Shown here: positions 1-35,792 of the stretch, one piece after another
Numbering within the stretch: the first letter of the stretch is position 1
Layout of the letters: each line of letters begins with the position of its first letter
NCBI GenBank assembly: GCA_025964985.1
Contig: JAOPXU010000087.1
Coordinates: forward strand, 1-35,792
Source of the DNA: Nocardioides sp.
Lineage (GTDB): Bacteria; Actinomycetota; Actinomycetes; Propionibacteriales; Nocardioidaceae
Direction of reading: 5' to 3'
Length of the DNA stretch: 35,792 bases
Program-made: the position numbers and the translations under genes
Notes under the pieces: model-generated
Database searches by the model: none
What the model saw: only the letters and a program-made list of their open reading frames with translations
Told to the model about the DNA's origin: nothing

Positions 1-77
1 TCGCGGTCGACCGCGACCGCGGGCTGCCGGCCGCACGGCGGGTCGCGGCGCTGCTCGGGCTCGAGGTGTCGGCGTGA
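1..77 (+). CDS. C-terminal end of an unidentified upstream gene (partial)
   Basis: An open frame enters from the left edge and ends at the TGA at 75-77. The last residues read ...RRVAALLGLEVSA. Its stop overlaps the GTG start of the next gene (GTGA at 74-77), so the two are probably translationally coupled. In actinobacteria the VWA/CoxE gene that follows usually sits in a cluster with AAA ATPase, SWIM zinc-finger, DUF5691 and DUF5682 genes. The fragment may therefore be the end of a DUF5682-type protein, but 24 residues are too few to show this. Confidence 0.55.
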   Translation, partial: AVDRDRGLPAARRVAALLGLEVSA

Positions 78-1261
78 GCGAGCAGCCGACCGACCCCGCG
101 CCCCGCGACCGGATGACGCGCTGGCGCCTCGTGCTCGGCGGCGACGACGCCGACGCCCTCGGCGGCCCCGGCGGGGTCGAGCTCGACGGCGACGACGTCC
201 AGCGCGACAAGGCGCTCGGCGACCTCTACGACGGCGACCGGCGCGGCGGCCTGGGCCGCTCCGCGCCCAGGGTGTCGCGGTGGCTCGGCGACATCCGCGG
301 CTACTTCCCCAGCTCGGTCGTGCGCGTCATGCAGGCCGACGCGATGGAGCGCCTGGGCCTCTACCAGCTGCTCCTGGAGCCGGAGACGCTCGACGCCGTC
401 CAGCCCGACGTCTCGCTGGTCTCGACCCTGGTCGCCCTCAACGGCGCCATCCCCGAGCGCAGCCGCGACGCCGCCCGCGCCGTCGTGCGCACCGTCACCG
501 ACCAGCTCGAGCAGCGCCTGCGCGCCCGCACCGTCCAAGCCGTGACCGGCGCGCTCGACCGCTCCTCACGTACCCGCCGTCCGCGGCCCGCCGACATCGA
601 CTGGGGCCGCACGATCGCCGCCAACCTGCGCCACTACCTGCCCGAGCAGCACACCGTCGTGCCCGAGCGGCTCGTCGGCCACGCCCGGCGCACGACGCAG
701 GTCGAGCGCCACGTCGTGCTCTGCCTCGACCAGTCCGGCTCGATGGCCGAGTCGGTCGTCTACGCCAGCGTCTTCGGCGCCGTGCTGGGCTCGCTGCGCT
801 CGGTGGCGACCAGCCTCGTCGTCTTCGACACCGAGGTCGTCGACCTCACCGACGAGCTCGACGACCCGGTCGAGGTGCTGTTCGGCGTCCAGCTCGGCGG
901 CGGCACCGACATCAACCGCGCCCTCGCCTACTGCCAGGGCCTGATCACCCGGCCGGCCGACACGGTGCTGGTGCTCATCAGCGACCTCTACGAGGGCGGC
1001 GTCGCCGAGGAGATGCTGCGCCGCTCGCGCCAGGTCGTCGACTCCGGCGCGACCATGGTGGCGCTGCTCGCGCTCAGCGACTCCGGGGCGCCGTCGTACG
1101 ACGCCGACCACGCCGCCGCGCTCGCGAGCATCGGGGTGCCGGCCTTCGCGTGCACGCCCGACCTGTTCCCCGACCTGATGGCCGCGGCGATCGAGAAGCG
1201 CGACCTCGGCGCCTGGGCGGCGTCCCACGACATCGTCACCAGCCACGGCGAAGCGCCGTGA
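74..1261 (+). CDS. VWA domain-containing protein (CoxE-like)
   Basis: Protein of 395 aa with a C-terminal von Willebrand A domain (about residues 210-380). The MIDAS metal site is visible as DQSGS with D219, S221 and S223, followed by the GGGTDIN threonine loop and the LVLISDLYEGG strand. The N-terminal 200 residues are helical and match the lead region of CoxE/YehP-like VWA proteins. In related clusters such proteins work with a MoxR-type AAA ATPase, probably in metal insertion or complex remodelling in the cytoplasm; that role is inferred. The GTG start is set by the GTGA overlap with the preceding gene. No signal peptide is seen. Confidence 0.9.
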   Translation: MSEQPTDPAPRDRMTRWRLVLGGDDADALGGPGGVELDGDDVQRDKALGDLYDGDRRGGLGRSAPRVSRWLGDIRGYFPSSVVRVMQADAMERLGLYQLLLEPETLDAVQPDVSLVSTLVALNGAIPERSRDAARAVVRTVTDQLEQRLRARTVQAVTGALDRSSRTRRPRPADIDWGRTIAANLRHYLPEQHTVVPERLVGHARRTTQVERHVVLCLDQSGSMAESVVYASVFGAVLGSLRSVATSLVVFDTEVVDLTDELDDPVEVLFGVQLGGGTDINRALAYCQGLITRPADTVLVLISDLYEGGVAEEMLRRSRQVVDSGATMVALLALSDSGAPSYDADHAAALASIGVPAFACTPDLFPDLMAAAIEKRDLGAWAASHDIVTSHGEAP

Positions 1262-1267
1262 ATCCGC

Positions 1268-1921
1268 TCAGCCGCCGGTCGGGAACACCGGCGGGGTCGG
1301 GATCTTGCGGTTGATGCGTTCGACCTCCTCGAGCGTCTGCAGCGCGACGGCGAGCAGGTCGCGCTGGATGTCCTCGGAGCGCTGCAGCGTCGACAGCGTC
1401 TCGCGGGCGACGGCGAGGGCCTGCCGGCCGTCGTCGAGGGTCTGGCGCGCCAGGTCGAGGGTGGTGCGGGCGAGCGTGACGCCGGCGCGGGTGTTCTCGG
1501 CCACCGCCCTGGACTCGCCGCGGAGCTCACGCAGGGGCCCGAGCGCGTCGATCACCTGATCCAGCGTCGCGAGCGTCTCGCGGGTCCGGTCGCGGATGTC
1601 CCGGGTGGCGTCCACGCCGGTCCGGGCGATCGCCTGGGCGTCGCGGGCCACGTCGAGACCGTCCTGCTGGATGCGCAGGGACTCGCGGGTGGCCCGCAGC
1701 TGACGCGTGATCCGGTCGAGGGTCCCGCGGTTGACCGCGAGGGTGCGGTAGATGCCGTCCTCGGTGGAGCTCAGGTCGTCCCGCACCTGGGCGATGTCGT
1801 CACGCGCTCCCCGTGCCGGGCCGAAGACCAGCGAGCAGACGGCCGCCAGCACCAGCACGCCGAGGACGGCGACGAGGGCGCGCTGGTGGGACGACAGGCG
1901 CACCCGGACGGGTTCGGACAC
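1268..1921 (-). CDS. Membrane-anchored coiled-coil protein, function unknown
   Basis: A 217-aa protein read from the GTG at 1921, chosen because GAGGAG lies just upstream; the open frame runs further 5' but into low-complexity Arg/Pro sequence. Residues about 12-35 form one membrane helix (ALVAVLGVLVLAAVCSLVF). The rest is a long heptad-like helical region rich in Arg, Asp, Leu, Thr and Ala (DDLSSTEDGIYRTLAVNR and similar), so a single-pass anchor with an extended coiled coil is likely. The end reads KIPTPPVFPTGG. It converges on the VWA gene with six bases between stops. I recognise no family; a structural or envelope-linked role is only a guess. Confidence 0.7.
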   Translation of the reverse strand: MSEPVRVRLSSHQRALVAVLGVLVLAAVCSLVFGPARGARDDIAQVRDDLSSTEDGIYRTLAVNRGTLDRITRQLRATRESLRIQQDGLDVARDAQAIARTGVDATRDIRDRTRETLATLDQVIDALGPLRELRGESRAVAENTRAGVTLARTTLDLARQTLDDGRQALAVARETLSTLQRSEDIQRDLLAVALQTLEEVERINRKIPTPPVFPTGG

Positions 1922-2200
1922 GGGGTCTCCTCGAGGCGGTGGCAGGACGGGCGCACGCTCGCGCGGCGCCCCTGCCTCGTTGCCCGGCGCACGACGGGTC
2001 CAACCGCGGAAGCCGCCGTCTCGACGGTGACCTGCGCCACCACCTCGCCCTCGACGACCGCTCCGGATCGGCGCCACCGGGCGGCACAGTCGTCCGCAGG
2101 AGGTCAGGGAGGACGGCGTCGGAGGCGACACGGACGCGCCCGGCTGCGCAACACGGGGTCGTCGCGGCTAGTCTTCGCGCTCCGCCCCGAGAGGACACAG

Positions 2201-2497
2201 ATGGCCACCGACTACGACGCTTCCCGCAAGTCAGAGGACGAACAGAGAGAAGAGAGCCTGGAGGCCCGCCGCCTGACCTCCGGCGAGCAGGACAAGACCT
2301 CCGGGAAGGTCGACGAGGACGAGACCGAGGTCGCCGAGTCCTTCGAGCTGCCCGGCGCGGACCTCTCGCACGAGTCGCTGTCGATCGAGGTCATCCCCGA
2401 GCAGGCCAGCGAGTTCACCTGCACCTCGTGCTTCCTCGTGCAGCACGGGTCGCGGCGCGAGAACCCGTCCGTCGACCTCTGCGTCGACTGCGCCTGA
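2201..2497 (+). CDS. DUF4193 family protein
   Basis: A 98-aa acidic protein from the ATG at 2201, preceded by AGAGG at good spacing. The C-terminal motif FTCTSCFLVQH...LCVDCA, with two CxxC pairs, is the signature of the actinobacterial DUF4193 family (usual form FTCTxCFLVHHRSQL). The four cysteines probably bind zinc. The N-terminal half is charged and likely disordered. No function is established for the family. An open frame upstream of the ATG belongs to no recognisable protein and is excluded. Confidence 0.92.
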   Translation: MATDYDASRKSEDEQREESLEARRLTSGEQDKTSGKVDEDETEVAESFELPGADLSHESLSIEVIPEQASEFTCTSCFLVQHGSRRENPSVDLCVDCA

Positions 2498-2509
2498 GCT
2501 GACGAGAGA

Positions 2510-2539
2510 CCGGGCCCGGACCTCACGGTCCGGACCCGG
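2510..2539. terminator. Bidirectional hairpin between convergent genes
   Basis: Arms CCGGGCCCGGACC and GGTCCGGACCCGG pair over 13 positions with one mismatch around a TCAC loop. It lies between the DUF4193 gene (+) and the CAP-domain gene (-). There is no clear U-tract, which is common for actinobacterial terminators. Confidence 0.7.
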
Positions 2540-2568
2540 CCTGGTGTCGTGCTGGTGTTCCTCAGGGT

Positions 2569-3051
2569 TCAGCGGTCGCCGAAGACCTGCGCCACGTACC
2601 ACTGACCGTCGTCGCTACGACGGGCCGCGAGGCCCATCGCGTCGAACCTGCGGTCGAGCAGGTTCTGACGGTGCGAGCTCGACCGCATCCAGCCACGGTT
2701 GACCGTGGTGCGGCCCGACTGGAACCCGACGGCGACGTTCTCGCCGACCTTGCGCATCTCACAGGCACGCACGACCCTCTTCAGGTCCTGGTGCCACGCG
2801 CGGTCGGCGCTGGCCATCTGCTCAGCGTGCCGGGCAGCCTTGCGCTGCAGGCACGTCTGGGGTCCCACCCGGTGCCGACCGTGGTCGACACGGCGGGCGT
2901 TGGTGGTCGAGCGGGCGTCGCCGGCGTAGTCGGCCGGCGGGCCCGATGGGGTGGCGGCGGTCGCAGGTCCAGCAGCGAGGACGGCGGTCAAGCCCGTCCC
3001 CACCACCGTGGTGGCGATGCCGGTGGTGATATCGAGAGTCGTACGTCGCAC
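2569..3051 (-). CDS. Secreted CAP (SCP/PR1-like) domain protein
   Basis: A 160-aa protein starting at the GTG at 3051, with GAGGTG about 7 nt upstream. Residues 1-33 form a signal peptide ending ...AAGPATAA, so export is likely. The rest is a compact CAP domain: H75 (KAARHAEQM), E104 in KVGENVAVGF and H127 in SSSHRQNLL supply the family's cavity residues, and the end WYVAQVFGD is typical. Two cysteines (C67, C97) could form a disulfide. Bacterial CAP proteins are extracellular; their biochemical role is mostly unproven. Confidence 0.88.
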   Translation of the reverse strand: MRRTTLDITTGIATTVVGTGLTAVLAAGPATAATPSGPPADYAGDARSTTNARRVDHGRHRVGPQTCLQRKAARHAEQMASADRAWHQDLKRVVRACEMRKVGENVAVGFQSGRTTVNRGWMRSSSHRQNLLDRRFDAMGLAARRSDDGQWYVAQVFGDR

Positions 3052-3117
3052 AACGTGTCACCTCGTTCCTGCGGCCCGTGGGGGGACGGGTCGCCTGGGG
3101 GTTGGGACATCTCCAAC

Positions 3118-4137
3118 CTAGGACGGATCCCGCTTGGCCGGAAGGGGTCGGTCCGCCAGCTGCGCCGCCGCGTCCCCCCAGCCGGACCGGTCCTCCCCCG
3201 ACGGCACCATCCGCAGGGACAGCCACAGCACGAGCACCGGCCACCAGGCCCGCTCCGGCCCGGTCAGCGGACGCACCGACTCGTAGCCGTCCAGGAGCTG
3301 CCCTCGGACGTCGGCCGACACCGGCGCCCAGTCGTGGAAGCGGGTGCCGATCAGGACCGCCGTACGGGCCAGCTCGGCGACGCGGTGGTCGAAGCGCGCC
3401 TCCTCGAAGTCGATGACCGCGGTCACCTCGCGCTGCGCGCACAGGACGTTGGCGGACCGGACGTCGCCGTGCACCAGCTGCGCCGGGGCCGCGAACGGTG
3501 GCGCCGCGGCGACCGCTGCTCGGAGTGCCGCCACGGCCGCGTCCGGCAGGTGCTCGGGGGCCGTGGCCAGCCAGTCACCGACCTGGTCGCCCAGGGACTC
3601 GTCCGGAGCCGGCTCCGTCGGGAAACCGTCGGCCTCGGGGTACACCGCCAGGGCGTCGTGGAGCCGGGCCAGGACCGCGCCGACCGCCCACACCTGGTCG
3701 GGATCGTCCGCGTCGAGGAGGTCTCCGTCGATCTCGCGCTGCAGCCCCAGCGAGGTCCCGTCGAGCTCGACCTGTCCCCGGCCGCGGAGGTCGGGCACCA
3801 GCGCCGAGACGGGCAGGCCGTGGTCCGCGAGCCAGGTGGTGAGACGTGCCAACGCGGCGAGTCGCTGGAAGCGCTCGGCGGCGACGGACCACTTCGCGAC
3901 CATCCGGCCCGCTGACGTGTCGACCCAGGCCAGGGCGTTGGCGTCGCTCATGACGATCCGCTCGCACGAGACGACGTCCAGGCCCCAGTGGTCCCGCAGG
4001 GCCGACGTGAGCCAGGCCAGGACCGCGTCGGTGCCGTCGAAGCCGAACCGGGCGTGCAGCGTCGCCTCGGGGTCGTCGGACTCCCACAGCATCTGCACCG
4101 TCGGGCGCGCTCGCGTCACCGGCGGAGTCCACCACAC
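3118..4137 (-). CDS. Aminoglycoside phosphotransferase-like (APH family) kinase
   Basis: A 339-aa protein with the APH/choline-kinase fold. The catalytic loop is LVHGDVRSANVL (H223, D225, N230) and the metal-binding DFG-equivalent is VIDFEE (D243). VAKW near residue 80 supplies the probable ATP-contacting lysine. Such proteins phosphorylate small hydroxylated substrates or confer drug resistance; the substrate cannot be told from sequence. The start is uncertain: GTG at 4137 is listed, but ATG at 4092 (MLWESDDPE) is equally possible because neither has a good Shine-Dalgarno. It lies downstream of, and in the same orientation as, the zinc-ribbon gene at 4180-4326. Confidence 0.82.
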   Translation of the reverse strand: MWWTPPVTRARPTVQMLWESDDPEATLHARFGFDGTDAVLAWLTSALRDHWGLDVVSCERIVMSDANALAWVDTSAGRMVAKWSVAAERFQRLAALARLTTWLADHGLPVSALVPDLRGRGQVELDGTSLGLQREIDGDLLDADDPDQVWAVGAVLARLHDALAVYPEADGFPTEPAPDESLGDQVGDWLATAPEHLPDAAVAALRAAVAAAPPFAAPAQLVHGDVRSANVLCAQREVTAVIDFEEARFDHRVAELARTAVLIGTRFHDWAPVSADVRGQLLDGYESVRPLTGPERAWWPVLVLWLSLRMVPSGEDRSGWGDAAAQLADRPLPAKRDPS

Positions 4138-4179
4138 CGGAGGACCAGGTCGCGGTCCTCACGGCGGCGCGTCAGCCGG

Positions 4180-4326
4180 CTACTGCTGCTCCCGGCACCC
4201 GGTGCAGGTGAGCAGGTTGCGCACGAGGTCTCCCGGCGAGCGCTTCACCCGCGCCCGCTCGTGCAGCGTCTCGCTTCCGCACGTCCTGCAGTACAGGTCG
4301 ACCGGCGGCATCTGCTCGTGGGTCAC
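4180..4326 (-). CDS. Small zinc-ribbon protein
   Basis: A 48-aa protein from the GTG at 4326 (or 43 aa from the ATG at 4311) with two CxxC knuckles, C13/C16 and C41/C44, spaced as in a zinc ribbon (YCRTCG and TCTGC). No other domain fits. Function is unknown; similar short actinobacterial proteins are annotated only as hypothetical. The open frame extends to 4425 but that part is low-complexity. The two CxxC pairs in a very short protein, on the strand with the better codon pattern, support a real gene. Confidence 0.6.
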   Translation of the reverse strand: MTHEQMPPVDLYCRTCGSETLHERARVKRSPGDLVRNLLTCTGCREQQ

Positions 4327-4457
4327 GAGGGGCGGGCTTCGGGGAGCGTGGACATGCGGTGGGGCCTGACGATCGGAGGGTGTGAGTGCCCCAGTACCCA
4401 TCTCGCGGCCGCGGGACCGGTCCATCGACGGCCGGCCCGAGGCGCGAGGATGGCCGC

Positions 4458-4901
4458 GTGCGGTACCTCGTGGGCGGACCCTGGGTCATCGGCCGGCTGC
4501 GTGCCGCACTGCTGGCCGGGGTCGCGCTGGCCGCGCTTGCTGACCTGACGACGTACGCCGTGCTCGTGGGTGACGAGGACGCCGCGGCCACCCCCAGCCC
4601 GCCGGGACCGGCCGACGTCGCGCTGTCGCTCGTCCAGGCCGTGGCGGACGACGACTGCGGCGGGCTCGACGACGTCCTCGCCGACGACGCGGCCCTGCCG
4701 CCCAGCGTGACCTCGTGCCTCGACGGCGTGCCGAGCCCGGTCGAGCTGAGCGACGTCCGGGTCGCGGGCGCCGAGGTCGACGGACGCGACGCGACGGTGC
4801 GGGTCGAGGTCAGCGCCGACGACCGGGAGGTCGTGGTCGTCGTCGACCTCGAGCGCTCCGGCGAGCGGTGGCGGGTGACCGGGGTCCGCCCGGCCGACTG
4901 A
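4458..4901 (+). CDS. Membrane-anchored DUF4878-like hypothetical protein
   Basis: A 147-aa protein from the GTG at 4458 (VRYLVGGPW), with AGGA about 8 nt upstream. Residues about 12-38 form a membrane helix or uncleaved signal (LRAALLAGVALAALADLTTYAVLV). The exported part (ALSLVQAVADDDCGGLDDVL ... ERWRVTGVRP) has the pattern of NTF2-like/DUF4878 extracytoplasmic domains, with a likely disulfide between the cysteine in DDDC and the one in TSCLDG. Assignment to that fold is inference; function is unknown. Confidence 0.65.
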   Translation: MRYLVGGPWVIGRLRAALLAGVALAALADLTTYAVLVGDEDAAATPSPPGPADVALSLVQAVADDDCGGLDDVLADDAALPPSVTSCLDGVPSPVELSDVRVAGAEVDGRDATVRVEVSADDREVVVVVDLERSGERWRVTGVRPAD

Positions 4902-4914
4902 GGTCAGGACACAG

Positions 4915-4952
4915 CGCACCGCCCGGCCCGCAGGAGCGGACCGGGCGGTGCG
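4915..4952. terminator. Perfect 12-bp stem, bidirectional terminator
   Basis: CGCACCGCCCGG (4915-4926) pairs perfectly with CCGGGCGGTGCG (4941-4952) around a 14-nt loop. It lies between the convergent genes ending at 4901 (+) and 4973 (-). Confidence 0.75.
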
Positions 4953-4972
4953 ACGTGCTGAGGCTGACCGGG

Positions 4973-5242
4973 CTAGGGCGCGGCCTGGATCGTGGGGCCG
5001 GTCTCGGCCGCCCTCTCCTTCGCCGAGCCGACGGCCTCGGACGCCTTCTCCTTGGCGGTCTCGGCGACGGTGCTGGCGACCTCGCCGGCCTTCTCCTTGG
5101 CCGCGTCGGTGGCGGCCTGGACCCGCGGGTTCTCGGCGACCTTCTGGGCGCCTGCGCGGATCTGCTCGTAGCGGTCACGACCGGCCTTGGCTCCGACGAC
5201 GTACCCGGCCGCGAACGCGGCACCGAGGGTGAGCTTGGACAT
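4973..5242 (-). CDS. YtxH-like small stress/envelope protein
   Basis: An 89-aa protein with a perfect AGGAGGT Shine-Dalgarno before the ATG at 5242. It begins with a short glycine-rich hydrophobic segment (LTLGAAFAAGYVVGAKAGRDRY), then Ala/Lys/Glu-rich amphipathic repeats (AAKEKAGEVASTVAETAKEK) typical of LEA- or YtxH-like proteins. The GxKxGRDRYEQ motif is widespread in actinobacterial YtxH proteins. A membrane-peripheral, stress-related role is usually proposed but unproven. It is divergent from the MFS gene at 5380. Confidence 0.85.
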   Translation of the reverse strand: MSKLTLGAAFAAGYVVGAKAGRDRYEQIRAGAQKVAENPRVQAATDAAKEKAGEVASTVAETAKEKASEAVGSAKERAAETGPTIQAAP

Positions 5243-5344
5243 GAGGGACCTCCTGTGTGGATGTCCACCCTGTCTAGCAACAACTGCGCGCCCTCCGGTT
5301 CACGCCGGGGGGTGGGGACCAGCGCGGCCGCACTGCCGACTACA

Positions 5345-5365
5345 TTGGTTGCCGTGAGCAACCAA
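5345..5365. promoter_or_regulatory. Perfect 8-bp inverted repeat, probable MarR-type operator
   Basis: Arms TTGGTTGC (5345-5352) and GCAACCAA (5358-5365) are perfect complements around a 5-nt spacer, 15-35 nt upstream of the MFS start codon. A -10-like TACATT (5341-5346) abuts it. Its 15-bp core has the form GTTG-N7-CAAC, shared with the two palindromes upstream of the DHA2 exporter near 32.65 kb; the exact 8-mer GCAACCAA recurs there. A repressor blocking transcription start is the natural reading. Confidence 0.7.
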
Positions 5366-5379
5366 ACCGGGGGTACGAC

Positions 5380-6837
5380 GTGACGGGTGACGCGCAGCGG
5401 CGCGGCAGCCGACCGCTCACCTTCCTCGTGCTGGCGGTCTCGGTGTCGTCGTTCGCGCTGCTGCAGTCGCTGATCGTGCCGGTGCTCGCGCAGATCCAGC
5501 GCGAGTACGACACCGACCAGACCACGGTGACGTGGGTGCTGACCGCCTACCTGCTCTCGGCCTCGATCGCGACGCCGATCCTCGGGCGGGTCGGCGACGC
5601 GATCGGCAAGAAGCGCATGCTCGTCCTGACCCTGACCGCCCTGTCGATCGGCTCGCTCGCTGCCGCCCTCGCCCCGTCGATCGGCTGGCTCATCGCCGCC
5701 CGCGTGCTGCAGGGGCTCGGCGGCGGCGTGCTGCCGCTGTCGTTCGGGATCGTGCGCGACGAGTTCCAGGAGCAGATGACCGGCGCGCTCAGCGTGCTGG
5801 CCTCGCTGACCGCCGTCGGGTTCGGCATCGGCATCGTCATCGCCGGGCCGATCGTCGAGGGCCTCGGCTACCACTGGCTCTTCTGGCTGCCGATGATCAC
5901 CACCGTCCTCGCCGCGCTGGCCGCGCTGGCCTTCGTGCCCGAGTCGCCGTTCCGCACGCCCGGCGGCGTACCGGTGCTGCCCGCGGTGCCGCTCGCGCTC
6001 GCCCTGGTGACGCTGCTCCTCGCGGTGAGCCAGGGCAACAAGTGGGGCTGGGGCTCCCCCGCCGTGCTCGGGCTGCTGGCCACCGCGGTGGTCACCGGCG
6101 CCGTGTGGGTCCGGGTCGAGACCCGCGTCGCCGTACCCCTGATCGACATGCGGATGATGCGCCTGCGCGGCGTCTGGACGACCAACCTGGTCGCGGGCTT
6201 CGTCGGGTTCGGCATGTTCGCCTCGTTCGGCTTCCTGCCACAGTTCCTGCAGACACCCGCCGCGGCCGGCTACGGCTTCGGCGCCTCGATCACCGAGTCG
6301 GGCCACCTGCTGCTGCCCAGCGCCGTCGCCAGCTTCCTCGTCGGCTTCGCCACCGCGCGACTCATCAGCTGGATCGGCGCGCGCACGGTCATCGTCACCG
6401 GCACCCTGATGACGGCCCTCGCCTTCGTGTCCCTGGCCCTGCTGCACGACACCCAGGCCCAGCTCTACGCCGCCACGACGCTGCAGGGCGTCGGCTCCGG
6501 CCTGGTCTTCTCGAGCCTCGCGGGCGTCGTCATCGCCAGCGTGCCGCGCGAGCAGACCGGCGTCGCCAGCGGCATGAACGCCAACATCCGCACCATCGGC
6601 GGCTCGATCGGCTCGGCCGTGATGGCCGGCGTCGTGACCGCCCGGGTCACCCCGGCCGGCTTCCCGGTCGAGGCCGGCTACACCGTCGGCTTCCTGCTCC
6701 TCGCGGGCGGCATGGTCTGCGCGGCCGCGGCCGCCGCCTGGATCCCGGAGGTGCGCCGGCGGGCGTCGACGCCGCTGATGGACGCCGACGACGGCGAGCT
6801 CGGCCTGGTGCCGGGCGCGCCGTCCCCGGCCGCCTAG
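5380..6837 (+). CDS. MFS transporter (drug-efflux type)
   Basis: A 485-aa integral membrane protein with about 14 hydrophobic segments, as in DHA2-like drug:H+ antiporters. Motif A (GRVGDAIGKKRML) lies between helices 2 and 3 and a QGLGGGVLPL segment follows. The substrate is not predictable. The GTG at 5380 follows GGGGG at suitable spacing. The gene sits directly behind a perfect palindrome at 5345-5365, so repression by a MarR/TetR-type regulator is likely, although no regulator gene is adjacent. It converges on the acylase gene with 12 bases between stops. Confidence 0.92.
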   Translation: MTGDAQRRGSRPLTFLVLAVSVSSFALLQSLIVPVLAQIQREYDTDQTTVTWVLTAYLLSASIATPILGRVGDAIGKKRMLVLTLTALSIGSLAAALAPSIGWLIAARVLQGLGGGVLPLSFGIVRDEFQEQMTGALSVLASLTAVGFGIGIVIAGPIVEGLGYHWLFWLPMITTVLAALAALAFVPESPFRTPGGVPVLPAVPLALALVTLLLAVSQGNKWGWGSPAVLGLLATAVVTGAVWVRVETRVAVPLIDMRMMRLRGVWTTNLVAGFVGFGMFASFGFLPQFLQTPAAAGYGFGASITESGHLLLPSAVASFLVGFATARLISWIGARTVIVTGTLMTALAFVSLALLHDTQAQLYAATTLQGVGSGLVFSSLAGVVIASVPREQTGVASGMNANIRTIGGSIGSAVMAGVVTARVTPAGFPVEAGYTVGFLLLAGGMVCAAAAAAWIPEVRRRASTPLMDADDGELGLVPGAPSPAA

Positions 6838-6849
6838 TCGCTCAACCGT

Positions 6850-9258
6850 TCAGCCGCGCAGGCGCTGGACCCGGATCAGCTGCTGTCGGATCTGCCGGTC
6901 GGTCCAGGCGAACCGGACCCACTTCTCGTTCGAGAACAGCCGGGTCTGGTCGGTGGCGAAGCGCGAGCGCGGGTTCTCGCTCTGGCCGTAGGTGAGGATC
7001 GTGCGCGCCGACAACCCGCTCGCGGTGTAGGCGATCGACTGGATGTGCGAGGAGCCGTAGGTGATCGGCCGGAACCGGCCGCGGTTGGCCACCGGCAGCC
7101 GGGAGGCCAGCGCGTTGGCGTTGCCGGCCGCGTCGCCCAGGCCACCGCCCAGCGGGATCGGCGGGGCACCGCGGTCGCCGGCGACCTGGAGCCGGCCCCA
7201 GGGGGCGTCGAAGGCGACGCCCTGGTTGCGCACGGCGTTGATCGCGCCGCGCATCGCGGCGACGACCTGGATGTTGGTCTCAGCGAGGTCGCGCGGGGTG
7301 CTGAGCGGGTCGGCCGCGTCGAACGGCACCTGCCACATCGTGTCGGCCGGGGCACGGCTGATGAACTCCTCGAACAGGTGGGTGCCCACCGAGGTGCGGT
7401 CCGAACGCCGGTCCCACGCCTTCAGCACCGCGCACGCCTCGGTCTCGCCCGTGGCGTCACAGACCTCGTCGAGGTCGCCGCCCGCGCTGGCCACCTCGGC
7501 GGCCCGGACCCGGTTGCCGTGCTGGTGGGAGGCCAGCGACGCCGGGCTCTCCTTGCGTCGGCCGCGCAGCTGGTCGATGACGTACTGCGACACCATCCGG
7601 GTGCGCATCGTGCGCTCGCACCGCTCGCACCCGATGATCGTGGCGAAGCCCTCGAGGCGCTCGGCCGGGTTGGGCAGCCAGTAGGAGTCGTTGGCGTTCA
7701 TCACCCAGTCGCGGCGCACGGTGACGGGCAGGTTGCGCGGGCCGAACATGCCGGGACGCTGGGCGTCGGCGTCGGTCCCCCAGGCGCAGCTGGACGACGC
7801 GAACGTGCCGTCGAGACCCGGCAGGCCTGCCAGCTGGTCGACGACGCGGCCCACCGGCGTGAGGCAGCGCTCCTTCATGGCGTTGGGGACGTTGGGCACG
7901 ACCGAGTGGTCGGCGTACATCGCGTCGCCGTGGCGGTCGGCGGCCGTCGTGTTGACCCACGGCATGCCGCCCGCGCGGTCCTGGCGGCGCAGCAGGTCGC
8001 GCACGCTCGTGGCCTTGCCCATCTGCAGGAACGTGTCGATCGTGCGCAGGTGCTCGGCGTTGGCGTCGCGGATCGCCCAGACGCTGGCCGGCGACCACGG
8101 CATCAGGGTCGCCGGGGAGTCGACGACGTAGCCCTCGTCGGTGCGGTAGACCTCCTCCTGCACGGTGCCGACGCCGCCGCCTGGGCGCTTGACCTTGACG
8201 GTGACCGCGCGGCGCTCGAGCTGACGGGGTCCGCGGTCGGTGAGGTAGGTCGTCGGGCTGCCGAGCAGCTTGTACTCGTAGGGCGTGAACCGGTACGCCG
8301 TCGACACGGTGTGGCTCCAGGCGACGTCCTTGTTCCAGCCGATGTTGACCGCGGGCGAGCCGATCAGCGAGGCGCCGGCGACGTCGTAGCGACCCGGGAT
8401 CGTCAGGTGCTGCTGGGTGAAGTGGTAGCGCCCGCGCCACGGGAAGTGCGGGTTGCCGAGCAGCATCCCCTTGCCGGTGGTCGTCTCGGCGCCGCCGATC
8501 GCGGTCGCGTTGGAGCCGAACGGGCTCTCGGGGTCCTTGCCGAGCGCCTTCAGCAGCGCGTCGCGGTCGACCTGCGAGGCGCGCAGGGGCAGCTGCGGCA
8601 GGCCCGGGTCGGTGAGGCTCGGCGGGTCGGCGTCGGCGATCTCCTTGACGAACACGCCCGTCGAGGCCAGCAGGTTGGCCAGGTAGACGCCGTAGTAGAG
8701 GTCGAGGGTCGTGACGTCGGGCTTGAGGAAGCCGGCCCCGCGGCAGCCCGGGTCGGTGACGCGCTGGGTGCGCAGCCAGCGGTTGACGCCGGCAACGTAG
8801 CCCTTGACCATCTGGCGCGTCTCGGTCTGGGGGCCCGACGGCCCGGCCAGCAGCTTCTCGACGACGCGGCGGTTGTGCAGGTCGCCGACGAGCGTGTCGA
8901 CCTGCAGGTTGGAGCCGTTCATCGTCACGTAGTCGTCGTAGCGCCCCTGCGCGCCGTACCAGCGCGACCGCAGCCCCCGGCCCGTCACCACCGTGTCCAT
9001 CAGCGTGCAGATCGACGACTCCGCGGCGGCGTACCCGCTGCCGTAGCCGAGTGACGCGAAGTCCTTCGCGGTCACGTGCGGGATGCCGTGCTTGGTCCAG
9101 CGGATCGTGGCGTCGTAGCGCGGCGCCGGCGCCTTCTCGACCGTGGTCGGCGCCACGGCGGCGACCGTCGGCAGGGCCGCCGTCGGCGAGGCGGGCACGG
9201 TGGCCAGGGCCGGGACCAGGACCAACGAGGCGGACACGGCAAGCAGGCGACGTCGCAT
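6850..9258 (-). CDS. Secreted penicillin acylase family protein (AHL/aculeacin acylase type)
   Basis: An 802-aa Ntn-hydrolase precursor. ATG at 9258 with GAGGGGG upstream; residues 1-29 form a signal peptide (RRRLLAVSASLVLVPALAT...ASPTAA). The autocatalytic site is FGSNATAIGG: cleavage before S249 would give an alpha chain and a beta chain with S249 as nucleophile. GNPHFPW, HLTIPGRYDVAGASLIG and AWSHTVSTAYRFTPY are hallmarks of the aculeacin A acylase/PvdQ/QuiP branch rather than true penicillin G acylases. It probably removes fatty acyl chains from acyl-homoserine lactones or lipopeptides outside the cell; the substrate is inferred. Length matches the family. Confidence 0.92.
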   Translation of the reverse strand: MRRRLLAVSASLVLVPALATVPASPTAALPTVAAVAPTTVEKAPAPRYDATIRWTKHGIPHVTAKDFASLGYGSGYAAAESSICTLMDTVVTGRGLRSRWYGAQGRYDDYVTMNGSNLQVDTLVGDLHNRRVVEKLLAGPSGPQTETRQMVKGYVAGVNRWLRTQRVTDPGCRGAGFLKPDVTTLDLYYGVYLANLLASTGVFVKEIADADPPSLTDPGLPQLPLRASQVDRDALLKALGKDPESPFGSNATAIGGAETTTGKGMLLGNPHFPWRGRYHFTQQHLTIPGRYDVAGASLIGSPAVNIGWNKDVAWSHTVSTAYRFTPYEYKLLGSPTTYLTDRGPRQLERRAVTVKVKRPGGGVGTVQEEVYRTDEGYVVDSPATLMPWSPASVWAIRDANAEHLRTIDTFLQMGKATSVRDLLRRQDRAGGMPWVNTTAADRHGDAMYADHSVVPNVPNAMKERCLTPVGRVVDQLAGLPGLDGTFASSSCAWGTDADAQRPGMFGPRNLPVTVRRDWVMNANDSYWLPNPAERLEGFATIIGCERCERTMRTRMVSQYVIDQLRGRRKESPASLASHQHGNRVRAAEVASAGGDLDEVCDATGETEACAVLKAWDRRSDRTSVGTHLFEEFISRAPADTMWQVPFDAADPLSTPRDLAETNIQVVAAMRGAINAVRNQGVAFDAPWGRLQVAGDRGAPPIPLGGGLGDAAGNANALASRLPVANRGRFRPITYGSSHIQSIAYTASGLSARTILTYGQSENPRSRFATDQTRLFSNEKWVRFAWTDRQIRQQLIRVQRLRG

Positions 9259-9348
9259 GCCCCCTCAACGGCCCACTGTGACCGCGGTTACGTGCCGGTA
9301 ACCACGCGTTTGATCAGGGCGTACGACGTCCCGCACGTCGGTCGTGGA

Positions 9349-9364
9349 GGTCGCCCTGGCGACC
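9349..9364. terminator. Possible terminator of the LCP operon
   Basis: GGTCGCC (9349-9355) and GGCGACC (9358-9364) form a compact hairpin about 40 nt past the stop of the 57-aa protein gene in the minus direction. There is no U-tract. Confidence 0.35.
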
Positions 9365-9401
9365 GTCACGAGACCAGTGACCGCCTAGGGGCAGAGCAGG
9401 A

Positions 9402-9575
9402 TCAGCCGTGGTGCGGAGGGACCTGCGACTTCAGCCACTCGTCACCGGCGTCGGCGCGGGACTCCGAGCCGGGGTCGCGCTCGTCGGAGGTCGTGTCGGG
9501 CAGGACGTCGCCGAAGACCGCCTCGAGCCGGCGCTTGCGCTCCGCCGGCGTCTCGGCCGGCTTCTCGTCACTCAC
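9402..9575 (-). CDS. 57-aa conserved small protein after LCP gene
   Basis: Begins at the GTG at 9575, overlapping the stop of the LCP gene (GTGA), so it is coupled to it. It is charged and soluble: ETPAERKRRLEAVFGDVLPD, then an acidic linker, then the end WLKSQVPPHHG. The pattern RLExVFGDVLPxTTxDER plus an aromatic/PPHH tail is one I recall from many short actinobacterial hypothetical proteins. Function is unknown. The overlap and motif together make this a real gene despite its length. Confidence 0.75.
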   Translation of the reverse strand: MSDEKPAETPAERKRRLEAVFGDVLPDTTSDERDPGSESRADAGDEWLKSQVPPHHG

Positions 9576-10798
9576 GCGCACAGCCCGGCGGACTCGCGCT
9601 CCTCGGCGGTGGCCGCACCCTTGACCGGCTTGTCCCCGGAGCTGGAGCCGGCCGGATCGTCGCCGTCGACGGAGTCGGCGGCGGTGATGACGCCGGAGGA
9701 GACCTTGGCGCTCAGCGGCTTGTCGAGCGCGACCTTGCGCCACAGCTTCTCGGCCTCGGGGAGCCACTCGACGCGGTTGGGGTCCTCGGGCGAGTACTGC
9801 CACGGCACGGTGACGAAGCGGATGTTGTCGAGCCCGATGCTGCGGAACGACGACCCGACGTCCTTCATCCCCCCCACCGAGTCGAAGTCGGTCTGCAGCG
9901 AGCGGGTGGCGGCGTCGAGGAAGCCGAGCAGCCGGTCGACGCGGGTGAGCATGCCGCGCGAGACGACCTTGCCGGCCATGGCGGCGAGGAACGCCTGCTG
10001 GCGCTTGATCCGGCCGAGGTCGGAGCCGTCGCCGAGCGTGTAGCGCGCGCGGACGTAGTTGAGGGCTTCCTTGCCGGCGATCTCGCGGGTGCCGGCCGGG
10101 ATGTCGATGCCGTGCGCGGGGTCGTGGATCTCCTCGGGGATGCAGACCTCGACGCCACCGATGGCGTCGACCATGTCCTGGAACCCGTTGAAGTCGACCT
10201 TGACGTAGTTGTCGAGGCGGATGCCGGTGAGCTGCTCGAACTGCTGCATCGTGCAGGCGGGACCGCCGACCTCGAAGGCCTCGTTCCACAGCACGTCGTC
10301 GGCGCCCGGGATGGTCGTGCCGTCCTCGGCGATGCACTCGGGTCGGTCGACGAGGGTGTCGCGCGGGACGCTGATGCCGTAGGCGAAGGTCCGGTCGGCC
10401 GAGAGGTGGAACATGATCGTGGTGTCGGACCGCTCGCCGTCGCCGGTGAGCCCGTCGATGTTGTTGCCGGCGCCCTCACGGCTGTCGGAGCCCATGACGA
10501 GGATGTTGAGCGGCTCCTGCGGCCCGGTCGCCATGTCGACCTTGTCGGGCCGGTCGGTGAGCTGCTCGGAGTAGTCCTGGTAGTCGACGTTGTCGTCGAG
10601 GTGGCGCAGGAAGTAGACCGACCCGAGCCCGATGACCAGGGCGAGCGCGACCGACGCGGCGAGGACGACGACCAGCAGCTGGTGCCGCCTCTTGCTGCGA
10701 CCTCGGCGCTTGGGCCGCGCGCCGACCCGGCCCTGAGGGCGGTCGTCGCTGGAGATCGCGTCGGACGTCGGAGCGTGCAGGTCGGGCTCGTCGGGCAT
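9572..10798 (-). CDS. LytR-CpsA-Psr (LCP) family cell-wall ligase
   Basis: About 408 aa. A basic cytoplasmic N-terminus (RPKRRGRSKRRH) precedes one membrane helix at about residues 40-64, then the extracytoplasmic LCP domain: LNILVMGSDSRE, RSDTTIMFHLSADR, GISVPRDTLVDRP, YVKVDFNGFQDMVDAIGGVEVCIPE, and the catalytic-site segment LNYVRARYTLGDGSDLGRIKRQQ. LCP enzymes attach polyprenyl-linked glycopolymers such as teichoic acids or arabinogalactan to peptidoglycan. The ATG at 10798 has AAGG 5 nt upstream; the in-frame GTG at 10804 is an alternative. The Ser/Asp-rich tail is likely disordered. Cotranscribed with the 57-aa gene. Confidence 0.93.
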   Translation of the reverse strand: MPDEPDLHAPTSDAISSDDRPQGRVGARPKRRGRSKRRHQLLVVVLAASVALALVIGLGSVYFLRHLDDNVDYQDYSEQLTDRPDKVDMATGPQEPLNILVMGSDSREGAGNNIDGLTGDGERSDTTIMFHLSADRTFAYGISVPRDTLVDRPECIAEDGTTIPGADDVLWNEAFEVGGPACTMQQFEQLTGIRLDNYVKVDFNGFQDMVDAIGGVEVCIPEEIHDPAHGIDIPAGTREIAGKEALNYVRARYTLGDGSDLGRIKRQQAFLAAMAGKVVSRGMLTRVDRLLGFLDAATRSLQTDFDSVGGMKDVGSSFRSIGLDNIRFVTVPWQYSPEDPNRVEWLPEAEKLWRKVALDKPLSAKVSSGVITAADSVDGDDPAGSSSGDKPVKGAATAEERESAGLCA

Positions 10799-10905
10799 GG
10801 TCACCTTGGAGTAGTCGGACGGGCCTCCATTGTCGGCTGCTCACCCGAAGGGACCAAACCGGCAACGGTCCCCTTCCTGGCTCGAGGACCGCCTCCGCGA
10901 CCCGG

Positions 10906-10911
10906 TAACCT
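10906..10911 (+). promoter_or_regulatory. -10-like hexamer in front of the left repeat
   Basis: TAACCT lies 9 nt before GCCCCAGTAG (10921-10930), the same ten bases that begin the tRNA-Arg gene at 18355. This is the right distance for a tRNA promoter -10 element. No convincing -35 is seen. It may be the original tRNA promoter stranded by the island. Confidence 0.3.
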
Positions 10912-10918
10912 CGGCCTG

Positions 10919-10930
10919 CCGCCCCAGTAG
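10919..10930 (+). repeat. Left 12-bp direct repeat, putative attL core
   Basis: CCGCCCCAGTAG, identical to 18353-18364, where it covers the 5' end of tRNA-Arg. The match stops sharply on both sides. Genes to the left (LCP) have chromosomal codon usage and those to the right differ, so it coincides with the apparent island boundary. Confidence 0.55.
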
Positions 10931-11024
10931 ACCGTGTTGATAACTCGGGGCCCCGCCTGGAACGGCTCCCCAAGTTCTGGCATTGAACAGAATCAGGGCC
11001 GTCTTGGAACAACCGGGCCCCTGT

Positions 11025-11043
11025 CCGCCCCATCTTGGGGCGG
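11025..11043. terminator. 7-bp GC hairpin in the left end of the island
   Basis: CCGCCCC (11025-11031), loop ATCTT, GGGGCGG (11037-11043). It may end transcription entering from the left. The rest of the gene-free stretch 10799-11235 holds the putative attL, the palindrome CGGGGCCCCG near 10947-10956 and presumably the promoter of the next gene; no further gene is seen. Confidence 0.4.
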
Positions 11044-11235
11044 CGCGGGTTCTGCGTGGGTCGGCAGACTGATGCGGTTTTCTTTCGTGTGCCCGTAACC
11101 CTGTTGGGGGTCGGCGGCGATATCCCTGGTGAACCCCCGGTGTCTGGCACTGCCATCAGTGTCACCCCATGGCGTCGGGGGTCAGTCTCCGTACCGGCTT
11201 GGTCGGCACGTCTTGTTCCTGGGAGGGAACCCGTG

Positions 11236-12252
11236 ATGAAGAACTTGATGAGGGCCGTAGCGGTCTTCGCTGCACTGTGTCTGCTGTTGGTGGGTGGACC
11301 GGCTGTGTCTGCTGGCAAGACTCCTGACCGGGTTGGTGATGTTCGTGCCGGTGCGATGAAGGTCCGTATCGACGGCGCGAACGGTGTTGACCGGTACCGG
11401 GCTTTCACGAAGAAGACGAAGGTGTTCCTGGTCGACCGGGCAGGCAACCGCACTCGTGCGGACTTGAACGAACTGGGTCGTGGCGCGAAGGTCGTCGGCA
11501 AGCGTGTCGTTGACGGCAAGATCGTGTCGATTGCGTTGGCCGAGAAGGGCCCGACGGATTCGTCTGACTGCTCCTTCGACAGCAGCGACGACGACGGTGA
11601 CGCTGTCACCGACGACGACTCGTTCGAGTGCTCCAACGACTACGACGACGGCACTGTCGACACTGACTCCGACTGCTCCTACGACTCCTCATCTGATGGT
11701 CCCGCTTCGGACCACTCCCTCGACATGTCGTGGGACTGCTCCTACTCCGAGACCGATGACCGTGACGAAGACGAAGGCGGTCTCGACTGGGACTGCTCGT
11801 TCAGTGCTTCGGCTGACACCTCATCCGACGCCGACGGCAGCGACACCTCTGCCGACCTCGACTTCGACTGCTCCTGGAACGGGGCCAGCACCGACAGCGC
11901 CCTGTGGAACTGCCGGTTCATCCCCGGTTCGCTGGGGTTCGAGTGCAACTCCGCACAACTCCAGCAGACGTTCGGCTACACCATCGACACCGATGACCTT
12001 GCCCTCGACGGTGGCCTGGACTTCCAGACCGACATCGTCGACGAGAACACCGGCGATGACGGTGTCGGCTGCTCCGGGACTGCTGCTGACGGTTACGACT
12101 GCTCGGTAGACGGCGAAGCCGGTACCGGTGACTGCACCGTTGACTGGGACTTCGACCGCTCCGGTGCGACTCGCGAAGGTGACGTGTCGGGCAGCCTGTC
12201 GTACTCCTGCTCCACCGAGGGCTCTGGGTCCACCAACCCCGACGACCTCTGA
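11236..12252 (+). CDS. Secreted Asp/Ser-rich protein with [DE]-C-S repeats
   Basis: A 338-aa protein from the ATG at 11236 (the in-frame GTG at 11233 is possible; GGGAGGG lies upstream of both). Residues 1-26 are a signal peptide ending AVSA. Residues 28-105 look like a small beta-rich domain (KVFLVDRAGNRTRADLNEL ... VVGKRVVDGKIVSIALAE), resembling DUF5666-type folds. Residues 108-338 are extremely rich in Asp, Ser and Gly and carry 12 cysteines at fairly even spacing, nine directly after Asp or Glu (DCSF, ECSN, DCSY, DCSW, DCTV). No Lys occurs in this region and Arg is rare. Metal or calcium binding, or a disulfide-ladder surface fibre, is possible; I recognise no family. It lies just upstream of the sigma/anti-sigma pair. 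Confidence 0.8.
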   Translation: MKNLMRAVAVFAALCLLLVGGPAVSAGKTPDRVGDVRAGAMKVRIDGANGVDRYRAFTKKTKVFLVDRAGNRTRADLNELGRGAKVVGKRVVDGKIVSIALAEKGPTDSSDCSFDSSDDDGDAVTDDDSFECSNDYDDGTVDTDSDCSYDSSSDGPASDHSLDMSWDCSYSETDDRDEDEGGLDWDCSFSASADTSSDADGSDTSADLDFDCSWNGASTDSALWNCRFIPGSLGFECNSAQLQQTFGYTIDTDDLALDGGLDFQTDIVDENTGDDGVGCSGTAADGYDCSVDGEAGTGDCTVDWDFDRSGATREGDVSGSLSYSCSTEGSGSTNPDDL

Positions 12253-12280
12253 GTCTCTAGGCACGACGGTTTCCTCTCAT

Positions 12281-12314
12281 GGTGGCCCCAGCCCTCTCGG
12301 GGGCCGGGGCCACC
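12281..12314. terminator. Strong hairpin after the Cys-repeat gene
   Basis: GGTGGCCCC (12281-12289) pairs with GGGGCCACC (12306-12314), with further inner GCCC/GGGG pairing. It lies 29 nt past the stop. It is followed at once by the perfect palindrome GTGACGTCAC (12315-12324), which could be an operator. Confidence 0.65.
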
Positions 12315-12414
12315 GTGACGTCACGGAGACTGGCCTGTGCCGGGACGGGCGGGTGGTCGGGGCAGTTCCTGCAAAACCGTCAAGGTCAGAGGCCGAAGGT
12401 CCGATGATTGAAGA

Positions 12415-12999
12415 GTGGAACCCTGGGACTTCGCCGAGACGCTGCGCGCTGCGCAGCGCGGTGACCAGCAGGGTTATGCCGGTCTATGGCGCACGTTCTC
12501 TCCTCGTATCGCTGGGTTCCTCCGTGGGCGCGGGGTCGTCGACATCGACGCGGTGACCAGCCACGTCTTCTGTGACGCGTTCGGGTCGTTGGACACGTTC
12601 ACCGGCAACGAGAACGCCTTCGCTGCGTTCTTGTTCACCATCGCTCGACGCCGTGCCGTGGACGTACACCGTCGCCGTGCCCGTCAACCGCAGGAAACGC
12701 TCACCTGGGACACCGAGCACGGCGACCGCACTGACCGGACCGAACTGAGTGCTGAGGACACGGTGATGCTCGCTGAGGACCACCGGTGGGCCCTCAGCGT
12801 CCTCGCCACCTTGTCGGAGGACCAGCGTGAAGTGTTGCTGCTTCGCATCGTGGGCGACCTGACGGTCGAGGCGGTCGCGAACGAACTGGGCAAGACCCCT
12901 GGTGCTGTGAAGGCGTTGCAGCGGCGAGGACTGGACACGTTGCGACGCACCGCGCTCGCAGAGCAAGCAGACAACGAAGGCGGGAAGGAGGCACCATGA
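12415..12999 (+). CDS. ECF-like RNA polymerase sigma factor
   Basis: A 194-aa protein with the sigma-70 two-domain layout. Region 2 is about residues 12-90 (YAGLWRTFSPRIAGFLRGRG ... AFAAFLFTIARRRAVDVHRR) and region 4 about 125-180 (LATLSEDQREVLLLRIVGDL, then VEAVANELGKTPGAVKALQRRGLDTLRR, the -35-binding helix-turn-helix). The start is the GTG at 12415 (VEPWDF...); its Shine-Dalgarno is weak. Its stop overlaps the ATG of the next gene (ATGA), the classic arrangement for an ECF sigma and its anti-sigma. Region 2 is diverged, so the ECF subgroup is uncertain. Likely targets include its own island genes; that is inference. Confidence 0.88.
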   Translation: MEPWDFAETLRAAQRGDQQGYAGLWRTFSPRIAGFLRGRGVVDIDAVTSHVFCDAFGSLDTFTGNENAFAAFLFTIARRRAVDVHRRRARQPQETLTWDTEHGDRTDRTELSAEDTVMLAEDHRWALSVLATLSEDQREVLLLRIVGDLTVEAVANELGKTPGAVKALQRRGLDTLRRTALAEQADNEGGKEAP

Positions 13000-14027
13000 C
13001 ACCGACGACACCGACGCCCCCACCGTCCGACAGCAACAGCGACGACGGTTTCGACCCCGCTCGCGACGACGAATCGGACACCATCGTCGAGTTCGCCTTC
13101 GCCGGTTCCGCCGAGCGTCTGGTGCCTGCCCACCTGGCAGCCGATGTCGAAGTGCTGCGTCGTCTGCGGACATCCCTCACGAGCCCGGCCCCGGTCCCAG
13201 TTGGTGACCTTGCGGCCTACCTCACTCCCTCCGCCACCTCTGCCGGAACCGCCACTACCGGGGTTGCACCGGCGATTGCATCAGCCACTGCTCCTGCTGA
13301 CCGTTCACGCAAGGTGGTGCGCGGCCCGGCTGCCTGGTTCGTTGGTCTCGGGCTGGCCGCACAGGTCGGTCTCGGGTCCGCTGCTGCGGCGGCGGGCATC
13401 GTGGCTGCCGGTGCCGCAGACGTGCTGCCAGGGCCCATCCAGAACGCGTTCGATGCCGTAGTCGAGGTAGTCCGCCCAGAGCCACCGGACGACAAGCGCA
13501 ACGTCGATGACCCCGAGTCAGACGACTCGCTTCCTGACGTCGTTGGCGTCCCCACTGACACAAAGAGCACCGCCTACAACAGCGACCCCAGTGACGGTCC
13601 GCGTGAGAACAGAACACGGCCAAGGGACCGGGATGCGCAAGGCCCGCAGACCGGTCAGGAAACCTCCGGCGAAAGCGGCGCTGGCTACGTGGATGAGGAC
13701 CCCGTCGGTGGGTCTGGCAGTACAGAGCCTGTCGTAGTCGTTCCCCAAGAACCGAATGTGGATGACGGCCCCCAAAAGGACCCAGACGGCTCAGACGGCG
13801 AGGACGGCTCAGACGGCTCAGACGGCGCGGACACCTCAGATGACGAAGCCGACGAAGCCGACGAACCTGAAGACACCCCCGATAGCGCCGATGAAGAAGC
13901 CGACGCAGCAGAGGACGCAGCAGAGGACGCACTTGACGCCATCGAGGACGAGACGGAAGTAGAAGACCGCTCCGGCGATGCAGGCGACGACGAGGACGAA
14001 GAGGACGAACCAGAGTCCGACGACTGA
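12996..14027 (+). CDS. Single-pass membrane protein with acidic tail, probable anti-sigma factor
   Basis: A 343-aa protein. AAGGAGG precedes the ATG, which overlaps the sigma-factor stop. Residues 1-108 are a soluble N-terminal part with a short helical segment (HLAADVEVLRRLRTSL); about 111-142 is a Gly/Ala-rich membrane helix (PAAWFVGLGLAAQVGLGSAA...); from about 160 to the end it is Asp/Glu/Pro/Ser-rich, ending DDEDEEDEPESDD. Position and topology fit an anti-sigma factor that holds the sigma at the membrane with a long exported or disordered tail. No ZAS-type HxxxCxxC motif is present, so it would be an unusual one. The acidic tail parallels that of the secreted protein upstream. Confidence 0.72.
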   Translation: MTPTTPTPPPSDSNSDDGFDPARDDESDTIVEFAFAGSAERLVPAHLAADVEVLRRLRTSLTSPAPVPVGDLAAYLTPSATSAGTATTGVAPAIASATAPADRSRKVVRGPAAWFVGLGLAAQVGLGSAAAAAGIVAAGAADVLPGPIQNAFDAVVEVVRPEPPDDKRNVDDPESDDSLPDVVGVPTDTKSTAYNSDPSDGPRENRTRPRDRDAQGPQTGQETSGESGAGYVDEDPVGGSGSTEPVVVVPQEPNVDDGPQKDPDGSDGEDGSDGSDGADTSDDEADEADEPEDTPDSADEEADAAEDAAEDALDAIEDETEVEDRSGDAGDDEDEEDEPESDD

Positions 14028-14092
14028 GCGACACCCGTTGTACCCGACAGGCGCTCCGCCGCAGTCTCATACATGAAGTCAACTCATAGAGT

Positions 14093-14524
14093 GTGGGTGT
14101 GGCATCCCAACCCCGCGACTGGTGCATCCCTCGGGAGTCCTTCGGGCGACTGAATGTAGAGAAGCGGGTTTGGTTGCCGCCGGACCCGCACGGTGAGCCG
14201 TTGGCGGTGTCGAAGTTCCGTGCGGCGGTGATGCAGAACCTCATCGTGCTGTCAGTGCGAGGGTTCAAGAACCTCAAGGGCGTCGCTCAGGAGGAGTTGG
14301 CCCGCCTGGACCTGCGGTCGGATTCGATGAACATGTGGAATGCCCGTCTGTGCGGGCGAGCGAACCTGACGACCCAGGACATCGTGACGCTCATGATGGT
14401 GTTGCCAGGAGCGATGCCAGGCGAGGAAGCCATCCAGAGGTTCGTCGAGGTCGCCGAGGGCACCGTGGCACCCCCGAAGTTCTGGGACTTCCCGGACAGC
14501 AGCGCCCGTCGCCCCACCTTGTGA
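14093..14524 (+). CDS. Small HTH-like protein of the island
   Basis: A 143-aa protein from the GTG at 14093 (GTG at 14099 is an alternative; neither has a clear Shine-Dalgarno, so a leaderless message is possible). The middle section (AVMQNLIVLSVRGFKNLKGV, then AQEELARLDLRSDSMNMWNA, then LTTQDIVTLMMVLPGAMP) has the length and hydrophobic spacing of an XRE-type helix-turn-helix domain in which QEELARLDL would be helices 2-3. It could be a regulator of the recombinase operon. The match is by eye and weak. A strong terminator follows. Confidence 0.6.
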   Translation: MGVASQPRDWCIPRESFGRLNVEKRVWLPPDPHGEPLAVSKFRAAVMQNLIVLSVRGFKNLKGVAQEELARLDLRSDSMNMWNARLCGRANLTTQDIVTLMMVLPGAMPGEEAIQRFVEVAEGTVAPPKFWDFPDSSARRPTL

Positions 14525-14610
14525 CGGGAGTCGACACCCGACCCCTCCCCCTTCGCTTGGTCGAAAGATGCGACAAGCGCAAGCCGTAACGGCTCTGGTT
14601 GAAGCCTGCA

Positions 14611-14629
14611 CCCCGCGAGTTTTGCGGGG
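14611..14629 (+). terminator. First of two tandem hairpins
   Basis: CCCCGC (14611-14616) and GCGGGG (14624-14629) around GAGTTTT. It directly precedes the stronger hairpin at 14638. The two together may form a double terminator or part of a small RNA. Confidence 0.45.
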
Positions 14630-14637
14630 GTAATTGC

Positions 14638-14666
14638 GCCCCCGTCCGACCGGACGGGGGCCTTTT
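14638..14666 (+). terminator. Rho-independent terminator
   Basis: GCCCCCGTCC (14638-14647), loop GACC, GGACGGGGGC (14652-14661), then CTTTTC. A perfect 10-bp stem with a U-run, the most canonical terminator in the window. It isolates the HTH gene from the SOS-box operon. Confidence 0.85.
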
Positions 14667-14811
14667 CGACGGTTATCTGGATCGTCGCTAGACCCCAGAT
14701 TGGGCACATGCCCACCGCCGCCGCTCTCCTGCTCCTCCTCCTCGCCTTCACGGCAACGAGCCTCCGCAACGTCGCCATCGTGCCCGCTGTCATCTCCGCC
14801 GCTCAGGCAGT

Positions 14812-14827
14812 TCGAACGTTTGTTCGA
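14812..14827. promoter_or_regulatory. Perfect SOS box (LexA operator)
   Basis: TCGAAC-GTTT-GTTCGA (14812-14827) matches the actinobacterial/Gram-positive LexA consensus CGAAC-N4-GTTCG with complete dyad symmetry. It lies 32 nt upstream of a short ORF start (14860), within the gene-free stretch between the terminator at 14666 and the recombinase operon. DNA-damage induction of the downstream genes is the expected consequence. Confidence 0.75.
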
Positions 14828-14859
14828 CACGCAACCGAGATCGGTGGTAGGACGGTCGC

Positions 14860-14940
14860 ATGCGTTACCGCGACTGGCTGTGCAGAACGTGTGCCGGAGT
14901 CCCCGGCACACCGCCGCACCCAGTCGTGTCTGTGCCCTAA
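14860..14940 (+). CDS. 26-codon leader ORF
   Basis: ATG at 14860 with AGGA 8 nt upstream; it ends with TAA at 14938-14940. The peptide begins MRYRDWLCRTCAG and is then Pro-rich. It ends 8 nt before the 5' arm of a hairpin that hides the next gene's Shine-Dalgarno, so a ribosome finishing here would cover that arm. This fits a regulatory leader peptide. The two cysteines and the prolines are the only distinctive codons. Expression is unproven. Confidence 0.45.
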   Translation: MRYRDWLCRTCAGVPGTPPHPVVSVP

Positions 14941-14948
14941 CACGAGGC

Positions 14949-14978
14949 GCTCCTGGGCTGCGGTTGTCACCCAGGAGC
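14949..14978 (+). promoter_or_regulatory. Shine-Dalgarno-sequestering hairpin
   Basis: GCTCCTGGG (14949-14957) pairs perfectly with CCCAGGAGC (14970-14978) around a 12-nt loop. AGGAG (14973-14977), the only good ribosome site for the ATG at 14986, lies inside the 3' arm. Translation of the next gene should be low unless the stem is opened, for example by ribosomes on the leader ORF. Confidence 0.6.
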
Positions 14979-14985
14979 ACTACCC

Positions 14986-15168
14986 ATGCCAAAGCACCCA
15001 CAGGCGAGCCTTCTGCGGCTCGTCGACCCTGACGAACTGGTCGAGCCTGACCCGTTCGCCATGCCCGTCCCACGCCCCAGCCCCAACGGCCCGGTCCTGC
15101 GTGTTGTCCCACGCCGCCACCCCGGTCCTGGGCCTGGTCGTGCCGCGCCGGGTGAGAAGCCGTCATGA
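14986..15168 (+). CDS. 60-aa Pro-rich small protein
   Basis: ATG at 14986, 8 nt after AGGAG. It starts MPKHPQASLLRLVDPDELVE and continues Pro/Arg-rich (VPRPSPNGPVLRVVPRRH), ending PGEKPS. No domain or membrane helix. Codon third positions are G/C-rich, as expected of a gene. It lies between the SOS box and the recombinase-like gene, 148 nt upstream of the latter, so it may be a control or accessory factor such as an excisionase; that is speculation. Its ribosome site is within a hairpin. Confidence 0.5.
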   Translation: MPKHPQASLLRLVDPDELVEPDPFAMPVPRPSPNGPVLRVVPRRHPGPGPGRAAPGEKPS

Positions 15169-15253
15169 ACGGACGTAGCCACAGAGGCCCGCTGCCCTAG
15201 CAGCCCGCCTCCGCTCCCCTTCATCCACTTCTCAGAGCAGACCGCTCTACCGA

Positions 15254-15272
15254 CCGCCTCCATTTGAGGCGG
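15254..15272 (+). terminator. 7-bp hairpin upstream of recombinase-like gene
   Basis: CCGCCTC (15254-15260), loop CATTT, GAGGCGG (15266-15272). It lies 45 nt before the ATG at 15317. It may attenuate read-through from the small gene or bind protein; no U-tract. Confidence 0.4.
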
Positions 15273-15316
15273 ATGCGACACGAGGTCTACTCGCTCACCC
15301 CGAAAGCAACCCAGCC

Positions 15317-16462
15317 ATGTCCACCACATCTGCACCCACGCCTGCCCTCACCACGGCTTCCGAGCCATCCAGCCAGTTCGTTCGTCGTTCCTCCAACCGT
15401 CGACGTGTGGGACTCCCCGGCCCCTACGACGCCTTCACCCTCGCCCCCGGTGTCGCCGCCTCGGGAGCCATCGCCGTGGCTGACGCACTGGCTCTTGTGC
15501 TTGCCGCGTGGCGCGCCGACAGCGTTCCGGTGGGCTTTACTGACGCCACCCTGCGTCGCTACGAGCACAACCTGGTCCGGTTCGCTGCCTACGTCACCGC
15601 GATGGGTTTTCCGATGCTCGCCGACCTCGACGCCGGTGTGTGTGCTGACTGGGTACACGCCCGCCCCACCGGAAAGATGTGGGCCTCCAACACCACCGGC
15701 CAGCCCGCCTACGGCACCCAAGCCAACCGCCGCACCTCGCTCATCAACTTCTTCGCCACCTGCCACCAACTCGGCCTGTGGGACGAGAACCCCGCCGAGA
15801 AGGTCACCACCCACGGACGGTCCAACACCCGCACCCGTCCCCTCACCGAGGCCGAGGCCGCACGCCTCATGGACCGCGCCGCCTACCAGGCCCGCGAGAA
15901 CAAGATGCCCGCCACCGTCGCCCTCGCCCTCGCCGGTGCGACCGTCACCGAAATCGCGCAGGTCGAGCCCATCGACGTGTACCTGGCCGAGCAGGTCGTC
16001 TGGCTTCCCGGCCTGGGTCGCCGCAACCTCGCCCGATGGGTGCCGCTCGACGAATGGCAGGCCGACGCCCTGGCCTCCCGGATCAACTATCTGACCCGCC
16101 GAAACGGCTCCAGCATCACCGGATTCTCCCTCGTCCACCGTGGCCGGGTCGCCGACCAGGACCCCACCAAGTTCGCCATGACGACCAACCAGATGCTCGT
16201 GCGTGCCCTCGCTAAGGCCGGTCTCGGTGTTGACCAGGGTGTCCGCCCGTCATCCATTCACGAGTACGTCGCCAACCGGGTCTACACCGAGACCGGCTCC
16301 ATGGAAGCCGTCGCCGTCCGCTGTGGCCTGCGTTCCATCGACGCCGCCGCCCGACTCGTCACCGTCAACTGGCGCACAACCCACGAAACGCCCGCACCAG
16401 CGGGCGCATGCGAGTCCGACCGGTACGCCGCCCAGAGTCAGGTCGAGGCGGACGCGCGATGA
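15317..16462 (+). CDS. Tyrosine-recombinase-fold protein lacking catalytic residues
   Basis: A 381-aa protein with integrase architecture: a SAM-like core-binding domain at about 75-165 (LRRYEHNLVRFAAYVTAMGF ... SLINFFATCHQLGLWDENPA) and a catalytic-like domain at about 175-355 (LTEAEAARLMDRA, then LAGATVTEIAQVEPIDVYL, then WLPGLGRRNLARWVPLDEWQ). The active-site positions are altered: the GxRxxE box reads GATVTE (R to T209), HxxR reads HEYV (H315 kept, R lost), LGH reads CGLRS (H lost), and the tyrosine position is near W352. It is probably a DNA-binding partner rather than an active recombinase. Its stop overlaps the next start (ATGA), so the two are coupled. Start ATG 15317; weak Shine-Dalgarno. 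Confidence 0.78.
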   Translation: MSTTSAPTPALTTASEPSSQFVRRSSNRRRVGLPGPYDAFTLAPGVAASGAIAVADALALVLAAWRADSVPVGFTDATLRRYEHNLVRFAAYVTAMGFPMLADLDAGVCADWVHARPTGKMWASNTTGQPAYGTQANRRTSLINFFATCHQLGLWDENPAEKVTTHGRSNTRTRPLTEAEAARLMDRAAYQARENKMPATVALALAGATVTEIAQVEPIDVYLAEQVVWLPGLGRRNLARWVPLDEWQADALASRINYLTRRNGSSITGFSLVHRGRVADQDPTKFAMTTNQMLVRALAKAGLGVDQGVRPSSIHEYVANRVYTETGSMEAVAVRCGLRSIDAAARLVTVNWRTTHETPAPAGACESDRYAAQSQVEADAR

Positions 16463-18132
16463 GCACCGCGATCCGCCAGCAGGGCGACGCGGCCAACACC
16501 GTCAGCAAGGTCAGCAAGCCCGCGAAGCCGACCAACCGTCAGCGCCGTGTCGCACGACGCGAGCGCACCCGCGAGGTCACCGAGTTCCGCATCCGCCGCG
16601 CCGCCCGTGACATGGCGACCTCGATGAAGGAAACCACCGCTGAGAAGCGCGAGCGTCGCCTCACCGACCTCAACAAGTTGGTCGCCGCCGCAGCCGACCA
16701 CCACCTCTACCTCCGCGCCGCCGCACTGCCCGAAAAGGGAGACCGCACACCCGGTCGACCGACCATGTTCCCGAACTTCGTGATGCTGCTCTTCGGTCAG
16801 GCCATCAGCATCTTCGGGTCCGCCGCCAACACCTCCGTCTGGTTCTCCGACGACACCGTCTGGAACCTCGTGCGCGACACCATCCGCGACAACATCGACC
16901 CCAAGTTGGCAGCCGACCTGCCAGACACCGGCCCGATGCTGCACCAGTGGAACCACTTCCATCGCAAGTTCAAGAAGCGCGACTGGCACGCGCTGCTCCA
17001 CGATGCCCAGCGCGCTACCGCCGCGCAGCGCGCCCTCGACATGGGCATGTTTGACCCCGCCGAACGGTTCCGCATCACCGACCCCGACCGGCGTTTCGTG
17101 GTGACCTTCGACGGCAAGGTCTCCACCTCCCCGTCTAGGCACGCGCCCGGTACCGAGTGGGTCAACAAGGTCACCGGCGAGGTCAAGACCCGCAAGTTCG
17201 ACCCCAACTCGAAGTCTTGGCCCGAAGGTGGCACCGCGCCCGTCCCGCCCGGTGCTGACGCCGCGACCATCGCCAAGCACCACGCGAAGGCCGGGGCACG
17301 GTTCGAGTGGGGACCCAAGGGCACCTACGCCTACGCACGGTTGGCCTACTACGGCACCCGTCTCATCCTCGACGTCGAAACCATGAGCCCCGAGGACGGC
17401 GATGAAGCCGCCGCCATCGCTCGCATCACCGACGGCCTCCTCGACCGACTGCCCGGTATCCAGACCCTCGTCATGGACGGCGTCTATAAATCCGTTCACG
17501 TCGACCCCTACATGCGAAAGGGACTCTTGGTCATCAACAAGCCCACAAGCGGCCCGAAGAACTCCGCGAACTCCGTCAAAATCGGCGAACGCTGGGAGAA
17601 GTCCCACCACATCGAGACCGTCGAAGTGCCCCGTGGCACCGGCGTGTGCCGTCACCGCATCTACGGCATCGGCGGAGCCCCCTACGAGCAGAAGGTCGAC
17701 GCCGCAGGCACCCCCGAGTACGTGCTCCTCACCGGGCACACAATCCGGCGCAAGCGGTCGACCTACACCGACTGGTACCGCATCGTGAACATCGAATGCA
17801 CCCGCTGCGGCGGCAAGAAAGAACACGCCATCGCTCTCGGCAACCAGAAGGGCGACGGGTTCAAGCGCAGCGAGTACCTGCGCCAGGTCCCCATGACCGA
17901 CGAGCAGTTCAAACGCGCCTACGGGTTCCGCCCCGACGCCGAGTCCGGCAACAAGGACATCGAAGAAGCCTGGCACCTCAAGCGCATGCCCGCCTGGGGC
18001 TGGCACAACCAGGCCCTCCGCATGCTCCTGCACGCCGGACAGGTCAACGCTGAAGCCTGGGCCATTCACCTCTCACGCCTCGCCGACCACGACGTCCTTC
18101 CTCAGGATGACGGAGACCCACAGGTCGCCTAA
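16459..18132 (+). CDS. DDE transposase-like protein (557 aa)
   Basis: Coupled by ATGA to the recombinase-like gene, with GAGGCGG upstream. A basic N-terminus (NRQRRVARRERTREVTEFRI) leads to a segment GRPTMFPNFVMLLFGQAISI, typical of transposase DNA-binding regions. An RNase-H-like core follows, with candidate acids D218 (VVTFDGKVS), D340 (TLVMDGVYK) and E495 (PDAESGNKD, as in the R-N-x-E-x-x-N box). A C-terminal helix reads NQALRMLLHAGQVNAEAW. A CTRCGG pair at 447-450 may form part of a zinc site. It resembles long actinobacterial proteins usually left hypothetical. Strand cleavage is inferred from the motif, not shown. It has no IS-like flanking repeats, so it probably acts on the island ends. 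Confidence 0.72.
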   Translation: MSTAIRQQGDAANTVSKVSKPAKPTNRQRRVARRERTREVTEFRIRRAARDMATSMKETTAEKRERRLTDLNKLVAAAADHHLYLRAAALPEKGDRTPGRPTMFPNFVMLLFGQAISIFGSAANTSVWFSDDTVWNLVRDTIRDNIDPKLAADLPDTGPMLHQWNHFHRKFKKRDWHALLHDAQRATAAQRALDMGMFDPAERFRITDPDRRFVVTFDGKVSTSPSRHAPGTEWVNKVTGEVKTRKFDPNSKSWPEGGTAPVPPGADAATIAKHHAKAGARFEWGPKGTYAYARLAYYGTRLILDVETMSPEDGDEAAAIARITDGLLDRLPGIQTLVMDGVYKSVHVDPYMRKGLLVINKPTSGPKNSANSVKIGERWEKSHHIETVEVPRGTGVCRHRIYGIGGAPYEQKVDAAGTPEYVLLTGHTIRRKRSTYTDWYRIVNIECTRCGGKKEHAIALGNQKGDGFKRSEYLRQVPMTDEQFKRAYGFRPDAESGNKDIEEAWHLKRMPAWGWHNQALRMLLHAGQVNAEAWAIHLSRLADHDVLPQDDGDPQVA

Positions 18133-18175
18133 GCAGAGCGCGATTCCGCGCCAAATTGAACAAGACATCTGAGTA

Positions 18176-18199
18176 CCCCGCGCCCACTGGGCGGCGGGG
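18176..18199 (+). terminator. Hairpin after the transposase-like gene
   Basis: CCCCGC-GCCC (18176-18185), loop ACT, GGGC-G-GCGGGG (18189-18199), a 10-bp stem with one bulged G. The rest of 18133-18352 holds no gene; it contains the 9-mer GTAGACCGT at 18310-18318 that also occurs at the left end. Confidence 0.6.
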
Positions 18200-18352
18200 C
18201 ACTCGTGCTGCCCTCACCCCAAACACCGTCCCGCGACGGGCTCCCGTGCAGACCCAGCAACCAAGCGGAAGAGGCTGTCTCGCGGACCCGGACCCGGTCC
18301 TGACAAGATGTAGACCGTCATCGTGGGTTTTCAACATGAAAGTGCACATGGC

Positions 18353-18364
18353 CCGCCCCAGTAG
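18353..18364 (+). repeat. Right 12-bp direct repeat, putative attR core
   Basis: CCGCCCCAGTAG; its last ten bases are the first ten of the tRNA-Arg gene. Identical to 10919-10930. The island therefore would regenerate the tRNA 5' end. Confidence 0.55.
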
Positions 18365-18427
18365 CTCAGTGGATAGAGCAGCCGCCTCCTAAGCGAAAGG
18401 TCGCAAGTTCGACTCTTGCCTGGGGCA
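18355..18427 (+). tRNA. tRNA-Arg (anticodon CCT)
   Basis: A 73-nt cloverleaf. The acceptor stem GCCCCAG/CTGGGGC is perfect, the D stem is GCTC/GAGC, the T arm is GCAAG-TTCGACT-CTTGC, and the discriminator is A. The anticodon loop CTCCTAA puts CCT at 18388-18390, reading AGG. The anticodon stem GCCGC/GCGAA pairs only at its three loop-proximal positions; G27-A43 and C28-A42 are mismatched. CCA is not encoded. The mismatch may mark a mosaic made by integration or reduced function. Confidence 0.88.
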
Positions 18428-18669
18428 CCCGAAGTCGTGGTCGACCTGCAGCCATGCTGTAGCCATGTGGCCCAAGGGCTCGCCCTGAGCCGCGACTAGC
18501 GCCCGAATCGTGGCCCTGACCGTTCGCGAGCACACCGTCCCCCGCGTCGAGGGGTCCCACTGCAATCACGGAGGTGCTCGGTCCGCCCGATGGCCCGCGA
18601 GCTCGCCCGGCCAGGGTCCCTCCCGCCGCCTGCACTCGCTGCAGGTCAGCGGCGCCGGGCTCGGACAGG

Positions 18670-18987
18670 TCAGGCCGGCGGAACGGCCTCGGGCAGGTCG
18701 CCGGTTGTGAGCAAGTGAGCGATGACGGACTTCAACTCCTCCTGGCGGGCCACTGCGGTCGACGTGAGCATGGCGAACGCCTTGTTCTCGTCGATCCCGT
18801 ACCGCTCTCGAAGGACACCAATGCCCTGCCCCAAGCGGCTCGCAGTCTCGAGGGCCGCCCGCAGCGTTCTGATCTCCGCCAACTGGTCTGCGATCAGAGC
18901 GTCCTTGGAATCCACCTGCTTCACGGCCACGAGCGAGACGGTACGGCCCGTCGCTCCCCGACGCGAGGGTTTCGCTGAATTGCGCAT
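18670..18987 (-). CDS. Small ANTAR-like protein
   Basis: A 105-aa frame from the ATG at 18987 (GTG codons near 18924-18930 are alternatives; no strong Shine-Dalgarno). The C-terminal 60 residues (LRAALETASRLGQGIGVLRE, then RYGIDENKAFAMLTSTAVAR, then VIAHLLTTGDLPEA) follow the three-helix ANTAR pattern of RNA-binding antiterminators, with the alanine/phenylalanine core of helix 2. It has a coiled-coil start (DALIADQLAEIRTLR) but no receiver or GAF domain. The region is scar-like, so it may be a fragment of a longer regulator. 18428-18669 shows no gene. Confidence 0.55.
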   Translation of the reverse strand: MRNSAKPSRRGATGRTVSLVAVKQVDSKDALIADQLAEIRTLRAALETASRLGQGIGVLRERYGIDENKAFAMLTSTAVARQEELKSVIAHLLTTGDLPEAVPPA

Positions 18988-19051
18988 GCGCTCGGCTGAG
19001 CGAACTTGGCGCGGTCGGCCGCAGTAGAGCTGGCAATGCATCCACTCGCCT

Positions 19052-19918
19052 ATGCGCCACCTCGTGCGCCTCGGCGTCGACGGGCTGATCACCGACCACC
19101 CCGACCGCCTCCGCGCGGTGCTGCGCGAGGAGGGCCTGCGCCTCCCCAAGGTCGTCAAGCCACCGAAGCAGGCGCGCCCGCTCGAGCAGGCCCACGCCCA
19201 CAACGACTACGAGCACGACCACCCCCTCCTCGACGCGCTCGACCACGGCTTCACCAGCGTCGAGGCCGACGTGTGGCTGGTCGACGACGAGCTGCTGGTC
19301 GCCCACGACCTCGCCGACGTAGAACCCGGCCGCACCCTGGAGAGCCTCTACTTCTCCCCGCTCGAGGCCCTCACGACGATGAACGACGGTTCGGTCTACC
19401 CCGGCCGCGAGGCGCCCGTGCAGCTGCTCGTCGACGTGAAGTCGCAGGCGGCGGCGACGTGGCGGGCGATCGACCAGGCGCTGCGCAACCACCCGGGCCT
19501 GATGACGCGCTTCACCCCCAGCGCCACCGCGCCCGACGCCGTCACCGCCGTCATCAGCGGCAACCGCGACCTCGCAGCGATGACCGCCCAACCCGACCGC
19601 CGAGCCGGCTACGACGGCCGCCTACCCGACCTCGGCGGCCCGCTGCCGGCGTCGGTCGTGCCGCTGGTCAGCGACAACTGGACCAAGCACTTCACCTGGC
19701 TCGGCGTCGGCCCGATGCCGGAGGCCGAGCGCACGAAGCTGCAGCAGATCGTCGCCACCGCCCACGAGCGCGGCCAGCGGATCCGCTTCTGGGCCACCCC
19801 GGACGTCGCCGGCCCCGCCCGCACCGCGATCTGGAGCGAGCTCGTCGAGGCGGGCGTCGACCACGTCAACACCGACGACCTCCCCGGCCTGCAGCGCTTC
19901 CTGCGCCGCTACCGCTGA
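19052..19918 (+). pseudogene. 5'-truncated glycerophosphodiesterase fused to an AIM6/PI-PLC-like domain
   Basis: The 288-aa frame opens with MRHLVRLGVDGLITDHPDRL, which is the very end of a GDPD domain; the catalytic N-terminal barrel is missing and a TAG lies in frame at 19025. From about residue 45 a second domain begins: AHAHNDYEHDHPLLDALDHG, FTSVEADVWLVDDELLVAHD, LLVDVKSQ and FWATPDVAGPARTAIW, matching AIM6-like PLC-type phosphodiesterases, with its HxHND and E/D metal ligands present. The second domain alone could still be active if translated. The break near 19.03-19.05 kb marks the right edge of rearranged DNA. Listed as a pseudogene, but it may be called as an intact CDS. Confidence 0.65.
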
Positions 19919-19946
19919 CGGAGCAGACGAGCCGGGGGTCCGCGGC

Positions 19947-20309
19947 TCAGACGTCGACGGGCACCGTCGGCTGCAGCACCGCCTCGACCAGCGAGTCGCT
20001 CCGCAGGTGCGAGCCCGCGTGGTAGCCGGGGTCGCGGACCATGTCGGAGAAGCTGCGCCGGGTCGGGTAGCGCACCAGCAGCACGGCGTCCCAGGCCTGG
20101 CCGTCCTCGGCGACCAGGGCCGTGTCGCCGTGGCCGTAGTAGAGGACCTCCGCGCCGCGCGCCTCGGCGTGCGGCCGGAAGTGACGCGGGTAGTCCTCGT
20201 ACGCCGTGGCGCCGTCCTCGACGAAGCGCAGCAGGTTGAGCATCACGACCGGCTCGTCGGGTGCGTGCTCGAGGAAGGCCTTGAGGTCTCGTCCGGTGGG
20301 GTCGATCAC
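19947..20309 (-). CDS. DUF1330 family protein
   Basis: A 120-aa protein from the GTG at 20309 with AGGAG about 7 nt upstream. The sequence PVVMLNLLRFVEDG, then YPRHFRPHAEARGAEVLYYG, then AWDAVLLVRYPTRRSFSDMV follows the dimeric alpha/beta-barrel (ferredoxin-like) pattern of DUF1330/EthD-type proteins. Function is unknown; members are often small stress or monooxygenase-like enzymes. A much longer open frame upstream is a shadow of the opposite-strand PPTase gene. Divergent from that gene. Confidence 0.85.
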   Translation of the reverse strand: MIDPTGRDLKAFLEHAPDEPVVMLNLLRFVEDGATAYEDYPRHFRPHAEARGAEVLYYGHGDTALVAEDGQAWDAVLLVRYPTRRSFSDMVRDPGYHAGSHLRSDSLVEAVLQPTVPVDV

Positions 20310-20387
20310 GGGTCGTCTCCTGGTGCTCGGGGCGTCGTCGGGCGATCCTCGCAGCCGCCCGACCCGAGCACCCGGCACGATGACCCC

Positions 20388-21002
20388 GTGGAGACGGTCG
20401 TGGCGGCGTCGTACGACGTCCTGGCGGCCGGGCCGGACGTCCCCCTGTCCCCCGCCGAGCAGGACCGGGCCGCCGCGCTGACCCGCGAGGCCGACCGCGC
20501 CGACTTCGTCGCGGCCCGGCTGCTGGCCCGGGTGCTGGTGGCCCGCCACGTCGGCACCGACCCGGCGCAGGTGCGGTTCGCGCAGACCTGCGCGCAGTGC
20601 GGCGGGCCGCACGGACGCCCCCAGGTCGTCGGCCACGACGTCCACGTGGGCTGGGCGCACAGCGCCGGTGTGGTGGCCGCGACCGTCGACGACGTGCGGT
20701 GCGCGGTCGACGTCCAGTCGGTGGCGGCGCTGCGCGGTGGCGAGCTGCCGCTGGGCGTGCTCACCACTGCGGAGCGGACCTGGCTCGACGGGCAGCCCGA
20801 CCGGCCGCGGTCGTTCGCCGGGCTGTGGATCCGCAAGGAGCTGCTGGTCAAGCTCGGCGACCTGACCCTCGACGGCGTCAGCCGCGTCGACGTGACACCC
20901 AGCCTGGTTGGCGCGCCGGTCCTCGGCCGGACCCTGGTGGCCGTCGACACCGGCGGCCTCGACGCGGTGGCCGCCCTCGCGAGCGAGCGGCCCGGCGACT
21001 AG
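20388..21002 (+). CDS. 4'-phosphopantetheinyl transferase (Sfp type)
   Basis: A 204-aa protein from the GTG at 20388 (VETVVAASYDVLAAG). Key motifs: AVDVQ near residue 105 (the G-V/I-D-x-E/Q metal-binding motif) and LWIRKELLVKLGDL (the WxxKEAxxK motif). It would move phosphopantetheine from CoA to carrier proteins of polyketide, peptide or fatty-acid synthesis in the cytoplasm. At about 200 aa it is typical of the Sfp class. The motif has Q where many have E, an accepted variant. Its TAG overlaps the stop of the convergent reductase gene (CTAG at 20999-21002). No PKS or NRPS is present in the window. Confidence 0.88.
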   Translation: METVVAASYDVLAAGPDVPLSPAEQDRAAALTREADRADFVAARLLARVLVARHVGTDPAQVRFAQTCAQCGGPHGRPQVVGHDVHVGWAHSAGVVAATVDDVRCAVDVQSVAALRGGELPLGVLTTAERTWLDGQPDRPRSFAGLWIRKELLVKLGDLTLDGVSRVDVTPSLVGAPVLGRTLVAVDTGGLDAVAALASERPGD

Positions 21003-22177
21003 CCGACGACCTCGAAGGTGATCCCGCGCGCGCTGAGGCGGGTGATCAGGTTGTCGCCCATGGCCTGGGCGGTGGTGACGGACCCGGCGGTGGGCGGGTT
21101 GTCGTCGAAGGCCAGGCACAGCGCCGACTCGGCGAGCATCTTGGCGGTCTCGGTGTAGCCCGGGTCGCCGCCGCTGACCTTGGTCCGCAGGCTGCGGCCG
21201 CCGGACTCGGCGACGAACTCGACGGTGAACCACGACTTCGCGCGCTTGGCCTCGTCGGGCCCCTTGCCCTGCGGCACCTTCTTGAGCAGGAAGTTGCGCG
21301 CCGGCGGGACCTGCGCGGCGACCGCGATCAGCGAGACGCCGGCCATGCCACCGGCGGCGTAGCGCAGCGTCTTGGTGCCGGCGTAGTGGGAGTAGCGGAA
21401 GTCGGGGCCGAACGCCGGCAGCGCGGCGCCGCTGCGCGCGACCACCTGCGGGTCGAGGGTCGGCAGCGGCAGCAGCCAGTAGCCGAGGGCCTTGTCGCGG
21501 TGGGGCTTGCCGGCCACCGCGCGCGAGGAGCGGCCGTCGGCGGGCTTCCCCTGCGCCCGGCGGCGGGCCTTGGCCGCCGCGGTCATCTGCTTGGCGCGGG
21601 AGAACGCGCCCATCGCGGAGTGGAAGGTGCCGCCCGAGGCGGTGCCGGCCGCGCGGACGACGCCGCGCATCGTGACCGGGCCGTCGGCCTTGAGCTCGCG
21701 GACCGTGAAGTAGGCGCCCAGGTCGTGCGGGATCGAGTCGAAGCCGCAGGCGTGCACGATGCGGGCGCCGCTGGCCTCGGCGACCTTGTGCTGCTCGACG
21801 TACGTCGTGTCGACGAACTCCGGCTCACCGGTCAGGTCGACGTAGTCGGTGCCGCTCTCGGCGCACGCGGCGACGAGCGGTCCGCCGAGCTGCTGGTAGG
21901 GACCGACGGTGGTGACGGCGACCTTGGCGCGGCGCACGACGTCAGCCAGCGCGGCCTCGTCGCCGGCGTCGACGACGATCAGCTCGAGCTCGCCGAGGTG
22001 GTCGTGCGTCGCTGCGAGGCGGGTGCGGACCGCCTCGAGCTTGCCCTGGTTGCGTCCCGCGAGCGCCCAGCGCAGGCCGGCGGGGCCGTGCTCGCCGAGG
22101 TAGTCGGCGGTCAGGCCGCCGGTGAACCCGGTGGCGCCGAAGAGGACGAGGTCGAGGTCGCGCGTGGTCTCAGCCAT
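20999..22177 (-). CDS. Saccharopine dehydrogenase-like / trans-acting enoyl reductase family protein
   Basis: A 392-aa protein. The N-terminal Rossmann fold is LVLFGATGFTGGLTADYLGE; further family marks are TTVGPYQQLGGPLVAACAES, GTDYVDLTGEPEFVDTTYVE and [20 protein letters not shown]. These match the actinobacterial family of Mycobacterium Rv2449c and the trans-acting enoyl reductase Rv2953, which reduces double bonds during complex lipid synthesis. The role here is inferred. A paralog lies at 33843-35012. The ends of both read [17 protein letters not shown] and FEVV. Its stop overlaps that of the PPTase gene. Confidence 0.9.
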   Translation of the reverse strand: MAETTRDLDLVLFGATGFTGGLTADYLGEHGPAGLRWALAGRNQGKLEAVRTRLAATHDHLGELELIVVDAGDEAALADVVRRAKVAVTTVGPYQQLGGPLVAACAESGTDYVDLTGEPEFVDTTYVEQHKVAEASGARIVHACGFDSIPHDLGAYFTVRELKADGPVTMRGVVRAAGTASGGTFHSAMGAFSRAKQMTAAAKARRRAQGKPADGRSSRAVAGKPHRDKALGYWLLPLPTLDPQVVARSGAALPAFGPDFRYSHYAGTKTLRYAAGGMAGVSLIAVAAQVPPARNFLLKKVPQGKGPDEAKRAKSWFTVEFVAESGGRSLRTKVSGGDPGYTETAKMLAESALCLAFDDNPPTAGSVTTAQAMGDNLITRLSARGITFEVVG

Positions 22178-22307
22178 GACGCCATGGTGGCAGGAGACTG
22201 GAACCCGTCGCGATCCGGTGGAACCAGTGGGACACCACGCCCCGTCGTACGCCTGGACGCCGCACCCGCGGCCCGACGCCGCACCACCCCACCCGCGCAG
22301 GAGACCG

Positions 22308-22832
22308 ATGGACCACGACGCCGACTACGCGGCCTACGTGCGCGAGTCGTGGAGCACCCTGGTGCGCTCCGCGGTCTTCCTCGGCTGCTCGCTGCACGAG
22401 GCCGAGGACCTGGCCCAGACCACGCTCGTGCGCTGCTACACCGCGTGGCCCAGCGTGGTCGCGGCCGACAACCGGGCGGCCTACGTCTACCGGATGCTCC
22501 TCAACTGCTTGCGCGACAGCAAGCGCCGGCGGTGGTGGGGCGAGCGGCCCTCCGAGCGCCTGCCCGAGACCCGCTCGCCCGACCCGACCACGGCCGTCGA
22601 CACCGCCGACGCCGTCCACCGCGCGCTCGCCGGGCTCACCAAGCCCAACCGCGACGTCGTCGTCCTGCGCTACTTCACCGGCCTGAGCGAGCGCGAGACC
22701 GCCGACGTGCTCGACGTCCCCGCCGGCACCGTCAAGAGCCGGCTCTCGCGCTCGCTGGCCCAGCTGGCCGACGACGCGCACCTCAGCGAGCTGAGGCCCG
22801 ACCTGATCCGCCCCGATCGGAGCACCCCATGA
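22308..22832 (+). CDS. SigE-family RNA polymerase sigma factor
   Basis: A 174-aa protein from the ATG at 22308 with AGGAG upstream. Region 2 (VRSAVFLGCSLHEAEDLAQT, TLVRCYTAWPSV) and region 4 (LTKPNRDVVVLRYFTGLSER, then ETADVLDVPAGTVKSRLSRS) are clear and typical of the actinobacterial SigE/SigM-like group (Pfam Sigma70_r2 and r4_2). It overlaps the downstream membrane protein by ATGA, so that product is the probable regulator. Divergent from the reductase gene at 22177. Confidence 0.93.
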   Translation: MDHDADYAAYVRESWSTLVRSAVFLGCSLHEAEDLAQTTLVRCYTAWPSVVAADNRAAYVYRMLLNCLRDSKRRRWWGERPSERLPETRSPDPTTAVDTADAVHRALAGLTKPNRDVVVLRYFTGLSERETADVLDVPAGTVKSRLSRSLAQLADDAHLSELRPDLIRPDRSTP

Positions 22833-24910
22833 CCGACCTCGAAGACCACTGGGACGACCTGCCGGTCGGCCCCGCCCCCGTCGACGCGATCCTGCGCGAG
22901 GCGCGCCGCACCTCCGCCGCCTCCGGCCGCCGCCGTCCCGAGGCCCGCCTGCGCCGCTCCCTGACCGGGGTCGTCGCCCTCGGCGGCGTGGCCGCCGCGT
23001 TCGTCGCCGGCACGCTGGTCGCCACCGGCCCCGGTACGCCGTCCGGCCCGGCCGGCGTGTCGGGCGGCGGTGCCGACGGGTCCGGGATGACCCCGGTCGC
23101 CTTCCAGGGCGCGCTGCAGGCGCCCGCCTCCTGCGAGGAGCTGCTCGAGCACTACGTCGACCGCGGGGTCGACCTGGTCAGCGAGTACGGCTGGGGCGCG
23201 CCCTACGGCTACGGACTCCGCGAGGCGGAGATGCTCGGAGGACCGTTCGACGAGTTCGCCGGGATCCCCCAGGCGACCGCAGCGGACTCGTCAGCCGATC
23301 GGGATCTCGTGTCTCGATCCGCCAGGACATCGATCGCGACGTCCTCGACTACCGGCACCAACGTCCAGGAGGCCGGCGTCGACGAGCCCGACGCGGTCAA
23401 GACCAGCGGCGACCTGCTGGTGCGGCTGCGCGGGGCCGAGCTGACGACGTACGACGTCGGCGGCGAGCGGGTCGAGGAGGTCGGCAGCCTCGACCTCGGC
23501 GACTTCCACGACGGCGAGATCCTGCTGGCCGGCGACACCGTGGTGGCGGTCGGCAACGACGGCAGCCGTCCGCCCAGCTCGGGTGCCTTCCGCGCCTTCG
23601 CCTACGGCGCCGAGCAGCCGGTGCCGCAGACCCGGGTGCTGTCGGTCGACGTGGCAGACCCGACGACCCCGACGCTCGAGCGGACCGTCGACTACGACGC
23701 CGCCCTGGTCGCCACGCGCCAGCACGGCGACGACGTCCGCGTCGTGCTGTCCAAAGGCCTGCCCGACCTCGACTTCGACAGTGACGACGCCGGCACCGGG
23801 AACGGCACCCGCGCGGTCAGCGCCAACCGGGCACTGGTCGAGGACACCACCCTCGACGACTGGCTCCCCCACGTCTCGGTCGACGGCGGCGAGCCGACCG
23901 ACCTGCTGTCGTGCGACCGGGTCGCGGTGCCGCGCGCCGAGCTGGGCCTGGCCACCATGGCCGTCGTCGGGTTCGGCGCGGGCAGCCCCGGCGAGACCGA
24001 GGCGTTCGGGCTGGCCGGCGAGGCCGCGATGACCTACGAGTCGACCGACCACCTCTACCTCGCGGCCAGCGGCGGCGACCTGGGCGGCGGCTTCGACGAC
24101 TGCTTCGACTGCTTCCGGGCGACGTCGTCCTCGGCGGCGTTCTCCGGCACCACCCACGTCTACGACTTCGCGCTCGACGGCACCTCCGCGACCTACGTCG
24201 GCGCCGGCGAGGTCGAGGGCAGCGTGCGCGACCGGTGGGCGATGGACGAGGTCGACGGCGTGCTGCGCCTGGCCGTCGGACCCTCGAGCGAGACCGCCGA
24301 CGCCAACTCGGTCGTCACGCTGCGCGCCGAGGGCGACGAGCTGGTCGAGGTCGGCCGCCTCGACGGCCTGGGCCCCAACGAGGACCTCAAGGCCGTGCGC
24401 TGGTTCGACGGCCTGGCGGTCCTGGTGACCTTCCGCCGCATCGACCCGCTCTACGCCGTCGACATGGCCGATCCCGCCGACCCGACGCTGCTCGGCGAGC
24501 TCAAGATCCCCGGCTTCTCGACCTACCTGCACCCGCTCGGGCCGCGGCGCATCGTCGGCGTCGGCTCCGACGGCCGCTCCGGCGCCCAGGCCGGGCTCTT
24601 CGACCTCACCGACGTGACCGATCCGCAGCAGCTCGACGTGACGTCGTACGGGCCGGGGTCCTACGCGAAGGCCGGCGACGACCCGCGCCAGTTCACCTGG
24701 CTGCCCGACCGCCGGGTCGTGCTGACCGTGATCGCCCGGGGTCGCGGCGGCTTCGTCTCGCGCCTGCAGCTGGGCGGTGGGCAGATGCGCAACGAGATGA
24801 CGCAGGTCGAGTTCGGCGCCGACGTCGACGCGGTGCGGCTGGTGCCGCTGGCCGACGGCCAGGTGGCGCTCGTGACCGGCGAGGACGTGGAGTTCTTCGA
24901 CGTAGATTGA
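22829..24910 (+). CDS. Membrane-anchored beta-propeller protein, probable sigma regulator
   Basis: A 693-aa protein whose ATG overlaps the sigma stop. Residues 1-43 are cytoplasmic and basic (ILREARRTSAASGRRRPEAR), 44-66 form a membrane helix (SLTGVVALGGVAAAFVAGTL), and from about 90 to the end lies the exported Beta_propel domain (PF09826 type): TNVQEAGVDEPDAVKTSGDL, LSVDVADPTTPTLERTVDYD, LYLAASGGDLGGGFDD, DRWAMDEVDGVLRLAV and LKIPGFSTYLHPLGPRRIVG are its repeating blades. The cytoplasmic stub is where sigma binding would be expected, by analogy with anti-sigma factors. The ligand sensed is unknown. Confidence 0.88.
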   Translation: MTDLEDHWDDLPVGPAPVDAILREARRTSAASGRRRPEARLRRSLTGVVALGGVAAAFVAGTLVATGPGTPSGPAGVSGGGADGSGMTPVAFQGALQAPASCEELLEHYVDRGVDLVSEYGWGAPYGYGLREAEMLGGPFDEFAGIPQATAADSSADRDLVSRSARTSIATSSTTGTNVQEAGVDEPDAVKTSGDLLVRLRGAELTTYDVGGERVEEVGSLDLGDFHDGEILLAGDTVVAVGNDGSRPPSSGAFRAFAYGAEQPVPQTRVLSVDVADPTTPTLERTVDYDAALVATRQHGDDVRVVLSKGLPDLDFDSDDAGTGNGTRAVSANRALVEDTTLDDWLPHVSVDGGEPTDLLSCDRVAVPRAELGLATMAVVGFGAGSPGETEAFGLAGEAAMTYESTDHLYLAASGGDLGGGFDDCFDCFRATSSSAAFSGTTHVYDFALDGTSATYVGAGEVEGSVRDRWAMDEVDGVLRLAVGPSSETADANSVVTLRAEGDELVEVGRLDGLGPNEDLKAVRWFDGLAVLVTFRRIDPLYAVDMADPADPTLLGELKIPGFSTYLHPLGPRRIVGVGSDGRSGAQAGLFDLTDVTDPQQLDVTSYGPGSYAKAGDDPRQFTWLPDRRVVLTVIARGRGGFVSRLQLGGGQMRNEMTQVEFGADVDAVRLVPLADGQVALVTGEDVEFFDVD

Positions 24911-24915
24911 GGGGC

Positions 24916-25185
24916 ATGTGCCGCAACATCCGCCCGCTCAACAACTTCGAGCCGCCGGCCTCCGACGACGAGGTGCACGCCGCCGCGCTGCAGTACGTCC
25001 GCAAGGTGGCCGGCACCACCAAGCCGTCGACCGCCAACCAGGCCGTCTTCGACCAGGCGGTCCGCGAGATCGCCCACCTGACCCGCCACCTCGTCGACGA
25101 CCTGGTCACCACCGCGCCGCCCAAGGACCGCGAGACCGAGGCCGACAAGGCCCGCGCGCGGGCCCGGGTCCGGTACGGCGCGTGA
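24916..25185 (+). CDS. DUF2277 family protein
   Basis: An 89-aa protein from the ATG at 24916 with GAGGGG upstream. It starts MCRNIRPLNNFEPPASDDEV and continues LQYVRKVAGTTKPS and AVREIAHLTRHLVDDLVTTA, the defining features of DUF2277; MCRNI(K/R)xLxNFxPP is nearly invariant in the family. Function is unknown. It overlaps the sirtuin start by GTGA, so the pair is coupled. Confidence 0.93.
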   Translation: MCRNIRPLNNFEPPASDDEVHAAALQYVRKVAGTTKPSTANQAVFDQAVREIAHLTRHLVDDLVTTAPPKDRETEADKARARARVRYGA

Positions 25186-26021
25186 TCGAGGCTCTCGACC
25201 TGCTGGCCGGCCGCCCCCTGGTGCTGCTCACCGGCGCGGGGATGTCGACCGACTCCGGCATCCCCGACTACCGCGGCCCCGGCTCACCGGCCCGCACCCC
25301 GATGACCTACCAGGAGTTCGTCTCGGGGCCCGAGGCCCAGCAGCGCTATTGGGCGCGCTCGCACCTCGGCTGGGGCCGGATGCGCCGCGCCGAGCCCAAC
25401 GCCGGGCACCGCGCCTGCGCCGCGCTCGACCCCGAGCTGCTCGTCACCCAGAACGTCGACGGCCTGCACGAGGCCGCCGGCTCCCGCACCATGCTCGCCC
25501 TGCACGGCCGGATCGCTGAGGTCGTGTGCCTCTCGTGCCGCCGTACGTCGTCCCGCGCGGCCCTCGAGGCCCGGCTCGCCGCCCTCAACCCCGGTTGGCG
25601 CGAGCGGCACACCGAGGTCGAGGTGCGCCCCGACGGCGACGTCGACCTCGAGGAGACCGCCGGCTTCGTCGTCCCCGCCTGCGAGGTGTGCGACGGCGTC
25701 CTCAAGCCCGACGTCGTGTTCTTCGGCGAGAACGTCCCCAAGCCGCGCGTCGAGCGCTGCTACGCCGCCGTCGACGAGCTGGCGGTGACCGACGGCGCGC
25801 TGCTGGTCGCCGGCTCGTCGCTGACGGTGATGAGCGGCTTCCGCTTCGTGCGCCACGCCGCCAAGGCCGGCACCCCCGTCGTCATCGTCAACCGCGGGGT
25901 CACCCGCGGCGACGAGCTGGCGGCGTACAAGCTCGACGTCGGGTGCTCGGAGTTCCTGGAGGCGCTGGTCGAGGCGCGGGCAGGCGTCCGGGTCGGCCGA
26001 GAATCACCGCTCAAGCGGTGA
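25182..26021 (+). CDS. NAD-dependent protein deacetylase (sirtuin)
   Basis: A 279-aa protein from the GTG at 25182. NAD-binding motif VLLTGAGMSTDSGIPDYRG, then VTQNVDGLHEAAG, catalytic H108 in LALHGRI, and a zinc site of CLSC (C116, C119) and CEVC (C167, C170) with a long insertion between the pairs, then VFFGENVPK and VAGSSLTVMSGF. It removes acyl groups from lysines using NAD. The last residues RESPLKR and the stop codon are supplied by a hairpin repeat (25999-26028), suggesting that the original C-terminus was altered or simply ends there. Coupled to DUF2277. Confidence 0.94.
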   Translation: MIEALDLLAGRPLVLLTGAGMSTDSGIPDYRGPGSPARTPMTYQEFVSGPEAQQRYWARSHLGWGRMRRAEPNAGHRACAALDPELLVTQNVDGLHEAAGSRTMLALHGRIAEVVCLSCRRTSSRAALEARLAALNPGWRERHTEVEVRPDGDVDLEETAGFVVPACEVCDGVLKPDVVFFGENVPKPRVERCYAAVDELAVTDGALLVAGSSLTVMSGFRFVRHAAKAGTPVVIVNRGVTRGDELAAYKLDVGCSEFLEALVEARAGVRVGRESPLKR

Positions 26022-26028
26022 AACTCCC
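25999..26028. repeat. 30-bp palindromic repeat, copy 1
   Basis: GAGAATCACCGC-TCAA-GCGGTGAAACTCCC contains the perfect hairpin CACCGC/GCGGTG. It overlaps the sirtuin C-terminus and stop. A near-identical copy lies 32 bp downstream. Confidence 0.75.
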
Positions 26029-26060
26029 TCTTCTGTCACGAAACTTCGTACAAGAAGTCG

Positions 26061-26090
26061 GAGAATCACCGCTTCAGCGGTGAAACTCCC
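26061..26090. repeat. 30-bp palindromic repeat, copy 2
   Basis: Same sequence as copy 1 except TTCA for TCAA in the loop. Between the copies is a third small hairpin, ACTTC/GAAGT (around 26043-26058). The array sits between convergent genes and probably ends transcription in both directions. Confidence 0.75.
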
Positions 26091-26098
26091 GCCGCCCC

Positions 26099-26785
26099 TC
26101 AGAGCCGCTTGACGAAGATGTGCTCAGCGGCCTCGGGCACGATCTCGGCGGTCTCGCCGCCGGAGCCGATGAGGACGCCGTCGGGGGTGGCGATGGCGGT
26201 GATCGTCTTGTCGGGCATGGCGCCCACGCGGCGCAGGGCGCTCATCAGCGACTCGTCCTTCTGCATCTCCTCGGAGATGCGGCGCACCAGCACGCGAGCC
26301 TCGACGTCGGTGGCGGAGGTCGACAGCGGCTCGACGCCGGCCATGAACTCCTCGCCCAGCTCGATCTCGCCGAGCTCGTCGAGGCCGGGGATGGGGTTGC
26401 CGTAGGGCGACTCGGTGGGGTGGCCGAGCAGCTCGACGAGGCGGCGCTCGACGGTCTCGGAGATGACGTGCTCCCAGCGGCACGCCTCCTCGTGGACCAG
26501 CTCCCAGTCGAGCCCGATGACGTCGGTGAGCAGCCGCTCGGCGAGGCGGTGCTTGCGCATGACGCGGGTGGCGAGGCGGCGGCCGTCGTCGGTGAGCTCG
26601 AGGTGGCGGTCGCCCTCGACGGTGAGCAGGCCGTCGCGCTCCATGCGGGCCACGGTCTGCGAGACGGTCGGGCCGCTCTGGTGCAGCCGCTCGGCGATGC
26701 GGGCGCGCAGCGGGACGATGCCCTCCTCGACCAGCTCGTAGATGGTCCGCAGATACATCTCGGTGGTGTCGATGAGGTCGCTCAC
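26099..26785 (-). CDS. ideR: Iron-dependent repressor IdeR/DtxR
   Basis: A 228-aa protein from the GTG at 26785, chosen because numbering from it places all known ligands exactly: M10, C102, E105 and H106 (primary metal site) and H79, E83 and H98 (ancillary site). The winged helix reads PLRARIAERLHQSGPTVSQT and is followed by TVARMERDGLL. A C-terminal SH3-like FeoA domain ends EAAEHIFVKRL. With Fe2+ bound it represses siderophore and iron-uptake genes and activates storage genes. The open frame extends further 5' but that part is not conserved. Divergent from photolyase. Confidence 0.95.
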   Translation of the reverse strand: MSDLIDTTEMYLRTIYELVEEGIVPLRARIAERLHQSGPTVSQTVARMERDGLLTVEGDRHLELTDDGRRLATRVMRKHRLAERLLTDVIGLDWELVHEEACRWEHVISETVERRLVELLGHPTESPYGNPIPGLDELGEIELGEEFMAGVEPLSTSATDVEARVLVRRISEEMQKDESLMSALRRVGAMPDKTITAIATPDGVLIGSGGETAEIVPEAAEHIFVKRL

Positions 26786-26864
26786 GCCGCCATTCTCCCC
26801 CACGCCACCGACGACGTCCGACAGGGTGGGCCCGCGGACACCGCGCGCTGGCAGAGTCAGCGGG

Positions 26865-28193
26865 ATGACGTCCGTGATGTGGTTCCGGCGCGACCTGCGC
26901 ACCGCCGACAACCCCGCGCTCCTCGCCGCGGTGGCCGACGGCCCGACGCTGCCGCTGTTCGTGCTCGACCCCGCGCTGTTCGGGCCCAGCGGGCCCTCGC
27001 GGCGCCACTACGTCGTCGAGAGCCTGAAGGCGCTCGGCCGCGACGTGCCCCTGTCGGTCCTGCACGGCGATCCCGTGCGCCGGGTGGTGGAGGCCGCCCA
27101 GGAGGTCGGGGCCGACGCCGTCCACGTCGCCGCCGACTACGGCCCCTACGGCCACCGCCGCGACGAGGCCGTCGAGGAGGCGCTGCAGGCCGCCGGCATC
27201 GCGCTGGTCCGCACCGGCTCGCCGTACGCCGTCGCACCGGACCGGGTGACCAACGGCAGCGGCCAGCCCTACAAGGTCTTCACCCCGTTCTCGAAGGCGT
27301 GGGCCGCTCACGGCTGGCGCGAGCCCGCCGGCCCGCTGCCCGAAAACGTCACGTGGCGGCGCCTCGAGGGCAGCGAGGACCTGCCCGACGTCCCCCTGCC
27401 CGAGGGGCTCGAGCTGCCCGCCGCCGGCGAGGCCGCGGCGCTCGAGGCGTGGCACGACTTCACCGCCAAGCTCGCTGACTACGCCGACCGCCGCAACGAG
27501 CCGGGCGTCGAGGGCACCTCGCGGATGAGCCACCACCTCAAGTACGGCGAGATCCACCCGCGCACGATCCTGGCCGACCTCGCCGGGCTGCGCGGCAAGG
27601 GCCCCGACACCTACCGCAACGAGATCGCCTGGCGCGAGTTCTACGCCGATGTGCTGTTCCAGCGCCCCGACTCCGCGCGCCAGTACCTGCGCACCGAGTT
27701 CGCCCAGATGCAGTACGACGAGCCGGGGGCCGCGTTCGAGGCCTGGTGCGAGGGTCGCACCGGGTTCCCCATCGTCGACGCGGGGATGCGCCAGATGCGC
27801 TCGGTGGGCTGGATGCACAACCGGGTACGGATGATCACCGGGAGCTTCCTGGTCAAGGACCTGCACGTGGAGTGGCAGCACGGCGCGCGCTACTTCCTGC
27901 ACTGGCTGGTCGACGGCGACCTCGCCTCCAACAACCACGGCTGGCAGTGGGTCGCGGGCACCGGCACCGACGCTGCGCCCTACTTCCGCGTGTTCAACCC
28001 GACCAGCCAGGGCCGCAAGTTCGACCCCGACGCCCGCTACGTCCGCCGCTGGGTGCCCGAGCTGGCCGACGTCGAGGACCCCCACGAGCCGAGCAGCGCG
28101 GACCGCAAGGCGGCCGGCTACCCCGAGCCGATCGTCGACCACAAGGTCGAGCGCCAGGAGTCGCTCGACCGCTACGCCGCCCTCAAGGGCTGA
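26865..28193 (+). CDS. phrB: Deoxyribodipyrimidine photolyase
   Basis: A 442-aa protein from the ATG at 26865. The N-terminal antenna domain starts MTSVMWFRRDLRTADNPALL. The FAD-binding helical domain has SRMSHHLKYGEIHPRT, RNEIAWREFYADVLF, FPIVDAGMRQMRSVGWMHNR and WQWVAGTGTDAAPYFRVFNP, the hallmark of class I CPD photolyases. It uses blue light to split pyrimidine dimers. The Trp electron-transfer chain appears intact (W in WREFY, WMHNR, HGWQW). The length is usual. No SOS box was seen near it. Confidence 0.95.
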   Translation: MTSVMWFRRDLRTADNPALLAAVADGPTLPLFVLDPALFGPSGPSRRHYVVESLKALGRDVPLSVLHGDPVRRVVEAAQEVGADAVHVAADYGPYGHRRDEAVEEALQAAGIALVRTGSPYAVAPDRVTNGSGQPYKVFTPFSKAWAAHGWREPAGPLPENVTWRRLEGSEDLPDVPLPEGLELPAAGEAAALEAWHDFTAKLADYADRRNEPGVEGTSRMSHHLKYGEIHPRTILADLAGLRGKGPDTYRNEIAWREFYADVLFQRPDSARQYLRTEFAQMQYDEPGAAFEAWCEGRTGFPIVDAGMRQMRSVGWMHNRVRMITGSFLVKDLHVEWQHGARYFLHWLVDGDLASNNHGWQWVAGTGTDAAPYFRVFNPTSQGRKFDPDARYVRRWVPELADVEDPHEPSSADRKAAGYPEPIVDHKVERQESLDRYAALKG

Positions 28194-28229
28194 CCGGCTC
28201 CTCACCTGGTGCCGACAGGTGCCGATAGC

Positions 28230-28982
28230 GTGATCGGCGTGGCCGACACGCTCTCCCCGCTGACCATCCCGCCGCGCTTCCGCGGCCCGACGTCCTCCGG
28301 CAACGGCGGCTGGACGGCGGGCGCGCTGGCCGCCTACCTGGCCCCGGGTCCCGTGCGCGTCATGCTGCGCACGCCTCCCCCGCTCGACGTGCCGCTCGAC
28401 GTCGAGGTGGCCGACGACGAGCGCGGCGTCGAGACCGCCCGGGCCCTGCACGACGACCTGCTGGTCGCCGAGGCGGCTCCCGCGGACGCCGACGTGGCGC
28501 CCGTCGCCGCGGTCGACGCGGCCATCGCGCGCGCCGCGGAGGCGGCGTACGCCGGCAAGCGGTTCCACCCCTTCCCTTCCTGCTTCGCGTGCGGCACCGA
28601 CCGCGGCGAGGGCGACGGGCTGCGGATCTTCCCCGGGCGCGTGGCCGACGACGACGAGGGCCGGGCCCGGGTGGCCGCGACCTGGACGCCGCACCCCAGC
28701 CTCGGCGGCGACGCCGCGTCGCTGCCGGTGACCTGGGCCGCGCTCGACTGCGCCGGCGGCTGGGCCGGTGACCTCGAGCAGCGGCTGATGGTGCTCGGCT
28801 CGATGACCGCCCACGTCCGCGACCTGCCGCGCACCGGCGAGGAGCACGTCGTGGTGGGCGGGGCGCGGGGCACGCGCGGCCGTCGTACGTTCACCGCGGC
28901 CACGCTCTACTCCGCGAGCGGACGGGTACTGGGCACCGCCGAGCACATCTGGATCGCCGTCTCCGCGGAGGACTTCACGTGA
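28230..28982 (+). CDS. Conserved hypothetical protein, hotdog/thioesterase-like
   Basis: About 250 aa. The start is uncertain: GTG at 28230 has AGGTG upstream; GTG at 28209 and 28239 are alternatives. Visible features: an N-terminal RFRGPTSSGNGGWTAGALAA, which resembles the helix entry of hotdog acyl-CoA thioesterases; a CFACG motif; and a second half (VTWAALDCAGGWAGDLEQRL, MTAHVRDLPRTGEEHVVVGG, ATLYSASGRVLGTAEHIWI) fitting a second hotdog unit. The fold and any CoA-ester activity are inferred. Its stop overlaps the GH13 start by GTGA. Confidence 0.72.
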   Translation: MIGVADTLSPLTIPPRFRGPTSSGNGGWTAGALAAYLAPGPVRVMLRTPPPLDVPLDVEVADDERGVETARALHDDLLVAEAAPADADVAPVAAVDAAIARAAEAAYAGKRFHPFPSCFACGTDRGEGDGLRIFPGRVADDDEGRARVAATWTPHPSLGGDAASLPVTWAALDCAGGWAGDLEQRLMVLGSMTAHVRDLPRTGEEHVVVGGARGTRGRRTFTAATLYSASGRVLGTAEHIWIAVSAEDFT

Positions 28983-30571
28983 CGCAGCACCCGCAGGACC
29001 GGCCGTGGTGGCGTGACGCGGCGGTCTACCAGGTCTACGTGCGCAGCTTCGCCTCCTCGGGCAGCCGCGGCGGCGGGCCCGGCGTCGGCGACCTGCCGGG
29101 CATCACGAGCCGGCTCCCCCACCTGCGCGACCTGGGCGTCGACGCCGTGTGGATCACGCCGTTCTACACCTCCCCGCAGCACGACCACGGCTACGACGTC
29201 GCCGACTACCTCGACGTCGACCGGCTCTTCGGCAGCCTCGAGGACGCCGACACCCTCCTCGCCACGGCGCACGACCTCGGGCTCAAGGTCATCGTCGACC
29301 TGGTCCCCAACCACACCTCCGAGGAGCACGCCTGGTTCCGGGCGGCGCTGGCCTCGCCGCCCGGGAGCCCCGAGCGCGCCCGCTACCTGTTCCGCGAGGG
29401 CCGCGGGCCCGACGGCAGCGAGCCGCCCAACAACTGGCAGTCGGTCTTCGGCGGCGCCGCGTGGACCCGGGTGCCGGACGGCCAGTGGTACCTCCACCTC
29501 TTCGACTCCACCCAGCCCGACCTCGACTGGCGCCACCCCGAGGTCGGCGACATGTTCGAGTCGGTCCTGCGATTCTGGCTCGACCGCGGCGCCGACGGAT
29601 TCCGCGTCGACGTGGCCCACGGGCTGCTCAAGGAGGAGTCGCTACCCGACCAGGAGCGGGTGCTCCCGCCGCCCGGCCCGGACTCCCCGCCGACGAGCAT
29701 GGTCGAGCGCACGCAGGTCGACGAGCCGATGTGGGACCAGCCCGAGGTCCACGACGTCTACCGCCGCTGGCACCGCGTCCTGGCCGACCACGACGGCGAC
29801 CGGATGACGGTCGCGGAGGCGTGGACCCGCACCCCGGAGTCGATGGCCCGCTACGTGCGCCCCGACGAGATGCAGCAGGCGTTCAACTTCGCCTGGCTTC
29901 TGGCGCCCTGGTCGGCCGACGCCTTCGCCGAGGTCATCACCGGCACGTTTGAGGCGCTCGAGCCCGTCGGCGCCGGCCCCACCTGGGTGCTGAGCAACCA
30001 CGACGTCGTGCGCCACGTGACCCGCTACGGCGGCGGCACCCAGGGCCTGGCCCGGGCCCGCGCCGCGACCCTGACCATGCTCGGTCTGCCCGGGTCGTCG
30101 TACCTCTACCAGGGCGAGGAGCTCGGCCTGGAGCAGGTCGACGTCGCCCCCGAGGACCGCCAGGACCCGTCCTGGTTCCGCACCGGCGAGGTCGGTCGGG
30201 ACGGCTGCCGGGTGCCGGTGCCGTGGTCGGGCGACGCACCGCCGTACGGCTTCGGGCCGGGCAACGCGCAGCCGTGGATCCCGCAGCCGGCCGACTGGGT
30301 GAGCCTGACCGTGGAGGCGCAGACCGGCGTCGAGGGCTCCACGCTGGAGTTCTACCGAGCCGCGCTCGCCGCACGGCGAGAGCTCGCCCCGGTCGACAGC
30401 GTGGCGGTGCGCGTCGAGGGCGACGTGCTGCTCGTCGACCGCGGCGACGTGACGATCGCGCTCAACTGCGGGTCGGACGACGTCCCGCTGCCGGCAGGAC
30501 GGGTGCTGGTGACCAGCGGTCCGGTCGACGGGGTGCTGCCGGGCGACACCGCGGTGTGGCTAGGGCGCTGA
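28979..30571 (+). CDS. Glycoside hydrolase family 13, alpha-glucosidase-like
   Basis: A 530-aa cytoplasmic enzyme from the GTG at 28979. Family motifs in order: WWRDAAVYQVYVRSF, VDAVWITPFYTSPQHDHGYD, VIVDLVPNHTSEEHAWF, the nucleophile in GADGFRVDVAHGL, the acid/base in MTVAEAWT, and the transition-state Asp in VLSNHDVVRH. It resembles oligo-1,6-glucosidase/alpha-glucosidase of actinobacteria and would hydrolyse short alpha-glucosides. No signal peptide. A beta-sandwich C domain closes the protein. It is coupled to the preceding gene, whose role in sugar metabolism is not evident. Confidence 0.94.
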   Translation: MTQHPQDRPWWRDAAVYQVYVRSFASSGSRGGGPGVGDLPGITSRLPHLRDLGVDAVWITPFYTSPQHDHGYDVADYLDVDRLFGSLEDADTLLATAHDLGLKVIVDLVPNHTSEEHAWFRAALASPPGSPERARYLFREGRGPDGSEPPNNWQSVFGGAAWTRVPDGQWYLHLFDSTQPDLDWRHPEVGDMFESVLRFWLDRGADGFRVDVAHGLLKEESLPDQERVLPPPGPDSPPTSMVERTQVDEPMWDQPEVHDVYRRWHRVLADHDGDRMTVAEAWTRTPESMARYVRPDEMQQAFNFAWLLAPWSADAFAEVITGTFEALEPVGAGPTWVLSNHDVVRHVTRYGGGTQGLARARAATLTMLGLPGSSYLYQGEELGLEQVDVAPEDRQDPSWFRTGEVGRDGCRVPVPWSGDAPPYGFGPGNAQPWIPQPADWVSLTVEAQTGVEGSTLEFYRAALAARRELAPVDSVAVRVEGDVLLVDRGDVTIALNCGSDDVPLPAGRVLVTSGPVDGVLPGDTAVWLGR

Positions 30572-31048
30572 CTCGACCGGCTCGGGCGGGTCCGACGCGA
30601 CGGCGTCGCTGTCGGTGCCGAGCGCGGCGTTGTAGCGGCCGAGCTCGCTGACGAAACCGGCCAGGTCGGCGTCGGACCAGCCCGAGAGCCGCTCGTCGAC
30701 GTACTTGCGGCGGTGCTCGACGACGTCAGCCATCCGGGTGCGCGCCTCGGCGGTGACCGAGAGCAGCACCGCGCGGGCGTCGGCGGGGTCGGGCTCCTTG
30801 GCCAGCAGGCCGAGCTCGATGAGGTGCTTGACCTGGCGGCTGACCGCGCCCTTGTCGACGTCGAACAGCTCGGCGATGACCGAGGCGCGCACCGGGTCGC
30901 CCTGGGCGACCGTCGACAGGATCAGGTACGACGCCGGCTGCAGGTCGGGGTGGACCGCGCGGGCGCGCTCACCGATGACCCGGCGCACGCGGCGGATGAG
31001 CACACCGACCTCGTGCTCGAGGTCGCGCAGCGTGTCGTTGCGGGTCAC
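30560..31048 (-). CDS. MarR-family transcriptional regulator
   Basis: A 162-aa protein from the GTG at 31048 (VTRNDTLRDLEHEVGVLI). Winged helix: PVRASVIAELFDVDKGAVSR, QVKHLIELGLLAKEPDPADA, RAVLLSVTAEARTRM, with the D-x-R salt-bridge motif (DPADAR) of the MarR wing. It starts 7 nt after the DHA2 exporter stop, so it is in that operon and probably represses it by binding the GTTG-N7-CAAC palindromes near 32.65-32.70 kb. It would be autoregulated. The far end overlaps the last bases of the GH13 gene. Confidence 0.92.
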   Translation of the reverse strand: MTRNDTLRDLEHEVGVLIRRVRRVIGERARAVHPDLQPASYLILSTVAQGDPVRASVIAELFDVDKGAVSRQVKHLIELGLLAKEPDPADARAVLLSVTAEARTRMADVVEHRRKYVDERLSGWSDADLAGFVSELGRYNAALGTDSDAVASDPPEPVESAP

Positions 31049-31055
31049 CGGCGGG

Positions 31056-32624
31056 TCACCGGGCCTTCGCCGCGGGGACGGGCGCGGTGGCGCCCGGCTC
31101 GGCGTCGCCGACGGTCGTCCGCAGCGGGACCTCCTGGATGAACAGCACGCACACGAGCGCAAGGATCGCAAAGGGGACGGCGATCAGGAAGATGTGTCCG
31201 ATGGCTGTGCCGAACGCGTGCTCGTAGAGGTCGCGCACGGGACCCGGCAGGGCGCCCAGGTCGGGGATCGAGTGGCTCTCGTGGCTGGTCTCGGTGACGC
31301 CCATCGCGGCCAGGCCCGAGCGGACCTTGTCGGCCACCTGCGTCGACAGCACCGCACCGAGCGCAGACACACCGACCGAGCCGCCGAGGGAGCGGAAGAA
31401 CGCCACGACCGAGCTGGCCGCACCCATGTCCTCGAGCCGGGTGTTGTTCTGCACCGCGAGCACGAGGTTCTGCATGGTGGCGCCCAGGCCGACGCCGACG
31501 ACGGCCATGAACAGACCGACGAGGACCAGGCTGGTGTCGCCGTCGATGGTGCCGAGCATCGAGAATCCGGCGACGACGAGCACGAGCCCGCCGACCAGCC
31601 AGCGCTTCCACAGGCCGGTGTCGCTGATGATCCGGCCGCTGACGATGCTCGAGACGAGCAGGCCGCCGACCATGGCGATCGACATCAGACCGGCCTCGGT
31701 GGGGCTCATGCCGCGCGAGAGCTGGAAGTACTGGCTCAGGTAGACCGTCGCCCCGAACATCGCGACGCCGATCATCACCGAGGCGGTCGTGGCCAGTGCA
31801 GTGGTGCGGTCCTTGAAGAGGCGCAGCGGGATCACGGGCTCCACGGCGACCTTCGCCTCGACGTACACGGCGGCGGCGATGGTCAGCAGGCCGGCGGTGA
31901 CGAGCACGGCGGTCGTGGTGGACACCCAGTCGAACGACGAGCCGGCGAGCGAGACCCAGACGAGCAGCAGGCTGACGCCGCCGACGATGAGGGTGGCGCC
32001 GAGGTAGTCGATGTGGACCTCGCGCTTGACGACCGGCAGGTGCAGGGTGCGCTGGAGGACGACGAAGGCCAGGAGCGCGAACGGCATGCCGACGAAGAAG
32101 CAGCCGCGCCAGCCGAGCGGGCTGTCGACGACGAGGCCGCCGATGAGCGGGCCGGAGACGGTGGCGGTGGCGAAGACGGCGCCGATGTAGCCGGAGTAGC
32201 GGCCGCGCTCGCGCGGGGAGACCATCGAGGCGATCACGACCTGCACCAGCGCGGTGAGGCCGCCGACGCCGAGGCCCTGCACGACGCGCCCGCCGATGAG
32301 CACGCCCATGCTGGGCGCGAACGCCGCGATGAGCGAGCCGACGGTGTAGATGACCAGTGCGGTCTGGACGAGCAGCTTCTTGCTGAACAGGTCGGCGAGC
32401 TTGCCCCAGATCGGCGTCGAGGCCGTCATGGCCAGCAGCGTCGAGACGACGACCCACGTGTAGCCGGACTGCGAGCCGTCGAGGTCGGTCACGATCCGCG
32501 GCAGCGCGTTGGTGACCACGGTGCTCGACAGCATGGCGACGAACATGGCCAGCAGCAGCCCGCTCAGCGCCTCGAGCACCTCGCGGTGGCTCATGGGGGC
32601 GGGTGTCTGCACTGCGGTGGTCAT
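31056..32624 (-). CDS. DHA2-family MFS multidrug exporter
   Basis: A 522-aa membrane protein with about 14 helices (EmrB/QacA type). Motif A GKLADLFSKKLL, motif B-like GRVVQGLGVGGL, motif C region ATATVSGPLIGGLVVD. The ATG at 32624 follows GGAG at 9 nt and is preferred; ATG at 32639 is an alternative. It exports drugs or toxic metabolites with proton exchange. An operon with the MarR gene downstream and two operator-like palindromes upstream indicate ligand-induced expression. Confidence 0.93.
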   Translation of the reverse strand: MTTAVQTPAPMSHREVLEALSGLLLAMFVAMLSSTVVTNALPRIVTDLDGSQSGYTWVVVSTLLAMTASTPIWGKLADLFSKKLLVQTALVIYTVGSLIAAFAPSMGVLIGGRVVQGLGVGGLTALVQVVIASMVSPRERGRYSGYIGAVFATATVSGPLIGGLVVDSPLGWRGCFFVGMPFALLAFVVLQRTLHLPVVKREVHIDYLGATLIVGGVSLLLVWVSLAGSSFDWVSTTTAVLVTAGLLTIAAAVYVEAKVAVEPVIPLRLFKDRTTALATTASVMIGVAMFGATVYLSQYFQLSRGMSPTEAGLMSIAMVGGLLVSSIVSGRIISDTGLWKRWLVGGLVLVVAGFSMLGTIDGDTSLVLVGLFMAVVGVGLGATMQNLVLAVQNNTRLEDMGAASSVVAFFRSLGGSVGVSALGAVLSTQVADKVRSGLAAMGVTETSHESHSIPDLGALPGPVRDLYEHAFGTAIGHIFLIAVPFAILALVCVLFIQEVPLRTTVGDAEPGATAPVPAAKAR

Positions 32625-32651
32625 CGTCGCTGGCTCCATGACGAGTAGAAG

Positions 32652-32666
32652 GTTGACGAGGTCAAC
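32652..32666. promoter_or_regulatory. MarR operator candidate 1
   Basis: GTTGAC-GAG-GTCAAC is a perfect palindrome, 28-42 nt upstream of the preferred start. On the minus strand it directly follows a -10-like TACAGT, so a bound protein would block initiation. Confidence 0.7.
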
Positions 32667-32695
32667 TGTATTCCGGATTCGTTGACCTTGGCAAC
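32661..32695 (-). promoter_or_regulatory. Promoter of the DHA2/MarR operon
   Basis: On the minus strand TTGCCA, an 18-nt spacer, then TACAGT form a reasonable -35/-10 pair. Palindrome 2 covers the -35 and palindrome 1 abuts the -10. Confidence 0.55.
32681..32695. promoter_or_regulatory. MarR operator candidate 2
   Basis: GTTGACCTTGGCAAC, an imperfect version of candidate 1, starting 29 bp from it (about three helical turns). The 8-mer GCAACCAA at its right edge recurs in the palindrome at 5345-5365. The remaining gene-free DNA to 33034 contains a 3-copy 8-mer run (AGCGGCGC, 32733-32756) and no gene. Confidence 0.6.
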
Positions 32696-33034
32696 CAACC
32701 CCGTCAGGGGTGCGACAGCGCGGGCGCGCAGGAGCGGCGCAGCGGCGCAGCGGCGCGAACCGCCACAATGCAGACAACCCGCAGGCGTGGCCTCGGATCC
32801 TGTGGATCCTCGGCCGCCCCCGGGGACGTACGTCCGGGTTCGCCTGCGGGTCGGGTGACTGCGGTGGATTGACCAGCAGCCTCGTCGGGTCGTTGGGCCC
32901 GACGACTTGCTGGGCTGCTAGTGCGCAGCCACCTCACTCGTCCTAGAAGAATGCATTGTTCAGGACCACCTCCTTTCCGTGTACTTCGAGCGTAGGTCGG
33001 GGTCGGTCGTCCGACAAGGCATTACTTTTCCGCC

Positions 33035-33829
33035 ATGAGCGAACCCGTGCGTCCGAGCGTCACCACGTCCCTCGACGGGCCGGTCGCGGTGGTGACGATC
33101 GACCGTCCCGAGCGGCGCAACGCCGTGGACAGCGCGACCGCGGCAGCCCTGCTGCGGGCGATCGTGGACGCGGACGAGGACCCGGCGGTCGCGGTGATCG
33201 TGCTGACCGGGGCGGGCGGTGCGTTCTGCGCGGGGGCAGACCTCAAGGCGCTCGCCGGCGGCGACCGCGCAGACCTGCAGACGGGCGCCGAGGGTCCAGG
33301 ACCGATGGGCCCGACGCGGCTGCGGACGACCAAACCGGTGATCGCGGCGGTGGAAGGACCGGCGGTGGCGGGCGGGCTCGAGCTGGCGCTGTGGGCCGAC
33401 CTGCGGGTGGCGGCGTCGGACGCGACGTTCGGGGTCTACTGCCGCCGGTTCGGCGTACCGCTCATCGACCTGGGGACGGTGCGGCTGCCGCGGCTGATCG
33501 GGCACAGCCGGGCGATGGACCTCATCCTCACCGGCCGCGGCATCGACGGCGTCGAGGCCGAGCGGATCGGCCTGGTCAACCGGGTCACCGAGCCCGGCGA
33601 CGCGCTGCGCACCGCGGTCGCGCTGGGCCACGACCTCGCCGCGCTTCCCCAGCGGTGCCTGCGCAACGACCGGCGCTCGGCGATCGAGCAGTGGGGCCTG
33701 TCCGAGGACGACGCCACGGCGCGCGAGTGGGCGCTCGGCCTCGACACCCTGGCCTCGGGCGAGACGCTCGAGGGCGCCGGCCGGTTCGCCGGTGGCGCGG
33801 GACGGGGTGGCGCGGGGCTCGGGGACTGA
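33035..33829 (+). CDS. Enoyl-CoA hydratase/isomerase (crotonase) family protein
   Basis: A 264-aa protein with the crotonase core: VVTIDRPERRNAVDSATAAA, the oxyanion-hole loop GGAFCAGADLKALAGG, VIAAVEGPAVAGGLELALWA and FGVPLIDLGTVRLPRLIG. The usual catalytic glutamates are not obvious (the second position reads DLGTVRL), so the exact reaction is uncertain; fatty acid or side-chain degradation is likely. There is no Shine-Dalgarno; TACTTT 6 nt before the ATG suggests a leaderless transcript. The next gene begins 13 nt after its stop. Confidence 0.9.
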   Translation: MSEPVRPSVTTSLDGPVAVVTIDRPERRNAVDSATAAALLRAIVDADEDPAVAVIVLTGAGGAFCAGADLKALAGGDRADLQTGAEGPGPMGPTRLRTTKPVIAAVEGPAVAGGLELALWADLRVAASDATFGVYCRRFGVPLIDLGTVRLPRLIGHSRAMDLILTGRGIDGVEAERIGLVNRVTEPGDALRTAVALGHDLAALPQRCLRNDRRSAIEQWGLSEDDATAREWALGLDTLASGETLEGAGRFAGGAGRGGAGLGD

Positions 33830-33842
33830 GAGGATCCGCGGC

Positions 33843-35012
33843 ATGGACCGTGACCTCGACCTCGCCCTCGTCGGCGCCACCGGCTTCACCGGCCGACTCA
33901 CCGCCCGCCACCTGGCCGGTCGGGTCCCGGCCGGGACCCGCTGGGCGCTGGCCGGACGCCGCGAGGACGCGCTGACGCAGCTGCGCGACGAGCTCGTAGC
34001 GGCGCACCCGGGCGCCCCGGTGCCCGAGGTGCTCGTCGTGGACAGCCACGACGAGCCGGCCCTGGCCGCCCTGGTCAGGCGCACCCAGGTCGTGATCGCC
34101 GCGGTCGGTCCCTACCTCGAGCACGGCGAGCCCCTGCTGGCCGCGTGCGCCCGGGCCGGCACCGACTACGTCGACCTGGTCGGCGAGCCGGAGTTCGTCG
34201 ACCGGATGTTCCTCGCCCACCACGCCACCGCGGTGGCCAGCGGCGCGCGGATCGTGCACGCCTGCGGCTTCGACTCCGTGCCCCACGACCTCGGCGCCCT
34301 GCACGCCGTCCAGCAGCTGCCGGGCGACCGGCCGATCACGCTGCGCGGCGTCGTCCGCGCTACCGGCGGCGTCTCGGGCGGCACCCTCGCCTCGCTGCTC
34401 AACGCCTTCTCGCGCCTCGGCCCCATGCGGACGGCGGCCCGCGAGCGCAAGGCGGCCGACCCCGTGGCCGACGGCCGCGCGGCGACCGGCGTCACCGGCC
34501 GTCCGCGGCGCGACCCCGACCTCGGGTTGTGGCTGCTGCCGCTGCCGGCCATCGACCAGGACGTCGTCAGCCGCAGCGGGGCCGCGCTGGCGTCGTACGG
34601 CCCGGACTTCCGCTACTCCCACTACGCCGGGCTGGGCAACCCGCTGGTGCTCGGCGGGGCGCTGGCGGGGGTGACGGTCGGGTTGCTGGCGGCCCAGGTC
34701 GGTCCGGTGCGGCGGTTCGCGTCGAGCCGGCTGCCCCAGGGCACGGGGCCGTCGGACGAGGTGCGCGCGGCGGCGTCGTTCACCGTCGACTTCCGCGGGA
34801 CGGCCGGCACGCAGTGGGTCCACACGCGAGTGACCGGGCCCGACCCCTACGACCTGTCCGGCATCGCGCTCGCGGAGGCCGCGCTGTGCCTGCGCCACGA
34901 CGACAACCCGCCCACCGCCGGCCAGGTCACGACCGCCCAGGCGATGGGCACGGCCCTGACCCGCCGGCTCGAGGAGTACGGCGTCACCTTCGAGGTGGTC
35001 GCCCGGGGCTAG
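33843..35012 (+). CDS. Saccharopine dehydrogenase-like / trans-acting enoyl reductase family protein, second copy
   Basis: A 389-aa protein from the ATG at 33843 with GAGAGGA 8 nt upstream. Same family as the 20999-22177 product: [80 protein letters not shown], ending FEVVARG. It probably reduces an enoyl intermediate in lipid synthesis or an analogous substrate; its position behind an enoyl-CoA hydratase gene supports acyl-CoA chemistry. Its TAG overlaps the stop of the convergent ABC gene (CTAG). Confidence 0.9.
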
Positions 35013-35792
35013 CCGGTCGCCGCGAACTGCGCGCGGTAGAGCCGTGCGTAGGCGCCGTCGGTGGTGAGCAGCGCGTCGTGGGTGCCCTGCTCGACGATCG
35101 CGCCGTCCTCCATCACCAGGATCAGGTCGGCGTCGCGGATCGTCGAGAGCCGGTGGGCGATGACGAACGACGTACGGTCGCTGCGCAGCGCGGCCATCGC
35201 CTGCTGCAGGAGCAGCTCGGTGCGGGTGTCGACCGACGAGGTCGCCTCGTCGAGGATCAGCAGCGCCGGGTCGGTGAGGAACGCGCGGGCGATCGTCACC
35301 AGCTGCCGCTCCCCCGCGGACAGGTTGGAGCCCTCCTCGTCGACGACGGTGTCGTAGCCGTCGGGCAGCGAGTGGACGAAGCGGTCGACGTAGGTCGCGC
35401 GGGCGGCGGCGAGCACCTCGTCGTCGGTCGCGCCGGGGCGGCCGTAGGCGATGTTGTCGCGGATCGTGCCCTCGAAGAGCCACGTGTCCTGCAGCACCAT
35501 GCCGATGCGCCCGCGCAGCACCGCGCGCGGCAGCGCGGTGATGTCGGTGCCGTCGATGGTGATCCGGCCGCCGTCGAGCTCGTAGAAGCGCATCACGAGG
35601 TTGACCAACGTCGTCTTGCCGGCGCCGGTCGGGCCGACGATGGCGACGGTCTGGCCCGGTCGGGCGACCAGGGACAGGTCGGTGATGAGCGGGCGGTCGG
35701 TGTAGGAGAACGTGACCTGCTCGAAGGCCACCTCGCCGCGCTCGAGCGGTGCCTTCGCGGCGTCGTACGACGGGGTGTCGGCGACCTCCTCG
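35009..35792 (-). CDS. ABC exporter ATP-binding region (partial, runs off the right edge)
   Basis: The frame is open to the edge, so this is the C-terminal 260 residues of a longer protein. Walker [12 protein letters not shown]-loop [11 protein letters not shown], signature [10 protein letters not shown], Walker [13 protein letters not shown] and H-loop AHRLST are all present. [20 protein letters not shown] and DTWLFEGTI are typical of type IV (MsbA/LmrA-like) half-exporters with fused membrane and nucleotide-binding domains; the membrane domain would lie beyond 35792. Substrate unknown. Confidence 0.93.

Follow-up and report, generated by a model that had tools for sequence, protein, structure and literature searches.

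Organization of the locus

The stretch of Nocardioides sp. DNA analyzed here (35,792 nucleotides, referred to as the window) carries an element of 7.4 kb, at approximately 10928–18352, inserted into a lytR/tRNA-Arg neighborhood. To the left of the insertion site is a lytR_cpsA_psr-family gene (9572–10804, minus strand; Pfam PF03816, E 2.5e-43), and to the right is the intact target gene, a tRNA-Arg (CCT) identified by ARAGORN (18355–18429, plus strand). A lytR relative is located upstream of tRNA-Arg in all eight of the other loci of the genus examined and also in genome G312; in the window the interval between the two is about 7.5 kb.

Six genes of the element are on the plus strand. The first three are cargo and code for a 405-aa protein rich in Asp and Ser with no Pfam family (11035–12252), an ECF-type sigma factor (12415–12999; Pfam Sigma70_r4, E 9.8e-11, and Sigma70_r2, E 1.3e-6), and a 343-aa protein with a hydrophobic stretch whose gene overlaps the sigma gene (12996–14027), and which we infer is possibly the anti-sigma partner. 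A 143-aa protein (14093–14524), either cargo or accessory, matches no Pfam family and has no homologue among the A/B family loci examined. At the right end are gene A (15317–16462), coding for a 381-aa tyrosine-recombinase-fold protein that is catalytically dead as judged from a structure model and homologue residues, and that we propose to be a target selector, and gene B (16459–18132), coding for a 557-aa Tn5/IS4-type DDE transposase, assigned from its conserved acids and by VIA-align. The start codon of gene B (ATG at 16459) overlaps the stop codon of gene A (ATGA), and the coordinates, frames and overlap are as reported in the first-pass annotation.

The element is flanked by a 12-bp repeat, CCGCCCCAGTAG. 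The left copy (10919–10930, plus strand) holds the target duplication (about 10919–10927), with a like arrangement in G312; the right copy (18353–18364, plus strand) consists of two nucleotides preceding the tRNA-Arg(CCT) gene and its first ten. The left end of the element, TAGACCGTGTTGATAACT (10928–10945, plus strand; tip uncertain by about 3 nt), was set by comparison with G312 (locus L122), where it is the same, and with G356 (locus L107), where it has a change. The right end (18325–18352, plus strand; tip uncertain by about 2 nt) was set by eye and from the right ends in G312 and G356, and includes a GTTTT stretch whose spacing, again by eye, resembles that of the mycobacterial right end. 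The suggestion that the repeats are a footprint of insertion is borne out: on sequence evidence, they are the duplication left when the element inserted. The repeat by itself is weaker evidence than its position together with the family pattern, since three of 1871 12-mers from 18130–20000 recur in 10805–11000, the repeat itself included; and because the left ends in the window, G312 and G269 were located by searching for the repeat, it is not independent evidence in these three.

The gene A and gene B products

Gene A had been described as integrase-like, and this is well supported. It matches phrog_1 (PHROG, E 1.8e-8) and XerD (NCBIfam, E 6.2e-9), with both matches ending near residue 260, and an AF2 model (mean pLDDT 81; residues 10–45 are below 50 and without a Pfam domain) has the core-binding and catalytic domain fold of tyrosine recombinases. 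In VIA-align comparisons the model matches XerA (Z 19.8, rmsd 14.8, 254 residues aligned) and lambda Int (Z 16.1, rmsd 4.1, 261 aligned), with XerH, lambda Int, IntI and Tn1549 Int at Z 15–17, and the structures of MrpR/YopR and SroF (PDB 8a0a, 9rd5) at Z 11–14.

The catalytic residues are lost, as the first-pass annotation had proposed, and its active-site register is correct in part. A profile alignment to XerA agrees that T209 occupies the Arg-I slot, and places the HxxR slots at S312 and H315, with L338 in the position of the second histidine, displacing the earlier assignments of these boxes. The XerA alignment ends before the tyrosine position; the slot, taken at ten residues past a conserved Gly as in Xer proteins, falls at approximately L347 and not at W352, which is five residues further on and is a family hallmark (W in 35/37 homologues). 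Among 37 homologues, which are intact, hand-picked and mostly one per group of near-copies, the Arg-I slot is R in three, the first histidine slot is H in one, the HxxR arginine slot is R in seven, and neither the second histidine nor the tyrosine is present in any. The R...HxxR...H/W...Y set is thus not met by the family and is absent whichever register is used, and the case that would have refuted the earlier proposal, a structure with R and Y conserved elsewhere, did not arise. These aligned homologues show that A lacks a tyrosine-recombinase active site family-wide, and we rule out A as an active recombinase because none has a Tyr in the slot.

The acids of gene B noted earlier in DDE order are at the positions given, and in 30 homologues, chosen in the same way as those of A, they are conserved in 30 (D218), 30 (D340) and 29 (E495); the one exception, L170, deviates in its C-terminal part and appears broken. 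The DDE triad of the IS4 family is therefore met. The surrounding signature, Y-(2)-R-(3)-E-(6)-K, is not met in full, with Y488 in 28/30, R491 in 30/30, and the lysine position occupied by D in 22, K in 5 and E in 3. The predicted fold is closest to Tn5 transposase (1mm8; VIA-align Z 13.6, rmsd 4.5, 285 aligned). Foldseek used by itself found nothing confident in the PDB for B; the proteins it listed, some with PH domains (best E 0.047), were taken as noise, as was a Pfam match to Gad1 (E 0.17), and no Pfam match was found in 20 members of the B family. Of 396 genomes sampled in the phylum, 20 carry B, including that of the window. No relative was matched in 50,697 phage records and none confirmed in two scans of viral contigs, and a phage origin was rejected on these grounds.

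The first-pass annotation had raised the possibility that the two genes form an unusual transposition module and proposed a survey of their co-occurrence, and homologues of A and B do occur together. In a genome scan A is directly upstream of B in 30 of 36 B loci, the remaining six being B fragments or a contig edge at which the locus starts inside B, and B adjoins A in 11/11 strong A matches and in 0/11 weak ones. Distances among A and among B proteins are correlated (Mantel r 0.94; 0/2000 permutations as high; n = 30). The surveyed loci establish that A adjoins full-length B; the second B genes of two loci (L028 and L167) differ from the usual gene order. The whole-family alignment was too divergent to use in a degenerate scan.

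Element ends and target sites across the family

Mobile elements carrying the A/B pair at their right end range in length from 7 to 44 kb. Their cargo includes metal-transport genes, sulfonate-use genes or a sigma factor, and many carry a divergent XRE-type regulator (30–31 matching open frames among the loci examined, duplicate records included). In nine elements both ends are on one contig, and the flanking repeats are at least 9 bp in eight and 8 bp in the ninth; in six of the nine the left end was found without recourse to the duplication, and five of these share 9 bp and one 8 bp. Flanking duplications indicate DDE transposition rather than integrase chemistry, and the comparisons of mapped ends show an A/B element to have defined ends with 9-bp target duplications on its flanks. 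The tips are 5'-GGG in the mycobacterial and Streptomyces elements where the ends are exact, and one probable left end starts GGGAGC; those of the window remain uncertain. In most Streptomyces loci the left ends are outside the 8 kb examined. No left end was found for L062, L073, the S. mirabilis plasmid, G281, G147 or G244, and the candidate left ends of L065 and L057, which are on other contigs, did not match the right flanks.

A tRNA gene on the same strand, mostly tRNA-Arg(CCT), lies 60–260 nt downstream of the 3' end of B in 34/59 loci, compared with 10/1417 control frames (stop-to-stop in any of six frames, at least 200 aa, and not annotated genes), and is absent from this range in the other 25. 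Excluded from the 59 were L035 (the same place as L174), L059 (as L033), L069 (as L034), the fragment loci L038–L040, and L036 (less than 300 nt downstream); the B gene of L033 was entered by hand, and near-copies such as L062 and L073 remain. The mapped positions show that the B-proximal right end is at the 5' end of a tRNA gene in many copies, and the tRNA sequence remains whole because its first bases are included in the duplication. Targeting is not absolute, as one near-identical mycobacterial element adjoins tRNA-Arg in one genome but occupies unrelated sites in other genomes.

Target type follows the A tree only weakly. On a tree that omitted L028b and L171, all labels require 14 changes compared with an average of 16.9 after shuffling (5/200 shuffles were as low), and the four tRNA-Lys rows require four, no fewer than the shuffled 3.9. 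The right flank of L072 matches a plasmid (79% identity over 85% of 7.7 kb), that of L058 has, among the matches listed, nothing beyond about 0.6 kb of a cadmium-resistance region, and those of L060 and L061 have no plasmid match, so that plasmids as a second target class, in the fashion of Tn7, are only suggested.

Near the right end of the window's element is a sequence, CCTGACAAGATG (18299–18310, plus strand), that faces outward and is a look-alike of the region preceding tRNA-Arg genes in the genus; its promoter function is inferred. The same 12 bases are upstream of tRNA-Arg in three (L106, L109, L112) of seven other genus loci without the A/B pair; in Streptomyces the look-alike motif is present in 12/13 elements and upstream of 4/9 tRNA-Arg genes in other genomes. 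A sigma-70 consensus scan of 18130–18440, CCTGACAAGATG included, found no promoter or terminator. The look-alike, the family-wide 9-bp duplications and the preference for tRNA 5' ends were not foreseen in the first-pass annotation.

Proposed mechanism and comparison with known systems

We think it probable that A and B together make up a two-gene module that mobilizes an actinobacterial transposon, with B transposing the element and A selecting the tRNA target. The role of B is strongly inferred: it would be the transposase, moving the element by Tn5/IS4-type cut and paste. That of A is a moderate inference, in which an integrase stripped of its chemistry may still bind DNA and read the tRNA gene and, equally moderately and by analogy with TnsD and TnsF in Tn7-like elements, would place B at a fixed distance and orientation. 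No experiment demonstrates binding of A to a tRNA gene, and both target binding by A and its recruitment of B are unproven. The right end is inferred to carry a replacement promoter, which would keep the tRNA transcribed once it is severed from its own.

An alternative that remains possible, if unlikely, would have A serve as a DNA-binding regulator, or as an architectural cofactor bound to the element ends, with the tRNA site picked by B or the whole transpososome; A would then resemble the repressors MrpR and SroF, or help to join distant element ends. The structural matches of A to MrpR/YopR and SroF and the weak tracking of target type by the A tree are consistent with this, and MrpR is described, in the portion of the source available, as a repressor that no longer functions as a recombinase (PMC10516654). 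MrpR/YopR of SPbeta and SroF of phi3T share the tyrosine-recombinase fold, with loss of function stated there for MrpR; they are phage repressors, unlike the role proposed for A. Against it, many elements already have the XRE-type regulator, A is translationally coupled to B as expected of a transposase partner, and insertion in one fixed orientation at the 5' side of a gene is what a selector that binds the target gene typically produces. We know of no link between MrpR/YopR or SroF and a DDE transposase.

It is very doubtful that A retains catalysis through a rearranged set of residues and acts as a resolvase on cointegrates left by B, in the way that TnpI serves Tn4430-type elements; conservation of E212, S313, S340, D342 and W352 reflects strong selection on the old catalytic domain, but the arginines and histidines are mostly lost and there is no conserved tyrosine, the nearest candidate, at the V350 position, being Y in only 14/37. 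Least credible is an ordinary tRNA genomic island inserted by a tyrosine integrase with B as an unrelated passenger, which the position at a tRNA and the integrase-like gene ending the island would suggest, and which we reject because the 9-bp duplications differ among sites of one near-identical mycobacterial element, with no shared att core, and which is further opposed by insertion at the tRNA 5' end, the missing catalytic residues of A and its adjacency to full-length B.

With A as selector and B as transposase, the A/B elements are an unrecognized bacterial transposon family, without a Pfam name and carrying large cargo. Evidence leans slightly towards a fuller description, a non-Tn7 family in which a dead integrase, without an ATPase, would steer a Tn5-type transposase to tRNA 5' ends, with the right end as a replacement tRNA promoter and up to 44 kb inserted while the tRNA is kept. 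The elements offer an origin for islands on the 5' side of tRNA-Arg(CCT), and two proteins and short ends could give a simple site-specific insertion tool for actinobacteria.

Among the known systems closest to the A/B elements is the IS4 family (IS10/IS50, Tn5; De Palmenaer et al. 2008, PMC2266710), which, in the part of the source available, is characterized by the Y-(2)-R-(3)-E-(6)-K signature, by duplications close to 10 bp in length (9 bp for IS10), by lengths of about 1.2–5.4 kb and, for most subgroups, by tips that start with C (CAT, CA, CT, CW). The A/B elements share the Y-(2)-R-(3)-E around the catalytic Glu, the Tn5-like predicted fold, and a 9-bp duplication as in IS10; unlike the family as there described, B mostly lacks the lysine and has no Pfam match, and the elements have 5'-GGG tips, a second gene, greater length (7–44 kb) and a site preference.

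A literature search, mostly at the level of titles and opening lines of abstracts and covering few subscription papers or preprints, returned only one study close to the A/B system, on Tn7-like elements (Faure et al. 2023, PMC10293859). The portion available describes CAST I-D (with CAST I-B2 named alongside) as a Tn7-like element that homes to tRNA genes using TnsD and inserts about 30–33 nt past the tRNA end. Insertion beside a tRNA gene is common to both, protein-guided in CAST I-D and inferred to be so for A/B, whereas A/B elements insert at the tRNA 5' end, overlapping its first bases. In the window's element, the only one searched, no Tns proteins and no AAA+ TnsC, TnsB or TnsD/TniQ Pfam families were found among the six genes on the plus strand, and it does not meet the Tn7-like definition of TnsB with an AAA+ TnsC and TnsD/TniQ.

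The same study reports that TnsF of Tn6022, a Tn7-like element, is a catalytically inactive tyrosine-recombinase relative that acts as a target selector, has N-terminal zinc fingers, and works with TniQ and the Tn7 machinery to target comM. A does not meet the definition of a TnsF, with N-terminal zinc fingers and an operon with TniQ, and is followed by B. If A is a selector, it would be a second example of an integrase that lost its activity and took on target selection, here with a partner less complex than that in Tn7, and would bear on the evolution of site choice in DDE transposons. As far as Tn6022 is described there, both systems combine a DDE transposon with an inactive recombinase-type protein in an operon with transposition genes, the selector role of A being inferred, and A/B elements differ from Tn6022 in having two genes, a Tn5/IS4-type transposase, and the 5' end of a tRNA gene as the target.

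Sequence and predicted folds of genes A and B

Gene A (15317–16462; 381 aa) and gene B (16459–18132; 557 aa, counted from the ATG that overlaps the A stop codon as ATGA) are followed, about 220 nt past B and on the same strand, by a tRNA-Arg(CCT) gene starting at 18355. Gene A matches integrase profiles weakly (PHROG phrog_1, E 1.8e-8; NCBIfam XerD, E 6.2e-9), and its AlphaFold2 model (25 sequences, mean pLDDT 81) resembles XerA, XerH, lambda Int, IntI, Cre, and Tn1549 Int over both domains, with Foldseek E-values down to 5.5e-11 and VIA-align Z-scores of 15–20. Under an E cutoff of 0.1, the N-terminal SAM-like domain of integrases is detected in 21 of 25 A members (best 1.9e-6) and the catalytic domain in four (best 0.0035), and the window's own A has neither. 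When the catalytic slots are set by alignment to XerA and counted in 37 homologues, Arg-I is kept in three, the first His in one, the HxxR Arg in seven, and the second His and the Tyr in none, bearing out the first-pass annotation's proposal of a recombinase fold without the usual catalytic set. Its placement of the old tyrosine at W352 does not hold; W352 is instead a family mark, one of five residues (with E212, S313, S340, and D342) conserved in 35 to 37 of the 37 homologues, which suggests that the old catalytic domain is selected for something else.

Gene B has no significant match in Pfam, PHROGs, or NCBIfam (best E 0.11), and Pfam is significant for none of 20 B members. The acids D218, D340, and E495, previously read as being in DDE order, are conserved: the first two are invariant over 30 homologues and E495 is present in 29, the sole exception being the B of locus L170, which diverges past that residue and is apparently broken. 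In the B model (mean pLDDT 75.6), strands 214–218 and 336–340 end in D218 and D340, helix 490–505 holds E495, and a beta-rich insertion (372–459) lies between D340 and E495, an arrangement that is the RNase-H layout of Tn5 transposase. Foldseek gives no confident match with this model; VIA-align ranks Tn5 transposase (1mm8) first (Z 13.6, rmsd 4.5, 285 residues), with further DDE transposases and retroviral integrases next, at Z 8–10. Like the IS4 family, whose signature is Y-x2-R-x3-E (PMC2266710), B carries Y488-x2-R491-x3-E495, but the signature lysine is kept in just 5 of 30 homologues. Sequence and models together predict that A is a dead tyrosine recombinase and B a DDE transposase.

Co-occurrence and layout of the pair

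A degenerate scan of genome contigs yielded 36 B loci, 30 of which have an A homologue directly upstream; of the other six, L050 lies on a contig that begins inside B, and L055, L068, L074, L075, and L076 hold B fragments only. Of 296 class genomes searched from the A side, 20 have a match (22 in all), and the matches fall into two groups: B adjoins all 11 matches at E 6.8e-29 or better, and is absent within 1.5 kb on each side of all 11 weaker ones, among which the four proteins inspected have intact Xer-type motifs. Six plasmids, all actinobacterial, have B relatives (tblastn), and the five inspected each carry an overlapping A-like gene directly 5' of B; in pMyong1 the A-like gene is split into two annotated pieces. 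Pairwise distances of A and B are strongly correlated (r 0.94 over 30 loci; 0 of 2000 permutations equally high), and B is found at E 1e-8 or better in 20 of 396 genomes of a phylum sample, the window's own counted. The suggested coupling is supported from both sides, and sequence comparison shows that A and B form one unit.

Other layouts are also seen. Genome G302 (L028:8090–14471) has two diverging pairs back to back, the second ordered B then A with a gap; two B genes flank a single A gene at L167:4840–9894, with no tRNA in range; and B precedes A, against the usual order, at L171:4827–7442. The last two loci are possibly a distant branch of other layout.

Element ends and flanking duplications

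The 12-bp repeats reported at the island ends exist (CCGCCCCAGTAG, at 10919 and 18353) and bound the window's element; its left end, ACCGTGTTGATAAC, lies directly 3' of the repeat here and in genome G312, and G356 has the same type of left end with a change. A gene related to the lytR-family gene of the window lies upstream of tRNA-Arg(CCT) in G312 and in all eight other genus loci examined. The gap, from hit coordinates, measures about 0.1–1 kb in seven of these eight loci and about 2 kb in the eighth, G356, against 7.5 kb in the window; two of the seven short-gap loci (L108 and L109) may hold element remnants. The shared left end, repeat, and gap place the element at about 10928–18352, with an uncertainty of 2–3 nt at the tips, as the repeat is longer than 9 bp. 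An ECF sigma factor is among the other genes of the element, and we note that the cargo protein at 11035–12252 is unusually Asp/Ser-rich, with repeated DCS-like stretches and no Pfam family. The G356 element (L107:8909–10809) is about 1.9 kb, with like ends and the same tRNA; no A or B match occurs in the 11.5-kb stretch searched, and it is likely a non-autonomous derivative.

The mycobacterial plasmid pMK12478 carries a 44.1-kb element with ends 5'-GGGACCTGACGAAAA and 5'-GGGACGTCTTTGGATACCTGACTAAAACC, and five other mycobacterial genomes are 99.98–100% identical to it over the stretches compared. In G353 and G354, end coordinates on one contig give the element a length of 44.1 and 41.6 kb, respectively. 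This identity across several species and plasmids points to very recent spread. Copies of this 42–44-kb element are at L077/L080 (pMK12478), L081–L082 (pMAC109a), L058–L061, and L072, and the cargo includes sulfonate-use, redox, and mce-like genes.

Duplications were found by comparing the left and right flanks of each element. Where a single molecule or contig carries both ends, 9-bp repeats flank the elements of pMK12478 (CGTCCCACC), L061 (ACTGGAGAC), L072 (CGCGGTGCC), L064 (32.8 kb; CCGCCCTCG), and L076 (12.7 kb; GCGCCCTCG), and the flanks of L063 (29.3 kb) share only 8 bp; these six left ends were placed by homology break or their own sequence, without use of the repeat. The repeat did serve to locate the left end in the Streptomyces element of G269 (about 22.7 kb; CGCCTCCGT, with matching GGGCCTTGCGT tips), and in G312 and the window, each sharing 12 bp at both ends. 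Repeats of at least 9 bp are therefore present in eight of these nine elements. Four more loci, L059 (CCGCCCCCG), L060 (GGTGGACAC), L067 (GGTCAACGG), and L066 (AGCCTTGAC), also have agreeing flanks, but with ends on different contigs, paired by the repeat alone; for L065 and L057, the left-end candidates fail to match the right flanks and lie on other contigs, and so are probably not the true partners. Integrase-type crossover is disfavoured, since the duplications differ between sites that one near-identical element occupies.

Mycobacterial elements and many of those from Streptomyces share a conserved XRE-type regulator transcribed divergently from A (L006:4461–4817, L003:2119–2442, and relatives); no such gene was found in the element of the window. 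Downstream from the S. mirabilis copy, L003:9255–13326 holds a separate set of two tyrosine recombinases and a DUF6262 protein, an arrangement that resembles Tn554.

Insertion at tRNA genes and the proposed role of A

Of 59 B genes with 300 nt or more of sequence past the 3' end, 34 are followed by a same-strand tRNA 60–260 nt away (28 Arg(CCT), three Lys(TTT), and one each of Gly(CCC), Phe(GAA), and Thr(GGT)), compared with 10 of the 1417 remaining open frames in these loci that reach 200 aa. The 25 without one include plasmid, most mycobacterial, and broken copies and distant members; the non-tRNA flank of L072 is plasmid-like, and those of L060 and L061 match no plasmid. Right ends placed by eye or motif, which cover mycobacterial and Streptomyces elements as well as the window's, lie 0–2 nt from the tRNA, so the duplication takes in the first tRNA bases and the tRNA stays whole.

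Because insertion lands there, the tRNA is severed from its own promoter. The interval from B to the right end contains the motif ATCCG(C/G)TA..CT in 12 of the 13 Streptomyces elements inspected. Read by eye, the motif also stands 5' of tRNA-Arg in four of nine other Streptomyces genomes and partially in a fifth; at least one of these nine regions appears element-derived. The window's right end carries CCTGACAAGATG, also found upstream of tRNA-Arg in three (L106, L109, and L112) of seven other genus loci compared that have no A/B pair, L109 being a possible remnant. A sigma-70 consensus scan of 18130–18440 found no promoter, and the promoter function of these look-alikes is inferred.

In the proposed mechanism, B would excise and insert the element by Tn5/IS4-type chemistry, and A would read the tRNA gene and set the position and orientation of insertion. 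Support for this role of A is indirect, resting on its fold, lost chemistry, coupling to B, the fixed tRNA geometry, and the precedent of TnsF, and binding is inferred. In the leading alternative, A regulates the element or binds its ends, as dead-recombinase repressors do. Target type follows the A tree only weakly: it requires 14 changes, where shuffling gives a mean of 16.9 and reaches a value as low in 5 of 200 trials, which is neither for nor against a selector. A as the reader of the tRNA gene remains the best reading by analogy.

No report of a two-gene, Tn5-type system at tRNA 5' ends was found in the literature searched. A dead tyrosine recombinase choosing the target of a DDE transposon is already published for TnsF of the Tn7-like Tn6022 (PMC10293859); what appears new, within the literature searched, is the combination of two genes, a Tn5-type enzyme without any Tn7 parts found, insertion at tRNA 5' ends, and a promoter look-alike.
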